This document shows, one piece after another, positions 1 through 64,000 of a DNA stretch of 64,000 bases. The translations under genes and the position numbers were made by a program. How positions within the stretch are numbered: position 1 is the first letter of the stretch; every line of letters starts with the position of its first letter. The stretch covers positions 337,863 through 401,862 of the forward strand of contig NZ_FPBO01000002.1 in the NCBI RefSeq assembly GCF_900116645.1. Direction: 5' to 3'. Source of the DNA: Pseudoduganella namucuonensis. Lineage in GTDB: Bacteria; Pseudomonadota; Gammaproteobacteria; Burkholderiales; Burkholderiaceae_D. The notes below the pieces were generated by a model. It saw only the letters and a program-made list of their open reading frames with translations, was not told where the DNA came from and made no database searches.

Positions 1-667
1 GCTTGCGGCTCATGGCTTGCTGCGCGCGCCGCAGACGCTCCTCGTGCCGCTTGAAACTGTGGAGGGGTTCCAGCGCTTGGCCGTCGGACAGCGTGGCGAA
101 GCGGACTATCCCCATATCGATGCCGACCGCGCCGCCCGACGGCACGGGCCGCGCGACATCGCGCGCGGTCTGGATCGCCACATACCAGCGTCCCGCCGAC
201 TGGCTGACGGTGACGTTGCGCACCTCGCCCGGCACCGTTCGGCTGTCGCGGTAGCGCAGCCAGCCCAGCTTGGGCAGGAACACCCGGCCATGGGCCTGGT
301 CGAGCTTGATCTGCGTGGGATCGGGGTAGCGGAAGCTGTCGTGCCGGCCCTTCTTCTTGAAGCGCGGGAAGGCGGCCCGCTTGGCGAAGAAGTTGGTGTA
401 GGCCCTCTCCAGGTCCTTCAATGCCTGCTGCAAGGGATGCGTCGGCGCCTCTTTCAGCCATGGGGTCGCCGTCCCGTTGCGCCATGTCGTGAGCAACCTG
501 CACAGTTCAGCGTAGCCCAGCTTCCGCTCGCCGCCCTCATGGCGTTGCTTTTGAACCTCCAGCGCCTGGTTGAAAACGAAACGGCAGGCGCCGGCGAAGC
601 GGCGCAGGGCGCGTTGCTGCTGGCCGTTGGGGTTCAACGCGAATTTGAAGGCTTGAAGGCGTTCCAT
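1..667 (-). CDS. tnpB: IS200/IS605-family TnpB nuclease, N-terminal part (runs off left edge)
   Basis: Reading the minus strand from ATG at 667 gives about 222 codons with no stop before the window edge. The N-terminus (MERLQAFKFALNPNGQQQ, then GACRFVFNQAL) matches the OrfB helix-turn-helix region. Further on come FPRFKKKG and the RuvC-I motif GIDMG, whose Asp is the first catalytic acidic residue of the TnpB/Cas12-like fold. TnpB is an RNA-guided DNA nuclease carried by IS200/IS605 and IS607 elements. The second half (RuvC-II/III, zinc finger) and any right-end guide RNA lie outside the window. No TnpA is seen on the visible side. A small inverted repeat, ACTGT/ACAGT at 668-685, lies just upstream of the start. 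Confidence 0.9.
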   Translation of the reverse strand, partial: MERLQAFKFALNPNGQQQRALRRFAGACRFVFNQALEVQKQRHEGGERKLGYAELCRLLTTWRNGTATPWLKEAPTHPLQQALKDLERAYTNFFAKRAAFPRFKKKGRHDSFRYPDPTQIKLDQAHGRVFLPKLGWLRYRDSRTVPGEVRNVTVSQSAGRWYVAIQTARDVARPVPSGGAVGIDMGIVRFATLSDGQALEPLHSFKRHEERLRRAQQAMSRK

Positions 668-729
668 ACTGTGATTCTATACAGTTGTGGCGACTGGGGA
701 CGCACCATACGACGCCTTCGGCGTCCGCG

Positions 730-1074
730 CTATTGACCTCGGCCAGAAGTCCGAGGCTTGCCGCGCCCTGGGTCAACAGCGAGCCGCCCCAAAACCATCT
801 CTGGAACGGGATCGGGCATGTTTCGGCGCACCGAACCGCTTGCCATCTGGTGGGAGACAGCGCCCGCGGCCATGGCGTAATAGCAGTAAACTCGACCGTC
901 CTGGTCCGTCACGACAAAGGTGCGACTGGCGCCGCTCAACTGATTACTCATGGCCCGACGCTTCAGCCATTCATCGAGAACCGCCTCGCCGCACTCAAAC
1001 TCATCCACCAAGTGGGTGGGGGCGAGCGGCTGGGGCGAGCTGAGTTGCAAGTTCAGCCCTTGGAGCCGCTCCAA
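730..1074 (-). pseudogene. Truncated GNAT-family toxin (TacT-like) of a DUF1778 TA pair
   Basis: The 114-codon frame has the N-terminal half of a TacT-type GNAT toxin: FECGEAVLDEWLKRRAMSNQ, RTFVVTD, VYCYYAMAAGAV and VLGRLAVD. Such toxins acetylate aminoacyl-tRNA and normally run to about 160-175 residues. Here the frame fails at the acetyl-CoA-binding motif: after RLAVD it reads PGRGKPRTSGRGQ and stops. A neighbouring frame still carries LGLLAEV-like sequence, so a frameshift plus loss of the C-terminal third is likely. The break lies about 60 bp from the tnpB start, so insertion of that element may have removed the 3' end. The frame opens with TTG and overlaps the antitoxin by 22 nt; a slightly later start is possible. 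The product is probably inactive. Confidence 0.75.
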
Positions 1075-1325
1075 GGAGGGGTCACGGCCATGAGGCGCTC
1101 GAGCCCTGGATTATGGCTGGGTGGGGCGTCGAGCATTGCGGTGAATCGCTTGAACTTGTCGGTATCGAGGTTGAAAAAAACCTGATCAAGCACCACTGCC
1201 TGCGCCTTGTCGCAGGCGGCTTCAAGCATGAAGTCCGAACGGTTCTTACCCAGCAGGTTGGCAGCGCGGTCAATCAACTCCCGTTGCTCGGGCAGGGCCC
1301 GCAAATTAATGGCGGCGTCACGCAT
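1053..1325 (-). CDS. DUF1778 antitoxin (TacA-like ribbon-helix-helix)
   Basis: A 90-residue protein beginning MRDAAINLRALPEQREL, the usual start of DUF1778 antitoxins, with NRSDFMLEAACDKAQ in the ribbon-helix-helix region and a C-terminal toxin-binding tail (FFNLDTDKFKRF, then PGLERLMA). The start at 1325 is chosen over an in-frame ATG at 1346 because GGGGGA lies about 6 nt upstream and family members begin here. It would neutralise the GNAT toxin encoded just downstream and repress the shared promoter. Since that toxin is truncated, this is probably an orphan antitoxin. Its reading frame is intact. Confidence 0.88.
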   Translation of the reverse strand: MRDAAINLRALPEQRELIDRAANLLGKNRSDFMLEAACDKAQAVVLDQVFFNLDTDKFKRFTAMLDAPPSHNPGLERLMAVTPPWSGSKG

Positions 1326-1358
1326 GAAATCCCCCAATGCATACACAATAAATACACC

Positions 1359-1386
1359 AGCATAGGTCGCGTATAGCGATTGTCAA
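1359..1386 (-). promoter_or_regulatory. Sigma-70 promoter of the antitoxin-toxin operon
   Basis: On the minus strand TTGACA (1386-1381) is followed after 16 bp by TATGCT (1364-1359). The -35 is perfect and the -10 matches 4 of 6. Transcription would start near 1352, about 27 nt before the antitoxin ATG. An AT-rich stretch between promoter and start (TGTATTTATTGTGTATG) is a plausible autorepression site, by analogy with other DUF1778 operons. Confidence 0.6.
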
Positions 1387-1471
1387 TACACGCCGGAGCG
1401 GCCAGCATCGAGCCGCACGACGCGAGGAGGCCCACCCGGCGCCACGTCGAACGGCTATACTGTAGGATAGT

Positions 1472-3409
1472 TTGCGTTTCCGCTACTCAAGTTCACTTTC
1501 CCGACCCACTCCTTTGATCGAAGCGCTCACCTCCCTGTTCCGGCGCCTGCCGGCCGCATCGCCGGCGGTGATGCGCGCGGCCATCACGCTGGCGGCGCTC
1601 AGCGTGGCGCTGTGGGCGCAGTGGCTGGCGCCGCCCGGCGCCTCGCTGCTGGCCGACGAGTGGCTGCGCGACCAGTACATCCAGTTGCAGCAAACCGACG
1701 CGCCCGAGCCGCGCGTGCTGGTGGTGGACATCGACGAGCAAAGCATGGCCGCGCTGGGGCCGTGGCCCTGGCCGCGCGCGCGCCTGGCCGACCTGGTGGA
1801 AACCCTGCTGACCACCTACGGCGCGCGCGGCGTGGCGCTCGACATCGTGCTGCCCAACCCGGCCGACGCCGAGGGCGACGCCCGGCTCGGCATGCTCGCG
1901 CGCCACGGCCCGCTGGTGCTGGCGCAGGCCTTCGACTACAGCCCGCACCGCCCCTACACCTTGCGCGAGGGCCAGCCCGCCGGCGCCCTGCCGGAGGCGG
2001 CCGGCCACGCCCATGCGGCCGAGGCCACCGGCTACATCGGCAACCAGCCGGCCTTCGCCGACGCGCCGCACGTGGGCAACATCGGCTTCATTCCGGACCC
2101 GGACGGCGCGCTGCGCCGCCTGCCGCTGCTCACGCGCTACCAGGGCAGGCTGTACCCCGCGCTGAGCGTGGCGCTGATCAATTGCTGCGGCGGCGGACTG
2201 GCCCACGTGCCGGCCGCCCCGCAGCGCGTGTCGTATAAACGCGACTGGACCGCCTACACCGTGGTGTCGGCGGCCGACATCCTGGCCGAGCGCATCGCGC
2301 CGGCCAGCGCCAGCGGCCGCCTGGTGCTGGTGGGCTCGTCCTCGCTGGGGCTGAGCGACCGGGTGGCCACGCCGCTGGCGGCCAACCGCCCCGGCCTGGG
2401 GGTGCAGGCGGCCATGCTGTCCACCCTGCTCGACCGCCAGCAAGGCAAGGCGCCGGCGCCCTGGCCCGGCCGCTGGATCGGCAGCCTGTACGCGCTGCTG
2501 TGCGTGGTGCTGGCCGCGCTGGCCCTGCCGCGCCTGCCCGCCGTGGCCGGCGTGGGCATGCTGGCGGCGCTCACCGCGGCGTGGCTGGCGCTGGCCTATG
2601 TCATCAGCCCGCACGATCCCGCGTTCTCGACCACCGGGCCGGTGGCCTGCAACCTGTTCCTGCTGGCCGTGGCCGTGCCCTACCACTGGCAGCTGACCCA
2701 GCGCCGCTCGCGCCACCTGCTCGACACCCTGCGCCAGTACGTGGCGCCGGCCGTGGTCGACGAGTTGCTGCGCAGCGACATCGAGGACCCGCTGGCGCCG
2801 CGCCAGCTGGAGGTGACCACCCTGATCGCCGACATGGAGGGCTACACCACCCAGGTCGAATCGCTGCCGGTGAGCGAGGCGGCGCGCCTGACGCGCGACT
2901 TCCTCGAATGCCTGACCGGCCCCGTGATCGAGGCCGGCGGCACCCTGGACAAATACACCGGCGACGGCCTGGTGGCGTTCTGGGGCGCGCCCCTGCCCAA
3001 CGCCGGCCACGCCGACCTGGCGCTGGACGCCGCCTCCGCCATCGTCGAGCGGGTGCGGCAATACAGCCGGCTGCGCGAGGCCGAGGGCCGCCCGCCGCTG
3101 CGGGTGCGCATCGGCATCGACAGCGGCCCGGCCTTCGCCGGCGATTTCGGCACCGCCTTCCGCAGCATTTACACCGCCGTCGGCGACAGCGTGAACACGG
3201 CGTCGCGGCTGGAACAGGCCGCGCGCGACTATCCGCATGACATAATCATCGGCGAGGGCACCGTGGCCCACGCCCGGCGCCACCACTTCCTGCCGCTGGG
3301 CGAACGCCAGCTGCGGGGCAAGGAAAAACGCACTATCTTGTATACGTTGACACCCGATATGGATTTCTCCGCACCGTCCGCCGCCGCCCGTCCCGAGGCC
3401 GCCGCGTGA
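1472..3409 (+). CDS. CHASE2-domain class III adenylate cyclase
   Basis: About 645 residues. An N-terminal membrane helix (around 35-52) is followed by a periplasmic CHASE2 sensor (about 60-320, with VVDIDEQSMAALGPWPWPR typical of its start), three membrane helices (about 335-408) and a C-terminal class III cyclase domain (about 445-620). Metal-binding Asp residues are visible in IADMEGYT and YTGDGLVAFWG. The Lys of LDKYTGDG and the Thr of YTAVGDSVN fit ATP as substrate, and the transition-state Asn/Arg are in SVNTASRLE. It probably makes cAMP in response to an unknown periplasmic signal. The start is uncertain: TTG at 1472 is the longest frame, and TTG 1514 or GTG 1567/ATG 1570 are alternatives. 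Its stop overlaps the next start (GTGA), so the genes are co-transcribed. Confidence 0.9.
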   Translation: MRFRYSSSLSRPTPLIEALTSLFRRLPAASPAVMRAAITLAALSVALWAQWLAPPGASLLADEWLRDQYIQLQQTDAPEPRVLVVDIDEQSMAALGPWPWPRARLADLVETLLTTYGARGVALDIVLPNPADAEGDARLGMLARHGPLVLAQAFDYSPHRPYTLREGQPAGALPEAAGHAHAAEATGYIGNQPAFADAPHVGNIGFIPDPDGALRRLPLLTRYQGRLYPALSVALINCCGGGLAHVPAAPQRVSYKRDWTAYTVVSAADILAERIAPASASGRLVLVGSSSLGLSDRVATPLAANRPGLGVQAAMLSTLLDRQQGKAPAPWPGRWIGSLYALLCVVLAALALPRLPAVAGVGMLAALTAAWLALAYVISPHDPAFSTTGPVACNLFLLAVAVPYHWQLTQRRSRHLLDTLRQYVAPAVVDELLRSDIEDPLAPRQLEVTTLIADMEGYTTQVESLPVSEAARLTRDFLECLTGPVIEAGGTLDKYTGDGLVAFWGAPLPNAGHADLALDAASAIVERVRQYSRLREAEGRPPLRVRIGIDSGPAFAGDFGTAFRSIYTAVGDSVNTASRLEQAARDYPHDIIIGEGTVAHARRHHFLPLGERQLRGKEKRTILYTLTPDMDFSAPSAAARPEAAA

Positions 3410-4665
3410 GGTTCGCGCGCATCCCCTTCCCGCCGCGGCGCCTACCGGCCGCGCTGCTGTCCGCCCTGCTGGCCGCCGCGCTGGCCGGGCCGGCGCGCGC
3501 GCAGGCGCCGGCGCCCGAGGCCCCGCCGCCCGACGGCCAGGTGCAGGACCTGTACCAAGAGGCGCTGCAATCGATCGCCGAGGGCCGCAAGAACGACGCC
3601 AACGCCACGCTGCAGCGGGTGGTCGACAAGGAACCGCTGCACGCGGGCGCCTGGCTGGACCTGGCGCTGCTGCAGTGCAGCCTGGGCCGGCCCAAGGAGG
3701 CCGAGCGCCTGTTCAACATCATCGAGCAGCGCTTCGACCCGCCGGCCGGCATCGTGCAGCTGATCGCCGACACCCGCACCAACGGTTGCGGCGACTGGAC
3801 CCCGCTCAGCCAGTACAGCGTGAGCCTGGCGCGCGGCATCGACCAGAACGTCAACCAGGGTTCGACCCGCGACCTGGGCGTCAACACCGATTCCCTGACG
3901 CCCGAGTTCCGCCCCCAGCACGACCAGTACACCATGCTGTCGGCCGACTACATGCGCGACCTGACGCCGAACGGCACGCTGGGCTTCGCCCAGTTCCAGG
4001 GCCGCCGCAACGACCAGCTGAGCCAGTACGACAGTTCGGCGCTGTTCTTCGGCGCCGAGACGCCGTGGCGTTTCGGCCGCTGGACCGTGCGCGGCACCGT
4101 GCTGGCCGGCTTCGTCACCCTGGGCAGCAAGTTCTACCAGCGCCAGGTCCAACTGCAGGGCCGGGTCGGCCCGCCGGTGCCCTTGCCCTACAGCCTGCAA
4201 TTCCACATGGTAGGCAGCGTCAGCCGCATCGGCTACGTCACGCTGGAGAACTTCGATTCCACCACCGGCGAGCTGCGTGCCATGCTCAGCCGCCGCAGCG
4301 GCGACACCTCGGTCAGCGCCAGCGTCGGCGCGCAGCGCGACCGCGCGATCGGCGACCGGCCCGGCGGCGACCGCGACGGCGTGTCCGTCAACCTGAACTG
4401 GCGCCACCGCTACGGCGGCGGCGTGACGGCCGATTTCGGCTACAGCCTGCAGACCTGGCGCAGCAGCACGCCGTACGCGCCGACCGTGATCGAACAGGTG
4501 CGGGACCAGCGCACGCACACCCTGCGCGGCACCTTCACCTACCCCGTCACGCGCAACCAGAACCTGATCCTGGAACTGCGGCAGGTGGTAAACAAGGAAA
4601 ACATCCCCATCTTTCAGTACAATAACCGCCAATTGCAATTAAGCTGGCAGTGGCAGGGTCTGTGA
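3406..4665 (+). CDS. TPR/beta-barrel outer-membrane protein (Slam/DUF560-like)
   Basis: A 419-residue exported protein. It has a signal peptide (about 1-33, ending PARAQA), a TPR-like helical domain (about 45-120: LYQEALQSIAEGRKNDANA, GAWLDLALLQCSLGRPKEAE), then about 280 residues of alternating amphipathic strands ending in QLQLSWQW, as in outer-membrane barrels. ISLARG/DQNVNQGS-like wording at the first strand resembles Slam (surface lipoprotein assembly modulator) proteins, which have the same TPR-barrel order. Slam proteins move lipoproteins or other cargo to the cell surface; no obvious cargo gene is adjacent here. The GTG start at 3406 overlaps the cyclase stop by 4 bp. The family assignment is a recognition of architecture, not proven. 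Confidence 0.65.
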   Translation: MRFARIPFPPRRLPAALLSALLAAALAGPARAQAPAPEAPPPDGQVQDLYQEALQSIAEGRKNDANATLQRVVDKEPLHAGAWLDLALLQCSLGRPKEAERLFNIIEQRFDPPAGIVQLIADTRTNGCGDWTPLSQYSVSLARGIDQNVNQGSTRDLGVNTDSLTPEFRPQHDQYTMLSADYMRDLTPNGTLGFAQFQGRRNDQLSQYDSSALFFGAETPWRFGRWTVRGTVLAGFVTLGSKFYQRQVQLQGRVGPPVPLPYSLQFHMVGSVSRIGYVTLENFDSTTGELRAMLSRRSGDTSVSASVGAQRDRAIGDRPGGDRDGVSVNLNWRHRYGGGVTADFGYSLQTWRSSTPYAPTVIEQVRDQRTHTLRGTFTYPVTRNQNLILELRQVVNKENIPIFQYNNRQLQLSWQWQGL

Positions 4666-4707
4666 CGGCATCCCCGAGGCAGCGCAGCGGCGAACGGGAT
4701 ACTCGAG

Positions 4708-5037
4708 ATGATGTGGGAAATGACAATGTTAATCGCCGGCGGCGCGGCCCTGGTGGCCGGTTGCCTGGTGCCCAACCGCTGGTTGCCGGCGACCATGCCC
4801 AACGACAAGCTGATGCACTTCGCCGCTTTCGGCGGGCTGGCGCTGCTGGCGCTGCGCGTGGCGCGCGACCGGCACGACGCCATGCTGTGGCTGGCCGGCC
4901 TGCTGGTGGCGGGCTGGCTGATCGAATGCCTGCAGAAACTCGTTCCCGATCGCAACTTTTCCTGGCCCGACATGGCGGCCAACGCGGCCGGCATCGCCGC
5001 GGCGGCCTTGTGCGCGGCGGCGTTCGGCGCCATCTGA
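4708..5037 (+). CDS. VanZ-like integral membrane protein
   Basis: A 109-residue protein with three or four hydrophobic helices and the VanZ-family signatures DKLMHFAAFGGLALLAL and ECLQKLVPDRNFSWPDMAAN. VanZ proteins are small membrane proteins of poorly known biochemistry; the name comes from teicoplanin resistance in enterococci, which does not imply resistance here. In betaproteobacteria, members are often found next to envelope or polysaccharide genes. It lies 42 bp after the barrel gene and 36 bp before the Crp-type regulator, in the same direction, so it likely belongs to the same transcript. ATG 4708 is followed by further in-frame ATGs at 4711 and 4720, so the exact start is open. Confidence 0.85.
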   Translation: MMWEMTMLIAGGAALVAGCLVPNRWLPATMPNDKLMHFAAFGGLALLALRVARDRHDAMLWLAGLLVAGWLIECLQKLVPDRNFSWPDMAANAAGIAAAALCAAAFGAI

Positions 5038-5073
5038 TATACCATAACGGTATTTACCCCTGATTTGGAACGC

Positions 5074-5826
5074 ATGAAGTCGACGAGCCCACACCTTAGT
5101 GACACGCCGGAAGCGGCAGCGCCCGCCGGCGCGCCGGCCGCCGCGCCCGAGGAACGCAACATCCAGATCCACCTGCGCAAGATCCCCCTGCTTGCCGAGC
5201 TCACCGACGAGGAGATCACCCGCGTCAAGGCCGACATCCGCATCCGCCAGTACGCCAAGCGCGAGGTGGTGCTGCACAAGGGCGGCAGCGGCGACGGCCT
5301 GCTGTTCCTGCTGGCCGGCCAGCTGCAGGTGATCGACGTGACCGAGGACGGCCGCGCGATCGGCCTGCGCATGCTGGCGCCCGGCGACTTCTTCGGCGAG
5401 ATCGCGCTGATCAACAACACCACGCGCTCGGCGTCGGTGGTGGCGATGAGCGACGTGCTGGTGGCCTTCCTGCCCACGGCCACCGCGATGCACCTGTTCT
5501 CGCACTCGCCGTCGGTGGCGCGCCAGATGCTGCAGCACCTGGCGCAAAAGATCCAGCGCGACTCCGAATTCCGCGCCCTGCTCAGCATCAACAACACGGC
5601 CAAGCGCATCTACACCTACCTGGTGCTGATGCAGAAGAAGAATCCGGACGGCACGGTGGTGGAAAACCTGCCGACCCACCAAGACATCGCCAACATGATC
5701 AACACCAGCCGCGAGACCGTGACGCGCGCCCTGCTGACCCTGGTGCAACAGGGCATCGTGCAAAAAGAGCCGCACCGGCTGGTGATCAAGAACCCGGAAG
5801 CGCTGCAAAAGCTGGTGCAGGGCTAA
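5074..5826 (+). CDS. Crp/Fnr-family transcription regulator (cyclic-nucleotide type)
   Basis: A 250-residue regulator. The cyclic-nucleotide-binding beta-roll spans about 25-145 and contains GDFFGEIALINNTTRSASV, where the Glu and Arg match the cAMP phosphate-binding cassette. A long dimer helix and a winged HTH follow (LPTHQDIANMINTSRETVTR). The recognition helix keeps the Arg, Glu and Arg of SRETVxR that contact TGTGA half-sites in Crp. No N-terminal Cys cluster is present, so it is not an Fnr-type oxygen sensor. ATG 5074 is chosen because GGAA lies 4-7 nt upstream; an upstream TTG at 5065 is less likely. It closes a cluster that begins with an adenylate cyclase, so it is a natural receptor for that cAMP. 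Confidence 0.9.
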   Translation: MKSTSPHLSDTPEAAAPAGAPAAAPEERNIQIHLRKIPLLAELTDEEITRVKADIRIRQYAKREVVLHKGGSGDGLLFLLAGQLQVIDVTEDGRAIGLRMLAPGDFFGEIALINNTTRSASVVAMSDVLVAFLPTATAMHLFSHSPSVARQMLQHLAQKIQRDSEFRALLSINNTAKRIYTYLVLMQKKNPDGTVVENLPTHQDIANMINTSRETVTRALLTLVQQGIVQKEPHRLVIKNPEALQKLVQG

Positions 5827-5841
5827 GAAAAAAAGGGCAGA

Positions 5842-5899
5842 AAAAAGGGGTCAGGTTCGCATATTCCGCGCAGCGGAAATGCGAACCTGACCCCTTTTT
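5842..5899. repeat. 27-bp near-perfect inverted repeat (REP-like / possible terminator)
   Basis: The left arm 5842-5869 (starting AAAAAGGGGTCAGGTTCGCA) pairs with the right arm 5873-5899 (ending GACCCCTTTTT). One A is bulged at 5863 and the loop is GCA. It lies 15 bp after the Crp-type gene and ends in a T run, so it could terminate that transcript. Its A5/T5 flanks make it symmetrical. Palindromes built on GGGGTCAGG are a dispersed repeat type in betaproteobacterial genomes, often mobilised by RAYT-type transposases; that link is inference here. Confidence 0.85.
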
Positions 5900-5921
5900 C
5901 GCGGCGGGCGCGGGATTTCTA

Positions 5922-5974
5922 TGTGACAACGTGTTACAACTGTGGCAAGCCTCGCCTTGGTGGTACGGTATAAT
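5922..5974 (+). promoter_or_regulatory. Promoter region of the polysaccharide operon with a 17-bp palindrome
   Basis: TGTGACA-ACG-TGTTACA at 5922-5938 is an inverted repeat (6 of 7 positions matching in each arm). A perfect TATAAT follows at 5969-5974, with no good -35, which suggests activator dependence. The palindrome centre is about 51 bp before the predicted +1 (about 5981). The left arm has the Crp half-site TGTGA, but the second half TTACA is spaced by 7 rather than 6 bp, so binding by the adjacent Crp-type regulator is only a possibility. Confidence 0.45.
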
Positions 5975-6048
5975 GCCGCTCCTACCAAATTCAATTCCAA
6001 CATGATAGTTTTAGCAGCAGGCACGCCGCGCCGCTCGCGGGGGGCGGC

Positions 6049-6849
6049 ATGATATCGGGCATGATGATGCGGGCGCTCTGGTCGTACCGCGGCTTCGTGC
6101 TCGGCAGCGTCAAGCGCGAGTTCCAGGCCAAATACCGCAACACCATGCTGGGCGGGGCCTGGGCCGTGCTCAGCCCGCTGGCCATGATCCTGGTCTACAC
6201 GCTGATCTTCTCGCAAGTCATGAAAAGCAAGCTGCCCGGAGACACCAGCCCCTACGGCTACAGCATCTACCTGTGCGCCGGCATCCTGAGCTGGGGCCTG
6301 TTCTCGGAGATCCTGGCGCGCGCGCAGGGCATGTTCCTGGAGAACGCCAACCTGCTCAAGAAGATCAGCTTCCCGCGCATCTGCCTGCCGGTGATCGTGG
6401 TGCTCAACGCGCTGTCCAACTTCGCCATCATCTTCGGCCTGTTCACCGTGTTCCTGCTGGCGAGCGGCCAGTTCCCCGGCGCCGTCTACCTGCTGCTGGC
6501 GCCCGTGATCCTGCTGCAGGTGATGCTGGCCATCGGCCTGGGCATGGTGCTGGGCGTGCTCAACGTGTTCTTCCGCGACGTCGGCCAGTTCTTCACCATC
6601 TTCCTGCAATTCTGGTTCTGGCTCACGCCCATCGTCTATCCGATCTCCATCGTGCCGGCCGAGGTGCGCGCCGCGATGGCGTGGAACCCGATGGCCGCGC
6701 CGATCCAGGCCTGCCAGGACATCCTGGTGAGCGGCCGCGCGCCCGCCTGGGGCGAGTTGCTCGGGCCGGCCGTGCTGGCGCTGGCGCTGTGCGCGCTGGG
6801 CATGCAATTGTTCCGCCGCCGCGCGGGTGAAATGGTGGATGAACTCTGA
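6049..6849 (+). CDS. wzm: Polysaccharide ABC exporter, permease (Wzm-like)
   Basis: A 266-residue ABC-2 type permease with about six membrane helices. The amphipathic N-terminus (VLGSVKREFQAKYRNTMLGG) is the interface helix typical of O-antigen/teichoic acid exporters (Wzm/TagG/KpsM). The segment FWFWLTPIVYPISIVP is the conserved region before the last helices. With the ATPase that follows, it should export an undecaprenyl-linked glycan across the inner membrane. The stop TGA shares one base with the next start (TGATG). It is the first gene of the operon, after the promoter near 5969. In-frame ATGs at 6061, 6064 and 6067 make the precise start uncertain. Confidence 0.92.
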   Translation: MISGMMMRALWSYRGFVLGSVKREFQAKYRNTMLGGAWAVLSPLAMILVYTLIFSQVMKSKLPGDTSPYGYSIYLCAGILSWGLFSEILARAQGMFLENANLLKKISFPRICLPVIVVLNALSNFAIIFGLFTVFLLASGQFPGAVYLLLAPVILLQVMLAIGLGMVLGVLNVFFRDVGQFFTIFLQFWFWLTPIVYPISIVPAEVRAAMAWNPMAAPIQACQDILVSGRAPAWGELLGPAVLALALCALGMQLFRRRAGEMVDEL

Positions 6850-8072
6850 TGGGCTCCATAACAGTCAGCAATCTGGGCAAGGCCTATAAACAGTATCCGG
6901 CGCGCTCCTCGCGACTGCGCGAATGGCTGCTGCCCTTCCGCGGCCCGCAACACAAGCTCAAGTGGATCCTGCGCGACGTCAGCTTCCACGTCTCGCCCGG
7001 CGAGGCGGTGGGCCTGATCGGCATCAACGGCGCCGGCAAGAGCACGCTGCTCAAGCTCATCACCGGCACCACCCAGCCCACCACCGGCAGCGTCTACATG
7101 GAGGGCACCGTGGCCGCCCTGCTGGAACTGGGCATGGGCTTCCATCCCGATTTCACGGGCCGCCAGAACGTCTACATGGCCGGCCAGCTGCTGGGCATGA
7201 GCGTGGAGCAGATCACCCGGCTGATGCCGGAGATCGAGGCCTTCGCCGAGGTGGGCGAATACATGGACCAGCCGGTGCGCGTCTACTCGTCCGGCATGCA
7301 GATGCGGGTGGCCTTCAGCGTGGCCACCGCGCGCCGCCCGGACATCCTGATCGTCGACGAGGCGCTGTCGGTGGGCGACACCTATTTCCAGCACAAGAGC
7401 TTCGAGCGCATCCGCCAGTTCCGCCGCTCCGGCACCACCTTGCTGCTGGTGTCGCACGACAAGCAGGCCATCCAGTCCGTGTGCGACCGCGCCATCCTGC
7501 TGGACGCCGGCCGCCTGGCGCGCGAGGGCCCGCCCGAGGAGATCATGGACTACTACAACGCCATGATCGCCGACCGCGAGAACAGCAACCTGCAGCTGCT
7601 GTCGCGCGACGACGGCAAGGTGCAGGTCATCTCCGGCACCGGCGAGGCCACCGTGTCCGACATCGCGCTGCTCGACGAGCACGGCCAGCGGGTGGAGGTG
7701 ATCGACGTCGGCCAGGCCGTCACCCTGCAGGTGACCGTCGCCGCCAAGGCCGACATCCCGCGCATGGTGCTGGGCTATATGATCAAGGACCGCCTGGGCC
7801 AGGCCATGTACGGCACCAACACGCACCTGAAGGAGATGCCGGTGAGCGACGTGCGGGCCGGCGACAGCCACGTGTTCCGCTTCAGCTTCAACGCCAACCT
7901 GGGCGCCGGCACCTATTCGGTGGCCACCGCCATCGTCAGCACCGAGACCCATCTGGTCAACAATTACGAGTGGCGCGACCTGGCGCTGGTGTTCACCGTG
8001 GTGAACATGCGCCGGCCCTACTTCGAAGGTTCGGCGTGGATAGACCCCGCCATCGAGATCAGCAAGCTATGA
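6849..8072 (+). CDS. wzt: Polysaccharide ABC exporter, ATPase with C-terminal glycan-binding domain (Wzt-like)
   Basis: A 407-residue protein. The ATPase domain is about 1-245, with Walker A INGAGKST, signature YSSGMQMRVAFSVAT, Walker B ILIVDEALSVGD and switch His in LLVSHDK. A C-terminal extension (about 260-405) is predicted as beta-sandwich; in Wzt proteins of the O9a/O8 type this domain recognises the modified non-reducing end of the finished polymer. That makes export depend on chain termination, which fits the methyltransferase gene immediately downstream. The stop overlaps the next start as ATGA. Confidence 0.92.
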   Translation: MGSITVSNLGKAYKQYPARSSRLREWLLPFRGPQHKLKWILRDVSFHVSPGEAVGLIGINGAGKSTLLKLITGTTQPTTGSVYMEGTVAALLELGMGFHPDFTGRQNVYMAGQLLGMSVEQITRLMPEIEAFAEVGEYMDQPVRVYSSGMQMRVAFSVATARRPDILIVDEALSVGDTYFQHKSFERIRQFRRSGTTLLLVSHDKQAIQSVCDRAILLDAGRLAREGPPEEIMDYYNAMIADRENSNLQLLSRDDGKVQVISGTGEATVSDIALLDEHGQRVEVIDVGQAVTLQVTVAAKADIPRMVLGYMIKDRLGQAMYGTNTHLKEMPVSDVRAGDSHVFRFSFNANLGAGTYSVATAIVSTETHLVNNYEWRDLALVFTVVNMRRPYFEGSAWIDPAIEISKL

Positions 8073-9472
8073 CTTTCATTTCCTATTCCCAGAATTTCGA
8101 GGACGTGCTGCTGTGGCGCGCGCTCGGCAAGGTCCAGAACGGCTTCTACATCGACGTCGGCGCCAACGATCCGGTGCTGCACTCGGTCACCAAGGCCTTC
8201 TACGACGCCGGCTGGCGCGGCATCAACATCGAGCCGATGCCGTCCTACCGCCAGCCCTTCCTGGACCAGCGCCCGCGCGACATCAACCTGGGCTGCGCGG
8301 CCGGCGCCGAGGCGGGCGAGATCACGCTGTTCGACGTGCCCACCATGAACGGCTGGGCCTCCACCGACAGCGGCGTGGCCGTCGCGCACAAGGCCGAGGG
8401 CTACGAGGTCACCGAGACGCGCGTGCCCATGCGCACGCTGGCCGACATCTGCGCCGAGCACGTGACGGGCGAGATCCATTTCCTCAAGATCGACGTCGAG
8501 GGTTTCGAGGGCGAGGTCCTGAAGGGCATGGACCTGCGACGCTGGCGCCCCTGGGTGCTGGTGATCGAGGCCACGCTGCCCGGCCAGCGCGTCACCAACC
8601 ACGAGACGTGGGAACACCTGGTCACGCCGCACGGCTACCGCTACGCCTATTTCGACGGCTTGAACCGCTACTACGTGGCGGAGGAGCACGCCGAGCTGAT
8701 GGCGGACCTGGACATCCAGCCCAATGTGTTCGACGCCTTCATCTCGCACCACCTGGACGCCGCGTGGGCGCGGGGCAAGGACCTGTCGAAACAGGTGAAG
8801 GCGGGCTGGGAACGTATCGAGCAGATGGACGGCCAGGCCAGGGAACTGGCCGAGGCGGCGGACCAGGCCCGCCGGCGCACCGCGCAACTGGACGCCCAGC
8901 TGCACGCCGAACGCGAGGCCGCCGCCGCGGCCGCGGCGGAAGCGGCCGCGGTGGCCGAAGCGGCAGCCGCGGCGGCCGCGCGCGAAGCCATCCGCGCGGC
9001 CGAGGAAATCCAGCAGACCCAGTCGCGCCTGCACGCCGCCGAGGAACGCGAACGGCAACTGCAGGCCACGCTGCACACCACTGACCAGTGGGGCAAGGAC
9101 CTGGAACAGCGCCTGCTGGCGGTGTACGCCAGCTCGTCCTGGCGCATCACCGCGCCGTTGCGCCTGATCATGCGGCGCGGCCCGAACAGCCTGGCCAACA
9201 TCTTCAAGCGCAAGGCGCGCGGCGCCCTGCGGCGCGGCCTGCGCTGGCTGACCTCGCGCGAATCGCTGCGCCGCGCCGTGCTGCCGCTGGTGGCCCGCTC
9301 GCCGTGGCTGCAGGAACGCGTGGCGCGCACTCTGGCTGCCGCCAAGAGCGCCACCTCGCCGGACGCGCCCATCGCGCCGGACCTGCCGCACGCGCTGCGT
9401 GAACTGCCGCAGTCCGCGCGCGCCGTGCTGGCGGACCTGCAGCGCGCCTATGAACAACAAGCGAAACACTGA
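8069..9472 (+). CDS. FkbM-family SAM methyltransferase with long C-terminal coiled coil
   Basis: 467 residues. The FkbM methyltransferase domain (about 1-215) has SAM-binding GFYIDVGANDP and the family motif FLKIDVEGFEGEVL. An Ala/Glu/Arg-rich heptad region (about 240-355) predicts a long coiled coil. A basic tail follows (SSSWRITAPLRLIM), a phrase common at the C-end of polysaccharide enzymes and probably a membrane-binding part. ATG 8069 is preferred because it overlaps the Wzt stop (ATGA) and starts the FkbM domain. Methyltransferase plus coiled coil next to a Wzt with a glycan-binding domain resembles the WbdD chain-terminator/ruler arrangement, though WbdD is a different methyltransferase type. 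That role is inferred. Confidence 0.85.
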   Translation: MTFISYSQNFEDVLLWRALGKVQNGFYIDVGANDPVLHSVTKAFYDAGWRGINIEPMPSYRQPFLDQRPRDINLGCAAGAEAGEITLFDVPTMNGWASTDSGVAVAHKAEGYEVTETRVPMRTLADICAEHVTGEIHFLKIDVEGFEGEVLKGMDLRRWRPWVLVIEATLPGQRVTNHETWEHLVTPHGYRYAYFDGLNRYYVAEEHAELMADLDIQPNVFDAFISHHLDAAWARGKDLSKQVKAGWERIEQMDGQARELAEAADQARRRTAQLDAQLHAEREAAAAAAAEAAAVAEAAAAAAAREAIRAAEEIQQTQSRLHAAEERERQLQATLHTTDQWGKDLEQRLLAVYASSSWRITAPLRLIMRRGPNSLANIFKRKARGALRRGLRWLTSRESLRRAVLPLVARSPWLQERVARTLAAAKSATSPDAPIAPDLPHALRELPQSARAVLADLQRAYEQQAKH

Positions 9473-9474
9473 AC

Positions 9475-12400
9475 ATGCGTATCGTCATTGACCTGCAGTC
9501 CTGCCAGACCGGCGCCGCTCACGACCGCGCGGCCGTGATTGAGCTGTGCCGCGAACTATGCCGCGAACTGTGCCGCGCCCCGGCGGGCCAGGCCGAAACC
9601 TCCCACACCGTGCTGGTGGCGCTGGCCGAGCACCACGCCGACGGCATCGACGTGCTGCGCAACGCCTTCGACGGCCTGCTGCCGCCGGAGCGGGTGCTCA
9701 GCTACGCCATGCCCGCCCCCGACGGCGAGTGGCAGCGCCACGCCGCGCTGGAGGCGCGCGCCGGCTTCCTCGCCTCGCTGCGGCCGGACGCCGTGTTCGC
9801 GCCCGGCGCGCTGGACCGGCCGATGGGCGACACCGTGTACGGCCCGGTGCCGCTAACGCTGAACGTGATGGGCGTGGGCGACTGCGCCGAGCTGCTGGCC
9901 GCGCCCCACGGCGCCCCCGCGCAACAGGCGCTGACGCGCGCCAACCGCCTGCTGCTGGCCGGCGCGGACCTGGTCGCCGCCGGCGACGAAACCACGCGCG
10001 CCAAGCTGGCTGCGGTGTTACCGGAGAACTCGTCATTCCCGGCCGGAGACTCGTCATTCCCGCGTAGGCGGGAATCCAATTCCGCCGCGCAGCCAACGCC
10101 GCAACACTTGGATTCCCGCCTGCGCGGGAATGACGGAGCTGGCGCCTTGGGTGACGGAGCTAGCGCCGCGGGTGACGGAGCTGGCGCCGCGGGCAACGGC
10201 GCCGCCCCCGCCGGACCCGCGCGCGTTGTCGCCACTCCCCCGTCGCCGGCCGGCGCCGCCGCGCTGCTGACGGCCATCGAGCAAGCGCTGGCCGCGCGCG
10301 CGTCCGCCGCGCAAGCGCCGGTCCCGCCCACCGCCCCGGAGCGGCGCCCGCGCATGGCCTACGTCTCGCCGCTGCCGCCCGAGCCGTCCGGCATCGCCGA
10401 CTACAGCGCCGAGGTGCTGGCCGAGCTGGAACCGTTCTACGCCATCGAACTGGTGGCCGCCCCCGGCGCCACGCCCGACGCGGCCCTGCAACGCTTCCCC
10501 ATCCGCGGCGCCGACTACTTCGACAAGCACGCGCACGAGTACGACCGCGTGGTCTACCACTTCGGCAACTCGAACATGCACAAGCACATGTTCGCGCTGC
10601 TGCGCCGCCACCCCGGCGTGGTGGTGCTGCACGACTTCTACCTGAGCGGCGTGCTGGACAACATGGAGCGCGACGGCGACGTGGCCAACGCCTTCCTGGA
10701 CGCGCTGTACGCCTCGCACGGCCACAGCGGCCTGCAGCACCACACGGAGCACGGCCGCAACGCCACCATCTGGGCCTACCCCTGCAACAAGCCGGTGCTG
10801 GACCACGCCGCCGGCGTGATCGTGCACAGCGACTTCTCCAAGCGCCTGGCCGAGCAATGGTACGGCGCGGGCAGCGCGGACGGCTGGCGCACGCTGCCGC
10901 TGCTGCGCGGCCAGGGCGCGGACCGCGACCCGGCGCAGGCGCGCGCCGCCGCGCGCAAGGCCCTGGGCGTGGCCGAGGACGACTACATCGTCAGCAGCTT
11001 CGGCATGCTGGGCAGCACCAAGCTGAACGACCGCCTGCTGGACGCCTTCCTGGCCTCGCCGCTGGCGCGCGACCCGCGCTGCCGCCTGGTGTTCGTGGGC
11101 CAGAACGACGCCGGCCCCTACGGCGCCGAGCTGCAGCGCCGCATCGCCGCCAGCGAGGCGGCCGGCCGCGTCACCATCACCGGCTTCGCCAGCGCGGCGG
11201 ACTACGCGCACTGGCTGGCCGCCAGCGACACCTCGGTGCAGCTGCGCGCCAAGACCCGCGGCGAGACCTCGGCCTCGGTGCTGGACTGCCTGCTGCACGG
11301 GGTGCCCACCATCATCAACGCGCACGGCGCCTCGGCCGACCTGCCGGGCGAGGTGCTGATCAAGCTGGCCGACGAATTCGACACGGCGGAACTGAGCGCG
11401 GCCTTGGCCGGCCTGCACGGCCACCCGGCGCGCCGCGCGCAGCTGGCCGACCGCGCGCGCGCCTTCATCCGCGAGGAACACAGCCCGGCCAAGGTGGGCC
11501 GCCTGTACGTCGAGGCCATCGAGCATTTCGCGCTGCGCAGCGGCCACGCCCACTACCGCCGCATGCTGGGCGCGCTGGCCCGTCCGGACGCGCCGCGCCC
11601 GCCGGGGCAGGCCGCGCTGATCGGGCTGGCCACCGCCATCGCCGCCAACCGCGCGCAGGCCGCCACCGGCCAGCGCCAGCTGCTGGTGGACATTTCGGCG
11701 CTGGTGCAGGCCGACTACAAGACCGGCATCCAGCGCGTGGTGCGCAGCGTGCTGCTGGCGCTGTTCAAGCAGCCGCCGGCCGGCTACCGCGTCGAGCCGG
11801 TGTTCAGCACCGGCGGCATGCACCCCTACCGCTACGCGCGCCGCTTCACCTGTTCCATGCTGGGCGGCGCGGACGGCCGCATCCCCGCCGGCTTCATCGA
11901 CACGCTGGAGGACGCGCCCATCGACGCCAGCGCCGGCGACATGTTCCTGGGCCTGGACCTGGCCGCCAACGTCACCACGCAAAACGAGGCCATGCTGCTG
12001 CAGATGCGCCGCCGCGGCGTGGCGATGTGGTTCGTGGTGTACGACCTGCTGCCGCTGCTGCGCCCCGAGGCCTTCCCCTACGGGACCGAGAAGCACTACG
12101 GCGACTACATCAACACCCTGTCGCTGATCGCCGACGGCATCGCCTCGATCTCGCACGCGGTGTCGGACGAGGTGGCCGAGTGGCTGGCCACGCACCCGAG
12201 CCGCCGGGCCAAGCCCCTGCAGCTGGGCTACTTCCACCTGGGCGCCGACATCAACGCCAGCGCGCCCAGCACCGGCCTGCCGGACAACGCCGAGCGCGTG
12301 ATGGCGGCCGTGCGGGAAGCCCCCACCATGCTGATGGTGGGCACCATCGAACCGCGCAAGGGCCAGGCCCAGGCGCTGGACGCCTGCGAGCTGCTGTGGG

Positions 12401-14067
12401 AGCGCGGCGTGGAGGTCAACCTGGTCATCGTCGGCAAGGTCGGCTGGCTGGTCGACAGCCTGGCCAAGCGTCTGGAGCACCATCCGCAGCGCGAGCGGCG
12501 CCTGTTCTGGCTGCCGGGCGTGTCCGACGAGATGCTGCTCAAGCTGTACGGCGCCTGCGCCGTGCTGCTGGCCGCCTCCGAGGGCGAGGGCTTCGGCCTG
12601 CCGCTGATCGAGGCGGCCCAGCACGGGCTGCCCATCATCGCGCGCGGCATCCCCGTGTTCCGCGAGGTGGCGGGCGAGCACGCCTACTACTTCGAGGGCC
12701 GGGAGCCGGGCGCGCTGGCCGACGCCATCACCGCCTGGCTGGCGCTGAACCGGGAAGGCAAGGCGCCGCCGTCTTCCGCCATGCCGTGGCTGACGTGGGA
12801 ACAGAGCGCGCAGCGCCTGATGGACGTGACCGTGCACGGCAACGGCCATGGCAGCTACGCGGCCGGCGGCGTAGCGCCGCAGCTGCTGGTGGACGTCTCC
12901 GCCGTCGCGCGCGACGACCTGAAGACCGGCATCCAGCGCGTGGTGCGCGCGCAGCTGTCCGCGTTGCTGCAAAAGCCCACCACCGCCTACCAGGTGCACC
13001 CGGTCTACCTCACCGACGAGGGCGGCCGCTGGCACTACCGCTACGCGCGCCGCTACGAGCACCAGCTGCTGGGCACCGACGGCAGCGGCGTGGTGGACGG
13101 CGAAGTGAAACTCAACGCGGGCGACGTGTTCTACAGCCCGGACTTCTTCCCCGGCCCCGTCACCGAGGCCGCGCGCACGGGCCTGTACGCGCGCTGGCGC
13201 GCGGCCGGCGTGAGCGTGAACTTCCTGATCCACGACATCCTGCCGGTGCTGCGGCCGGACTTCTTCCCGCCGCGCAGCGACACCCTGTTCGAGCAGTGGC
13301 TGACCGCCATCGGCGCCAACGCCGACCGCCTGATCTGCATCAGCGGCGCGGTGGCCGACGAGACGCGCGCCTGGCTGCAGCCGCGGCTGGACGGCCGGCA
13401 CGCGATGCCGGAGCTGGCGGTGGTGCACCACGGCGCCGACATCAACGCCTCGCAGCCCAGCACCGGCCTGCCGGACGACGCCCCGGCCGTGCTGGCCGAC
13501 CTCGCCGGCGCGCCCGCCTTCCTGATGGTGGGCACCATCGAGCCGCGCAAGGGCCACCTGCAAGCGCTGGACGCGTTCGAGCGCCTGTGGGCCGAGGGCG
13601 CGGACACGCGCCTGGTGATCGTCGGCGGCGAGGGCTGGAAGGGCCTGCCGGACGCCGAGCGCCGCACCATCCCGTCCATCATGCGGCGCCTGGCCACGCA
13701 CCCGGAGCTGGGCAAGCGCCTGCACTGGCTGCGCGGCATCAGCGACGAATACCTGGAGCGGGTCTACCAGGCCAGCGCCTGCCTGCTGGTGCCCAGCGAG
13801 GGCGAGGGCTTCGGCCTGCCGCTGATCGAGGCGGCGCGCCACGGCCTGCCGCTGATCTCGCGCGACATTCCCGTGTTCCGCGAAGTGGCGGGTGAACACG
13901 CGCACTACTTCAGCGGCAACGAAGGCGCCGAGCTGGCCGCCTGCGTGCGCGAGTGGCTGCGCCTGCGCGAGGCCGGGCGGGTGGCCGGCTCCGCCGCCAT
14001 GCCTTGGCAAACCTGGGCCGACAACGTCACCGTGCTGACCGGCACCCTGTTCCCGAAGGCGGCCTGA
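9475..14067 (+). CDS. Multidomain glycosyltransferase (one partial plus three complete GT4-like domains)
   Basis: 1530 residues. Residues 1 to about 180 are a GT-B N-lobe only (MRIVIDLQSCQ start; its C-lobe is missing). A low-complexity linker follows (about 185-293), built from a palindromic repeat and a 21-bp tandem repeat. Three full GT-B units come next: about 294-700 (starts MAYVSPLPPEPSGIADYS), 735-1120 and 1136-1530. The last two both start QLLVD(I/V)S and contain KTGIQRVVR, IEPRKG and EGEGFGLPLIEAA, the GT4 E-x7-E region, so they are an internal duplication. Such fused enzymes build repeating O-antigen units, as in WbdA. Probably cytoplasmic or membrane-peripheral. The gene begins 2 bp after the methyltransferase. 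Confidence 0.9.
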   Translation: MRIVIDLQSCQTGAAHDRAAVIELCRELCRELCRAPAGQAETSHTVLVALAEHHADGIDVLRNAFDGLLPPERVLSYAMPAPDGEWQRHAALEARAGFLASLRPDAVFAPGALDRPMGDTVYGPVPLTLNVMGVGDCAELLAAPHGAPAQQALTRANRLLLAGADLVAAGDETTRAKLAAVLPENSSFPAGDSSFPRRRESNSAAQPTPQHLDSRLRGNDGAGALGDGASAAGDGAGAAGNGAAPAGPARVVATPPSPAGAAALLTAIEQALAARASAAQAPVPPTAPERRPRMAYVSPLPPEPSGIADYSAEVLAELEPFYAIELVAAPGATPDAALQRFPIRGADYFDKHAHEYDRVVYHFGNSNMHKHMFALLRRHPGVVVLHDFYLSGVLDNMERDGDVANAFLDALYASHGHSGLQHHTEHGRNATIWAYPCNKPVLDHAAGVIVHSDFSKRLAEQWYGAGSADGWRTLPLLRGQGADRDPAQARAAARKALGVAEDDYIVSSFGMLGSTKLNDRLLDAFLASPLARDPRCRLVFVGQNDAGPYGAELQRRIAASEAAGRVTITGFASAADYAHWLAASDTSVQLRAKTRGETSASVLDCLLHGVPTIINAHGASADLPGEVLIKLADEFDTAELSAALAGLHGHPARRAQLADRARAFIREEHSPAKVGRLYVEAIEHFALRSGHAHYRRMLGALARPDAPRPPGQAALIGLATAIAANRAQAATGQRQLLVDISALVQADYKTGIQRVVRSVLLALFKQPPAGYRVEPVFSTGGMHPYRYARRFTCSMLGGADGRIPAGFIDTLEDAPIDASAGDMFLGLDLAANVTTQNEAMLLQMRRRGVAMWFVVYDLLPLLRPEAFPYGTEKHYGDYINTLSLIADGIASISHAVSDEVAEWLATHPSRRAKPLQLGYFHLGADINASAPSTGLPDNAERVMAAVREAPTMLMVGTIEPRKGQAQALDACELLWERGVEVNLVIVGKVGWLVDSLAKRLEHHPQRERRLFWLPGVSDEMLLKLYGACAVLLAASEGEGFGLPLIEAAQHGLPIIARGIPVFREVAGEHAYYFEGREPGALADAITAWLALNREGKAPPSSAMPWLTWEQSAQRLMDVTVHGNGHGSYAAGGVAPQLLVDVSAVARDDLKTGIQRVVRAQLSALLQKPTTAYQVHPVYLTDEGGRWHYRYARRYEHQLLGTDGSGVVDGEVKLNAGDVFYSPDFFPGPVTEAARTGLYARWRAAGVSVNFLIHDILPVLRPDFFPPRSDTLFEQWLTAIGANADRLICISGAVADETRAWLQPRLDGRHAMPELAVVHHGADINASQPSTGLPDDAPAVLADLAGAPAFLMVGTIEPRKGHLQALDAFERLWAEGADTRLVIVGGEGWKGLPDAERRTIPSIMRRLATHPELGKRLHWLRGISDEYLERVYQASACLLVPSEGEGFGLPLIEAARHGLPLISRDIPVFREVAGEHAHYFSGNEGAELAACVREWLRLREAGRVAGSAAMPWQTWADNVTVLTGTLFPKAA
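10051..10137. repeat. Palindromic repeat inserted in frame in the glycosyltransferase gene
   Basis: The left arm 10051-10079 (TCGTCATTCCCGCGTAGGCG, then GGAATCCAA) and the right arm 10108-10137 (TTGGATTCCCGCCTGCGCGG, then GAATGACGGA) are inverted copies of the widespread GTCATTCCCGC...GCGGGAATCC element. It is translated as SFPRRRESN ... DSRLRGNDG. A partial extra copy (CTCGTCATTCCCGGCCGGAG) precedes it at 10029-10048. The element keeps the reading frame open and lies between two glycosyltransferase domains. Confidence 0.9.
10132..10215 (+). repeat. Four-unit 21-bp tandem repeat coding for a Gly/Ala linker
   Basis: Units start at 10132, 10153, 10174 and 10195. The first three are nearly identical (GACGGAGCTGGCGCCGCGGG type) and the fourth has diverged. 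They encode DGAGALG, DGASAAG, DGAGAAG and NGAAPAG. The repeat begins inside the right end of the palindromic element, so it may have arisen from its edge. It extends a flexible linker before the first complete GT domain. Confidence 0.85.
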
Positions 14068-14086
14068 GCCCCCCGCCCGAGCCCCC

Positions 14087-15574
14087 ATGACCCATCCCAT
14101 ACCCATGCCCCAAGATTCCGCCATCGCCCCGCCCTCCCCCCTCCCGCCGCGCGGCGCCAGCCGCGCCGGCGAGCCGCCGCTGGTGGTCGACCTGGACGGC
14201 ACGCTGATCTACACGGACATGCTGTGGGAATCGCTGCTGCTGTTCCTGAAGACCTGCTTCTGGCAGGCCTGGCGCCTGCCGCTGTGGCTGCTTGGCGGCA
14301 AGGCCGGCTTCAAGCACCAGATCGCCAGCCGCGTGCAGCCGGACCCGGCCACGCTGCCCTACGACCGCGCGCTGCTGGCCGACCTGGTCGCCCAGTACGA
14401 CAGCGGGCGCCGCATCGTGCTGGCCACCGGCAGCCAGCGCCAGCTGGCGCAGGGCATCGCCGCGCACCTGCGCGTGTTCGACGAGGTGCACGCCACCGAA
14501 GAGGGCGTGAACCTGACCTCGTCCAACAAGGCCGGCGCGCTGGTGCGGCGCTACGGCGCGCGGGGCTACGACTACATCGGCAATTCCCGCGTCGACATCC
14601 CCGTGTGGGACGCGGCGCGCCACGCCTATTCCGTCACCACGCGCCCGTTCACCCTGGGCGACGGCCGCAGCACCACGCAAATGGGCAGCCTGCGCGGCAA
14701 CCCGCTGGCCGCGCTGCTGAAGGCCATGCGCCCGCGCCAGTGGCTGAAGAACCTGCTGGTGTTCGTGCCCATGCTGGCCGGCCACGCCTTGACCACGGCC
14801 ACGCTGCTGCAGTCGATGACGGCCTTCGTCGCGTTCTCGCTGTGCGCCTCCAGCGCCTACCTGCTGAACGACGCGCTCGACGCGCAGGACGACCGCCAGC
14901 ACCCCACCAAGCAAAAGCGGCCGATCGCGTCCGGCAAGCTGCCGCTGCCGCTGGCGATGGCGGCCAGCCCGCTGCTGGCCATGCTGGCCATCGGCCTGTG
15001 CGCGCTGTTCGACCCGCTGCTGCTGGCGGTGCTGCTGGTGTATTTCGCCAGCACGCTGGGCTATTCCTTCTACCTGAAGCGCATCCTGATGCTGGACATC
15101 GTCACCCTGTCGCTGCTGTACACGCTGCGCGTGCTGGGCGGCAGCGCCGCCACCGGCATCACGCCCTCGTTCTGGCTGCTGGCGTTCTCCTTCTTTATCT
15201 TCCTCAGCCTGGCCCTGCTCAAGCGTTTCAGCGAGCTGTACAACCTGAAGCGGCGCGGCCAGGACAAGACCAGCGGCCGCGGCTACACGGTCGCCGACAA
15301 GTCGCCGATCGCCATGATGGGCATCAACAGCGCCTTCATGTCGGTGCTGATCTTCATGCTCTATTTTAATTCCACCGACGTGCTGGCGCGCTACCACACG
15401 CCGCCCCTGCTGCTGGGCATCGTGCCGCTGCTGGTGCTGTGGCTGGGGCGCTTGTGGACGCTGGCCTTCCGCGGCCAGGTCAACGAGGACCCCGTGCTGT
15501 ACGTCAGCAAGGACCCGATCAGCCTGGCGCTGATCTTCTTCTGCTGCCTGCTGGCCCTCGCCGCCACCCTATGA
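14087..15574 (+). CDS. HAD phosphatase-UbiA prenyltransferase fusion (decaprenyl-phosphate phosphoribosyltransferase-like)
   Basis: 495 residues. The N-terminal HAD-like domain (about 30-200) has the nucleophile motif VVDLDGTL (D35, D37), ATGS as motif II, and IGNSRVDIPVW as the final motif region. The C-terminal UbiA domain (about 210-495) has about eight or nine helices and the prenyl-diphosphate-binding motif NDALDAQDDRQHPTKQK. In the actinobacterial pathway a UbiA enzyme transfers phosphoribose to a polyprenyl phosphate and a phosphatase removes the 5-phosphate. A HAD-UbiA fusion could do both and give a lipid-linked pentose donor for the GT-C-like proteins downstream. The overall role is inferred. 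The start ATG lies 19 bp after the previous stop. Confidence 0.85.
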   Translation: MTHPIPMPQDSAIAPPSPLPPRGASRAGEPPLVVDLDGTLIYTDMLWESLLLFLKTCFWQAWRLPLWLLGGKAGFKHQIASRVQPDPATLPYDRALLADLVAQYDSGRRIVLATGSQRQLAQGIAAHLRVFDEVHATEEGVNLTSSNKAGALVRRYGARGYDYIGNSRVDIPVWDAARHAYSVTTRPFTLGDGRSTTQMGSLRGNPLAALLKAMRPRQWLKNLLVFVPMLAGHALTTATLLQSMTAFVAFSLCASSAYLLNDALDAQDDRQHPTKQKRPIASGKLPLPLAMAASPLLAMLAIGLCALFDPLLLAVLLVYFASTLGYSFYLKRILMLDIVTLSLLYTLRVLGGSAATGITPSFWLLAFSFFIFLSLALLKRFSELYNLKRRGQDKTSGRGYTVADKSPIAMMGINSAFMSVLIFMLYFNSTDVLARYHTPPLLLGIVPLLVLWLGRLWTLAFRGQVNEDPVLYVSKDPISLALIFFCCLLALAATL

Positions 15575-15933
15575 ACCCATCGGACACGCCCATGAATCCC
15601 GCCTACACCGGCTACCTGTGGTGCGCCGGCGCCGCCCTCGCCAGCGCGCTGTCGACCTACCTGATCAAACTGTCCGGCCAGAACGGCGCGGACTGGAACC
15701 TGGTCCGCCTGGCGTGGCTGGGCGGCGCCTGCGCCAGCTACGGGCTGGGCTTCGTCTGCTATTCCATCGCGCTGCAGAGGCTGCAGGTCAGCCTGGCCTA
15801 TCCGGTGATGACGGCCATCACGCTGGCGCTGGTGGCGCTGATCGGCTACGCCGCGCTGCAGGAGCCGATGTCGGCCGCCAAGTTGGCCGGCATCGTGCTG
15901 GTGGGCGCCGGCGCCTTCATGCTGGCGCGCTGA
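15571..15933 (+). CDS. Small EamA/SMR-like four-helix membrane protein
   Basis: A 120-residue protein with four hydrophobic segments (GAALASALSTYLIKLSG, ...LAWLGGACASYGLGFVCY, YPVMTAITLALVALIGYAAL, KLAGIVLVGAGAFMLAR). The segment SIALQRLQVSLAYPVMTA matches the SMR/EamA pattern found in EmrE and in ArnE/ArnF, the flippase for lipid-linked aminoarabinose. In this operon a lipid-sugar flippase role is more likely than drug export. The start ATG at 15571 overlaps the previous stop (ATGA); ATG 15592 is an alternative. Confidence 0.75.
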   Translation: MNPSDTPMNPAYTGYLWCAGAALASALSTYLIKLSGQNGADWNLVRLAWLGGACASYGLGFVCYSIALQRLQVSLAYPVMTAITLALVALIGYAALQEPMSAAKLAGIVLVGAGAFMLAR

Positions 15934-15943
15934 GGAGCCGGCC

Positions 15944-17902
15944 ATGAGCATTCCATCCGCCGCCGCCGACCTCGCCGCGCCGCCCGCCGCGCCCTCCCCG
16001 CCGCCCGCCCCGTCCTCCCGGCGCGCCCTGGGCCTGGTCGCCATCGCGCTGGCCCTGCTGATACTGGCGCTGATGGCTTCCAAGCGCGCCAAGCTGACCG
16101 GCGACTCCACCGAGTACGTGCTGATGACCGTGGCGATGGCATCGCACGGCAGCCCGGACATCCGCCTGGACGACATCGCGCAGGGCCGGCTGCTGATGCC
16201 CGTGCTGCACAGGGAACTGGCGGCGCTGGAACAGGGCATGCGCGAAGGCAAGGAGATGCCGCTGCCGGGCTTTTACAAGGGCCGCGACGGCAAGACCTAC
16301 GCCATCCATTTCCACGCCTATTCCACGCTGGCGGCCCTGCCCTACCGGCTGCTCCGGTGGACCGGCGCGCCGCCGCTGAAGTGCTACCAGGCGGTCAACC
16401 TGGCGATGGTGTTCGTGCTGGGCCTGGCCCTGCTGCGCCTGTTCGGCACGGCGCCGCGCGCGCTGGCCGGGGTGGCGCTGTACATGCTGTGCGGCGGCGC
16501 GCTGTACTGGAACTGGACCAGTCCCGAATGCCTGAGCGCGGCGGCGCTGCTGGCCGGCCTGGCGTATTTCTGCAGCGGCGCGCCGCTGCGCGGCGGCCTG
16601 CTGATCGGCGTGGCATCGCTGCAAAATCCCAGCATCGTGCTGACCCTGGGGGCCGTGCCGGCGCTGCTGTGTTGCGTGCGCCCGGCCGCGCAGGGCTGGC
16701 TGGACGGCGCGCGCGCCGCGCTGCGCCCGCGCATGCTGCTGGGCCTGGCGCTGGGCGGAACGCTGTTCGCGCTGCCGGTGCTGTTCAACCTGCACACCTT
16801 CGGCGTGGCCAGCATCATCGCCAAGATCGGCACCGCCAAGGAGCTGATCGGCGCGGGCCGCCTGCACTCGCTGTACTTCGACCTGAACCAGGGCATGATC
16901 GTGGCCATCCCCGCCATGGCCGCCATGCTGCTGCTGTGGGGCTGGCGTGGCATGGACGCCGCGCAGCGGCGCCGGCGCGCGGCGGCGCTGGCCCTGTGCG
17001 TCCTGCTGACGGTGGCCTACGCCATCCCCGCGATGGCGGTGCACAACTGGAACTCCGGCGCGGCCGGCGTGATGCGCTACGCCTTCTGGTCCGCCATGCC
17101 GCTGCTGTTCCTGCTGTTCTGGCGCCTGCGCGGCGAAAACCGCTGGCCGCTGCCGGTGCTGGCGGTGGTGATCGTGGCGCAGGCCTGGGCCATGTCCGCC
17201 GCCGACGACTACAACGAGGTGCAGTTCGGGCCGATGGCCAAGCTGGCCATGGCGCGCGCGCCGGGCCTGTACAACCCGGAACCGGAAATCTTCGCCGAGC
17301 GCGCCGGCGGCGCCGAACTGGCGTGGCTGGACCCGCAACAAGTCCACGTCTACAAGGTCGACGGCGTGGCCGTGAAAACCATGGTGCACGGCGACAACGC
17401 GCGGCCGGGCGAGCGCATGTGCGGCCCCGGGCAGACGCTGGCGGGCGGGGAGCGCGTCGCCATCGGACGCGGCTGGAGCTACCTGAACGGTCCGGTGCGC
17501 TGCGTCGCGCGGGTCAGCGTGGGCCCGCGCGAATTCACCGCCGGCCCGGCCGTCATGCTGGGCGCCGGCTGGAGCGTCGTCGAGCAGGCCCCGGGCCAGG
17601 CGCCCGGCCTGTGGAGCGAGGGCTCCGCCTCCAGCCTCACCATCGCCTACGGCCGCGCCGGCGCCTACACCCAGGTGGTGCTGGCCGGCCGCTACTTCGA
17701 GGGCAACCGGCGCACACGCGTCAAGCTCAACGGCGTGGACCTGGGCTGGCAAGACCTGCAGGCCGGCGCGCCGCTGGCCATACCCGCCGCGGCCGAGGCC
17801 AGCGCGGTGCGCGTCGAGCTGCAACACGAGGCGCCGCGCAGCCCGGGACCGCAGGACGGCCGCCTGCTGGCTTACTATATGCTGCGGGTGGAGCTGCAGT
17901 GA
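15944..17902 (+). CDS. Polytopic membrane protein, probable GT-C-type glycosyltransferase
   Basis: 652 residues with about ten membrane helices in the first two thirds, a Pro/Ala-rich cytoplasmic start, and a C-terminal soluble, probably periplasmic beta-rich domain (about 460-650). TGDSTEYV in the first large loop has an acidic residue placed as in GT-C enzymes, which use polyprenyl-phosphate sugars on the outer face of the inner membrane. No family name is certain. GAGGAG at 15932-15937 is a good ribosome binding site for ATG 15944. Its place between the UbiA fusion and the GT2/GtrA pair supports use of a lipid-linked donor. Confidence 0.65.
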   Translation: MSIPSAAADLAAPPAAPSPPPAPSSRRALGLVAIALALLILALMASKRAKLTGDSTEYVLMTVAMASHGSPDIRLDDIAQGRLLMPVLHRELAALEQGMREGKEMPLPGFYKGRDGKTYAIHFHAYSTLAALPYRLLRWTGAPPLKCYQAVNLAMVFVLGLALLRLFGTAPRALAGVALYMLCGGALYWNWTSPECLSAAALLAGLAYFCSGAPLRGGLLIGVASLQNPSIVLTLGAVPALLCCVRPAAQGWLDGARAALRPRMLLGLALGGTLFALPVLFNLHTFGVASIIAKIGTAKELIGAGRLHSLYFDLNQGMIVAIPAMAAMLLLWGWRGMDAAQRRRRAAALALCVLLTVAYAIPAMAVHNWNSGAAGVMRYAFWSAMPLLFLLFWRLRGENRWPLPVLAVVIVAQAWAMSAADDYNEVQFGPMAKLAMARAPGLYNPEPEIFAERAGGAELAWLDPQQVHVYKVDGVAVKTMVHGDNARPGERMCGPGQTLAGGERVAIGRGWSYLNGPVRCVARVSVGPREFTAGPAVMLGAGWSVVEQAPGQAPGLWSEGSASSLTIAYGRAGAYTQVVLAGRYFEGNRRTRVKLNGVDLGWQDLQAGAPLAIPAAAEASAVRVELQHEAPRSPGPQDGRLLAYYMLRVELQ

Positions 17903-17945
17903 CGGCGGCGGCATCGATTCAAGACAACAAGATCATAAAAAGAGC

Positions 17946-18941
17946 ATGAAAAACGACTTTCAGCCGGACACGCCGGCCATCGCCGTGGTCATCCCCAGCT
18001 ACCGCGTCACCCGCCACATCGTCGGTGTCATCGCCGGCATCGGCCCCGAGGTGACGCGCATCTACGTGGTCGACGACAAGTGCCCGGACGGCTCCGGCGC
18101 CTTCGTGCGCGCCAACTGCGCCGATCCGCGCGTGGTGGTGCTCGAGCACGAGTTGAACCAGGGCGTGGGCGGCGCCGTGATGACGGGCTACCGCGCCGCC
18201 ATCGCCGACGGCATGGACGTGATCGTCAAGGTCGACGGCGACGGCCAGATGGACGCGCGCCTGATCCCCGATTTCGTCGCCCCCATCCTGAACGGCGAGG
18301 CCGACTACACCAAGGGCAACCGCTTCTTCGACCTGGAGCAGATCCGCCAGATGCCGCGGGTGCGCCTGTTCGGCAACGCCATCCTCTCGCTGATGACCAA
18401 GCTGTCGTCCGGCTACTGGGACCTGTTCGACCCGACCAACGGCTACACCGCCATCCACGCCGACGCCGCGCGCCACCTGCCGTTCGACAAGATCAGCAAG
18501 CGCTATTTCTTCGAGACCGACATGCTGTTCCGGCTCAACACCATCAACGCCGCCGTGGTGGACGTGCCGATGGACGCCAGCTATGGCGACGAGGTCAGCA
18601 ACCTGAAGATCTCGAAGATCGTCACCGAGTTCATGGTCAAGCACGCGCGCAACTTCGGCAAGCGCATCTTCTACAACTACTACCTGCGCAACATGTCGCT
18701 GGCGTCGCTGGAACTGCCGCTGGGGCTGGCCCTGTTCCTGTGGGGCGCCGTGTACGGCGGCCTGCACTGGCTGGTATCGGCGCGCGCCGGCGTGGCCACG
18801 CCGGCCGGCACCGTCATGCTGTCGGCGCTGCCGGTGCTGATGGGCACGCAACTGGTGCTGGCCTTCGTCGCGCACGACATCGCCTCGGTGCCGCGGCGCG
18901 CGATCCACCGGGTGGCCAGCCGGCGGCGGCGCCATGTTTAA
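17946..18941 (+). CDS. GT2 polyprenyl-phosphate glycosyltransferase (DPM1/GtrB-like)
   Basis: 331 residues. The GT-A domain (about 10-235) has AVVIPSYRV, IYVVDDKCPDGSG (first Asp pair) and VKVDGDGQMD as the DxD metal site. Two C-terminal membrane helices (about 255-310) follow, as in GtrB/DPM-type enzymes. It should transfer a sugar from a nucleotide donor to polyprenyl phosphate on the cytoplasmic face. It overlaps the GtrA gene by 8 bp, so the two form the usual pair that makes and flips the lipid-linked sugar. Confidence 0.88.
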   Translation: MKNDFQPDTPAIAVVIPSYRVTRHIVGVIAGIGPEVTRIYVVDDKCPDGSGAFVRANCADPRVVVLEHELNQGVGGAVMTGYRAAIADGMDVIVKVDGDGQMDARLIPDFVAPILNGEADYTKGNRFFDLEQIRQMPRVRLFGNAILSLMTKLSSGYWDLFDPTNGYTAIHADAARHLPFDKISKRYFFETDMLFRLNTINAAVVDVPMDASYGDEVSNLKISKIVTEFMVKHARNFGKRIFYNYYLRNMSLASLELPLGLALFLWGAVYGGLHWLVSARAGVATPAGTVMLSALPVLMGTQLVLAFVAHDIASVPRRAIHRVASRRRRHV

Positions 18942-19317
18942 GCTCTCGCCCCGCGTGCTGGTCTACCTGGCGGGCGGCGTGCTGAGCGCCGCGATCGACC
19001 TCGGCGCCATGCACCTGCTGATGGCGGGCGGCATGCCCACCATCCCCGCCACCACGCTGGCCTTCGTGGCCGGCCTGCTGTTCAACTACACCTACCACGC
19101 GCGCGTGACCTTCCGCGCCGGCGGCGCGAACGCCGCGCCGGCCGGCGCCAGCTTCGCGCGCTACCTGTGCGTGGTGGCGCTCGGCTACGCCGTCACCATC
19201 GCCCTGGTCGCCGCCGGCGAGGCGCTGCTGGGCAGCCCCATGGCGGGCAAGCTGGTCGCCCTGCCGGCGACGGCGGCGCTCGGCTACGTGCTGGGGAAAA
19301 TCTGGATCTTTGTATGA
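18934..19317 (+). CDS. GtrA-family membrane protein (probable lipid-sugar flippase)
   Basis: 127 residues with four membrane helices and GtrA hallmarks: VYLAGGVLSAAIDLGAMHLL, FVAGLLFNYTYHARVTF and a C-terminal GYVLGKIWIFV. GtrA proteins are thought to move polyprenyl-phosphate sugars to the periplasmic face for GT-C enzymes. ATG 18934 lies inside the end of the GT2 gene, and its own stop overlaps the next start (ATGA), so translation is coupled on both sides. Confidence 0.9.
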   Translation: MFKLSPRVLVYLAGGVLSAAIDLGAMHLLMAGGMPTIPATTLAFVAGLLFNYTYHARVTFRAGGANAAPAGASFARYLCVVALGYAVTIALVAAGEALLGSPMAGKLVALPATAALGYVLGKIWIFV

Positions 19318-21401
19318 ACCTCAACGACACCGCCCTTCTCTCCGCCGGCATCGGCGCCGGCGCCGGCCCGCGGCGCGCCGGCCGCGCCGCGGGCGCCGCC
19401 CTGCTGCTGGCCATGCTGGCCGTCTTCCTGCACCTGACGCTGCGCGACCGGGGCCTGTACCCGATGGTGTTCGCCGACGAATGGCTGTACGACCGCTACG
19501 CGCGCCTGGAGCCGCTCAGCGCCAGCGTGCTGCCGTCCTACCTGTACCTGAAGCTGTTCGGGGCCACCTCGGCCTGCGGCGCCGGCTTCCTGGACTGCGC
19601 GCGCATGCTCAACGCCGCCCTGTTCGTGCTGGCCGCGCCCTTCATCTACCTGGTGGCCCGCCCCGTGACGGGCCGCGCCGCGGCGCTCGCCATCGCGGCG
19701 GCCAGCATGCTGGCGCCGGTCAACAGCTACACCGCCTACTTCATGCCGGAATCGATGTACTACCTCGGCTTCTGGGTGGTGAGCTGGTGCCTGCTGTCGG
19801 CGCGCGGCGGCGTCGGCCTGGCGGGCGGCCTGCTGGCCGGGGCGCTGCTGGGCGCGATGGCCGTGGTGAAGGTGCACGCGCTGTTCCTGCTGCCGGCGCT
19901 GGCGCTGTTCATGCTGTGGCGCGGCTGGACACAGGACGCCGCGCGCGCCGCCCTGGCGGGCGCGCTCGCGCTGGCGGCCAGCGCGCTGGGCGTCAAGCTG
20001 GCGCTGGGCTGGCTGCTGGCCGGCCCGAACGGCCTGTCCATACTGGGCAGCTTCTACGGCAACCACGCCAACGGCGGCGGCGAGGGCGCGCTGGCGCGCC
20101 TGCTGCCGCCGGCGCTGGTCAACCTGCACGGCCACGCGATGGCGCTGATGCTGCTGTTCGCCGTGCCGCTGCTGGCCTTCGCCGCCAGCGCCGGCAGCGC
20201 CGCCGTGCGGCGCGAGCTGGACCGCCCCGGCCGCGCGCTGCTGGCCTACACCGTGCTGGCGCTGGGCGCGGCGCTGGGCATGACGGTGGCCTTCACCGCC
20301 TCCATCGCCCACATCGGCCCGCTGGAAGGGCTGCGCCTGCACCTGCGCTATTACGACTTCGCGTTCCCGCTGCTGGCCATGGCCGCCGCCTCCCCTGCGC
20401 TGGCGCAGCCGCAAACCTTGGCGCGCCGCTTGGCGCTGGCGCTGCCCTGCGCCGCGCTGCTGGCCTACGCGTCGCTGCGCATCCTGCCGGCGTACTCGCT
20501 GTCCTACGTCGACGGTCCCGAGGTATTCAATGCGACGTATGACCGCAATACGCGCGCCATGGTGGCCGGCCTGCAGTTGCTGGTGATCGCGCTGTGGGTG
20601 TGGCGGCCGGCGATCGCGCGCGCCGCTTTCCTGTGGCTGCTGCTGCCCATGTTCGCGTACAACTCCGTCACGGTGTCCAGGGAATTGATGGCGCGGGGCG
20701 CGCAGCCGAACGCCTACGACTTGGCCGGCCAGTACGCCTACCGCGCGCTGCCGCCCGAGCGGCGCGGCGAGCTGGCCATCGCCGGCGCCGAGCCGTCCGG
20801 CCTGGCGCGCGCGCAATTCAACGCCGACAGCGCCGCCATCGCCGCCATCGAGCTCGCGCCCGGCTCCGCCTTCGAGGCCTACCAGCTGCCGGCGCGCCGC
20901 AAGATGCTGTTGCTGGTGGGCCCGCACGCGCTGCCGCCCGAGATCAAGGCCGAGCGGGTCGCGCAGGACGTGGCGCTGGTGCGCATGGACGTGCCGTACC
21001 GGCCGCTGCACCGCCTCGACTTCTCGCGGCCGCTGGCCGCGCCGGTGGAGGGCGTGCAGGGGATGGAGGAAGCCGAGTCGTGGGGCCGCTGGTCCAACGC
21101 CAAGCAGGTGGCGCTGCGGCTCGCGCAGCCGCTGCCGCACAGGCTGGCGCTGTTCCTGGACGCGCGCGCCTACGGCCCCAACGTGGGCCAGGAGTTCGTG
21201 CTGACGGTGGGCGGCCAGCAGCGGCGCTTCAAGCTGCGCGACAATCCGCAGGAGCTGTACTTCGAGTTCGACACCGACGGCGCGCAGCGGGACATCGCGA
21301 TCACCGTGCCGGCGCCCACCGTGCCGGCCGAACTGGGCCAGGGCAACGACAGTCGCGCCCTGGGCATGGGCTTGATCAGCATGGAGATCGGCCAGCGCTG
21401 A
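19314..21401 (+). CDS. Second polytopic membrane protein, probable GT-C-type glycosyltransferase
   Basis: 695 residues. About ten to twelve helices up to residue 470 are followed by a soluble C-terminal domain. The first periplasmic loop has PMVFADEWLYDRYARL, with an acidic pair where GT-C enzymes place their catalytic Asp/Glu, and ACGAGFLDCARMLNA follows. ATG 19314 is chosen because it overlaps the GtrA stop (ATGA). It probably uses the sugar flipped by GtrA to decorate the exported polymer or a lipid. It is the last gene of the operon and faces the acyltransferase gene, with 27 bp between their ends holding GC-rich inverted repeats. Confidence 0.65.
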   Translation: MNLNDTALLSAGIGAGAGPRRAGRAAGAALLLAMLAVFLHLTLRDRGLYPMVFADEWLYDRYARLEPLSASVLPSYLYLKLFGATSACGAGFLDCARMLNAALFVLAAPFIYLVARPVTGRAAALAIAAASMLAPVNSYTAYFMPESMYYLGFWVVSWCLLSARGGVGLAGGLLAGALLGAMAVVKVHALFLLPALALFMLWRGWTQDAARAALAGALALAASALGVKLALGWLLAGPNGLSILGSFYGNHANGGGEGALARLLPPALVNLHGHAMALMLLFAVPLLAFAASAGSAAVRRELDRPGRALLAYTVLALGAALGMTVAFTASIAHIGPLEGLRLHLRYYDFAFPLLAMAAASPALAQPQTLARRLALALPCAALLAYASLRILPAYSLSYVDGPEVFNATYDRNTRAMVAGLQLLVIALWVWRPAIARAAFLWLLLPMFAYNSVTVSRELMARGAQPNAYDLAGQYAYRALPPERRGELAIAGAEPSGLARAQFNADSAAIAAIELAPGSAFEAYQLPARRKMLLLVGPHALPPEIKAERVAQDVALVRMDVPYRPLHRLDFSRPLAAPVEGVQGMEEAESWGRWSNAKQVALRLAQPLPHRLALFLDARAYGPNVGQEFVLTVGGQQRRFKLRDNPQELYFEFDTDGAQRDIAITVPAPTVPAELGQGNDSRALGMGLISMEIGQR

Positions 21402-21428
21402 GCGCCGGCCGGGCGCCAGGGGGCGCCC

Positions 21429-23441
21429 TCAGGGGGCGCCGTTCTCCCGGCGCCAGCGCGCGAAGGCCTCGCCCACCAGCAGGTCGCCGCGATAGCTCAG
21501 GTGGTTGTTGTCCCGGTACAGCAGCACGCCGTCCGCCATCCCCTTGCAGCGTTGCGCGTCGCATAGGCCGGAGGCGGCGTCGAACAGCCGCACTTGCGGG
21601 AATTCCCTTAGCACGGCCGCCATGGTGGTCTTGTGCAGTTCCACCTCGCGCTCGTACTGCTGGCGCGGCATGGCGCAATCGGCGCGCGTCTGCGAACTGG
21701 CGATGGCGCCGCGGCGGATGCAGGCGCGCGGCTCGAAGTCCAGGCGCGGCACGTCGTTGGCCCAGATCACCTGCTTGCCGGCGGCCAGCAACCGCCGCAG
21801 CGTCTCGCGCAGGGCCGCCGTCCGGGCCTTGCCGTCGCCGCTCTGCTCCTCGACCCGCTGCGCGGTGGAGATGATCACGGTCTTCACGCTGGCGGTCTTG
21901 AGCGCCAGGTCCATCATCATCGGCGTCGCCTTCTGATACGGGTCATCGCCCACCGGCACGCCGATGAAGGGGATGCGCGTGCCCAGCATCCACAGGTTCT
22001 CGCCCTGGCCGCGCCAGTAGCGCGTCTGCCCCGCCACCAGGTGGTAGGCGTGGCTGTCGCCGATCAGCAGCACGGTCGGGTCCTTTTTCGGATCGTCCAG
22101 CAGGCAGTACTCGTACAGGCTGGCGAAGCCGTAGCGTTCCTTGCAGGCCTTGGCGTTGGCCACGTCCTCCACCAGGATCAAGTCCTTCTGCTGCAGCGCG
22201 TTGTCGACCACGGCGCCGCGCTTGGGCAGGCCGTCGCGCTTGACCAGGTAGCCGCCGGCGGCGGCCACCGCGATCATCGCCAGCGACAGCGCGGCGACCT
22301 TGGCGCGTCCATGCGCCGCGCCGCGCAGCGGGCGCTCGACCAGCCGGTAGGTCAGCCACGCCAGCGCGACGGCGGCCAGCACGGCCGCCGCCCGGATCTT
22401 CGCCGCCGGCACGCCGGATTCGACGATCTGCGCGAAAGACAGCAGCGGCCAGTGCCACAGGTACAGCGGGTAGCTGATCAGGCCGAACCACACCAGCACG
22501 CGGTTGGACAGGATCACGCGGTTGACCCAGGCCCGCGGCCCCGCGCTGATCAGCATGACCGCGCCCAGCGTCGGCAACAGCGCCGCCCAGCCGGGGAAGC
22601 CGCGCTTGGCGCTGAGGAAGGCGTAGCCGCACGCCACCAGCGCCAGGCCGAGCACGGAGCGCGCGTCGCGCGCGCGGGCGCTGCCGGGGTCCAGCAGCAG
22701 GCGGTCTTCGCGGCCCGCCTGGCGCAGGCCGGCGAACAGCGTGTAGCGGTGGACGCTCAGCCAGGCCAGCAAGGCGCCCAGCAGCAGTTCCCACACGCGG
22801 CTGGCGGGCGAATAGAAGGTGGCGCTGGGGTAGCGGTGCAGGCCGCCGATGTTGACCAGGAAGGACAGCGCCGCCAGCGCCAGCAGCACCTTGGCCACGC
22901 TCTTGCCGCGCTTGTGCGCCCACACCAGGATCACCGGCCAGAAGATGTAGAACTGCTCCTCGATGCCCAGCGACCACAGGTGCAGCAGCGGCTTGGTTTC
23001 CGCCGCCGTGTCGAAGTAGCCGACCTCGTTCCACAGGAAGAAGTTGGACACGAAGGCCGTGCCGCCGAACACGTGCTTGCCCAGCTGCTTGAACTCGTCG
23101 GGGAACAGGGCGAAGTAGCCGAAGGCGATGCAGGCCGACAGCACCAGCGCCAGCGCCGGGAAGATGCGGCGCACGCGGCGGGCGTAGAAGTCGGCGAAGC
23201 TGAAGCTGCCCTCGCGCAGGGAGCCCATCAGGATGCTGAAGATCAGGAAGCCGGAGATGATGAAGAAGATGTCCACGCCGGCGAAGCCGCCCGGCAGCGC
23301 CTTGGGAAAGGCGTGGTAGACGACGACGGCCAGCACGGCCAGCGCGCGCATGCCGTCGATGTCCGGACGGTAGGCGGGGTGGGCGGGCGCGGGCGCCCGC
23401 TCCGCCGGATGGTCGCCGGCGGGAAGATGTTCGATTTTCAT
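21429..23441 (-). CDS. OafA/YrhL-type membrane O-acyltransferase with C-terminal SGNH domain
   Basis: About 670 residues. The acyltransferase-3 domain (about 30-370, ten helices) starts YRPDIDGMRALAVLAVVVYH, with GGFAGVDIFFIISGFL and LHLWSLGIEEQFYIFWP, all typical of OafA. A periplasmic SGNH hydrolase-like domain (about 430-670) has VLLIGDSHAYHL (Ser nucleophile block) and NNHLSYRGD (Asp/His-type end block). It likely moves acetyl groups onto surface polysaccharide, matching the adjacent cluster. The start is taken at ATG 23441; in-frame ATGs at 23495 and further up cannot be excluded. It is convergent with the polysaccharide operon. Confidence 0.88.
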   Translation of the reverse strand: MKIEHLPAGDHPAERAPAPAHPAYRPDIDGMRALAVLAVVVYHAFPKALPGGFAGVDIFFIISGFLIFSILMGSLREGSFSFADFYARRVRRIFPALALVLSACIAFGYFALFPDEFKQLGKHVFGGTAFVSNFFLWNEVGYFDTAAETKPLLHLWSLGIEEQFYIFWPVILVWAHKRGKSVAKVLLALAALSFLVNIGGLHRYPSATFYSPASRVWELLLGALLAWLSVHRYTLFAGLRQAGREDRLLLDPGSARARDARSVLGLALVACGYAFLSAKRGFPGWAALLPTLGAVMLISAGPRAWVNRVILSNRVLVWFGLISYPLYLWHWPLLSFAQIVESGVPAAKIRAAAVLAAVALAWLTYRLVERPLRGAAHGRAKVAALSLAMIAVAAAGGYLVKRDGLPKRGAVVDNALQQKDLILVEDVANAKACKERYGFASLYEYCLLDDPKKDPTVLLIGDSHAYHLVAGQTRYWRGQGENLWMLGTRIPFIGVPVGDDPYQKATPMMMDLALKTASVKTVIISTAQRVEEQSGDGKARTAALRETLRRLLAAGKQVIWANDVPRLDFEPRACIRRGAIASSQTRADCAMPRQQYEREVELHKTTMAAVLREFPQVRLFDAASGLCDAQRCKGMADGVLLYRDNNHLSYRGDLLVGEAFARWRRENGAP

Positions 23442-23607
23442 GGCTGGTTTGCGATGGCGCGGGGCGCCTATGATCTCTGCTTGCGAATCCGGCATGTTAC
23501 CGTATTGTCCAGAGTCATTGGTGGCTTTGGTGGCCGCCGCCATCAACGATGGGCGCAAGCCGGCGGCCGCGGGCAACGCGGGCGGCGCGGCCCGCCCGCG
23601 GCCGGGA

Positions 23608-25203
23608 TTACAGTTTGCGCAGGCCGCCCAGCAAGGCGGCGACTTTCTGCTTGGGCTTGGTCGACGAGGGCATGGACGCGGTCGGCGCCGGCAGGGTGCT
23701 CTTGGTCGGCTCGTAGGGTTTCAGGAACCACGGGTCGACCTTCTCGCGCCGCGGCGCCGGGCCGGACGAGCGGCCGTAGGCCGGGCGCTCGCCGCGATCG
23801 GGACGCTCGCCGCGCTCGGGCGGACGGCCGCCGCGCGCTTCCGCCTCCGGACGGCGCGGGCCGCTGGAGGAGCGGCGCTCGCCGTGGCGCTCGTCGCCGC
23901 GCTCGCCGCGCGAGAACGAGGGCGTGAAGCCCACCAGCTCGCCGCGCTTGACGGTCTGCTTGATCAGCTTTTCGATGTCCACCAGCAGGCGCTCGTCCTT
24001 GTCCGAGAAGATCGAGATGGCGTCGCCCGAGGCGCCGGCGCGGCCGGTGCGGCCGATGCGGTGCACATAGTCCTCGGCGTTGTAGGGCAGGTCGTAGTTG
24101 ATCACGCAGGGCAGGTCCGAGATGTCCAGGCCGCGCGCGGCCACGTCGGTGGCCACCAGCACGTCGATCTCGCCCTTCTTGAACGATTCCAGCGCGGCCA
24201 TGCGTTCCTGCTGCGTCTTGTCGCCGTGGATGGCGGTGGCCTTCATGCCCTCCTGCTCCAGGCTGCGCGCCAGGCGCGAGGCGCCGATCTTGGTGTTGGA
24301 GAACACGATCACCTGCTTGAGCTCGCGCTGGCGCAGGATGTGGGCGACCACGTCGCGCTTGTGCTCCTCGGCCACCTTGTACACCACCTGCGTGACGCGC
24401 TCGGCGGTGGCGTTGCTGCGCGCCACCTCGATCAGCACCGGCTCCTTCAGGAAGCTGTTGGCCAGCTTCTTGATCTCGGGCGAGAACGTGGCCGAGAACA
24501 TCAGGTTCTGGCGCACCTTGGGCAGCAGGTTGATGATGCGCTGCAGGTCGGGCAGGAAGCCCATGTCCAGCATGCGGTCGGCCTCGTCCATCACCAGCAT
24601 CTGCACCTGGCCCAGGCTGATGTTCTTCTGTTCGACGTGGTCCAGCAGCCGGCCCGGGGTGGCGATGACGATCTCGACGCCGCCGCGCAGCGTGATGGTC
24701 TGCGGCTTCATGTCCATGCCGCCGAACACCACGCAGGAGCGCAGCGGGGTGAACTTGCAGTAGGCGGCCACGTTCTCGGCCACCTGCACCGCCAGTTCGC
24801 GGGTCGGGGTCAGGATCAGCGCGCGCACCGGGTGGCGCGCCGGCGACATGCTGCTGTTGGCGTGCGCCAGCAGCAGCTGGATGATGGGCAGCGAGAAGCC
24901 GGCGGTCTTGCCGGTGCCGGTCTGGGCCGCGCCCATCACGTCGCGGCCTTGCAGCACCACGGGTATGGCTTGCGCCTGGATCGGCGTCGGATGGACGTAG
25001 CCTTGCGCGGTCAGCGCGCTCAGGATATCGGACGACAGGCCGAAGTCGGCGAAACGCACCGCCGGCGCCTCGGGCGCGGCTTCCGCCGCGGTCACGGTCT
25101 CGGCCGCGACGGCCGGGGCGGGTTCGGCGGCTGGTGCCGGAACCGGAGGGTTGGCTGGCACCGGTTCGGCGCCTAACATGGGGGTGTTCTCGATATCGGA
25201 CAT
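23608..25203 (-). CDS. rhlE: DEAD-box RNA helicase (RhlE-like)
   Basis: 531 residues. A 50-residue Pro/Ala-rich lead precedes the Q motif (FADFGLSSDI ... HPTPIQAQAIP). Motif I is AQTGTGKT (93-100), followed by PTRELA, DEAD in VMDEADRMLDMGF, SATFS, and HRIGRTGRAG as motif VI. The C-terminal tail is rich in Arg/Gly/Glu (GERGDERHGERRSSSGPRRP), the usual RNA-binding extension of RhlE/CsdA-type proteins. It unwinds structured RNA in ribosome assembly or mRNA decay, often in the cold. The start at 25203 replaces a longer frame because the preceding codons do not resemble the family. Confidence 0.93.
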   Translation of the reverse strand: MSDIENTPMLGAEPVPANPPVPAPAAEPAPAVAAETVTAAEAAPEAPAVRFADFGLSSDILSALTAQGYVHPTPIQAQAIPVVLQGRDVMGAAQTGTGKTAGFSLPIIQLLLAHANSSMSPARHPVRALILTPTRELAVQVAENVAAYCKFTPLRSCVVFGGMDMKPQTITLRGGVEIVIATPGRLLDHVEQKNISLGQVQMLVMDEADRMLDMGFLPDLQRIINLLPKVRQNLMFSATFSPEIKKLANSFLKEPVLIEVARSNATAERVTQVVYKVAEEHKRDVVAHILRQRELKQVIVFSNTKIGASRLARSLEQEGMKATAIHGDKTQQERMAALESFKKGEIDVLVATDVAARGLDISDLPCVINYDLPYNAEDYVHRIGRTGRAGASGDAISIFSDKDERLLVDIEKLIKQTVKRGELVGFTPSFSRGERGDERHGERRSSSGPRRPEAEARGGRPPERGERPDRGERPAYGRSSGPAPRREKVDPWFLKPYEPTKSTLPAPTASMPSSTKPKQKVAALLGGLRKL

Positions 25204-25381
25204 AAATTTTTTAATAAACAGCAATGTTTCCGTAGGGGGCCGTGGGCACAGGGGGAAGCGGGAAGGCTGGCAGGCGGGCGCGCCGCTGCGGAAGGACACA
25301 AATTCAGCGGCCTACAAGATACCCTAAATCCGCGCAACTGTACACGCCTATGCACATTTTACCGAAGAAACTATTGCGCCA

Positions 25382-25591
25382 ATGGAATGTACAATGGTAG
25401 GGATGAACATCTTACCCCATACCGCCGATCCCGACGGCGACCCGCGCCCGCAAGCGCCCGAGCCGCCCGGACCCGACGATTGCTGCCATAGCGGCTGCGC
25501 GTATTGCGTTGATGACCTGTACCAGGAGGCGCTGGACAGGTACCGCGAGCAGCTCAAGGCCTGGCTGGCGCGGCATCCGGACCAGGCCTAG
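25382..25591 (+). CDS. Small oxidoreductase-like domain protein (Oxidored-like family)
   Basis: 69 residues. The core [20 protein letters not shown] matches the Oxidored-like N-terminal family: Cys-Cys, two further Cys, then a DLY-E-L-YR helix. Proteins of this size are common in betaproteobacteria and their function is not known; the Cys group suggests metal or redox chemistry. The C-end overlaps the convergent chemoreceptor gene by 4 bp. The start could be ATG 25382, 25394 or 25403; none has a strong ribosome binding site at ideal spacing. Confidence 0.75.
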
Positions 25592-27312
25592 AACTCTTCC
25601 CACTCGTCGGCGGCCACCTTGGCCTGCGCGCGCGCCGGCGCCTTCAGGGCCGGGCCGGGCTTGGGCCGCCGTGGCGGCGGCGCGGCGGCAATCGCCCTGC
25701 GTGGCGCTGCCGTCACGGCCGCGGGCCGGCGCGGCGCCTGGACCGCGACGCCGGACGTCGCGTTGGCGTTCAGCTTGAACACCCCCACCACCTCGCTCAG
25801 GCTGGCGGCTTGTTCCAGCATGGCCTCGGCCGCCGCGGCCGCCTGCTCCACCAGGGCCGCGTTCTGTTGCGTGACATTGTCCATCTGCACGATCGCCGTG
25901 TTGACCTGCTCGATGCCGCTGCTCTGCTCCTGGCTGGCCGCCGTGATCTCGGCCATGATGTCCGTCACGCGCTGGATGCTGGCCACGATCTCGCCCATCG
26001 TGGCACCGGCCTGGTCCACCAGGCGCGAGCCGGCGTCGACCTTCTCGACCGAGTCGCCGATCAGCGTCTTGATGTCCTTGGCCGCCGCCGCCGAGCGCTG
26101 CGCCAGGTTGCGCACCTCGGAGGCGACCACCGCGAAGCCCCGCCCCTGCTCCCCGGCGCGCGCCGCCTCCACCGCCGCGTTCAGCGCCAGGATGTTGGTC
26201 TGGAAGGCGATGCCGTCGATGACGGAGATGATGTCGACGATCTTGCGCGACGATTCGTTGATGGACGCCATCGTGCCCACCACCCGCCCCACCACGTCGC
26301 CGCCCTGGACCGCGATGCCGGACGCCGAGCGCGCCAGCTGGTTGGCCTGGCGCGCGTTGTCGGCGTTCTGCCGCACGGTCGAGGTCAGCTCCTCCATCGA
26401 GGAGGCGGTCTCCTCCAGCGAGCTGGCCTGCTGCTCGGTGCGCGAGGACAGGTCCTGGTTGCCCGACGCGATCTGGCCGGACGCGGTGGCGATGGTGTCG
26501 GTGCCGCTGCGCACCTGCGACACCACGCGCCGCAGGCTGTCGGCCATGTCCTTCAGCGCCTGCATCAGCTCGCCCGTCTCGCCGCGGCTGCGGACCTCGA
26601 TCTCCTGCGTGAGGTCGCCGCCGGCCACCTTGCGCGCCACCGCCACCGCCTGCCCCAGCGGGCGCGCGATGATGCGCGCCACCCACAGCGCCAGCAGCAT
26701 GCCGACCACCACCGTGACCACCAGCAAGACAATGATGCCCAGCCGCGTATCACCATACAGGACGCCGGCGGCGGCGCTCGCGGCCTCGCCGCCTTTCACG
26801 TTCAAGGCCACCAGCTTGTCCAGCGCGCCCGTCACCTCGCCCAGCACCTTGGCCGAGGGGCCCGTGGCGGCCTTGGCCGCCTCGTCCTTGCTCCCCGCGC
26901 GCGACAGCTCGACCAGTTTCGCGTGCTCGCCCTGGAAGGCCTGCCAGGCTTGGCCGAAGCCGTCGTACAGCGCGCGCTCATCCGGGCTGGAGATCAGTCG
27001 CTCGTAGCGCGCGCGGTGCGCCTGCAGCGACGCCGCCGTGTCGGCCATGCGCTTCTCGAAGGTCTCGTAGGCGGCGGCGTCGCTGGACAGCATGTGCGCC
27101 AGTTCCCAGCGCCGGTAATCGCCCACGTCGCCGCGTATCGTCATCACCGCCTGGACGCTGGGCATCCATTTTCCGGCCAGGTCGCCCGAGGCCTGGTTGA
27201 TGCGGCCCAGGGCCAGGATGGATTGAACGCCCAGGAACAGCGTGAGCAATTGGACCACGCCGAAGGCGATGAGCAGCTTGGGGGCGATGCGCAAGTCGTA
27301 GAACCACTTCAT
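25588..27312 (-). CDS. Methyl-accepting chemotaxis protein with C-terminal WEEF tail
   Basis: 574 residues. There is an N-terminal membrane helix (about 10-30), a periplasmic four-helix-bundle sensor (about 35-185), a second helix (about 192-213), a HAMP domain ([20 protein letters not shown]) and a long coiled-coil signalling domain. The tip sequence is [20 protein letters not shown]. The protein ends DEWEEF, resembling the pentapeptide that tethers CheR/CheB to high-abundance receptors. A clear AGGAG precedes ATG 27312, so the longer upstream frame is rejected. Ligand unknown. No che genes are nearby, so it works with distant che genes. Confidence 0.93.
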
Positions 27313-27466
27313 GGCGTCTCCTGTTCTTGTTGGATGAGCGTGCGGGACGGCGGTTACCGGTACATCATGGTCCGCTCCAGCCGACAATGCAAGGGTGCGC
27401 CGGCAACACGGCAGATATGTTCGCGGACGTACGGACGCGTTGGCTTGCGCGCCCTAGCATCGCGCA

Positions 27467-28777
27467 ATGGACACCCACAACACAGGTCAAAACGCGCCAT
27501 CCGAAACGGCGGTGGAGACGGAGCCGCCGCCCGCCTCGTGGACCAGCAAGCTCGGCCCCGGCCTGGTGACGGGCGCCGCCGACGACGATCCCAGCGGCAT
27601 CGCCACCTATTCGCAGGCCGGCGCGCAGTTCGGTTTCGGCATGCTATGGACGGTGCTGCTGACCTATCCGCTGATGGTGGGCATCCAGGAGATCAGCGCG
27701 CGCATCGGCCGCGTGACGGGGCGCGGGCTGGCCACCAACATCCGCCGCCATTGCCCGGCGCCGCTGCTGTACGCGGTGGTCGGCCTGCTGCTGGTGGCCA
27801 ACACCATCAACATCGCCGCCGACATCGCCGCCATGGGCCAGGCCGTGCAACTGCTGGCGGGCGGCCCGGCGCCGCTGTACGCGGCCGGCTTCGGCGTGCT
27901 GTCGCTGCTGCTGCAGATGTTCATCCCCTACCAGCGCTACGTGCGCATCCTCAAATGGCTGACCCTGGCGCTGCTGGCCTACGTGGCCACCATGCTGGTG
28001 GTGAAGGTGCCGTGGGCCGAGGTGCTGCGCGGCACGCTGCTGCCGCGCCCGCGCTGGGACGCGGCCTACCTGACCACCATGGTGGCCGTGTTCGGCACCA
28101 CCATCAGCCCCTACCTGTTCTTCTGGCAGTCCTCGCAGGAGGTGGAGGAGCTGCGCGCCGACCCGCTGGCGCAGGCGCTCAAGCGCGCCCCGGAACAGGT
28201 GGCCGGGCAGTACCGCCGCATCAAGCTCGACACGCTGATCGGCATGGGCTTTTCCAACCTGGTGGCGTTCTGCATCATGCTGACCACGGCCGTCACGCTG
28301 CACGCGCACGGCGTGTTCGACATCCAGTCCTCGGCCCAGGCCGCCTCCGCGCTGCGGCCGGTGGCGGGCGAGTTCGCGTTCGTGCTGTTCAGCCTGGGCA
28401 TCATCGGCACCGGCCTGCTGGCCGTGCCCGTGCTGGCGGGCTCGGCCGCGTACGCGATGGCGGGCGCCTTCGGCTGGCGCAACAGCCTGGAGCTGGCGCC
28501 GTCCACGGCGCGCAAGTTCTACGGCATCATCGCCGCCTCCACCCTGGCCGGCGTGGCCTTCGGCTTCGTGGGCTTCGACCCGATCCAGGCGTTGTACTGG
28601 AGCGCGGTGATCAACGGCGTGATCGCGGTGCCGCTGATGGCGGTGATGATGTACCTGTCCAGCCGTCCCGGCGTGATGGGCGAACTGGTGATTTCGCGCC
28701 GCCTGAAGGTGCTGGGCTGGGCCTGCACCGGCGTGATGGCGGCGGCGGCCGTCGCGATGTTCGCGACGATGGGCTAG
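27467..28777 (+). CDS. Nramp-related metal ion transporter
   Basis: 436 residues with about eleven helices. The first helix break reads GAADDDPSGIATYSQAG where canonical Nramp proteins have D-P-G-N, and the sixth-helix region reads TTISPYLFFWQSSQE in place of the canonical Ala-x-x-Met-Pro-His-type site. Nramp proteins import Mn2+/Fe2+ with protons; more distant relatives (NRMT) carry Mg2+. The altered binding-site residues place this among the Nramp-related group, with uncertain substrate. It is divergent from the chemoreceptor gene, with 154 bp between them. In-frame ATG 27467 is taken as start. Confidence 0.82.
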   Translation: MDTHNTGQNAPSETAVETEPPPASWTSKLGPGLVTGAADDDPSGIATYSQAGAQFGFGMLWTVLLTYPLMVGIQEISARIGRVTGRGLATNIRRHCPAPLLYAVVGLLLVANTINIAADIAAMGQAVQLLAGGPAPLYAAGFGVLSLLLQMFIPYQRYVRILKWLTLALLAYVATMLVVKVPWAEVLRGTLLPRPRWDAAYLTTMVAVFGTTISPYLFFWQSSQEVEELRADPLAQALKRAPEQVAGQYRRIKLDTLIGMGFSNLVAFCIMLTTAVTLHAHGVFDIQSSAQAASALRPVAGEFAFVLFSLGIIGTGLLAVPVLAGSAAYAMAGAFGWRNSLELAPSTARKFYGIIAASTLAGVAFGFVGFDPIQALYWSAVINGVIAVPLMAVMMYLSSRPGVMGELVISRRLKVLGWACTGVMAAAAVAMFATMG

Positions 28778-28791
28778 GCATGCGGTAAGCT

Positions 28792-29121
28792 ATGGGCATG
28801 TGGACCAAAACCGCCCTCGCCATCCTCGTGGCCGCCCTGCTCGCTCCGCCCGCCTTCGCGGACGGCCGCCCCTTCCCCGCCAACGCCAAGCGCGGCCGGA
28901 TGACGCCCGCCTATCATCCAGAGATCGTCATCGACGGCAAGACGCGCCGGCTGGCGCCGTCGGCGCGCGTGTTCAACCAGGACAACCTGATCCAGATGCC
29001 GGCCAGCCTGCGCGGACGCGACATCGTGGTCAACTACCAGGAGGACGGCGACGGCCAGATCGTCAACGTCTGGATCCTGACCGACGAGGAGATCGCGGCG
29101 CCCCGGCGTAGGGCGGAGTAA
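28792..29121 (+). CDS. Small secreted protein of unknown function
   Basis: 109 residues. A signal peptide (about 1-24; KTALAILVAALLAPPAFADG) is followed by an 85-residue mature part rich in charged residues, with YHPEIVIDGKTRRLAPSARV and NYQEDGDGQIVNVWILTDEE. No family is recognised with confidence; the mature part may form a small beta domain. ATG 28792 or 28798 could be the start. It lies 14 bp after the Nramp-related gene and may share its transcript. Its last codons and stop (TAA) are supplied by a REP-like repeat, so the original C-terminus may have been different. Confidence 0.7.
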   Translation: MGMWTKTALAILVAALLAPPAFADGRPFPANAKRGRMTPAYHPEIVIDGKTRRLAPSARVFNQDNLIQMPASLRGRDIVVNYQEDGDGQIVNVWILTDEEIAAPRRRAE

Positions 29122-29140
29122 GCCCAAGGCTTATTCCGCC
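29112..29140. repeat. REP-like inverted repeat (TAGGGCGGAGTAAGC type) over a stop codon
   Basis: Arms GGCGGAGTAAGCC (29112-29124) and GGCTTATTCCGCC (29128-29140) pair over 13 bp with one G-T, loop CAA. The repeat core is shared with 43247-43338 and 55600-55639. TAA at 29119-29121 inside the left arm ends the small secreted protein. It could act as a bidirectional transcription stop between convergent genes, although no T run follows. Confidence 0.8.
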
Positions 29141-29165
29141 GCGCGCGTGCGGCGACGCGGCCAGT

Positions 29166-30065
29166 TCAAAGGAACACGATGGCGGCCGCCAGGCCGGCGA
29201 TCAGTCCGAACTTGGTGAGCTTGTAGGCCGTCTTGTTCCACGCCTTGTAGCGGCGGCGGTACCGTCCCATGACGAAGGAGATCTTGAACAGCCTGCTCAC
29301 CAGGCCGGTCTGGTCGCCCGTCTCGTTGGGCGAGCTGGCCGCCGTCATCAGGGTGCGCCCCAGCCAGCGGTTGACCGCCTGCGCCCAGCGGTAGCGCATC
29401 GGGCGCTCGACGTCGCAGAACAGGATGATGCGGTCGCGCTCGCTGCCGTTGACGGCCCAGTGGATATAGGTCTCGTCGAACATCACGCCCTGGCCGTCGC
29501 GCCAGCTGTGGCGCTCGCCGTCCACGTCGATGAAGCAGCGGTCGTCGTTGGGCGTGGCCAGGCCCAGGTGGTAGCGCAGCGAGCCGGCATACGGGTCGCG
29601 GTGCGGATTGAGCTTGCCGCCCGGCGGCAGTTCCGCGAACATGGCCGCCTTCACCGACGGGATGGACTTCAGCAGCGCATGGGTGCGCGGGCACAGGCGC
29701 TCGGCCGACGGATGGCTGGCGTCGTACCACTTCAGGTAGAAGCGCTTCCAGCCGTTCTTGAAAAAGGAATTGAAGCCGGCGTCGTCGTTCTGCTCGGCCG
29801 CCTTGATCTTTTGCAGCGCCAGCAGCTGCTCGGCCTCGGCCCGTATCACCTCCCAGTTGCGCCGCAGCGGCTCGAGCTCGCCGAACTGCTCCAGCGCCAG
29901 GTAGGGCCGCCCCGGCACCCGCGAGAACAGGTGCATGAACAGGTTGATCGGCGCCATGAACGACGAGTGGTCGAACAGCTGGCGCAGGAAGGGCAGGCGC
30001 ACCCTGCCCCGGAAATGGATGTGGAAAACGGACAGCAGATAGACCGACACCAGTGTGAGTTTCAT
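29166..30065 (-). CDS. LpxO-like lipid A / aspartyl-asparaginyl beta-hydroxylase family dioxygenase
   Basis: 299 residues. A short N-terminal hydrophobic stretch anchors it to the membrane. The Fe(II)/2-oxoglutarate core (about 95-225) shows NPHRDPYAG (H155, D157) and YIHWAVNGSERDR (H202 plus 2OG-binding Arg), the arrangement of LpxO. LpxO adds a 2-OH to the secondary acyl chain of lipid A. The C-terminus has another hydrophobic segment. ATG 30065 is chosen because GGAGG lies just upstream (CCGGAGGCCTTATG); a longer frame does not fit the family. It is divergent from the GMC oxidoreductase gene. Confidence 0.88.
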   Translation of the reverse strand: MKLTLVSVYLLSVFHIHFRGRVRLPFLRQLFDHSSFMAPINLFMHLFSRVPGRPYLALEQFGELEPLRRNWEVIRAEAEQLLALQKIKAAEQNDDAGFNSFFKNGWKRFYLKWYDASHPSAERLCPRTHALLKSIPSVKAAMFAELPPGGKLNPHRDPYAGSLRYHLGLATPNDDRCFIDVDGERHSWRDGQGVMFDETYIHWAVNGSERDRIILFCDVERPMRYRWAQAVNRWLGRTLMTAASSPNETGDQTGLVSRLFKISFVMGRYRRRYKAWNKTAYKLTKFGLIAGLAAAIVFL

Positions 30066-30225
30066 AAGGCCTCCGGCAGTTACTTTATTGGCAATTCTAA
30101 CGGCAAACCGCCCCCCTTGCCGGCGGCCGTCGTTGCGTTCATCACCACTGTGAATATTGGTGACAAATTCCAGCAAAAAAAAGTGCAGAATTACCCTACA
30201 ACAACAACCCCACACGGAGGCCGGA

Positions 30226-31953
30226 ATGAGTTACGCGTCGTCGCCCAATTTCGCCCACGGCTTTCCCACGCCGGGGCCGCAGACCCCGAGCGCGCAGCAA
30301 GTGATGAACCACGTCTTTTTCCTGTCCGAGGCGGAGTGGAAGGAGGCGCGCGAGCAGCTGCGCTTCGACTACATCGTGATCGGCAGCGGCTTCTGCGCGC
30401 TGGCCTTCGTCGAGCGCATCCTGCGCGACCGGCCGGACAGCGCCATCCTCGTCGTCGAGCGCGGCTCCTTCTTCCTGCCCGAGCACTTCCAGAACCTGCC
30501 GCTGCCCTACCAGTCCACGCTGGGCGGCCTGTCCGAGACCTTCCCCTGGACGCTGTCGGCCCGCACCGCCGGCCAGCCCGCCGGCGGCATCCAGTGGCAG
30601 CACGGCATGGTGCCCTTCTTCGGCGGGCGCAGCATCATGTGGAGCGCCTGGTGCCCGCGGCCCACGCAGGACGAGATGGCGCACTGGCCGCCGCAGGCGA
30701 TCCAGGCCGCGCAGCGCAATTTCGAGTCCGCCGAGCGGCTGTTGAACGTGATCCCGGCCGACCGCATCGACAGCCACCTGTCGGCCGGCGAGCAGGCCGC
30801 CATGGCGCGCAAGCGCCCCGTGTACGGCGTGATGCAGCTGGCGCTGCAGGAGATGCTGGCCGATAACCTGGGCAAGATAGACAGCGCCACCCGCAGCATG
30901 GCCGCGCCGCTGGCGGTGGGCGCGGGCCTGACGGCCGGCACCGACTTCACCAAGTTCTCGGCCCCCGCGCCGCTGCTGGAGCTGGTGCAGAAACAGAAGA
31001 CGCTGGCGCGCAAGGACCCGTCGCGCGCCAAGCCGCTGCGCATCGTCTCGGACTGCGTGGTGCACCGCCTGATCGAGCAGGAGGGCAAGGTGACGGCGCT
31101 GGACACCACCCGCGGCGTGGTCAACGTGGGCGACGCCAAGGTGATCCTGGCGATGGGCACGCTGCCGCCGGCCACGCTGCTGATGAACTCCTTCCCGGCC
31201 AACGAGCGCATCGGGCGGCGCTTCACCGCGCACTTCATCACCTCGGTGGTGGCGCGCGTGCCGCGCAAGGACTATCCCTTCAGCGGCCAGCTCAACGAAC
31301 TGGAACTGGCGGCCATCTACATGGCCGGCAAAAACAAGCAAAGCGGCATGCAGTACCACGTGCAGCTGTCCGTGCTGTCGGACCGCGACCCGGAGAAGAA
31401 CGCGGCGCTGGCGGCGCGCTACATGCCGGACGTGGTGGCCACGGCCAGCCCGCGGCAGCTGCAGTCGTCCAAGGACCACCTGGTGTTCGTGTGCGCCGTG
31501 CTGGGCGAGCTCGATTACCGCAACACCGACAACTGGCTGCGCCGCAACGGCGGCGGCGACCCGGCCACCAACGTCACGCTGCAGGTGCTGGCCAACGCCA
31601 CCGACCGCGCCACCTGGGACACGATGGACGAGGCCACCTTCCAGATGCTGGAGCGCGCGCTGTCGCCGGAGGGGCGGGTGGAATACTGGCAGGACGGCGT
31701 CCAGGGCTGGTCCGAGGAACGCCCCGGCGCGCAGCAGCGGCGCGTGCCCGGCCTGGTGCACGAGGGCTCGCCGCTGTGGATGGGCGACCGGGACGACAGC
31801 CCGGTGGGGCTGGACTACCGCCCGCACGGCGTGCACAACGTGTACGTGACGGGCGGCGGCCTGTGGCCGGCCAGCGGTTCATGGAACCCCACCATGACGA
31901 TGGTGGCGCTGACGCAGGACCTGGCCGAGGGCTTCCTGCGCAGCCGGACGTAG
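30226..31953 (+). CDS. GMC-family FAD-dependent oxidoreductase
   Basis: 575 residues. The FAD-binding motif is DYIVIGSGFCALAFVERIL (about 48-66), followed by a substrate domain and the C-terminal GMC motif VYVTGGGLWPASGSWNPTMT, which places the active-site His/Asn-type region near the end. GMC enzymes oxidise alcohols such as sugars, choline or aromatic alcohols; the substrate cannot be told from sequence. GGAGG precedes ATG 30226, so the upstream extension of the frame is rejected. There is no recognisable signal peptide. It is divergent from the LpxO-like gene, with 160 bp between. Confidence 0.85.
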   Translation: MSYASSPNFAHGFPTPGPQTPSAQQVMNHVFFLSEAEWKEAREQLRFDYIVIGSGFCALAFVERILRDRPDSAILVVERGSFFLPEHFQNLPLPYQSTLGGLSETFPWTLSARTAGQPAGGIQWQHGMVPFFGGRSIMWSAWCPRPTQDEMAHWPPQAIQAAQRNFESAERLLNVIPADRIDSHLSAGEQAAMARKRPVYGVMQLALQEMLADNLGKIDSATRSMAAPLAVGAGLTAGTDFTKFSAPAPLLELVQKQKTLARKDPSRAKPLRIVSDCVVHRLIEQEGKVTALDTTRGVVNVGDAKVILAMGTLPPATLLMNSFPANERIGRRFTAHFITSVVARVPRKDYPFSGQLNELELAAIYMAGKNKQSGMQYHVQLSVLSDRDPEKNAALAARYMPDVVATASPRQLQSSKDHLVFVCAVLGELDYRNTDNWLRRNGGGDPATNVTLQVLANATDRATWDTMDEATFQMLERALSPEGRVEYWQDGVQGWSEERPGAQQRRVPGLVHEGSPLWMGDRDDSPVGLDYRPHGVHNVYVTGGGLWPASGSWNPTMTMVALTQDLAEGFLRSRT

Positions 31954-32053
31954 AGCGCGGCCATCACCCGGGGGGCAGGCCTCCCGCGCCACCGGCCGTC
32001 ACGGAGTTCGGCGCCGCCGGCCGCGCGGCCGTCCCCGGTTTGACGCGGGGGGC

Positions 32054-32801
<748 letters not shown>

Positions 32802-32812
<11 letters not shown>

Positions 32813-33560
32813 AGCGCCACCTCACCGATTTCAGCGTTTCCAGTTTGCGCATCGCGCCGTCCAGTATCAGGCCGATGACGCCGATGATGATCATGCCCGC
32901 GATGACCAGGTCGTAGCGGTTGCCGGCGTTGCGCGAGTCCATGATCAGGTAGCCCAGGCCGGAGCGCAGCGCGATCATCTCGGCCGCCACCACCACCAGC
33001 CAGGCCACGCCCAGGCCGATGCGCATGCCGACGATGATCTCCGGCAGCACCGCCGGGATGATCACGCGCCGGAACAGGGTGGCGCGCGAGACGCCGAAGT
33101 TCTCGGCCGCGCGCAGGTAGCGGCGCTCGATGGTGTGCACGCCGGCGGCGGTCTGCACGATCATCGGGAACACGGCGGCGATGAAGATCAGGAACACGGG
33201 CGACAGGTCGCCCACGCCGAACCACAGGATGGCCAGCGGGATCCACGCGATCGGCGAGATCGGGCGCAGGATCTGGAAGATGGGGTTGAGCGTGATGTAG
33301 GCGCCCTGCACGCGGCCCATCCACAGCCCCAGCGGAATGCCGGCCAGCGCGGCCAGGCCGAAGCCGCAGCCGACCCGGAACAGCGAGGCCGAGATGTGCT
33401 CCCACAGCGTGCCGTCGTCGATCAGTTCCCGCGTGCCGGTGACCACCTGCAGCGGCGTGGGGAAGATCACGCTTTCGGTCTGCACCACCACCGTCCACCA
33501 GACGGCGATCACCGCCGCCAGCACCGCCAGCGGCGGCCATATCCTGTTCAGTTTATCCAT
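32802..33560 (-). CDS. ABC importer permease (nitrate/sulfonate type)
   Basis: 252 residues with about six helices and the BPD-type permease EAA loop (ENFGVSRATLFRRVIIPAVL). FGVGDLSPVFLIF and the end motif MDSRNAGNRYDLVIAGM are as in NrtB/SsuC. It forms the inner-membrane channel with the ATPase downstream and receives substrate from the Tat-exported binding protein encoded at the operon start. It overlaps the cupredoxin-like gene by 13 bp, so translation is probably coupled. Confidence 0.9.
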
Positions 33561-34009
33561 GCATGTCCAAGTAGATGCCTATTTTCGATACGCCACTTCA
33601 GGCGCGCCCAGCCCGCCGCCGGCGTGGGCGCGACGATCACGCTCATCTGCCCGCTGGCGTGCGCGGTGCACGCGAATTGATTCTCGCCGGCCCGCTCGAA
33701 CGGCAACCGGAAACTCTGGCCCGGCATGATCAGCACCGGCCCGAAGATCTGCGGCACGTCGTCCAGGTTGCGCAGCAGGAGCACGTCGTTGGCGCCCAGC
33801 GTGAGGTGGATTTCGGACGGCAGGATCTCGATCTTCTCGCCCGCCATGCGGCGCGCCCAGGTGCCCTTGGGGATTTCGAAGGGCTGGTCGCGCGAGGCCG
33901 GCGCGATGGGCGCGTACGCGGCCCACGCGGCCAGGCCCGCGAACGCGCCGGCCGCCAGCAACAGCGGCGCCAGCAAGTACAGCGGCAATCGTCCGGCCCG
34001 GATCCGCAC
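33548..34009 (-). CDS. Membrane-anchored cupredoxin-like protein
   Basis: 153 residues. An N-terminal helix (about 8-33) anchors a periplasmic domain. Near the end, FACTAHASGQMSVIV has Cys-x2-His-x4-Met, the C-terminal copper ligand set of type 1 copper sites. The expected first His ligand is not obvious (LRNLDDVPQIFGP is the likely position), so copper binding may be altered. Position between SCO and the permease suggests a role in copper handling or in electron transfer. The start ATG is at 34009, 3 bp after the SCO stop. Confidence 0.7.
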   Translation of the reverse strand: MRIRAGRLPLYLLAPLLLAAGAFAGLAAWAAYAPIAPASRDQPFEIPKGTWARRMAGEKIEILPSEIHLTLGANDVLLLRNLDDVPQIFGPVLIMPGQSFRLPFERAGENQFACTAHASGQMSVIVAPTPAAGWARLKWRIENRHLLGHAWIN

Positions 34010-34012
34010 CGT

Positions 34013-34597
34013 TCAGTTCTTCAGCAGCAGCGCCGCGTCGTGCGCCACGTCGGCGGCGGTGCGGCCGTACGGCATCAGCGCGCGCAGGTAGCCCTTGCGG
34101 TCGATGAAATACAGGTAGGAGGAGTGCGCCACCGAATACTCGGTCTTGCTGCCCTCGACCATCTTCCTGGTGGCGGTGATGCCGTAGTCCTTGCGCACGC
34201 GCGCCAGCTGCTCCGGCGTGCCGGTGGCGCCGATGAAGCTGGGGTCGAAGGCCGACAGGTAGGCCCGCATATGGGGCGCCGTGTCGCGCTCGGGGTCGAC
34301 CGTCACGTAGATCACCTGCACCTGCGGGGCCAGCGCGCCCAGCTGCCGGCGCGCCTCGGCCAGCAGCGCCAGCGACACCGGGCACACGTCCGGGCACGAG
34401 GTGTAGCCGAATTCGAGCACCACCAGCTTGCCGCGGTGGCCGCTCAGTTTCAGCTCGCGGCCGTCCGAGCCGCGCAGCGTGAAATCGGGCGCCATGCGCG
34501 GCGGATCGAACACGCCGGATTTGAGTTTGCCGGCGTCCGCGGCATGGGCAGAGGCCGCGGCCAGGACGAAGAGGATGGCGAACAGGAGGCGTTTCAT
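34013..34597 (-). CDS. SCO1/SenC/PrrC-family copper chaperone/thioredoxin-like protein
   Basis: 194 residues. A signal peptide (about 1-20, ending AHAADA) precedes a thioredoxin-fold domain with TSCPDVCPV (C68, C72) and a later His in SVAHSSYLYFIDRKG, the three copper ligands of SCO. VTVDPERDT is also typical. SCO proteins deliver copper to the CuA centre of oxidases or act as thiol-disulfide partners. No oxidase genes are nearby. ATG 34597 is taken because it opens the signal peptide; one base separates it from the preceding stop. Confidence 0.92.
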   Translation of the reverse strand: MKRLLFAILFVLAAASAHAADAGKLKSGVFDPPRMAPDFTLRGSDGRELKLSGHRGKLVVLEFGYTSCPDVCPVSLALLAEARRQLGALAPQVQVIYVTVDPERDTAPHMRAYLSAFDPSFIGATGTPEQLARVRKDYGITATRKMVEGSKTEYSVAHSSYLYFIDRKGYLRALMPYGRTAADVAHDAALLLKN

Positions 34598-34598
34598 G

Positions 34599-35624
34599 TC
34601 ACAGATTGATGGCGACCGGCTTGATGCCCTTGACGAAGCTCTCGTCCACATAGGCCTCGTAGGCGACCGGGCGCTTGAGCGTGCCCGCCTCGATGGACAA
34701 CTGCATCAGTTCGTCGAACTCCTTGCGTATCATGCGCAGGTCGCCGTAGGTGACGCGGTCGGCCGGGTTCTGCATGACGAAGCGGATGACGTTCGGGTCC
34801 TGGTTGAAGACCTTGCGGCCGGAGGCGATCAGCACCGCCTTCTCGCGGCTGGCGGGGCCCGCGTCCAGCCAGTGGCCGGCCGCCTGCACGTAGTTCACCA
34901 ACTCCTGCACCAAGGGGCGGTTGGTCTTGATCAGCTCCTCGCGCACCGTCAGCACGCAGCAGATGTAGTTGCGCCACTCGTCGCGCGTCATCGCCAGCGG
35001 GCGCGCGTAGCCGGCGCGCTGCGCGGCGGCGCCGAAGGGCTCGCCGGTGCAATAGCCGTCCACCGCCTTGGCGTACAGCGCGGCCGGCATGTCCGGCGGC
35101 GCCATCTCGACGATCTGGATGTCCTTGGCGTCCATCTTCTCGCGCGCCAGCATCTTGCGCAGGAACAGGAAGTCCACCGCGAAGCGGCTCGGGATGGCGA
35201 TGCGCTTGCCCTTGAGGTCGGCGAAGCGCTGGTACGGCGAATCGGTGCGCACCATGATGACGGCGCCTGAGCGGTGGCCCAGCGAGACGATCTTGACCGG
35301 GATCTTCTTGTCGGCCAGGTCCATCACCAGCGGCGCCAGCATGTAGGCGGCCTGGATGCGGCCCGTCATCAGCGATTCCTTGATCTCCGGCCAGCCGTTG
35401 TACTTGCTGTATTCGAAGGCGCGCGCGCCGCCCTTGCCCGGCCCGGCCGCGTGCGCCGCGGCGGCCACCGGCAAGGTCAGGTTGCAGGTGACGGGCAAGC
35501 CGCCCACCTGCAGCAGCGGATCGGCCGCCGCCGCGCGCGGGGGCAGCAGCGGCAGCGAGGCGGCCAGCATGCCGCCCAGCAGTTGGCGGCGCAGCGGAGA
35601 GTCGGGGGAGGCGTCGGAGGACAT
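34599..35624 (-). CDS. NrtA/CmpA-like periplasmic substrate-binding protein (Tat signal)
   Basis: 341 residues. A twin-arginine signal (SPLRRQLLGGMLAASLPLLP, cleaved near AAAADP) is followed by a solute-binding fold with SLGHRSGAVIMVRTDSPY, GKRIAIPSRFAVD and EPFGAAAQRAGYA, the NrtA/CmpA/SsuA pattern. Tat export suggests folding, perhaps with a cofactor, before export. It is the first gene of the SBP-SCO-cupredoxin-permease-ATPase operon. ATG 35624 is chosen since it starts the signal peptide; longer frames upstream lack family resemblance. The substrate is unknown. Confidence 0.88.
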   Translation of the reverse strand: MSSDASPDSPLRRQLLGGMLAASLPLLPPRAAAADPLLQVGGLPVTCNLTLPVAAAAHAAGPGKGGARAFEYSKYNGWPEIKESLMTGRIQAAYMLAPLVMDLADKKIPVKIVSLGHRSGAVIMVRTDSPYQRFADLKGKRIAIPSRFAVDFLFLRKMLAREKMDAKDIQIVEMAPPDMPAALYAKAVDGYCTGEPFGAAAQRAGYARPLAMTRDEWRNYICCVLTVREELIKTNRPLVQELVNYVQAAGHWLDAGPASREKAVLIASGRKVFNQDPNVIRFVMQNPADRVTYGDLRMIRKEFDELMQLSIEAGTLKRPVAYEAYVDESFVKGIKPVAINL

Positions 35625-35675
35625 ATGGCGTGGTCGCGCATTTATGGGCGGCGCCAAGGCGGCGCCGCGATCTCG

Positions 35676-35692
35676 CTGTAATTGTACTACAG
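35676..35692. promoter_or_regulatory. Small palindrome and -10-like box before the SBP operon
   Basis: On the minus strand CTGTA-GTACAAT-TACAG contains TACAAT, a good -10, inside a 5-bp inverted repeat, about 52 bp before the ATG at 35624. An operator overlapping the -10 would allow repression. No convincing -35 is seen. A GGCGCC...GGCGCC hairpin lies between this site and the start (35650-35666). Confidence 0.35.
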
Positions 35693-35824
35693 CCGCCGGG
35701 GCGAATTCGCGCCCGGCCCGCCGATTCGTGGCTTTCGGGCAATCGCGCGCTAGCCAGACTGGCCCCGACATAGACTGGCTTCCCGAATGAACCCCACCCG
35801 GTCCGCGTAACCACGGAGCTTTTA

Positions 35825-36259
35825 ATGACACGCAATTCCGCACCAGACCCCGCGTGCCCGCCCGGCGAGGGCACGGTCACCATCCCCGTCCACGAGGAAC
35901 AGCTGCGGGTGGAAACCTTCGAGGTGGAAACCGGCCGCGGCGTGCGCGTGCAAAAGCGCGTCAGCGAGCGCCCGCAACAGGTGACGCGGGAGCTGTGGCA
36001 CGACGAGGTGGAGGTGCTGCGCGTGCCCGTCGACCGCGTCGTCGCCGAGGCGCCCGCCACCCGCTACGAGGGCGACACGCTGGTGGTGCCGGTGCTGGAA
36101 GAGGTGCTGGTGGTGGAAAAGCGCTACCGCATCAAGGAAGAGCTGCGCATCACGCGCAGCCGACATAAGGAGAAGCACGCCGCGACGGTGCCGGTACGCA
36201 CCGAGGACGTGACAGTGGAACGATTCGACGACAACCCGCCCCAAACCACTCAACAGTAA
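35825..36259 (+). CDS. DUF2382 (YsnF/AvaK) domain protein, short
   Basis: 144 residues made of repeated alternating charged beta strands: VTIPVHEEQLRVETFEVETG, then VRVQKRVSERPQQV, then TLVVPVLEEVLVVEKRYRIKE, which is the DUF2382/YsnF pattern. Such proteins are stress-associated in many bacteria; the mechanism is unknown. No signal peptide or membrane helix is present. It lies 10 bp before a second gene with the same domain, in one operon. The start ATG at 35825 follows GGAG at 35815-35818. Confidence 0.85.
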   Translation: MTRNSAPDPACPPGEGTVTIPVHEEQLRVETFEVETGRGVRVQKRVSERPQQVTRELWHDEVEVLRVPVDRVVAEAPATRYEGDTLVVPVLEEVLVVEKRYRIKEELRITRSRHKEKHAATVPVRTEDVTVERFDDNPPQTTQQ

Positions 36260-36269
36260 GGAGTCAACC

Positions 36270-37388
36270 ATGACACACACGCTGGCAGCAGTATTTGACA
36301 ACCGTTCCGACGCCGAGCGCGCCAGGACCGACCTGATCGGCTCGGGCTTCAACAACACCGCGCTGAGCGACAGCTCGGCGGACGGCGCAAGCGCAAGCGC
36401 GGGCGCCACCGCCGCCGCCCCGCGCGACGAATCGCTGGGCGACCGCATCGGCAATTTCTTCTCCAACCTGTTCGGCGACGAGGACGACGAGCGCCGCGTG
36501 TACGAGGAGGCGGTCCACCGTGGCAAGGCCGTGCTGACCGTGCAGGCCGACAGCGAGGACGAGATCGAACGCGCGGCCGACATCGTGGAGCGCTACGGTC
36601 CGGTCGACATCGACGAATACCAGAACGAATGGCGCGCCAGCGGCTGGAGCGGCGCCGAGACGCCGCGCAGCGGCGCCCAGAACCTGCAGGGGTCGGCCGC
36701 GTCGCAGGGCGCCATGCAGAGCGCCTCGCAGCAAGGCGGTGCGAGCGCGCAGGGATCGATGCAGTACGCCGCCGGCGCCGCCAGCCAGACCATCCCCGTG
36801 GTCGAGGAGGCGCTCAAGGTGGGCAAGCGCATCGTGCAGCGCGGCGGCCTGCGCATCCATCAGCGCGTGGTGTCGACGCCGGTGAGCGAGAACGTCAGCC
36901 TGCGCGAGGAACACGTGAACGTGGAGCGGCACGCGGTGGACCGCCCGGTCGATCCCGCCAGCGTGGACGCGTTCCAGGAAAACACCATCGAGCTGCGCGA
37001 GATGGCCGAGGAGGCCGTGGTGCAGAAGACCGCGCGCGTGGTCGAGGAGGTGGTGGTCAGCAAGGACGCCACGCAGCGCCAGGACCAGATCAACGAGACG
37101 GTGCGCCGCACCGAGGTGGAGGTCGAGCAGCTGGGCGCGGACGACGCCGACGCGGACCAGTATTTCCGCTCGCACTGGACCTCGAACTACGCGGGCTCGG
37201 GCGGCGGCTACGACGACTACGCGCCCGCCTACCGTTACGGCGCCACCATGCGCTCCAGCTCCCCGGACCGCTCCTGGGACGAGGCCGAGCCCACGCTGCG
37301 CTCCAGCTGGGAAAGCAGCTATCCGCAATCGGCCTGGGAGAAGTTCAAGGCGGCCGTGCGACATGGCTGGGATCGGGTCACCTCGTAG
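36270..37388 (+). CDS. Two-part stress protein: flipped-like N-domain plus DUF2382
   Basis: 372 residues. The N-terminal part (about 1-115: HTLAAVFDNRSDAERARTDL) resembles small alpha/beta domains that precede YsnF domains in general-stress proteins. A Ser/Gln/Ala-rich linker follows. The DUF2382 domain is about 170-290 (IPVVEEALKVGKRIVQRGGL, VSLREEHVNVERHAVDRPV, ENTIELREMAEEAVVQKTAR). The tail is Tyr/Ser/Trp-rich (SYPQSAWEKFKAAVRHGW). AAGGAG at 36258-36263 is a good ribosome binding site. Likely cytoplasmic and stress-induced; function unknown. Confidence 0.82.
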   Translation: MTHTLAAVFDNRSDAERARTDLIGSGFNNTALSDSSADGASASAGATAAAPRDESLGDRIGNFFSNLFGDEDDERRVYEEAVHRGKAVLTVQADSEDEIERAADIVERYGPVDIDEYQNEWRASGWSGAETPRSGAQNLQGSAASQGAMQSASQQGGASAQGSMQYAAGAASQTIPVVEEALKVGKRIVQRGGLRIHQRVVSTPVSENVSLREEHVNVERHAVDRPVDPASVDAFQENTIELREMAEEAVVQKTARVVEEVVVSKDATQRQDQINETVRRTEVEVEQLGADDADADQYFRSHWTSNYAGSGGGYDDYAPAYRYGATMRSSSPDRSWDEAEPTLRSSWESSYPQSAWEKFKAAVRHGWDRVTS

Positions 37389-37499
37389 TTGAGCGAACCG
37401 CTGCGGCGCCGCGCGGCGCCGCTGTTGGTTGGAGGGCACCAGGCGGGCTGGTCTTCATGCCGGGCAATCCGCCCGCACGCGAGCGTTCCTTCCTGCCGC

Positions 37500-37720
37500 G
37501 CAGATAACGGAAAATAGCAAAAAAATAAATTAAAGCTAGGTGATACCTGTAAAGCCGCGTATATTGCATCTCGTACTTACATCAAGTCGTAATCTTGTCG
37601 GTCCCAATTCCGCATGGCTGTCTTTCCCGGTCGTCCAGTTTTTTTTCCTTCGGTTTTAATTCTTGGTTTCAAGTGCCCTTATGGCAAAAGTTGCCTATTA
37701 TTTTAATTAAAGGAAAAATC
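37500..37720 (+). promoter_or_regulatory. Long AT-rich 5' leader of the cold-shock gene
   Basis: The interval after the DUF2382 gene turns sharply AT-rich (AAATAGCAAAAAAATAAATT near 37512) compared with the GC-rich genes around it. Cold-shock genes typically carry leaders of 100-200 nt that act as RNA thermosensors. Exact promoter boxes could not be fixed. AAAGGA at 37709-37714, 6 nt before the ATG, is the ribosome binding site. 37389-37499 holds only GC-rich sequence with no gene seen. Confidence 0.5.
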
Positions 37721-37936
37721 ATGAGTACTCAACAAACCGGTATCGTTAAATGGTTCAACGACGCTAAAGGCTTCGGCTTTATCACGCCGGACGCAGGCGG
37801 CGCCGATCTGTTCGCCCATTTCGGGGACATCCAATCGACCGGCTTCAAGAGCCTGTCCGAAAACCAGCGCGTCTCGTTTGAGCGCAGCGTTGGCCCTAAA
37901 GGCGAAAAGGCTGGCAACATTCAGGTTGTGTCCTGA
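37721..37936 (+). CDS. cspA: CspA-family cold-shock protein
   Basis: 71 residues with both RNA-binding motifs: KGFGFI (RNP1-type, within [19 protein letters not shown]) and DLFAHF (RNP2-type). It binds single-stranded nucleic acid and melts mRNA structure. The usual VFVHF-type motif reads LFAHFGDI here, as in many betaproteobacterial members. ATG 37721 is preceded by AAAGGAAAAATC; the longer upstream frame is the untranslated leader. The paralogue letter cannot be set from sequence alone. Confidence 0.95.
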
Positions 37937-38219
37937 TCGATGATGTGCCCGCGCCCGGCACAGCCGCGCGCGAAGAGTCTTCGCCGTTGAAGACATGCTC
38001 CACACAGATGAAGGTCGCATTGCCATGCGCCTTGTTGCGCCCCCCTCCATCCGGCTACGGACACTTGGCAGATAGCCAGGGTCTGGGGAAAATGGTTTAG
38101 CGGGACAATGGCTTGCATTAACCGGCAACACCGAGCAGATAGCGCGGGTTGCAGGTGACTGATGACACCCGGCAGATAGCCGGGGTGATCGGTGAGTCAT
38201 GCGTCATACTGAATAGATA
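37937..38219 (+). ncRNA. Hairpin-rich region after cspA, possible 3'UTR-derived RNA
   Basis: No coding frame of interest is seen. Three sites share an AGATA core between GC and GC: CTTGGC-AGATA-GCCAGG (38064-38080), GAGC-AGATA-GCGC (38133-38145) and CCCGGC-AGATA-GCCGGG (38168-38184). The first and third can form 6-bp stems with an AGATA loop. A 7+1+7 palindrome GCGAAGA-G-TCTTCGC is at 37970-37984. The stretch ends in a strong terminator, so an RNA ending at about 38242 would carry repeated loops. It may be a cspA 3'UTR or a separate RNA; no promoter was identified. Confidence 0.3.
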
Positions 38220-38242
38220 AGCCCGCCTCGGCGGGCTTTTTT
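38220..38242 (+). terminator. Rho-independent terminator downstream of cspA
   Basis: AGCCCGCC-TC-GGCGGGCT (38220-38237) forms an 8-bp GC stem and is followed by a T run to 38242. It ends rightward transcription from cspA and the hairpin region. Confidence 0.9.
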
Positions 38243-38302
38243 ACGTCTGCCTGCCTGGTTTATTTTCCCGCGCAGCTAAATTCGAGTCACCACAGTTTAG
38301 TC

Positions 38303-38330
38303 GAAAAAAAGCCAACCCCGAAGGGTTGGC
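38303..38330 (-). terminator. Terminator of the tRNA-Ile transcript (bidirectional)
   Basis: GCCAACCC-CGAA-GGGTTGGC (38311-38330) is an 8-bp stem. On the minus strand it is followed by eight T (38310-38303), 13 nt after the tRNA end. On the plus strand five T follow (38331-38335), so it can stop transcription from both sides. Confidence 0.9.
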
Positions 38331-38342
38331 TTTTTCATTATA

Positions 38343-38626
38343 TGGTGGGCCTCCCGTGAGTCGAACACGGCACCAACGGATTCTGGTTTGTGTGACTTTC
38401 GCCACTCCCTGGACTATGCCTTCACCATAGCTCGCGCCTTAGGTGGGTGCCGTCTAGTCTCTACACCTTCAACGGCGCTTTCGCGCCGGAGCTTGGCTCG
38501 GCGTTGCCATCCACATTGCTGTGCTTAGGTTTCGCCGAATTTGACACCATCCCTTACGCGGTTTCCCAATCGTAAGGCACAAATTTTATGAGTCCGCTGC
38601 TCTAACCAAGCATGAGCTAGAGGCCC
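38343..38626 (-). tRNA. ileX: tRNA-Ile(CAU), interrupted by a group I intron
   Basis: Exon 1 is 38626-38588 (39 nt, ending at the anticodon ...ACTCAT) and exon 2 is 38382-38343 (40 nt, including encoded CCA). Joined, they fold as a complete cloverleaf: acceptor GGGCCTC/GAGGCCC, D stem GCTC/GAGC, anticodon stem GCGGA/TCCGT with loop CTCATAA (anticodon CAT), and T arm CCGTG-TTCGACT-CACGG. CAT plus these identity features and the match to the known Azoarcus host tRNA indicate the minor Ile tRNA whose C34 is changed to lysidine by TilS and reads AUA; tRNA-Met is less likely. It lies just downstream of rpoD on the same strand and has its own promoter and terminator. The symbol is by analogy with the E. 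coli minor Ile tRNAs. Confidence 0.93.
38383..38587 (-). ncRNA. Azoarcus-type group I (IC3) self-splicing intron
   Basis: The 205-nt intron sits between anticodon base 36 and base 37. It starts AAAATTTGTGCC, where GTG is the internal guide that pairs with exon CAT (U-G at the splice site), and ends in G before exon 2. Segments match the Azoarcus ribozyme as I remember it: GGGATGGTGTCAAATTCGGC, GAAACCTAAG, GGCAACGCCGAGCCAAGC, GAAGGTGTAGAGACTAGACG, GCACCCACCTAAGG, GGTGAAGGCATAGTCCAGGG and AGTGGCGAAAGTCACACAAA. GAAA tetraloops are present at the P2 and P9 positions. P5, P6 and P8 tips differ but keep pairing. No homing endonuclease frame is present. Confidence 0.93.
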
Positions 38627-38660
38627 TGGGTACTGCAACCGTTGATTAAACGGACACGGG

Positions 38661-38689
38661 AGCATAGGCGGAACGCCGGCTCCCGTCAA
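38661..38689 (-). promoter_or_regulatory. Sigma-70 promoter of tRNA-Ile
   Basis: On the minus strand TTGACG (38689-38684), 17-bp spacer, TATGCT (38666-38661). Predicted start is near 38654, about 28 nt before the tRNA 5' end. It begins 5 bp after the rpoD stop codon, so the tRNA can be made independently of rpoD. The CGGGAGC...GCTCCCG inverted repeat at this place may also slow rpoD readthrough. Confidence 0.7.
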
Positions 38690-38693
38690 GTGC

Positions 38694-40931
<2,238 letters not shown>

Positions 40932-41354
40932 AGGCGCTTTCGATTACACAACGACTTGCTTTACGGGTTAGGATAAAGTTCTTGCAACACCGCTACGAAT
41001 ACTTATACCTTCGGCCCCCGACCGTGCCACGCACACCCGGAACCTCCGCCGCCGACCTCAACCCTAGGTCGTGCTCCGCAGAAATTCTACTGTAGACAGC
41101 GCATGGGGGCTAGAGCCGCGATTGGCGGGATGGGCGCGCCACCTCGTTGCTGGCGCGATCCGTGCCAAAGTCCTGGCCCTGGCCGCCGGCATCGTCCAGC
41201 TGTGCCGATCAAGAGCCTAACTTACTGAAAACAAACAAAATTCCGAACAAATAACGCTACGCCAAGAGTCAATACTTAGCGTTTTATTATAGCACGCCAC
41301 TTTACAAATTCCAGGGGGAACGCCCCGCGTCCCCGCCCGTGAAAACCGCCCCCG
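40932..41354 (-). promoter_or_regulatory. 423-bp dnaG-rpoD intergenic region, probably carrying rpoD promoters
   Basis: No gene is seen. On the minus strand a perfect TATAAT lies at 41291-41286, but its -35 (TGGAAT or CTGGAA at 16-17 bp) is weak. An inverted repeat AACGCTA/TAGCGTT (41253-41259, 41277-41283) and TTGACT follow. The leader to the rpoD GTG would then be over 330 nt, so a second promoter nearer the gene is possible. Confidence 0.4.
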
Positions 41355-43151
41355 CTAGCGCGCCGACAAGTCCGCCTCGGCCTCCCGCAACAGCTGGTCT
41401 TGCATCGCGGTAATCTCGCGGTAGCGTACACCAATTTCCGTGGACGACAAACCGGAGGCGAACAACTGTGCGAGCTCCGCTTTCAGCGCGTCCATCTTGA
41501 TCTGGCGGATCGCGCTGACCAGGTAGACCCGCACCGCGTCCACGTCCGATTCCGGCTCCGCCGCGATCTCGCCGATGATCGCGTCGTACTCGCCGCCCTG
41601 CTCCTTCAGGTGCTGCGCCAGCGCCGCGAAGGTGGCCTGTGGCCCCAACGCGCAGGCCGCGCCGATCAGCTGCGCCAGCCGCTCGTGCGGCTCCGGGCCG
41701 AAACTGGCGAAGGCGGCCATGCCGGCCTCGTCGATCTGCAGCGCCAGCGCCGGATGGGCCACCAGGTGCCGCACGATCTGCAACTCCAGCCCCACCGGCT
41801 GCTGGCGGCTGCTGCGCGGCGGCGCCCGGCGCACCTCGGCCACCGGCTTGCTCAGCTCGTACAGCGCCTCGATCTCGCCGGGGCTGCTCTGCGTCATCGT
41901 CGCCAGGCCGCGCACGATCTGCAGGCGCAGGGCCGACGGCGCCATCGCCTGCAGCAACGGCTTGGCCTCGAACTGCACGCGGGCGCGGCCCTCGGGCTCG
42001 CCCAAGTCGTGCTCGGCCGACACCACCCGCAGCAGGAACTGCGACAGCGGCATCGCCTCCGCCACCTGCCGCTCGAAACCGGCGGCGCCGAATTCGCGGA
42101 TATAGCTGTCCGGGTCGTGCTCGGCCGGCAGGAACAGGAACTTGATGGTCTTGTTGTCCGACACCTGCGGCAGGCAGGCCTCCAGCGCGCGCTGCGCGGC
42201 GCGGCGGCCGGCCTTGTCGCCGTCGAAACTGAAGATCACCGTGTCTGTTTGCCGCAACAGCTTTTGCACGTGGGTGGTGGTGCACGCGGTCCCCAGGGTC
42301 GCCACGGCTTGCGGAAAACCCATCTGCGCCAGCGCCACCACGTCCATATACCCCTCGGTCACCAGCACGTAGCCCGCGTCGCGGATCGCCTGGCGCGCCT
42401 CGAACAGGCCGTACAACTCGTGGCCCTTTGAAAATAAAGGCGTTTCCGGGGAATTCAAGTACTTTGGCTCGCCCTGTTCCATGATGCGGCCGCCGAAGGC
42501 GATCACCTGCCCCTTGGTGTTGCGGATGGGGAACATCACGCGCTCGCGGAAACGGTCGTAGCGCTTGTGGCGGTTGCCCTCCTCGTCCACGCGGTCGATC
42601 ACCAGGCCGGCCTCGACCAGCGCGACGGCGTCGTAGTCGGGGAACACGGCGCGCAGGTTGTCCCAGCCGCCGGGGGCGTAGCCGAGCGCGAAACGGGCGG
42701 CGATCTCGCCGGTCAGTCCGCGCCCTTTCAGATAGGCGATGGCGGCCGGCGCCTGGCGCAGCTGGGACTTGTAGTACTCGGCGGCGTGCGACATGGCGTC
42801 GGACAGGGCCATGCTCTGCGCCTGCATCTGGGCGCGCTGGGCGGGCGGGATCTTGTCGTCCTGCTCGGGCACGACCATGCCCACGCCCTGGGCCAGGTCC
42901 TTGACGGCGTCGACGAAGCCCATGCCGGAGTACTCGATCATGAAGCCGATCGAGGTGCCGTGGGCGCCGCAGCCGAAGCAGTGGTAGAACTGCTTGGTCG
43001 GGCTGACCGTGAAGCTGGGCGATTTTTCGTTGTGGAAGGGGCACAGCCCCATGTAGTTGGCGCCGCCTTTTTTCAGCTGCACGTAGCGGCCGACCACGTC
43101 GACGATGTCGACGCGGTTCAGGAGATCGGAGATGAAGGATTGAGGTATCAC
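41355..43151 (-). CDS. dnaG: DNA primase
   Basis: 598 residues. The N-terminal zinc-binding domain has CPFHNEKSPSF (C37, H40) and YHCFGCGAHG (C58, C61). The RNA polymerase core has the TOPRIM domain: VLVTEGYMDVVAL with catalytic Glu, and IFSFDGDKAGRRAA with the Asp pair. A C-terminal helicase-binding domain follows. It makes the RNA primers for lagging-strand synthesis. Part of the classic rpsU-dnaG-rpoD arrangement, with yqeY between rpsU and dnaG. Start ATG is at 43151. Confidence 0.97.
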   Translation of the reverse strand: MIPQSFISDLLNRVDIVDVVGRYVQLKKGGANYMGLCPFHNEKSPSFTVSPTKQFYHCFGCGAHGTSIGFMIEYSGMGFVDAVKDLAQGVGMVVPEQDDKIPPAQRAQMQAQSMALSDAMSHAAEYYKSQLRQAPAAIAYLKGRGLTGEIAARFALGYAPGGWDNLRAVFPDYDAVALVEAGLVIDRVDEEGNRHKRYDRFRERVMFPIRNTKGQVIAFGGRIMEQGEPKYLNSPETPLFSKGHELYGLFEARQAIRDAGYVLVTEGYMDVVALAQMGFPQAVATLGTACTTTHVQKLLRQTDTVIFSFDGDKAGRRAAQRALEACLPQVSDNKTIKFLFLPAEHDPDSYIREFGAAGFERQVAEAMPLSQFLLRVVSAEHDLGEPEGRARVQFEAKPLLQAMAPSALRLQIVRGLATMTQSSPGEIEALYELSKPVAEVRRAPPRSSRQQPVGLELQIVRHLVAHPALALQIDEAGMAAFASFGPEPHERLAQLIGAACALGPQATFAALAQHLKEQGGEYDAIIGEIAAEPESDVDAVRVYLVSAIRQIKMDALKAELAQLFASGLSSTEIGVRYREITAMQDQLLREAEADLSAR

Positions 43152-43224
43152 GGCGATCAGTGTTGTTCTACATCAGGCTATACCGCCGCCTGTGGAGCGG
43201 GTTTGATCCGGCGCAAGGGGGTGG

Positions 43225-43338
43225 CAAACCGGGGACAGCTCAGCAACGTAGGGCGGAGTAAGCTCGTAGGGCGCAGTCCGCCATGCACGCGTTTCGACGG
43301 CGCCGTGGCGGACTGCGCTACGCTTACTCCGCCCTACG
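43225..43338. repeat. REP-like composite palindrome between yqeY and dnaG
   Basis: CGTAGGGCGGAGTAAGC (43247-43263) is inverted as GCTTACTCCGCCCTACG (43322-43338). Inside, GCGCAGTCCGCCATG (43271-43285) pairs with CGTGGCGGACTGCGC (43304-43318), so the whole can form a long cruciform. CAAACCGGGGACAG at 43225-43238 is another dispersed motif. The right arm provides the TAG stop of the yqeY-like gene (43334-43336). Confidence 0.88.
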
Positions 43339-43783
43339 CCGGGGCCAGCGCTTTCTTGACCAGCGCGGACACGACCGTCATGTCGGCGCGGCCAGCCAGC
43401 TTGGGCTTGACGATGGCCATCACCTTGCCCATGTCCTGCGGACCGGCGGCGCCGGAGGCGGCCACGGCGGCGGCGACCTCGGCCGCCACCTCCTCCTCCG
43501 ACAGGCCGGCCGGCATGTAGCCCGCCAGCACGGCCAGCTCGGCCTTCTCGATGTCGGCCAGGTCGGCGCGGCCACCGGCCTCGAACTGGGTGATCGAGTC
43601 CTTGCGCTGCTTGATCATCTTTTCCACGATGGCCACGACCTGGGTGTCGTCGACTTCGATCCGCTCGTCCACTTCCTTGCGCTTGATTTCGGCCAGCAGC
43701 AGGCGGATGGTGCCCAGCTTGCCCGCCTCCTTGGCGCGCATGGCGTTCTTCATGTCGTCGGAGATCTGTTGTTTCAAAGTCAT
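43334..43783 (-). CDS. yqeY: GatB/YqeY-domain protein
   Basis: 149 residues, all-helical: TLKQQISDDMKNAMRAKEAG, LGTIRLLLAEIKRKEVDERI, IEKAELAVLAGYMPAGLSEE and DMGKVMAIVKPKLAGRAD are the YqeY pattern shared with the tail domain of GatB. It may help in tRNA-related quality control, but its role is not settled. It is the usual gene between rpsU and dnaG in betaproteobacteria. The stop codon comes from a REP-like repeat, so the last residues (ALAPA) may have been altered by its insertion. Confidence 0.93.
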   Translation of the reverse strand: MTLKQQISDDMKNAMRAKEAGKLGTIRLLLAEIKRKEVDERIEVDDTQVVAIVEKMIKQRKDSITQFEAGGRADLADIEKAELAVLAGYMPAGLSEEEVAAEVAAAVAASGAAGPQDMGKVMAIVKPKLAGRADMTVVSALVKKALAPA

Positions 43784-43913
43784 ATCATGTCCTGTGGAAA
43801 ATATGGGGCGCTAAAACGCGAAAACCCGCCGCGGCGAGCCGGAGCGGGCAAACGACTGAACAGGAAGCCCGCGGCGCTATGCCGTACTGCCGGGCCATCC
43901 TGCTGTGGCAGTC

Positions 43914-44126
43914 TTAGTACAGTTTCTTAGGCAGTTGCTGGCTGCGGATGCGCTTGTAGTGGCGCTTCACGGCGGCGGCCAGCTTGCGCTTGCGCTCGGC
44001 GGTTGGCTTCTCGTAGAACTCGCGTGCGCGCAGTTCGGTCAGCAGGCCGGTTTTTTCGATGGTGCGTTTGAAGCGACGCATTGCGACTTCGAACGGCTCG
44101 TTTTCTTTAAGGCGGATGGTGGTCAT
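43914..44126 (-). CDS. rpsU: Ribosomal protein bS21
   Basis: 70 residues, the standard length. It begins [20 protein letters not shown], has [20 protein letters not shown] and ends in basic [17 protein letters not shown]. bS21 sits near the 3' end of 16S rRNA and helps start translation. ATG 44126 is certain from the family; the longer frame is leader. No good ribosome binding site is seen in the AT-rich sequence before the ATG. First gene of the rpsU-yqeY-dnaG group. Confidence 0.97.
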
Positions 44127-44163
44127 GTAAAAATTCAAACCGTTAGATTTTAGGAAGAAAAAG

Positions 44164-44192
44164 ATATTAGCAGCTTTCGGCCCGATTGGGAA
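44164..44192 (-). promoter_or_regulatory. Promoter of rpsU
   Basis: On the minus strand TTCCCA (44192-44187), 17-bp spacer, TAATAT (44169-44164). Predicted start is near 44157, giving an AT-rich leader of about 31 nt before the rpsU ATG. Confidence 0.55.
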
Positions 44193-44318
44193 GAGCCTTG
44201 GACGCCAAACCGGCTCTACAGGCACATTTCGTGGGGAAAGTGTCTGATTACGAGCAACCTTTTCGTCCTGCCAACATCTGACTCCGGGCGGGATCTGCAC
44301 GCCGGGATAGCAATTATA

Positions 44319-45527
44319 TCAGGCCGCCTGCCCAGCCGCCACCCCGGAGGCCCAGGCCCACTGGAAATTGTAGCCGCCCAGCCACCCGGTCACGTCCACC
44401 GCCTCGCCGATAAAGTACAGGCCGGACACCTTGTTGGCCATCATGGTCTGCTGCGACAGTTCGCGCGTGTCGACGCCGCCGCGGGTGACCTCGGCCTTGC
44501 GGTAGCCCTCGGAACCGTTGGGCGTGAGCACCCAGCGGTTGATGGCCGTACCCAGCTTGCGCAGCGCCGCGTCCTGCATGTCGGCCAGGCGCAGTTCGCC
44601 GTCGAAGCCGTGGGCCTGTAGCAGGCCCTCGGCCAGGCGCGCGGGCAGCCAGCCGGCCAGCACGTTGCCCAGCTGTTTCTTGACGGTCTGCTTGCCCTCG
44701 ATCAGCGCCTGCGCCACGTCCATCTCCGGCAGCAGGTCGATGGTGATGGGCGCGCCCGGCCGCCAGAAGCTGGAGATCTGCAGGATGGCGGGGCCGGACA
44801 GGCCGCGGTGCGTGAACAGCAGGTCCTCGCGGAAGCGCGCGCCGTCCGGGTTGCGGCCCTTCAGGGCGCCGGTTTCCACGTCCACCTCCAGCGAGATGCC
44901 GGACAGCGGCGCGAACGGGGCCCAGGAGTCGGCGTCGAAGGTCAGCGGCACCAGCGCGGGACGGGGCTCCACCATGCGCAGCTCGAACTGGCTGGCGACG
45001 CGGTAGCCGAAATCGGTGGCGCCGATTTTCGGGATCGACAGGCCGCCGGTGGCGATCACCACGCTCTCGGCCTCGATGTCGCCGGTGTCGGTGGCCAGAT
45101 AGAAGCCGCCGTCGATGCGCTCGACGCTGGCGACCCTGGTGGGCATGCGCCAGTTGACGTCGCCGGCCGCGCACTCGGCCTTCAGCATGTCGATGATGCG
45201 CTCGGCGGAGTCGTCGCAGAACAGCTGGCCGCGATGCTTCTCGTGGAAGGCGATGCGGTGTTTCTTCACCAGCGCCAGGAAGTCCCGCGGCGTGTAGCGC
45301 GACAGCGCGCTCTTGCAAAAGTGCGGATTCTCGGACAGGAAGTTGGCCGGGCCGGCGTTGATGTTGGTGAAATTGCAGCGGCCGCCGCCGGAGATGCGGA
45401 TCTTCTCGGCCAGCTTGGCGCCATGGTCGATCAGCACCACGCGCCGCCCGCGCTTGCCGGCCTCGGCCGCGCACATCATCCCCGCCGCGCCCGCGCCGAT
45501 CACCGCCACATCAAACTGTTTTGCCAT
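44319..45527 (-). CDS. BaiN/HI0933-family NAD(P)/FAD-dependent oxidoreductase
   Basis: 402 residues. The FAD-binding start is VAVIGAGAAGMMCAAEAGKR, followed by RISGGGRCNFTN, a hallmark of the HI0933/YhiN/BaiN group, ESVVIATGGLSIPKIGATD, and near the C-end GLYFIGEAVDVTGWLGGYNF, the second FAD contact. Members are flavoproteins of mostly unknown substrate; BaiN itself reduces bile-acid intermediates, which is not implied here. Monocistronic in appearance, facing left after rpsU. Confidence 0.92.
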   Translation of the reverse strand: MAKQFDVAVIGAGAAGMMCAAEAGKRGRRVVLIDHGAKLAEKIRISGGGRCNFTNINAGPANFLSENPHFCKSALSRYTPRDFLALVKKHRIAFHEKHRGQLFCDDSAERIIDMLKAECAAGDVNWRMPTRVASVERIDGGFYLATDTGDIEAESVVIATGGLSIPKIGATDFGYRVASQFELRMVEPRPALVPLTFDADSWAPFAPLSGISLEVDVETGALKGRNPDGARFREDLLFTHRGLSGPAILQISSFWRPGAPITIDLLPEMDVAQALIEGKQTVKKQLGNVLAGWLPARLAEGLLQAHGFDGELRLADMQDAALRKLGTAINRWVLTPNGSEGYRKAEVTRGGVDTRELSQQTMMANKVSGLYFIGEAVDVTGWLGGYNFQWAWASGVAAGQAA

Positions 45528-45574
45528 AACCGCCTCGATTCCGCTTCAAAACCGGCCATTGTACCTGTTGCGGC

Positions 45575-45668
45575 GGGGACAGCGACAGTGGCCGAGGGGA
45601 CAGCCCCTCCGCGCCACAAACCTCTAACAAAGCCAGAGCCGCCGATCGCGGGTCTGTCCCCGGTTTTG
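45575..45668. repeat. GGGGACAG / CTGTCCCC dispersed repeat pair
   Basis: GGGGACAG at 45575-45582 and again near 45596-45603, and the inverted CTGTCCCC at 45654-45661 followed by GGTTTTGGG, flank about 70 bp with no gene. The same CCGGGGACAG motif occurs at 43229-43238. It fills the gap between the flavoprotein start and the YbiB stop. Confidence 0.6.
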
Positions 45669-45676
45669 GGCCGCGA

Positions 45677-46642
45677 TCACGCCAGCGAGCGGGTCACCCT
45701 GGCGACCTGCGCGACCTGCTCGGCGATCGAGGCCGGCACCGGCAGATCGCCGCGCAGCACGGAGGCGATCCAGGCGGCGGTGGCGGCCGCGCTCTTGTCC
45801 TCCGGCAGCGCGACATTCTCCTCGGCGTCCAATTGCTTCTCGACCAGCTCGGTGCGCTCGCCGTCGTGGAACCAGTCGATGCGCTGGCCCTTGTTGGCGT
45901 TGGCCACCGTCTCGCCCTCGGTGCCGCGCATCAGGAAGGCGTGCCCCCGCTCGTGGGGCGCGGCGGTGGTGAAGTACTCGCCCAGCATTTCCAGGTATTC
46001 CGGATGGGTGTAGGACACCAGCCGCAGCGCCGGCCCGGCGAAGGGCTGCAGCATCTTGACCAGCGTGTGGGTGGAGTTGCGCACGCCCAGCACGCGACGC
46101 AGCGACAGCATATGCGCCAGCCGGGGCGCCAGCGCCTCGATGGTGATGAAGGCCACCCTGCCCGCCGCCAGCGCGGCCTCCGCCTCGGCGTGGCCGCCCG
46201 CGGCGTGGATGCCCAGCGCCTCGAACACCTCGGCCGTGGCCACCCGCCCCGGGTCGTGCCCCACGCCGTGCACCAGCACCGGCACGCCCTCGCGCGCCAG
46301 CAGCAGCGCCAGCAAGGGCGTCAGGTTGGCCATCTTGCGGGCGCCGTTGTAGGTCGGGATCAGCACCGGCGCGCAGCCGGCCGGGGCGCGCAGCGGCGCG
46401 AACGAGGCTTCCGCCGCCTCCAGGAAGCCGGCGATCTCGTCGACCGTCTCGCCCTTGATGCGCATGGCCAGCAGGATGCCGCCCAGCTCCAGGTCGGAGA
46501 CGCGGCCGTCCAGAATGGCGCCGTAGAGTTCACGGGCGGTCTCGCGCGTCATGCCGCGCGCGCCCTTCCTGCCGCGGCCGATCTCCTTGATCAGGTGGGC
46601 GGCCGGGTAGGGATTCGAATGGAAGGTGGTTTGCGTAGTCAT
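45677..46642 (-). CDS. ybiB: YbiB-family protein (TrpD-like fold)
   Basis: 321 residues. The helical N-domain has EIGRGRKGARGMTRETAREL and LGGILLAMRIKGETVDEIAG. The core has IPTYNGARKMANLTPLLALL, PVLVHGVGHDPGRV and LRRVLGVRNSTHTLVKMLQP. The fold is that of anthranilate phosphoribosyltransferase, but the glycine-rich phosphoribosyl-binding motif GTGGD is replaced by IPTYNGARK. That substitution marks YbiB (TrpD2), reported to bind nucleic acid rather than anthranilate. It is divergent from aroG, with 87 bp between. Confidence 0.88.
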   Translation of the reverse strand: MTTQTTFHSNPYPAAHLIKEIGRGRKGARGMTRETARELYGAILDGRVSDLELGGILLAMRIKGETVDEIAGFLEAAEASFAPLRAPAGCAPVLIPTYNGARKMANLTPLLALLLAREGVPVLVHGVGHDPGRVATAEVFEALGIHAAGGHAEAEAALAAGRVAFITIEALAPRLAHMLSLRRVLGVRNSTHTLVKMLQPFAGPALRLVSYTHPEYLEMLGEYFTTAAPHERGHAFLMRGTEGETVANANKGQRIDWFHDGERTELVEKQLDAEENVALPEDKSAAATAAWIASVLRGDLPVPASIAEQVAQVARVTRSLA

Positions 46643-46729
46643 AAGGCGTAGCTTACCGCGCCCGACCGCCGCGGGAAAGCCACAATTCAGCTACACTTGC
46701 AGGCTCCCCCGATAAAACAAGCCTGAACC

Positions 46730-47788
46730 ATGATCTCGCCAGACATCGAAAACATCAACGTCACCAACTTCGCCTCCATGCCCACGCCGGAGGCGCTGCA
46801 CGCCAAGCTGCCGCTGACCGACACCGCCTCGGCCACCGTGATGAAGGGCCGCGCCGACCTGCGCGCCATCCTGGACCGCAAGGACAAGCGCCTGTTCGTG
46901 GTGGTGGGCCCCTGCTCCATCCACGACCCGGTCGCCGGCCTGGACTACGCGCGCCGCCTGAAGGCGCTGCAGGAGGAGGTCAAGGACACGATGCTGCTGG
47001 TGATGCGCGTGTACTTCGAGAAGCCGCGCACCACCACCGGCTGGAAGGGCTACATCAACGATCCGGACATGGACGATTCCTTCCGCGTGGACGTGGGCAT
47101 GGAGAAGGCCCGCCAGTTCCTGCTGGACGTGTGCGAAATGGGCCTGCCCACCGCCACCGAGGCGCTGGATCCGATCTCGCCGCAATACCTGGGCGACCTG
47201 ATCGCCTGGACCGCGATCGGCGCGCGCACCACGGAATCGCAGACGCACCGCGAGATGTCGTCCGGCCTGTCGACGCCGGTGGGCTTCAAGAACGGCACCG
47301 ACGGCGACATCGGCATCGCCATCAACGCCATCCTGTCGGCGGCCAACCCGCACGCCTTCCTGGGCATCAACAGCCAGGGCAACGTGTCCATCGTGCGCAC
47401 CCGCGGCAACGCCTACGGCCACGTGGTGCTGCGCGGCGGCGACGGCCGCCCGAACTACGACTCGGTGTCGGTGGCGATCGCCGCCCAGGCGCTGGAGAAG
47501 GCCAAGCTGCCGGCCAACGTGGTGGTGGACTGCTCGCACGCCAACAGCTACAAGAAGCCGGAACTGCAGCCGCTGGTGATGACGGACGTGGTCAACCAGA
47601 TCACGCACGGCAACAAGGCGCTGGTGGGCGTGATGATCGAATCGAACATCGTGGGCGGCAACCAGAAGATCCCGGCCAACCTGGGCGAGCTGAAATACGG
47701 CTGCTCGGTGACCGACGGCTGCATCGACTGGGACACCACGGCCGAGATGCTGCGCGGCGCGCACAAGGAACTGCTGGCCCGTCCTTGA
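46730..47788 (+). CDS. aroG: 3-deoxy-7-phosphoheptulonate synthase (DAHP synthase, type I)
   Basis: 352 residues, standard for AroFGH. VVGPCSIHD carries the metal-binding Cys, and RVYFEKPRTTTGWKGYINDP, TEALDPISPQY, SSGLSTPVGFKNGTDGD and VVDCSHANSYKK are all diagnostic. It condenses phosphoenolpyruvate and erythrose-4-phosphate as the first step of aromatic amino acid synthesis. Which amino acid inhibits it cannot be read with certainty. It ends 13 bp before the end of the convergent nirD-like gene. Confidence 0.96.
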   Translation: MISPDIENINVTNFASMPTPEALHAKLPLTDTASATVMKGRADLRAILDRKDKRLFVVVGPCSIHDPVAGLDYARRLKALQEEVKDTMLLVMRVYFEKPRTTTGWKGYINDPDMDDSFRVDVGMEKARQFLLDVCEMGLPTATEALDPISPQYLGDLIAWTAIGARTTESQTHREMSSGLSTPVGFKNGTDGDIGIAINAILSAANPHAFLGINSQGNVSIVRTRGNAYGHVVLRGGDGRPNYDSVSVAIAAQALEKAKLPANVVVDCSHANSYKKPELQPLVMTDVVNQITHGNKALVGVMIESNIVGGNQKIPANLGELKYGCSVTDGCIDWDTTAEMLRGAHKELLARP

Positions 47789-47801
47789 GCCCCCGGCCCC
47801 T

Positions 47802-48221
47802 CTAGGCCCAGGGATTGGCGCCCACGTGCGGCGCCACGCCGAACGCGCCCGCCAACGCCGCCTCCGCGCGGCTGGCCGGCGCGTTCAGTTCATTCAAGTC
47901 CAGATAAATCTTCTCGTCCTCTATCCTCACCGCGTAGCGCCGCGCGCAGCCATGCTCTTCGGGCGACACCAGGCAGCCGGTTTCCAGTTCGACGCTCCAT
48001 TGGTGGCGCGGGCAGCACACCTGCTCGCCCAGCACCTTGCCCTGCGACAGCGGGCCGCCGTTGTGCGGGCAGCTGTCGAGCAGGGCGAAGACCTTGTCCC
48101 CGGCGGTGCGGAACACGGCCACGCCGGGCAGCTCCTGCCACGCGAACCCGCGCGGCACCAGGCGCGCGCCCTCCGGCGGGATGTCTTTCAGCTTGCAAAT
48201 CAATTTCCAGTGTTCGGCCAT
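47802..48221 (-). CDS. nirD: Rieske [2Fe-2S] protein, NirD-like nitrite reductase small subunit
   Basis: 139 residues. Rieske ligands are C51-P-H53 (SCPHNGGPLSQG) and C70-P-R-H73 (CCPRHQWSV), and GFAWQELPGVAVFRTAGDKV precedes them as in NirD. NirD is the small subunit of NADH nitrite reductase and usually follows nirB. No nirB is present in this window, so the gene either serves a distant NirB or belongs to another Rieske ferredoxin group. The nitrate importer genes 1.3 kb away support the nitrogen link. Its C-terminus extends about 25 residues past the domain. Confidence 0.78.
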   Translation of the reverse strand: MAEHWKLICKLKDIPPEGARLVPRGFAWQELPGVAVFRTAGDKVFALLDSCPHNGGPLSQGKVLGEQVCCPRHQWSVELETGCLVSPEEHGCARRYAVRIEDEKIYLDLNELNAPASRAEAALAGAFGVAPHVGANPWA

Positions 48222-48407
48222 GGTCGCCTCCAGTGCTTGTGCTTGTTATTGCATACGTAGCAAGAGCGATGCCATGGCCCGGACGCGCTTTCGGCGGCCG
48301 GCGCGCGGCCGGCCGCCCTACATGGGTGCGGCGCTCGCCCCTTTGGTGCAGGCGCGCCCGGCTTTCCTTTACAATGGCGGATTCCCCTTCCACTTCGCAC
48401 TGTCCAA

Positions 48408-49448
48408 ATGATCGTTCTCGGCGTTGAATCCTCCTGTGACGAAACCGGCCTGGCGCTGTATGACACCGAGCGCGGCCTGTTGTCCCATGCCCTGTATTCC
48501 CAGGTCGCGATGCACGAGGAGTACGGCGGCGTGGTGCCGGAGCTGGCCTCGCGCGACCATATCCGGCGCGCCATCCCGCTGCTGGAGCAGACCCTGGCCG
48601 GCGCCGGCAAGGCGCTGGCCGACATCGACGCCATCGCCTACACGCAGGGACCCGGCCTGGCCGGCGCGCTGCTGGTCGGCTCGTCCATCGCCTGCAGCCT
48701 GGGCATGGCGCTGGACAAGCCGGTGCTGGGCGTGCACCACCTGGAGGGCCACCTGCTGTCGCCGCTGCTGGCGTCGCAGCCGCCGGAGTTCCCCTTCATC
48801 GCGCTGCTGGTCTCGGGCGGCCACACGCAGCTGATGCGGGTGGACGGCGTGGGCCAGTACACGCTCTTGGGCGAGACCCTGGACGACGCGGCCGGCGAGG
48901 CCTTCGACAAGTCGGCCAAGCTGCTGGGCCTGGGCTACCCGGGCGGGCCGGCGATCTCCCGCCTGGCCGACTTCGGCGACCCGCTGGCCTACAAGCTGCC
49001 GCGCCCGATGATGCACACCAAGGATTTCAATTTCAGCTTCTCCGGCCTGAAGACGGCGGTGCTGACGGTGGTGAAGAACCACCCGGCGCAGGGCATCGCC
49101 AACATCTGCGAGCAGGACAAGGCCAACATCGCGCGCGGCTTCGTGGACGCCATCGTGGAGGTGCTGACGGCCAAGTGCGTGTCGGCCATCAAGCACACGG
49201 GCTTGAAGCGGCTGGTGATCGCGGGCGGGGTGGGGGCGAACGCGCAGCTGCGCGCGTCCTTGAACGCGGCGGCCGCGAAGAGGAAGTTCAAGGTCTACTA
49301 CCCGGAACTGGAGTTCTGCACCGACAACGGCGCGATGATCGCCTTCGCCGGCGCGATGCGGCTGATGATCAACCCGGACGCGGCGAAGAAGGATTACTCC
49401 TTCAACGTGCGTCCGCGCTGGCCGCTGGACGAGTTGCGGGTGGTCTAA
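48408..49448 (+). CDS. tsaD: tRNA N6-threonylcarbamoyladenosine synthase subunit TsaD
   Basis: 346 residues. It starts [20 protein letters not shown], the metal-binding HHLEGH motif is near residue 110, and [37 protein letters not shown] and [13 protein letters not shown] follow, all diagnostic. It transfers the threonylcarbamoyl group to A37 of tRNAs that read ANN codons, including the tRNA-Ile(CAU) of this window. It stands alone between nirD and nrtD; TACAAT at 48371-48376 is a possible -10. Confidence 0.97.
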
Positions 49449-49465
49449 ACCCAACCGCAAAGGCC

Positions 49466-49491
49466 GGGGTCAGACCCCGAGGGGTCTGCCC
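49466..49491. repeat. GGGGTCAGACCCC palindrome
   Basis: GGGGTC-A-GACCCC (49466-49478) is followed by GAG and GGGTCTGCCCCC, so two alternative hairpins can form between the convergent ends of tsaD and nrtD. A related site is at 56626-56642. Confidence 0.7.
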
Positions 49492-49510
49492 CCAGATTCC
49501 GCCCCTGGTT

Positions 49511-50314
49511 TTAGGCGGCTTTCTGGGCCGGGCGGCCCTGGCGGTGGTACAGGAACTCGAGCACGCTGGTGCGGTACTCGATGTACAGCGGGTCCTGCGC
49601 CAGCTCCAGCCGGTCGCGCGGACGCGCCAGGCGCACGTTGACGATGTCGCCGATGGTCGCCGCCGGGCCGTTGGTCATCATCACGATGCGGTCCGACAGC
49701 AGCACCGCCTCGTCCACGTCGTGCGTCACCATCACCGTGGTGGCGCCGGTGGCGGCCACGATGCGCAGCAGCTCGTCCTGCAGGTGGGCGCGGGTCAAGG
49801 CGTCCAGCGCGCCGAAGGGCTCGTCCATCAACAACACCTTAGGCTCCATCGACAGCGCCCGGGCGATGCCCACGCGCTGCTTCATGCCGCCCGAGATCTC
49901 GTGCGGCCGCTTCTGCGCCGCCGCCGTCAGGTTGACCAGCGCCAGCGCCGCCATGGTGCGCTCCTGCATCTGCTTGCCCGTCTCCTTGCCGCCGAAGACG
50001 CGCTCCACCGCCAGGTAGATGTTCTCGTAGCAGGTCAGCCACGGCAGCAGCGAGTGGTTCTGGAACACCACCGCGCGCTCCGGCGACGGGCCGGCGATCT
50101 CGCGGCCGTTGCACAGCAGGACGCCGTGGGTGGCCGTGGTGAGCCCGGCGATCAGGTTCAGCAGGGTGGACTTGCCGCAGCCCGAGTGGCCGATCAGGGT
50201 GATGAACTCGCCCTGCTGCACCGTCAGGTTGACGTCGGCCAGCGCGTGGAACTGCCCCTTCTTGGTGTTGAACACCATCTCGGCATGGCTGATTTCGATG
50301 AATTTCGCGCTCAT
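49511..50314 (-). CDS. nrtD: Nitrate ABC importer ATPase (NrtD-like)
   Basis: 267 residues. Walker A is IGHSGCGKST, the signature is EISGGMKQRVGIARALSM, Walker B is VLLMDEPFGALD and the switch His is in VMVTHDVDEAV. The segment NHSLLPWLTCYENIYLAVERVF is typical of NrtC/NrtD-type ATPases, and there is no extra binding domain, so NrtD or a NasD-type subunit. It powers the import of nitrate delivered by NrtA. It is one bp after nrtB and last in the operon. Confidence 0.92.
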   Translation of the reverse strand: MSAKFIEISHAEMVFNTKKGQFHALADVNLTVQQGEFITLIGHSGCGKSTLLNLIAGLTTATHGVLLCNGREIAGPSPERAVVFQNHSLLPWLTCYENIYLAVERVFGGKETGKQMQERTMAALALVNLTAAAQKRPHEISGGMKQRVGIARALSMEPKVLLMDEPFGALDALTRAHLQDELLRIVAATGATTVMVTHDVDEAVLLSDRIVMMTNGPAATIGDIVNVRLARPRDRLELAQDPLYIEYRTSVLEFLYHRQGRPAQKAA

Positions 50315-50315
50315 A

Positions 50316-51227
50316 TCAGTTCTCCACTTGTTCGTAGGTGAAGGCCTTGGCCAGCGAGACCAGCGCCAGTTCCAGCAGCAGGCCGACGATGCCGATCACG
50401 CCGATGGCGATCAGGATGTGCGGCACGTTCAGGTTGTTCCATTCGTCCCAGACCCAGAAGCCGATGCCCACGCCGCCGGTCAGCATCTCGGCCGCGACGA
50501 TCACCAGCCAGGCGGTGCCGATGGCCAGGCGCACGCCGGTCAGCATGTAGGGCAGCACGGACGGCAGCAGGATCTTGGTGAAGATCTTCCACTCCGACAG
50601 GCTCAATACCCGCGCCACGTTCATGTAGTCCTGCGGCACGCGCTGCACGCCGACGGCGGTGTTGATGATCATCGGCCAGATCGAGCAGATGAAGATGGAC
50701 CAGATCGCGGCCGGGTCGGCGGCCTTGAACACCAACAGGCCGATCGGCAGCCAGGCCAGCGGCGAAACCGGCTTGAGCAGGCTGATGATGGGGCTGAACA
50801 TGCCGAACATGAACTTGAAGCGGCCGATCACGAAGCCCAGCGGGATGCCGACGGCGGCCGCCAGGCCGAAGCCCAGCGCCACGCGCTTGAGCGAGGCGTA
50901 CACGTTCCAGCCTATGCCCTGGTCGTTCGGGCCCTTGCGGTAGAACGGGTCGGAGAACAGGTGCACCGCCTCCTTCCAGGTTTCGAACGGACCCGGGAAG
51001 CCCTCGGTGCGCGAGGCCATCACCTGCCACACCAGCACCAGCATGGCGATGCCCAGCAGCGGCGGCAGGAACTTCATGACGTACGGCCGCATGCGCGCGC
51101 TCCCCGAGGCAAGATTGACGCCCTTGGCCGCCAGGCGCTCGGTGCGCGCCGGCCGTTCCAGGGGGACCACGTTGGCCGCCGGCGCTCCGGGCGCGGGGGC
51201 GGCGATGTTTTCCAGCACTGCGCTCAT
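50316..51227 (-). CDS. nrtB: Nitrate ABC importer permease (NrtB-like)
   Basis: 303 residues. A cytoplasmic lead of about 60 residues precedes about six helices. The EAA loop is RVLSLSEWKIFTKILLPSVL, and FPGPFETWKEAVHLFSDPFY and GFWVWDEWNNLNVPHILIAI match the NrtB subfamily. It is the membrane channel of the nitrate importer. nrtA ends 9 bp before and nrtD begins 1 bp after, so the three are co-transcribed from the sigma-54 promoter upstream of nrtA. Confidence 0.93.
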   Translation of the reverse strand: MSAVLENIAAPAPGAPAANVVPLERPARTERLAAKGVNLASGSARMRPYVMKFLPPLLGIAMLVLVWQVMASRTEGFPGPFETWKEAVHLFSDPFYRKGPNDQGIGWNVYASLKRVALGFGLAAAVGIPLGFVIGRFKFMFGMFSPIISLLKPVSPLAWLPIGLLVFKAADPAAIWSIFICSIWPMIINTAVGVQRVPQDYMNVARVLSLSEWKIFTKILLPSVLPYMLTGVRLAIGTAWLVIVAAEMLTGGVGIGFWVWDEWNNLNVPHILIAIGVIGIVGLLLELALVSLAKAFTYEQVEN

Positions 51228-51236
51228 ATTCTCTCC

Positions 51237-52469
51237 TTACGCTTTGATCTTGAACGAGTCGGCGTACGCCTTCGGATTCTTGCCGTCCCAGGTGGTGCCG
51301 TCGATCATCTTCACGGTGCGCATCGGCGACTTCGGCACGCTGACCTTGGCCATCGCGGCGGCGTCCTTGTAGACGTCGACCTGGTTGATCTGCGTGGCCA
51401 CGGCCAGGTAGTCCGGCTCGCTCTTCAGCAGACCCCAGCGCTTTTGCTGCGTCAGGAACCACATGCCGTCCGACAGGTACGGATAGTTGACCGAGCCGTC
51501 GTTGAAGAACTTCATCGAGTTCGGATCGTCCCAGGTCTTGCCCAGGCCATTCTGGTAGCGGCCCAGGATGCGCTGGTTGATCGCGTCCACGGTGGTGTTG
51601 ACGTAGGACTTGTCGGCGATGGTTTCGGCCATCTTCATCTTGTTCGACAGCGAGGCGTCGATCCAGCGGCTGGCGTCCAGGATGGCGGCGGTCAGCGCGC
51701 GCGCGGTGTTCGGGTACTTCTTCACCCACTCGGCGCTGGTGCCCAGCACCTTCTCCGGGTGGTCGCGCCAGATGTCCTGGGTGGTGGTGGCGGTGATGCC
51801 GATGTTGTCGATGATGGCCCGGTGGTTCCACGGTTCGCCCACGCAGAAGCCATCCATGTTGCCGATGCGCATGTTGGCCACCATCTGCGGCGGCGGCACG
51901 GTGATCACCTTGGCGTCCTTCATCGGGTTGATGCCGTAGCTGGCCAGCCAGTAGTACAGCCACATGGCGTGGGTGCCGGTGGGGAAGGTCTGGGCGAAGG
52001 TGTATTCGCGCGGGTCGGTCTTCATCAGCTTGGCCAGCGAGGCGCCGTCCACCGCGCCCTTGTCGGCCACCTTCTTCGACAGCGTGATGGCCTGGCCGTT
52101 GTGGTTCAGGTTCATCAGCACCGCCATGTCCTTCTTCGGACCGCCCGCGCCCAGGTGCACGCCGTAGATCAGGCCGTACAGCACGTGGGCCGCGTCCAAT
52201 TCGCCGTTCACCAGTTTGTCGCGCACGCCGGGCCAGGAGGCCTCCTTGCTCGGCACGATCTTGATGCCATACTTCTTGTCGAAGCCCAGCACCGAGGCCA
52301 TGACGACGGAAGCGCAGTCGGTCAGCGGAATGAAGCCGACCTTGACCTCCTCCTTCTCCGGCTTGTCGGAACCGGCGGCCCATGCTCCCTGGGTCGCGAG
52401 TCCGGTGATGGCAGTGGCGGCGCCGGCCTTGATCAAGGCGCGGCGGGTGAGAGTGAATTTATTGTCCAT
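51237..52469 (-). CDS. nrtA: Nitrate-binding periplasmic protein (NrtA-like, Tat signal)
   Basis: 410 residues. The twin-arginine signal TRRALIKAGAATAITGLATQ is cleaved near GAWAAG. The binding domain has GFIPLTDCASVVMASVLGFD, SWPGVRDKLVNGELDAAHVL, TGTHAMWLYYWLASYGINP and GEPWNHRAIIDNIGITATTT, the NrtA/NasF pattern for nitrate/nitrite. The C-terminal segment, with NSMKFFNDGSVNYPYLSDGM, also matches. First gene of the operon; ATG 52469 is about 40 nt after the predicted sigma-54 start. The LysR genes beyond are separated by the regulatory region. Confidence 0.94.
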   Translation of the reverse strand: MDNKFTLTRRALIKAGAATAITGLATQGAWAAGSDKPEKEEVKVGFIPLTDCASVVMASVLGFDKKYGIKIVPSKEASWPGVRDKLVNGELDAAHVLYGLIYGVHLGAGGPKKDMAVLMNLNHNGQAITLSKKVADKGAVDGASLAKLMKTDPREYTFAQTFPTGTHAMWLYYWLASYGINPMKDAKVITVPPPQMVANMRIGNMDGFCVGEPWNHRAIIDNIGITATTTQDIWRDHPEKVLGTSAEWVKKYPNTARALTAAILDASRWIDASLSNKMKMAETIADKSYVNTTVDAINQRILGRYQNGLGKTWDDPNSMKFFNDGSVNYPYLSDGMWFLTQQKRWGLLKSEPDYLAVATQINQVDVYKDAAAMAKVSVPKSPMRTVKMIDGTTWDGKNPKAYADSFKIKA

Positions 52470-52521
52470 CTAGGTCCCCGTAGCGTATGACAGGCGGGTG
52501 CCTGCCCTGCCACTAGCTTTG

Positions 52522-52537
52522 CAATAGCTGTGCCAGG
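52522..52537 (-). promoter_or_regulatory. Sigma-54 promoter of nrtABD
   Basis: On the minus strand TGGCAC-AGCTA-TTGCA (52537-52522) is a near-perfect -24/-12 element, with GG and GC at the right distance and extended context CCTGGCAC/TTGCAAAG. Transcription would start around 52510, giving a leader of about 40 nt. This puts nitrate uptake under RpoN and an enhancer-binding protein such as NtrC. Confidence 0.88.
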
Positions 52538-52683
52538 TCCCGTGCACCACGATAAAACGCGTGGAAAAAGAGCGCCGAAACAACCGTTTTTCACTCTGTA
52601 AACACGCCGGGGGGCGGGCCGCGCGGGCCGGCCGCGGCGCGAAAGTTCGTTCATGAGCGCAAGCGCGGCAACAACTATTTTCG

Positions 52684-52698
52684 GCACCGGAGTTGTGC
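52684..52698. promoter_or_regulatory. NtrC-like binding site upstream of the sigma-54 promoter
   Basis: GCACCGGAGTTGTGC has the GCAC-N7-GTGC spacing of NtrC sites (one mismatch to GCACY-N5-RGTGC). Its centre is about 180 bp upstream of the predicted start, a normal enhancer distance. The rest of the 312-bp gap between nrtA and the LysR gene holds GC-rich sequence with a short palindrome near 52772-52798 (GGGCCATACGGCCCATA and neighbours) and no gene. Confidence 0.5.
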
Positions 52699-52781
52699 AA
52701 CGCACCAAGACCTCGCACGGCGCGCCCGCGTGGATCAAAGAGGTGCGTTTTTCGAGGGTCGCCGGGCCATACGGCCCATAC

Positions 52782-53699
52782 CTATAGGCCGTATGGCCCG
52801 GTTTGCAGGTTGGGCTCGGCGCGCAGGCGCTCCACCATGAGGTCGACGAAGCTGCGGATGCGGGGCGATCCCTGGCGGCTGTCCCGGTGCACGATGTTGA
52901 CCGGCACGCCGGGCGTGGCGTAGTCCTCCAGCACCTCCCGCAGCTCGCCCGAGGCGAGCAGCGGGGCGGCCTGGTAGGACAGCAGCCGCGCCACGCCGAA
53001 GCCGTCGCGCAGCGCCTCGATGGCGGCGTCGTTGCTGTTGACGGTCAGGCGCGGCTTGAGGCGCAGGGCCTGCGCGCGGCCGTCGCGCGTGAAGCGCCAG
53101 TCCGGCGGCGCGCTGGAGCCGGTGGAACTGACGATGGTGTGCGCGGCCAGGTCGCGCGGCGTGCGCGGCGCGCCGTGCCGCTCCAGGTAGGCGGGCGAGG
53201 CGCAGATCACGCGCCGCACCCGTCCCACGGGCACGGCGCGCAGGCTGGAATCGGGCAGCTCGCCGATGCGCACGCCCACGTCCAGCCCCTCCTCCATCAG
53301 GTTCGTCACGCGGTCCACGAACATGGCGTTCACCTCCATGTGCGGGTAGCGCCGCAGGTAGTCGACGATGCCGGGCGTGACGTAGATGCGGCCGAACAGC
53401 ACCGGCGCCGTCACCGCCAGGTGGCCGCGCGGCGCGGCGTTGCTGCCGGCGGCCGCCTCGTCGGCCTCGTCGATCTCGGCGATGATGCGGCGCGCGTCGT
53501 CCAGGTAGCGCTGGCCCGCCTCCGTCACGCGCACATGGCGCGTGGTGCGCTCCAGCAGGCGCACGCCGAGGCGGGCCTCCAGCGCGGCGATGGCGCGCGT
53601 GACGGCGGGCGGCGACATGCCCAGGCGGCGCGCGCCGCCGGCGAAGCTCTGTTCCTCGCCGACGGCGGCGAACACGGTCATCAGGTGCAAACGGTCCAT
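52782..53699 (-). CDS. LysR-family transcription regulator (A)
   Basis: 305 residues. The N-terminal winged HTH is MDRLHLMTVFAAVGEEQSFA ... GMSPPAVTRAIAALEARLGV ... ERTTRHVRVTEAG, followed by a periplasmic-binding-like effector domain (about 90-295: GHLAVTAPVLFGRIYVTPGI). It belongs to the CrgA-like subgroup common in proteobacteria. GGGGAGG lies before ATG 53699, so the longer in-frame extension, which overlaps the next gene, is rejected. Two bases separate it from the LysR gene upstream, so they are co-transcribed. The likely target is the divergent SDR gene; the inducer is unknown. Confidence 0.93.
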   Translation of the reverse strand: MDRLHLMTVFAAVGEEQSFAGGARRLGMSPPAVTRAIAALEARLGVRLLERTTRHVRVTEAGQRYLDDARRIIAEIDEADEAAAGSNAAPRGHLAVTAPVLFGRIYVTPGIVDYLRRYPHMEVNAMFVDRVTNLMEEGLDVGVRIGELPDSSLRAVPVGRVRRVICASPAYLERHGAPRTPRDLAAHTIVSSTGSSAPPDWRFTRDGRAQALRLKPRLTVNSNDAAIEALRDGFGVARLLSYQAAPLLASGELREVLEDYATPGVPVNIVHRDSRQGSPRIRSFVDLMVERLRAEPNLQTGPYGL

Positions 53700-53701
53700 G
53701 G

Positions 53702-54613
53702 TCAGCCTCCCCGCCCGCGGAACATGCCCGGCGCGCGCTCGGACGCGTAGTCGATGAACTGGCGCACGCGTTGCGGCATCTGGGTGCGCTGCTGGTAATA
53801 CATATAGACGCCGCCGTGCAGCGCCGCCGTTTCCGGCAGCAGGTGGAGCAAACGGCCCGCGTCCAGTTCCGGGTCCGCCATGTAGCTGACCAGCTGCCCG
53901 ATCGCCATGCCCGAGAGCACGGCGCAGGCCTCCGCCTCTGCGGTGTTGAAGCTGGCCACGGCCGGGATGTCGAGGTAGACGGTGGCGCCGTCCACGCTCA
54001 GCTCCCAGGGCGTCATGCGGCCCGTGTTGGGCTGGCGGAAGCCGGTGCAACGGTGCTTGCGCAGCTCGTCCACGCCGCGCGGCGCGCCGTGTCGCGCCAC
54101 GTAGGCCGGCGCCGCGCACACCAGCAGCCACAGGTCGCCGATGCGGCGCGACACCAGGTTGCGCTCGGGCGGATTGCCGCCCCGGAAGCCGACGTCGATG
54201 CGGGCCTCCACAAGGTCGGTGAACTGGTCCTCCAGCAGCAGGTCGAAATGCACGCCGGGATGCAGCGCCTGGAAGTCGCGGATCAGGGGCACCACCATGT
54301 GGTTGCCGAAGGAGGTGGGCGCGGCGATGCGGATCGTGCCGTCCATGTCCCGGCGGCTGTCGCGCACCTGGTCCAGCGCCTCGTCCAGCAGGCGCAGGCC
54401 GGGGCTGGCCAGCTCGTGGAGGCGCTCGCCCTCCCGCGTCAGGGTCAGGCTGCGCGTGGTGCGGTGGAACAGGCGCACGCCCAGGTGCTCCTCCAGCTGG
54501 CGTATCGCCTTGCTGACGGCCTGCGGCGACAGGCCGGCCTCCACGGCCGCCCGGCTGAAGCTGCCGGCGCGCACGACGCCGGTGAATAAGGTGATGACAC
54601 GCGCTTTGTCCAT
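53702..54613 (-). CDS. LysR-family transcription regulator (B)
   Basis: 303 residues. The HTH is MDKARVITLFTGVVRAGSFS ... GLSPQAVSKAIRQLEEHLGV ... HRTTRSLTLTREG, with an effector domain (IRIAAPTSFGNHMVVPLIRD, FDLLLEDQFTDLVEARIDVG). It is about the same size and subgroup as the gene downstream and probably an older duplicate, given their moderate resemblance. It lies divergent from the SDR gene with 105 bp between, the usual place for a LysR regulator and its target. Confidence 0.93.
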   Translation of the reverse strand: MDKARVITLFTGVVRAGSFSRAAVEAGLSPQAVSKAIRQLEEHLGVRLFHRTTRSLTLTREGERLHELASPGLRLLDEALDQVRDSRRDMDGTIRIAAPTSFGNHMVVPLIRDFQALHPGVHFDLLLEDQFTDLVEARIDVGFRGGNPPERNLVSRRIGDLWLLVCAAPAYVARHGAPRGVDELRKHRCTGFRQPNTGRMTPWELSVDGATVYLDIPAVASFNTAEAEACAVLSGMAIGQLVSYMADPELDAGRLLHLLPETAALHGGVYMYYQQRTQMPQRVRQFIDYASERAPGMFRGRGG

Positions 54614-54718
54614 TTACAACCCGTGGATGAAAATCAAACAGCTTTCCGCTATCTAGTGTAGCACCGCCGGCCGGCCTACACTGGCCTCCATCAACCCACC
54701 ACCCTCGAGGAGAACAGC

Positions 54719-55570
54719 ATGTCCAAAGTATGGTTCATTACCGGCGCGTCCCGCGGCTTCGGTGTCCTGATGGCGAAGGACGCGCTGGCGCGCGGCGACA
54801 GCGTGGTCGCCACCGCCCGCGATCCGCAAGCCGTCGTCGCGGCGCTGGGCGCCCATCCCAACTTGCTGGCGCTGCGCCTGGACGTGACGCTGGAGGCGGC
54901 GTCGGTGCTGGCGGCGCGCCAGGCCGTGGAGCGCTTCGGCCGCATCGACGTGCTGGTCAACAACGCCGGCTACGGCCTGCTGGCGGCCGTCGAGGAGGCC
55001 AGCGACGCCGAGGTGCGCGCGCAGTACGACACCAACGTGTTCGGCCTGCTGAACGTGACGCGCGCGGTGCTGCCGTTCATGCGCGCGCGGGGGAGCGGCC
55101 ACATCGTCAACATCTCGTCGGTGGGCGGCTACAAGTCCTACCCGGGCTGGGCCGTGTACGGCTCGACCAAGTTCGCGGTGGAGGGCATCACGGCCGGGCT
55201 GGCGGCGGAACTGGCGCCGCTGGGCATCCGCGCCACGTCGGTGCAGCCGGGCTTCTTCCGCACCGACTTCCTGGACGGCTCGTCGATGCGCGACGCCGCC
55301 CGGCCCATCGCCGCCTACGCGCCAACGGTGGGCGCGATGCGCGAACTGGTGGCCGGCGTGAACCACAGGCAGCCGGGCGACCCGCGAAAGCTGTCGCGCG
55401 CGATCCTGCGGCTGGTGGACAGCGCCAACCCGCCCGCGCGCCTGCCGCTGGGCACGGACGCGGTGGCCGCGCTGCGCGAGACGCAGGCCGTCGTGGCGGG
55501 GGAGCTGGCCGAATGGCTGCAGGTGGCCGAATCGACCGACCATGACGACACGGCGCCGCTGGCGGCGTAA
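54719..55570 (+). CDS. Short-chain dehydrogenase/reductase
   Basis: 283 residues of classical SDR type. The NAD(P)-binding motif is TGASRGFG (8-15), then NNAG (81-84), with catalytic Ser at 133-134 and Y147/K151 in YGSTK. ARDPQ after the second strand leaves room for NADPH. The substrate is unknown; such SDRs next to LysR genes often act on ketones or quinones. GAGGAG precedes ATG 54719. It is probably controlled by the divergent LysR pair. Confidence 0.92.
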   Translation: MSKVWFITGASRGFGVLMAKDALARGDSVVATARDPQAVVAALGAHPNLLALRLDVTLEAASVLAARQAVERFGRIDVLVNNAGYGLLAAVEEASDAEVRAQYDTNVFGLLNVTRAVLPFMRARGSGHIVNISSVGGYKSYPGWAVYGSTKFAVEGITAGLAAELAPLGIRATSVQPGFFRTDFLDGSSMRDAARPIAAYAPTVGAMRELVAGVNHRQPGDPRKLSRAILRLVDSANPPARLPLGTDAVAALRETQAVVAGELAEWLQVAESTDHDDTAPLAA

Positions 55571-55599
55571 CCAGGGCCGCGGGCCCGCGCCCCGTTCCA

Positions 55600-55639
55600 T
55601 AGGGCGGAGTAAGCGCGGCGACGCCGCGCGCAGTCCGCC
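55600..55639. repeat. REP-like repeat (TAGGGCGGAGTAAGC type), third copy
   Basis: TAGGGCGGAGTAAGC (55600-55614) is followed by GCGCAGTCCGCC (55628-55639). The 18-nt arms 55603-55620 and 55622-55639 pair with three mismatches. It lies between the convergent SDR and K+ channel genes. The same two blocks occur at 43247-43282. Confidence 0.8.
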
Positions 55640-55646
55640 GGCCGCG

Positions 55647-56564
55647 CTACGTGGCGGCCGGCGGCGGCACCGGGGCCACGGCGGTGGCGGGCAGCGCGCC
55701 GCCGCAATCCTTGCAGTAGCGCGCCAGCTGCTCGTGGCCCGTGGTGCCGCAGGCCGGGCAGTCGCGGCGCGGCGCGTAGCCGGCGCTGCGCTGGTGCGAG
55801 ATCTCCGAGCTGATGATGCCGGTGGGCACCGCCAGGATGCCCCAGCCCAGCAGCATCATCATGGACGCCACGGTGCGGCCCAGGTCCGTCTTCGGCACCA
55901 GGTCGCCGAAGCCGACGGTGGTGACTGTGCTGATGGCCCAGTAGACGGCGGTGGGGATGCTGGTGTAGCCGTGCCGCGGCCCCTCCACCACGTACATCAC
56001 CGTTCCCAGCAGGAACACGATCATCATCACCACCGACAGGAACACCAGGATCTTGCGGCGGCTGGCCATCAGCGCGCGGCCCAGCATGCTGTACTCCTCG
56101 ATGTACAGCGTCAGCTTGAGGATCCGGAACATGCGCAGCAGGCGCAGGATGCGGATGCCCATCAGCACGTGCGCGGCCGGCAGCACCAGCGACACGTAGC
56201 TGGGCAGGATGGCCATCAGGTCGATCACGCCGAAGAAGCTGCGCGCGTAGCGCACCGGGCGCTTCACGCACAGCAGGCGCCCCACGTATTCGATGGAGAA
56301 CAGCAGGGTGAAGAACCACTCGGCGGCCTGCAGGTAGGGGCCGTATGCGCGCGCCACGGGCGCCACGCTGGTCAACACCACCACCAGCGCGCTGAGCACG
56401 ATGGCGCCGATCAGCACCAGGTCGAAGCTGCGGCCGGCCGGCGTGTCGGACTCGAAGATGACGGCGTACAGGCGCGCGCGCCAGCCGCCGTCCGGCTTGC
56501 CGTAGCGCTGATGGGGATCGGCCGAGGCGCCGGGCGGCGCGGGGGCGTGGGAAGGGTTGCTCAT
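55647..56564 (-). CDS. Voltage-gated K+ channel with C-terminal zinc ribbon
   Basis: 305 residues with six membrane segments. S4 is GIRILRLLRMFRILKL, with Arg at every third position (138, 141, 144, 147). The pore has the selectivity filter TVGFGD (216-221). After S6, a cytoplasmic zinc-ribbon-like module has C269-P-A-C272 and C284-K-D-C287. The first ~40 residues are Pro-rich and cytoplasmic. It would be a tetrameric voltage-gated K+ channel of the Kv-type bacterial group. The start at 56564 is chosen over an upstream ATG in the same frame. It is convergent with the SDR gene. Confidence 0.9.
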   Translation of the reverse strand: MSNPSHAPAPPGASADPHQRYGKPDGGWRARLYAVIFESDTPAGRSFDLVLIGAIVLSALVVVLTSVAPVARAYGPYLQAAEWFFTLLFSIEYVGRLLCVKRPVRYARSFFGVIDLMAILPSYVSLVLPAAHVLMGIRILRLLRMFRILKLTLYIEEYSMLGRALMASRRKILVFLSVVMMIVFLLGTVMYVVEGPRHGYTSIPTAVYWAISTVTTVGFGDLVPKTDLGRTVASMMMLLGWGILAVPTGIISSEISHQRSAGYAPRRDCPACGTTGHEQLARYCKDCGGALPATAVAPVPPPAAT

Positions 56565-56625
56565 CGCGCCATGATAGCGCGTCCGCCCGCCGCGGCGCAC
56601 GCGGTTTCAGTACGGTTCACGCCGC

Positions 56626-56642
56626 TTGGGGTCTGACCCCAA
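56626..56642. repeat. TTGGGGTC-T-GACCCCAA palindrome
   Basis: A perfect 8+1+8 inverted repeat between the YdjM-like stop and the K+ channel start, of the same GGGGTC type as 49466-49491. Confidence 0.7.
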
Positions 56643-56659
56643 ACTGTTGCTGACGCCGC

Positions 56660-57916
56660 TTACCGGCGCGCCTGGCGCTCGGCGGCGGGCGGCGGGGCCA
56701 GCAGGTCGGCGCGCGGGTGGGTCCAGGCGGGGACGCCGGCCGGGCAGGCGCGTCCGCCCGTTCCCGCCAGGTCCATGGTGGAGAAGTTGCCGCGCGGCGT
56801 GGTGGCGAAGCGCAGGTCGGTGATGGCGCCGCCCTCCAGCGCCGGCGCGCGGCCGAAACGCAGCCAGTCGTCGATCCAGCAGTTCTCCCGCCGCAGGCGG
56901 CGCAGTCCGGACAGGCTGCCTTCCACTTCCCTGTACAGCAGCACGCCGGCGCCGGCGGCTGCGGGCCGCCCCGGGTCGGCCAGGCCGGCGGGACAGCGCG
57001 ACGGCGGCACCACGTCCGGCGCCAGGCTCACCAGCCCGCGCCGCAGCCGGTAGCGGTCCGCCGCCTCGTCGCTCTCGACCGACACGAAGATCCAGCACAG
57101 CGGCTGCGCCGGGAAGGCCGTCATCGCCACGTCCAGCAGCCGGGCCCGGGGATCGATAGGGGCCAGCGCGGCCCGCACCCGCTGCGCGCCGGCGGCCGAC
57201 GCCGCGCCCTGCCCCGCCACGAAGGCCGCGCTGGCCGCCAGCGCGAGCGCCATCGCCCAGCGGCTGTGCGCCCAGAAGCGGCGCAGCGCGGCCAGCCCCA
57301 GGCCCAGCGCGAGCAGCGCGCCGAACGAGACGGGCGACAGGAACTGCTTGTGCAGGAAGTAGCCCAGCGCCCCGGCCAGGCAGGCCATCAGCAGCCAGCG
57401 CGCGGGCCGCCACGGCACCGCCATGATCAGGGGCACGCCGAAGGCCACCCAGAACACGGGTTCGATGATGAACACCATGTCGCCATAGAACCAGCGCCCG
57501 TCGAACGGGTAGAACGGGTGGACGCCATAGGAATTGAGGAAGTCCATGCCCAGGTGCAGGGCGAAGCCCAGCGCCACGGACGCGGCCAGGCCGGCGCGCG
57601 CCCGCCCGCTGCGTTGAAGCAGCGCGCGCGCGTTCGGCCACAACAGCCATAGCAGCGCCAGCAACAGCAGCGCCTGCGGCAATGCGTACAGCAGGGTGTG
57701 CGTGTGGCCGCGGTGGTGCAGCAGATAGCCCAGGGGCTCGGGCAGCAGGCCGGTGAGGAACAGATCCAGGTCGGGGAAGTTGCTGGCCAGCGCGCAGGCG
57801 GTGAGCAGCAGGCGGTGCCGCGTGCGCTGGCCGGCCTCGTCCGGCTCCGGCGCCAGGCTGCGCTGCACCAGTTCCCCCACGCCGAGGCCGATGACGGTGT
57901 GTGTGATGTTGTCCAT
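56660..57916 (-). CDS. YdjM-like (DUF457) inner-membrane metal-dependent hydrolase
   Basis: 418 residues. It starts MDNITHTVIGLGVGELVQRS, then has NFPDLD, HHRGHTHTLLYALP and ALHLGMDFLNSYGVHPF, the His/Asp motif set of DUF457/YdjM proteins (LexA-controlled in E. coli). Four to five helices are followed by a soluble C-terminal domain of about 170 residues not found in the short YdjM. Its substrate is unknown, although phospholipase-C-like membrane hydrolases share the fold. A DNA-damage link should not be assumed. Confidence 0.85.
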   Translation of the reverse strand: MDNITHTVIGLGVGELVQRSLAPEPDEAGQRTRHRLLLTACALASNFPDLDLFLTGLLPEPLGYLLHHRGHTHTLLYALPQALLLLALLWLLWPNARALLQRSGRARAGLAASVALGFALHLGMDFLNSYGVHPFYPFDGRWFYGDMVFIIEPVFWVAFGVPLIMAVPWRPARWLLMACLAGALGYFLHKQFLSPVSFGALLALGLGLAALRRFWAHSRWAMALALAASAAFVAGQGAASAAGAQRVRAALAPIDPRARLLDVAMTAFPAQPLCWIFVSVESDEAADRYRLRRGLVSLAPDVVPPSRCPAGLADPGRPAAAGAGVLLYREVEGSLSGLRRLRRENCWIDDWLRFGRAPALEGGAITDLRFATTPRGNFSTMDLAGTGGRACPAGVPAWTHPRADLLAPPPAAERQARR

Positions 57917-57984
57917 GCCCGGATACTACGCGAACCCGGGCATGGAGAGGGGCGCCGCCCCGACGCGGACGCCGCCCCCGGCCG

Positions 57985-58275
57985 CTAGCTCCGCACCTCG
58001 ACGCCCTTCCAGAAGGCCACGTGGTCCTTGATCTGCTGCGCGGCGTCGGACGGGTGGCGGTAGAACCAGGCGGCGTTCTCGTTGACCTTGCCGTCCACCG
58101 CCAGGTGGTAGTAATTGGCCGTGCCCTTCCACGGACACACGGTGGTGTGGGTGCTTTCCTGCAGGTACTCCTCGTTCACCTTGTCGATCGGGAAGTAGAC
58201 ATTGTTTTCGACGATCTCGACCTCGTCGTCGCTCGCCTCGGCGATCACCTCGCCGTTCCAGATTGCTTGGGGCAT
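57985..58275 (-). CDS. DUF427 domain protein
   Basis: 96 residues, the standard size. AIWNGEVIAEASDDEVEIVE, NNVYFPIDKVNEEYL, STHTTVCPWKGTANYYHLAV and ENAAWFYRHPSDAAQQIKDH are the DUF427 beta-barrel pattern. No activity is established for the family. The start ATG at 58275 follows AGGAGG (CAGGAGGGAACC). Confidence 0.92.
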   Translation of the reverse strand: MPQAIWNGEVIAEASDDEVEIVENNVYFPIDKVNEEYLQESTHTTVCPWKGTANYYHLAVDGKVNENAAWFYRHPSDAAQQIKDHVAFWKGVEVRS

Positions 58276-58318
58276 GGTTCCCTCCTGTGCTGTTGGAATC
58301 CGCTTGTATCAACTCGAA

Positions 58319-59374
58319 TCAGCATTCCACCCGGTTGCGGCCGTTGGCCTTGGCGCGCCGCAGCGCCTCTTCCGCCTGGCGCAGCAGGCCGTCGCCGTCG
58401 CTGATGTCCATGTGGTTGAAGGACGCGACGCCGATGCTGGCGGTGACCGGGGGCAGGCGCCCCGCCTCGCGGTGGATTTGCGCGGCGATCTTCGCGCGCA
58501 GGTTCTCGGCCAGCTTGAGCGCGCCCTCGGGCGGCGTGTTCGGCAGCACCACGCACAGCTCCCCGCCGCCGTAGCGGCCCGGCACGTCGATCACGCGCAC
58601 GTTCTCGCTCACCAGGCGGGCCACGTTGGCCAGCACCAGGTCGCCGGCGGCGTCGCCGTGGCGCTCGTTGACCTCGCGGAACAGGTCCAGGTCTATCATC
58701 AGCGCCGACAGCGGCGTGCGGAAGCGGCGCGTGCGCGCCACTTCGAACTTGAGCTTGGCCAGCAGCGCGCGGCGGTTGTGCAGGCCGGTCAGGGTGTCGA
58801 CGGTGGCCAGTTCCTCCAGTTGGCCGCGGGCGGCGGCCAACTCGCGCCCGGTGGCCCGGGCCTCGATCAGCGCCATCGCCTGGCGCGCCAGCCCGCGCAG
58901 CAGGGCGCGCCGCTCGTCGCCCAGCGCGCCGGGACGGGTGTCCATCACGCCCAGCGCGCCGATCGCGTGGCCGTCCGGCGACACCAGCGCGGCCGCGCTG
59001 TACATGCGCAGCTGCGGCTCGGCGCGCGTCCGCGGCATGAAGGCGGTGCGGCCGTCCGCGCACAGGTCCGCGATCTCCACGCCGTCCCGGCCCAGCACGG
59101 CCAGCGAGCAGTAGCTCTGCTCGCGCGGCAGCGTGGCCGGCGCGTGGCCGTAGGCGGACTTGACCACGACCCGGTCCGCGTCCACCAGCGACAGCGAGGC
59201 GTAGGGCGCGCCGCAGACCGTGGCCGCCAGCCGCGTCAGGAAATCGAGCTCCTTGTCGAACTCATCGTCGAACGGGTCGTCCAGCAACTGGTAGCGGCGC
59301 AGCGCGGCCAGGCGGCGCTGCTCGTCCCTGGGCGTGGCGGGGTTCAGCGGATATATGTTTTCTGCGGCAAGCAT
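58319..59374 (-). CDS. GAF-GGDEF protein with degenerate cyclase signature
   Basis: 351 residues. The GAF sensor is about 25-165 (FDKELDFLTRLAATVCGAPY, REQSYCSLAVLG). A GGDEF-fold domain is about 190-350 (DTLTGLHNRRALLAKLKFEV, ALMIDLDLFREVNERHGDAA). The signature reads YGGGELCVVLP: the third position Asp/Glu, which binds metal in GG(D/E)EF, is Gly, and Phe is Leu. It may therefore bind but not make c-di-GMP. ATG 59374 with GGGAAG upstream is used; a TTG one codon earlier is possible. It is not obviously linked to its neighbours. Confidence 0.88.
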   Translation of the reverse strand: MLAAENIYPLNPATPRDEQRRLAALRRYQLLDDPFDDEFDKELDFLTRLAATVCGAPYASLSLVDADRVVVKSAYGHAPATLPREQSYCSLAVLGRDGVEIADLCADGRTAFMPRTRAEPQLRMYSAAALVSPDGHAIGALGVMDTRPGALGDERRALLRGLARQAMALIEARATGRELAAARGQLEELATVDTLTGLHNRRALLAKLKFEVARTRRFRTPLSALMIDLDLFREVNERHGDAAGDLVLANVARLVSENVRVIDVPGRYGGGELCVVLPNTPPEGALKLAENLRAKIAAQIHREAGRLPPVTASIGVASFNHMDISDGDGLLRQAEEALRRAKANGRNRVEC

Positions 59375-59501
59375 CAACTTCCCTTCGTAGCGGCGTCTGC
59401 GCTCTAGTAATCGTCCATGGGCTGCGGTGCCACATAGACAAGTTTAGCGCAAAACAAAGGGCGACGGCCAGCGGCGGGCCGCGCGGAGACTTCCCCGGCG
59501 C

Positions 59502-60155
59502 TCAGGAGGCGGCCAGGATCTCGCGCAGCACCCGCTCGAACACCTCGGCCGGCTGGCCGCCGGAGATCAGGTGGCGGTCGTTGATGACGACGGCAGGGAC
59601 CGAGCCGATGCCCTGCCGCTGGTAGAAGAGTTCCAGCTCGCGCACCTCGGCGGCGTAGCGGCCGGATGCCAGCACGGCGGCGGCCTCCACCGGGTCCAGC
59701 CCGGCCTTGGCGGCGGCGGCCGCCAGCACGGGATGGGCGCTGGGATCGGCGCCCAGCGTGAAATAGGCCTCGAACAAGGCGTGCTTCAACGCGCCTTGCG
59801 CTTGCGGGCCCAGTTCGCCGGCCCAGTGCAGCAGGCGGTGGGCGTCGAAGGTGTTGTAGATGCGGCTGCGCTTGCCCATGGCGAAGTCGAAGCCGACGTC
59901 GGCGCCGCGCTGGCGGATCATGGCGCGGGTCTGCTCCTGCTGTTCGGCGCTGGCGCCGTACTTCTGCCGCAGGTGCTCGGTGATGTCCTGCCCCTCCGGC
60001 CCCATGTTGGGGTTCAGCTCGAAGGGCTGGAAGCGCAGCTCGGGCGCGGCCTCGGCGCCGATGTTGGCCAGCGCCCGCTCCAGCGCGTTCAGGCCGATGG
60101 CGCACCACGGGCAGGACACGTCGGAAACGAAATCGATCTTGATGGACTTGCCCAT
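59502..60155 (-). CDS. DsbA-family (FrnE-like) thiol-disulfide oxidoreductase
   Basis: 217 residues, cytoplasmic (no signal peptide). The active site is CPWC at C15-C18 in FVSDVSCPWCAIGLNALERA, with cis-Pro in GIGSVPAVVINDRHLISGGQ. Like FrnE and 2-hydroxychromene-2-carboxylate isomerase, it has a helical insert (about 45-155). FrnE proteins act as disulfide isomerases or oxidoreductases. It is followed by plsY with 19 bp between. Confidence 0.92.
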   Translation of the reverse strand: MGKSIKIDFVSDVSCPWCAIGLNALERALANIGAEAAPELRFQPFELNPNMGPEGQDITEHLRQKYGASAEQQEQTRAMIRQRGADVGFDFAMGKRSRIYNTFDAHRLLHWAGELGPQAQGALKHALFEAYFTLGADPSAHPVLAAAAAKAGLDPVEAAAVLASGRYAAEVRELELFYQRQGIGSVPAVVINDRHLISGGQPAEVFERVLREILAAS

Positions 60156-60174
60156 GGCTGGCCTCGCTATATGG

Positions 60175-60810
60175 TCACTTGGTTTTGGCGGCGTCTTTGC
60201 TCTTGCCGCCGATGCGGCTTTCCTTGCCGGCCATCAGGTTGGCGATGTTCTGGCTGTGGCGGAACAGCAGCAGCATGCTCATGGCCGCCACGGCGAACAG
60301 CTGCGGCTCCACGCCGAACAGCAGGCCGTAATAGAACGGCGCGAACACGGCGGCGGCCAACGCGGCCAGCGAGGAATAGCGGAAGGCGTAGGCCACCACC
60401 AGCCACGTCACCAGCGTGGCCACGCCCAGCCACACGTTCAGGCCCAGCAGCACGCCGGCCGCCGTGGCCACGCCCTTGCCGCCGACGAAGCGGAAGAACA
60501 CCGGCCACAGGTGGCCCAGGAACACGGCGATGGACACCAGCGCGACGGCCATGTCGCCCACGCCCAGTTGCTCCTGGTAGCGCACCACCAGGAACACCGC
60601 CAGCCAGCCTTTGGCGGCGTCGCCGACCAGGGTGGCGATGGCGGCCTTCTTGTTGCCACTTCGCAACACATTGGTGGCGCCGGGGTTCTTGGAACCGTAG
60701 GTGCGCGGGTCGGCGATGCCGAACAGCTTGCTCGACACGACGGCGAAGGAGATGGAGCCCAGCAGGTAGGCGCCCAGCGCGAGGGCGGCTGTCATCAATG
60801 CGGTATTCAT
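60175..60810 (-). CDS. plsY: Acyl-phosphate:glycerol-3-phosphate acyltransferase
   Basis: 211 residues with five helices. [72 protein letters not shown] and [15 protein letters not shown] are the PlsY motifs. It adds the first acyl chain to glycerol-3-phosphate in the inner membrane. The last ten residues are Lys-rich. It precedes the DsbA-type gene in the same direction. Confidence 0.96.
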
Positions 60811-60862
60811 AATTCCCTTGTTGTCTTTTTAGGAGGCCGCAGGACTATACAACAGCGCGGCC

Positions 60863-61354
60863 TCAGTCGGCCAGCGCGCAGTGCACCGGTTTGGCGTCCA
60901 GCAACTCGGTCAGCACCCGGGGCGCGACGCCCACCAGGTAGCCGCGCCGCCCGCCGTTGATATAAATCGTTTCCAGCGCCAGGATGGATTCCTCCACGTA
61001 CACCGGCAAGGCCTTCTTGGTGCCGAACGGCGAGGTGCCGCCCACCAGGTAGCCCGAATGGCGCTGCGCCACCTCGGGCTTGCACGGCTCCACCGACTTG
61101 CGGCCGATGCCGCGCGCCAGGTTCTTGGTCGAGACCTTGCGGTCGCCGTGCATCAGCACGATCAGCGGCTTGGCCGCCTCGTCCTGCATCACCAGCGTCT
61201 TGACGACGTGGTGCTCGTCCACGCCGAGCTCGCGCGCCGACACCGTGGTGCCGCCGTGCTCCTCGTAGTCGTAGGGGTGTTCGGAGAAGGCCACCTTGTG
61301 CTTGCGGAGCATCTGGGTCGCCGGGGTTTCTGAAATGTGCTCTTTCTTCGCCAT
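60863..61354 (-). CDS. ybaK: YbaK/EbsC-type aminoacyl-tRNA deacylase
   Basis: 163 residues. EEHGGTTVSARELGVDEHHV, KTLVMQD (catalytic-site Lys), VSTKNLARGIGRKSVEP and GYLVGGTSPFGTKKALPVY are the YbaK motifs. It clears Cys from tRNA-Pro or, in related proteins, other mischarged tRNAs. The ATG at 61354 is taken from the family; the longer frame overlaps the divergent gene. There are 37 bp to that gene. Confidence 0.94.
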   Translation of the reverse strand: MAKKEHISETPATQMLRKHKVAFSEHPYDYEEHGGTTVSARELGVDEHHVVKTLVMQDEAAKPLIVLMHGDRKVSTKNLARGIGRKSVEPCKPEVAQRHSGYLVGGTSPFGTKKALPVYVEESILALETIYINGGRRGYLVGVAPRVLTELLDAKPVHCALAD

Positions 61355-61391
61355 GCCGTGATACGCTAACTGTTCAAATGGGGGTTTCATT

Positions 61392-62414
61392 ATGCAGCAA
61401 CAAATTCGCTTTGCCACTTTCAATGTTTGCAACCTCGCTCCCGCCGGCGCGCAATTGTACGACAACCTGCAACCCCTCACGGCGGAGGAATACGAGGCCA
61501 AGGCGGAATGGACCGCCTGGCAGCTGGACCGCCTCGACGCGGACGTGGTGGGCTTCCAGGAAATCTTCTCCCAGGCGGCGCTGCGCGACGTGCTCTCGCG
61601 CACCCGCAAATACCGCGACGCCTACCACGCCGGCTTCGACCCCGACCCGCTCGCGACGCGGCTGACGCCCAACGTGGCGCTGGTGTCGCGCCTGCCGCTG
61701 GCGGGCCCGCCTATCGTTTATACCGAATTCCCGCACGGCGTGGGCGCCGATTCCGGCAACCCGGACTCGGACCGCTTCGCGCGCGCGCCGCTGCACGCGC
61801 AGGTGGTGCTGCCCAACGAGACCACGGTGGACGTGGTGGTGGTGCACCTGAAATCGCGCCGGCCCGACTACCGCGGCGGCGAGTGCGGCGCCGACTGTGG
61901 CGGGGATGCGCTGAACCACGCCCTGAATTACGCGATGGCCAACCTGCGCTCGCTGGTGTGGCGCGGCACGGAGGCCGTGGCCCTGCGCGTGCTGCTGAGC
62001 AAGCTGATGCGGGAAAACCGCCGCCCCTGCATCGTCATGGGCGACTTCAACGACACGGCCGACGCGGTGACCACCACCATCGTCATGGGCGCGGGCGCGC
62101 CGCTGCCGGCCAAGGCCTGCGGGGGAGCGCCGGACGGGGAAGGCGGCGGCCTGGAACGGCGCGGCCGCATGTTCGACTGCGCGCAGATCCAGCAGCGCCA
62201 GGACCAGTTGCGCCACGTGGGCTACACCACGGTGCACGAGGGGCAGTACAGCACCATCGACCACGTGCTGGTGTCCGAGGAGTTCCATCCGGATTCGCCG
62301 CGCGCGTTCGCCGAGGTGGTCGACGTCACCTACCTGAACGACCACCTGGGCGACTGCAAGCCGGAAGTGTCGGACCACGGCCAGGTGCGGGTCCGGCTGC
62401 GGCTGAAAGCCTAG
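61392..62414 (+). CDS. Endonuclease/exonuclease/phosphatase (DNase I-like) family protein
   Basis: 340 residues. The EEP-fold signatures are IRFATFNVCNLAPAG, VVGFQEIFSQ (metal Glu), VVHLKSRRPD, PCIVMGDFNDTAD (Asp/Asn), TIDHVLVSEEF and VSDHGQVRV (general-base Asp/His). No signal peptide or membrane helix is seen. The substrate could be nucleic acid, phospholipid or a phosphoinositide-like phosphodiester; it cannot be told from sequence. It starts at ATG 61392 and ends 5 bp before the end of the convergent GGDEF-EAL gene. Confidence 0.9.
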   Translation: MQQQIRFATFNVCNLAPAGAQLYDNLQPLTAEEYEAKAEWTAWQLDRLDADVVGFQEIFSQAALRDVLSRTRKYRDAYHAGFDPDPLATRLTPNVALVSRLPLAGPPIVYTEFPHGVGADSGNPDSDRFARAPLHAQVVLPNETTVDVVVVHLKSRRPDYRGGECGADCGGDALNHALNYAMANLRSLVWRGTEAVALRVLLSKLMRENRRPCIVMGDFNDTADAVTTTIVMGAGAPLPAKACGGAPDGEGGGLERRGRMFDCAQIQQRQDQLRHVGYTTVHEGQYSTIDHVLVSEEFHPDSPRAFAEVVDVTYLNDHLGDCKPEVSDHGQVRVRLRLKA

Positions 62415-62419
62415 CGGCG

Positions 62420-64000
62420 CTAGTGCAGCAGCGGCGCCAGCGCGCTGCCGCGCAGCTGCGCGTCGGCCAGGCGGCCCTGGTACTGGTCACAGCCCTTGCT
62501 GCGCAAATACGCCAGTTGCTCGCCCGTCTCCACGCCCTCGGCGATCACCTGCATCTTCAGGTTGCGCGCCATGGCGATGATGGTGGCCACCACCGCGCCG
62601 TCGCCGGCGGTGGTGAACGAGCTGTCGATCTTCAGCTTGTCCACCGGATAGTCCTTCAGGTAGCCCAGCCGAGAATAGCCGGTGCCGAAATCGTCTATGG
62701 TCAGGCGCACGCCCAGCGCGCTGAGCGCCAGCAGCGTGCCCTGGGCCGCCGCGCCGCCCTTCATGATGATGGCCTCGGTCAGCTCCAGCTCGAGGTATTC
62801 GGGCGACAGGCCGGAACCCTCCAGCGCCTCGCGCACGCAGCCCAGCAGGTTCTTGTGGGTGAACTGCTGCGTCGACAGGTTGACCGCCACCACCAGCGGA
62901 TGCCCGCCCTCGCGCCAGCGCCGCGCGTGGCGGCAGGCCTGCTGCAGCACCCAGGTGCCGATCGGGATCATCAGCCCGGCGTCCTCGGCGACCGCCATGA
63001 AGCGCTCCGGCAGCAGCAGGCCCAGCTCCGGGTGGCGCCAGCGCACCAGCGCCTCCATGCCCACCGGATCGCCGCTGAGCACGTCGAGCTCGGCCTGGAA
63101 CTCCAGCTCGAACTCCTGGTTGCGCAGCGCGCGCCGCAGGCCCTCCTCCAGCGCCACGCGCTCGGCGATCTGGGCCTGCATGTCGGCGTTGAAGAACTGG
63201 TAGCCGTTGCGGCCGCCCTCCTTGACGTGGTACATGGCCACGTCGGCGTGCTTGATCAGCTGCTCGATGTCGTCGCCGTCGTTGGGGTAGATGGCGATGC
63301 CGATGGAGCCGGAGACCTGCAGCGTGTGCACGCCCAGCCGGAAGGGCTGGGCGATCGCGTTGAGCACCGTGCCGGCCACGTGCGCGGCCTGGTCGACGCC
63401 GCCGATGTCGGCCAGGATGATCAGGAACTCGTCGCCGCCCTGGCGGCTGACGGTGTCGGCGCCGCGCACGCATTTGACCAGGCGCCGCGCGATCTCCTTG
63501 AGCAGCTCGTCGCCCACCTGGTGGCCCAGCGTGTCGTTGACCTCCTTGAAGCGGTCCAGGTCGATGAACATGAGGGCCAGCATGCGGTGGCTGCGGCGCG
63601 CGCCCTGCAGCGCCTGGCTGAGCCGGTCCAGCAGCAGCACGCGGTTCGGCAGGTCGGTGAGGAAGTCGTGCTCGGCCAGGTGGCGCGTGTGCTCCTCGGT
63701 TTTCTTGCGGTCGGTGATGTCGGACAGGATGCCCATGTAGTTGCTGACCGCGCCGTTGCTGTCGCGGATGGCGGTCAGCGCCAGCATGGCGGGAAACGCG
63801 TCGCCGCCGGCGCGGCGGCTGTGGATCTCGCCCTGCCAGTGGCCGGTGGCGTCCAGTTCGCGCCGGATGTCCTGGTTCAACGCCGGGTCCTCCAGGCCGG
63901 GCACTTGCCTGGCCAGCGGCTGGCCCAGCATTTCGCCGGCGCCGCGGCCGGTGATGTTGGAATAGGCCCGGTTGACGGCGATGACGGTCTGCTCGCGGTC
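62420..64000 (-). CDS. PAS-GGDEF-EAL c-di-GMP enzyme, C-terminal part (runs off right edge)
   Basis: At least 526 residues, open at 64000. A PAS domain (visible from VIAVNRAYSNITG) with its PAC is followed by a GGDEF domain with intact SRQGGDEFLIIL and an EAL domain with MEALVRWRHPELG, VAVNLSTQQF, LELTEAIIM, IDDFGTGYSRLGYL and AEGVETGEQL. All EAL metal and catalytic residues visible are kept, so phosphodiesterase activity is likely; the GGDEF part may also be active or bind GTP. A short frame starting at 63931 is only an internal Met, as coding continues to the window edge. Confidence 0.95.
   Translation of the reverse strand, partial: DREQTVIAVNRAYSNITGRGAGEMLGQPLARQVPGLEDPALNQDIRRELDATGHWQGEIHSRRAGGDAFPAMLALTAIRDSNGAVSNYMGILSDITDRKKTEEHTRHLAEHDFLTDLPNRVLLLDRLSQALQGARRSHRMLALMFIDLDRFKEVNDTLGHQVGDELLKEIARRLVKCVRGADTVSRQGGDEFLIILADIGGVDQAAHVAGTVLNAIAQPFRLGVHTLQVSGSIGIAIYPNDGDDIEQLIKHADVAMYHVKEGGRNGYQFFNADMQAQIAERVALEEGLRRALRNQEFELEFQAELDVLSGDPVGMEALVRWRHPELGLLLPERFMAVAEDAGLMIPIGTWVLQQACRHARRWREGGHPLVVAVNLSTQQFTHKNLLGCVREALEGSGLSPEYLELELTEAIIMKGGAAAQGTLLALSALGVRLTIDDFGTGYSRLGYLKDYPVDKLKIDSSFTTAGDGAVVATIIAMARNLKMQVIAEGVETGEQLAYLRSKGCDQYQGRLADAQLRGSALAPLLH

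Follow-up and report, generated by a model that had tools for sequence, protein, structure and literature searches.

Anticodon loops are a known location for bacterial group I introns, and among these the intron of the Azoarcus pre-tRNA-Ile(CAU), which we take to be of group I subclass IC3, serves here as a point of comparison. The accessible part of the tRNAscan-SE 2.0 paper (PMC8450103) gives examples of bacterial anticodon-loop group I introns, reports them in the tRNA-Ile2 of Acidovorax and Burkholderia and states that the finder was not designed for them, so that the occurrence of Ile2 introns in Burkholderiales and their being missed by tRNA finders are already known from that text. Severed tRNA halves, islands and integrases are absent from its description of these introns. 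A different kind of system, the tRNA-dependent lysogeny of actinobacteriophages, is set out in the available sections of PMC10865867: a tyrosine integrase uses a core of ∼10 bp, the host tRNA is not rebuilt, and the phage carries a cognate tRNA, with Ile2-CAT among the target tRNAs. The nearest idea in print, as far as the accessible text extends, was proposed for an archaeal tRNA-Thr (PMC3293823). There, in one community genome, a tRNA fragment lies upstream of an intron-bearing tRNA, and the proposal, citing Randau and Soell, is that a mobile element carried the intron and that the site is shielded from further integration; the disruption of archaeal tRNA-Thr is also mentioned in the available part of PMC8371274. 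Our literature search, which covered few subscription journals, found no paper that connects the group I introns of bacterial tRNAs to integrating elements or to rescue tRNAs. The new part of the present work is the severed halves and islands of the relatives, not the intron itself.

The gene under study lies in a stretch of 64,000 nucleotides from Pseudoduganella namucuonensis (the whole stretch analysed is called the window). An earlier note, made from the letters alone, had read a tRNA-Ile(CAU) gene split by a group I intron beside rpoD, and both the sequence and ARAGORN bear out its coordinates and strand. The features of the locus are as follows.

38343-38626, minus strand: intron-split tRNA-Ile(CAU) gene (ARAGORN intron mode and sequence reading)
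38588-38626, minus strand: 5′ exon of tRNA-Ile(CAU), nt 1 to U36 (sequence, ARAGORN)
38383-38587, minus strand: group I intron, 205 nt (RF00028, 47.5 bits; covariation across 35 introns)
38343-38382, minus strand: 3′ exon of tRNA-Ile(CAU), A37 to CCA (sequence, ARAGORN)
38578-38580, minus strand: GUG guide, the 5′ splice-site partner of the CAU anticodon (sequence; present in 35 of 35 aligned introns)
38455-38459, minus strand: 5′ strand of P7, partner 38412-38416 (hand-placed covarying structure)
38412-38416, minus strand: 3′ strand of P7 (hand-placed covarying structure)
38397-38400, minus strand: GAAA tetraloop of L9 (sequence)
38661-38689, minus strand: promoter-like pair TTGACG-17-TATGCT upstream of the tRNA (9 of 12 consensus matches, judged by consensus only)
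38304-38335, minus strand: hairpin and T run directly 3′ of the tRNA, a likely terminator (sequence; not reported by a simple terminator scan)
38694-40931, minus strand: rpoD, the upstream neighbour of the tRNA (NF004208, 951 bits against a cut-off of 555)

In its default mode ARAGORN lists no tRNA in the window, and with introns allowed it recovers the split tRNA-Ile(CAU) with its intron of 205 nt after U36; the earlier note had given this position and length and had foreseen that a finder unaware of introns would overlook the gene. The intron mode also agrees with the placement that we read for a viral locus (L104) and for the Gordonia phage Daredevil, but not for L107, G612 and G307. Family models confirm both dnaG and rpoD. 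The rpoD stop lies 67 bp from the split gene, and the promoter-like pair begins 5 bp past that stop, where the tRNA promoter had been placed before.

The insert in the tRNA-Ile(CAU) gene is an Azoarcus-type group I intron, predicted from its sequence to be self-splicing. A covariance search with RF00028, the check that the earlier note had proposed, gives a match at 38390-38599 that covers the whole model (47.5 bits, E 3.6e-11); because this score falls just under the curated gathering cut-off of 50 bits, a default Rfam scan of the window is empty. The GUG guide, the GAAA loops (L2, L6 and L9) and the terminal G that had been noted are all in the intron, and the CAU anticodon and the guide form the U.G pair that, together with a last base G, marks the splice sites of a group I intron. 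We placed 56 pairs by hand, including the P3/P7 pseudoknot, on an alignment of 35 introns that contains the one from the window. In this structure 94.8% of the cells are paired and two-sided changes occur at 34 of the 56 pairs; none of 500 shuffles scored as high, and slid controls pair at 26-41%. Covariation thus backs the P3-P9 core with its P7 pseudoknot, a fold that simple folding of the intron did not show. This intron and that of Azoarcus share the gene, the position after U36, a similar length, the GUG guide, the GAAA loops and the terminal G, whereas the peripheral tips differ; the 3′ strand of P5 in the window reads GATGG, as it does in L072 and L078. Like the Acidovorax and Burkholderia introns named in the accessible part of PMC8450103, it is a group I intron in a tRNA-Ile2 gene of Burkholderiales.

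The split gene is the sole tRNA-Ile(CAU) detected in the genome. The 66 tRNAs listed for the draft include four with anticodon CAU, of which two are identical and elongator-Met-like and two identical and initiator-Met-like, and the uninterrupted Ile2 arm finds no match in the draft at up to one mismatch; the second, uninterrupted copy that, according to the earlier note, would make this one dispensable was therefore looked for and not found there. The gene is a CAU tRNA additional to the initiator and elongator Met tRNAs, and the genome encodes tilS (family model), the combination expected for Ile2. The assembly (103 contigs, 98.9% complete, 5.36% contamination) is incomplete, since its tRNA list lacks Ile(GAT) and Ala(TGC) as well. 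The cell presumably requires the split gene. Once the tRNA is spliced, TilS would place lysidine at its C34, and it would read AUA codons.

An exact-pattern search of 84,980 species genomes returned 48 stretches, by title mostly from Betaproteobacteria, with a few from Opitutae/Verrucomicrobia and gammaproteobacterial MAGs; counting the window, 46 of 49 loci hold a complete intron, the closest to that of the window being from Pseudoduganella aquatica (95.6%) and a Propionivibrio MAG (91.2%). Within the genus, an intact Ile2 arm is present in 64 of 74 genomes and the intron of the window (>230 bits) in 5, with no genome having both. The remaining five comprise G307 and G332, which have other introns in the Ile2 gene, G327 and G328, which are 60% and 83% complete, and the one-contig genome G300, where neither an intact Ile2 arm nor an intron-model match was found. 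The end of rpoD lies 50-263 nt ahead of the anticodon in all 24 intact congener loci that were read; at one locus of the genus (L187, genome G283) two intact tRNA-Ile(CAU) genes that differ in type stand 733 bp apart behind rpoD. In a family sample of 294 genomes, intron-model matches at E <= 1e-6 occur in 50 and exceed 220 bits in only 5, and on reading several of the weaker ones sit in Arg(CCU)- or Leu-like genes. Genome G248 gave a weak match too. The exact intact Ile2 arm is found in 258 of these 294 genomes, searched with no mismatch since two mismatches also catch tRNA-Lys. Across the 15 genomes of named loci with the intron there is no intact gene at up to one mismatch, the six matches all being halves.

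Many relatives carry a piece of a second tRNA-Ile(CAU) beside the intron-bearing gene. Upstream sequence (a span of 420 bp) was sufficient at 47 loci and too short at two more; at 24 of the 47, a severed 5′ half that reaches the anticodon loop lies 123-215 bp upstream of the intron-bearing tRNA, at two (L076 and L033) the half is decayed, and at 21, including the window, there is none within 420 bp. The half scores are bimodal, 24-39 versus 11 or less, with L076 at 18; at L059 the top-scoring piece lies 311 bp off, ahead of a run of N, with another at about 124 bp. A control on 24 intact congener loci, made with a stricter exact pattern, found no severed half. Four elements have a half of the native tRNA at each end. 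In Duganella rivi (L073) the native halves, of GAGGA type, are 2,447 bp apart and enclose a complete GCGGA-type tRNA with its intron, and the repeat TTAGGCTACAAATTAGGCTACA occurs close to both ends of the element. The halves are separated by 3,689 bp in Massilia atriviolacea, where the element encodes an AIPR/AbiU-like protein, and by 3,742 bp in Pseudoduganella violaceinigra, where the rescue gene is on the opposite strand. When the halves from these three species are joined as empty sites, ARAGORN recognizes three CAU tRNAs. The fourth element, in a genome of the same genus as the window (G307), is an island of about 15.8 kb that retains its integrase, in the order rpoD, native 5′ half, intron-bearing tRNA, 462-residue integrase, AAA ATPase, type ISP restriction enzyme, small tyrosine recombinase and native 3′ half; a second 3′ half 1.6 kb beyond the first may be the trace of an older element.

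At all four elements the sequence common to both junctions includes CTCATAA, the seven-base anticodon loop. An integrase, a short core within a tRNA, a split host tRNA and a complete cognate tRNA are the marks of a tRNA-dependent element, and G307 shows all four, whereas the elements of D. rivi, M. atriviolacea and P. violaceinigra show all except a detected integrase. Given the severed halves upstream and the elements bounded by native halves, the intron-bearing tRNA of the relatives is likely to be the rescue copy of such tRNA-dependent islands. They resemble the actinobacteriophage system, as described in the available sections of PMC10865867, in the integrase, the core within a host tRNA, the host tRNA left unrestored and the cognate tRNA carried. 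They differ from it in their betaproteobacterial hosts, in a cargo of restriction and defence genes without phage structure genes in the islands read, and in a rescue tRNA that mostly holds a group I intron, which is partly due to our having searched by intron. In the archaeal tRNA-Thr case, going by the accessible text, introns are removed by proteins, whereas the bacterial islands have a ribozyme intron and are seen at many loci, with integrases and with both ends visible.

By tblastn, a motif scan having given none, an integrase of ∼470 residues was detected downstream of the intron-bearing tRNA in L031, L040, L062, L064 and L069, and a further six loci hold partial copies of it. The same family occupies this place in G386, G612, G397 and G307. 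Pfam finds an integrase domain in L204 and L207 and an N-terminal integrase domain in L203, whereas the proteins of L206 and G307, which lack a Pfam match, take their name from their similarity to relatives with one. A search by integrase only, with no selection for introns, was positive in 13 of 399 genomes of the order. Five of the 13 have a severed half and, after it, a rescue tRNA, which holds an intron in G386, G612 and G397 and none in G535 and G594; an intron is thus not needed for rescue, as two of these five genes lack one. In G423 the tRNA is intact and no half is present, and in the other seven no tRNA-Ile2 occurs in the stretches read, some of which adjoin tRNA-Lys or tRNA-Phe. The introns of G612, G397 and G332 are of another kind, placed before the anticodon (33/34), and that of G307 is of a third kind, at 36/37, so that, with kinds judged by reading, the introns of rescue genes fall into three or more kinds and occupy two positions of one anticodon loop. 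Three further loci were noted. Limnohabitans parvus II-B4 (L204) has intron-bearing tRNA-Ile(CAU) genes at 3214-3420 and 19469-19675, which stand 16 kb apart and enclose an integrase and a type I restriction system. On the Comamonas aquatica plasmid pB1A (L243), an IS3 transposase and a type I restriction system flank a fragment (4001-4122) made up of a 3′ portion of the intron and part of the 3′ exon. The Bordetella phage vB_BaM-IFTN8 (L124) carries a tRNA-Ile(CAU) 3′ exon (2501-2543) next to an integrase, and this copy is likely to be a canonical attP.

Two scans of viral contigs yielded 17 distinct loci with the intron family of the window (L104-L120), several of them near-copies; 14 have anticodon CAU and three (L112, L113 and L118) are Leu-like by reading. 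Some of the contigs encode terminase, UvsX, tail-fibre or endolysin family matches and others nothing telling. According to the available part of a 2014 review (PMC3984707), all phage introns observed by then were in protein-coding genes. On the intron tree, 11 phage introns need four changes, two of them forced by supported branches, and one groups with Polynucleobacter introns (98/96); a single clade for the eleven is not rejected by the AU test (p 0.069). Phages were considered as the direct source of the intron in the window and set aside, as none of the 11 viral loci examined has a severed half or ACTCATAA nearby. Two peptide patterns found no relatives of the island integrase in viral contigs. 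The Gordonia phage Daredevil (L121, NC_048021.1) has, at about 2210-2690, an unannotated tRNA-Lys(UUU) interrupted by a group I intron (80 bits with the model built here; the split gene is also placed by ARAGORN), 154 bp from an attP-like 15-bp copy of the tRNA-Lys anticodon arm and near an integrase. The clear plaques that Daredevil forms, as reported in the available sections of PMC10865867, speak against its intron-bearing tRNA rescuing lysogens, and in the accessible text of a 2024 paper, of two related phages only the one that is not Daredevil encodes its own tRNA. Intron-model matches were also seen in apparent unannotated tRNA genes of Agrobacterium phage Atu_ph07 (L123) and of the 595-kb phage LR756511.1 (L122), in the latter beside an HNH-like reading frame.

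We consider it probable that the split sole tRNA-Ile(CAU) of the window belongs to a kind of gene that islands have delivered in relatives, as a likely rescue copy whose intron likely hides the attachment site, and that the copy in the window perhaps derives from one. An island would recombine into the anticodon loop of the intact tRNA-Ile(CAU) of its host, leaving the host gene as a 5′ half and a 3′ half, and its own complete intron-bearing tRNA would likely rescue the cell. With the intron placed inside the seven-base loop common to host site and island, the rescue gene would likely be no attachment site for its own or later integrases, and after splicing would still yield a normal tRNA. Both intron positions (33/34 and 36/37) interrupt the shared loop, and because the intron cuts the core used for integration, the rescue gene is likely hidden from integrases. 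A clean copy such as that of the window may go back to a rescue gene that underwent a deletion between the two 5′ halves or recombined with the native gene.

The window itself has no severed half beside the tRNA (best upstream score 7), no second half in its 64 kb and no integrase near the tRNA, and its tie to the islands is by kinship only. Its copy is clean, in the same rpoD-linked place as the intact gene of congeners, an arrangement found also in L072, L055 and others, which would suit an old, ordinary intron of this tRNA-Ile(CAU), inherited vertically, lost many times and unrelated to the islands. The introns of the window and P. aquatica pair on the tree (98/98), P. aquatica also has the nearest rpoD among 30 loci (94.7%) and a clean intron, and a single clade for six Oxalobacteraceae introns is not rejected by the AU test (p 0.068). 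We regard this account as unlikely, though deserving of some weight, given an intron confined to 5 of 74 congeners against 64 with an intact gene, the intact gene of L195, which is next in rpoD identity (94.0%), and the foreign-type intron-bearing tRNA beside a severed native-type half in D. rivi and L031/L068. The clean or split state needs 7 changes on the intron tree, against a shuffled mean of 14.4 and minimum of 8, and is hence inherited, yet has switched several times. The possibility that the severed halves are remnants of tRNA duplication and decay rather than integration junctions we find very improbable. Half and complete gene are nearly identical in several loci and a displaced 3′ half was retrieved for a minority only, but the two differ in tRNA type in L031, L068, L073 and L044, displaced 3′ halves complete the native tRNA, the breaks fall at the anticodon loop, repeats flank the D. 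rivi element, and integrases lie downstream of the rescue gene. That the gene of the window is a dead pseudogene, with an unassembled intact copy serving the cell, is hardly credible: the assembly is a draft that misses other tRNAs, but none of the seven congeners with an intron-bearing Ile2 gene has an intact arm, and the exons, core and splice sites of the window gene are sound. On the choice between vertical and lateral inheritance, which the earlier note had wished to see compared, the genus pattern, the shared rpoD-linked place and the severed halves in the relatives speak for intron-bearing tRNA genes having been delivered whole by integrating islands, the window supports shared descent with P. 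aquatica and nothing further, and the trees are undecided (AU p 0.068 and 0.069).

As to what the intron does in such islands, we tentatively propose, at somewhat less than even confidence, that group I ribozymes serve to cloak attachment sites. An island targeting the anticodon loop of an essential tRNA would, in this view, carry the replacement tRNA with a self-splicing intron in its crossover core, so that the DNA would go untargeted while the RNA stays normal. The islands might instead carry the intron-bearing tRNA as a rescue gene in which the intron is a neutral hitchhiker that hides nothing. This is a real, if lesser, possibility, favoured by the intronless rescue tRNAs of G535 and G594, by the viral contigs that share the intron with no ACTCATAA core or severed half nearby (0 of 11) and by the anticodon loop being a known site for such introns. 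Set against it are the three or more kinds of intron found at two loop positions in these rescue genes, and the changed stem of both intronless rescue genes, which have CGACTCATAATCG in place of GGACTCATAATCC. In G397, moreover, the native half and the intron-bearing tRNA have between them another half, which has the native core and resembles an intronless rescue gene severed in its turn. The changed stems and this second half fit a protection of the rescue gene from integrases, the independent cases being few.

How small bacterial tRNA introns persist and spread without homing endonucleases is an old question, to which the loci read here suggest a possible answer. They further suggest that tRNA-dependent integration occurs in Betaproteobacteria, a point left open in the available sections of PMC10865867, and that the rescue tRNA and the severed host tRNA both escape annotation. 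If the cloaking proposal is true, small bacterial tRNA introns would have a selected function, which would account for their spread without homing enzymes; different introns at different positions of the loop would be convergent solutions, and the Gordonia phage Daredevil would be a parallel case.
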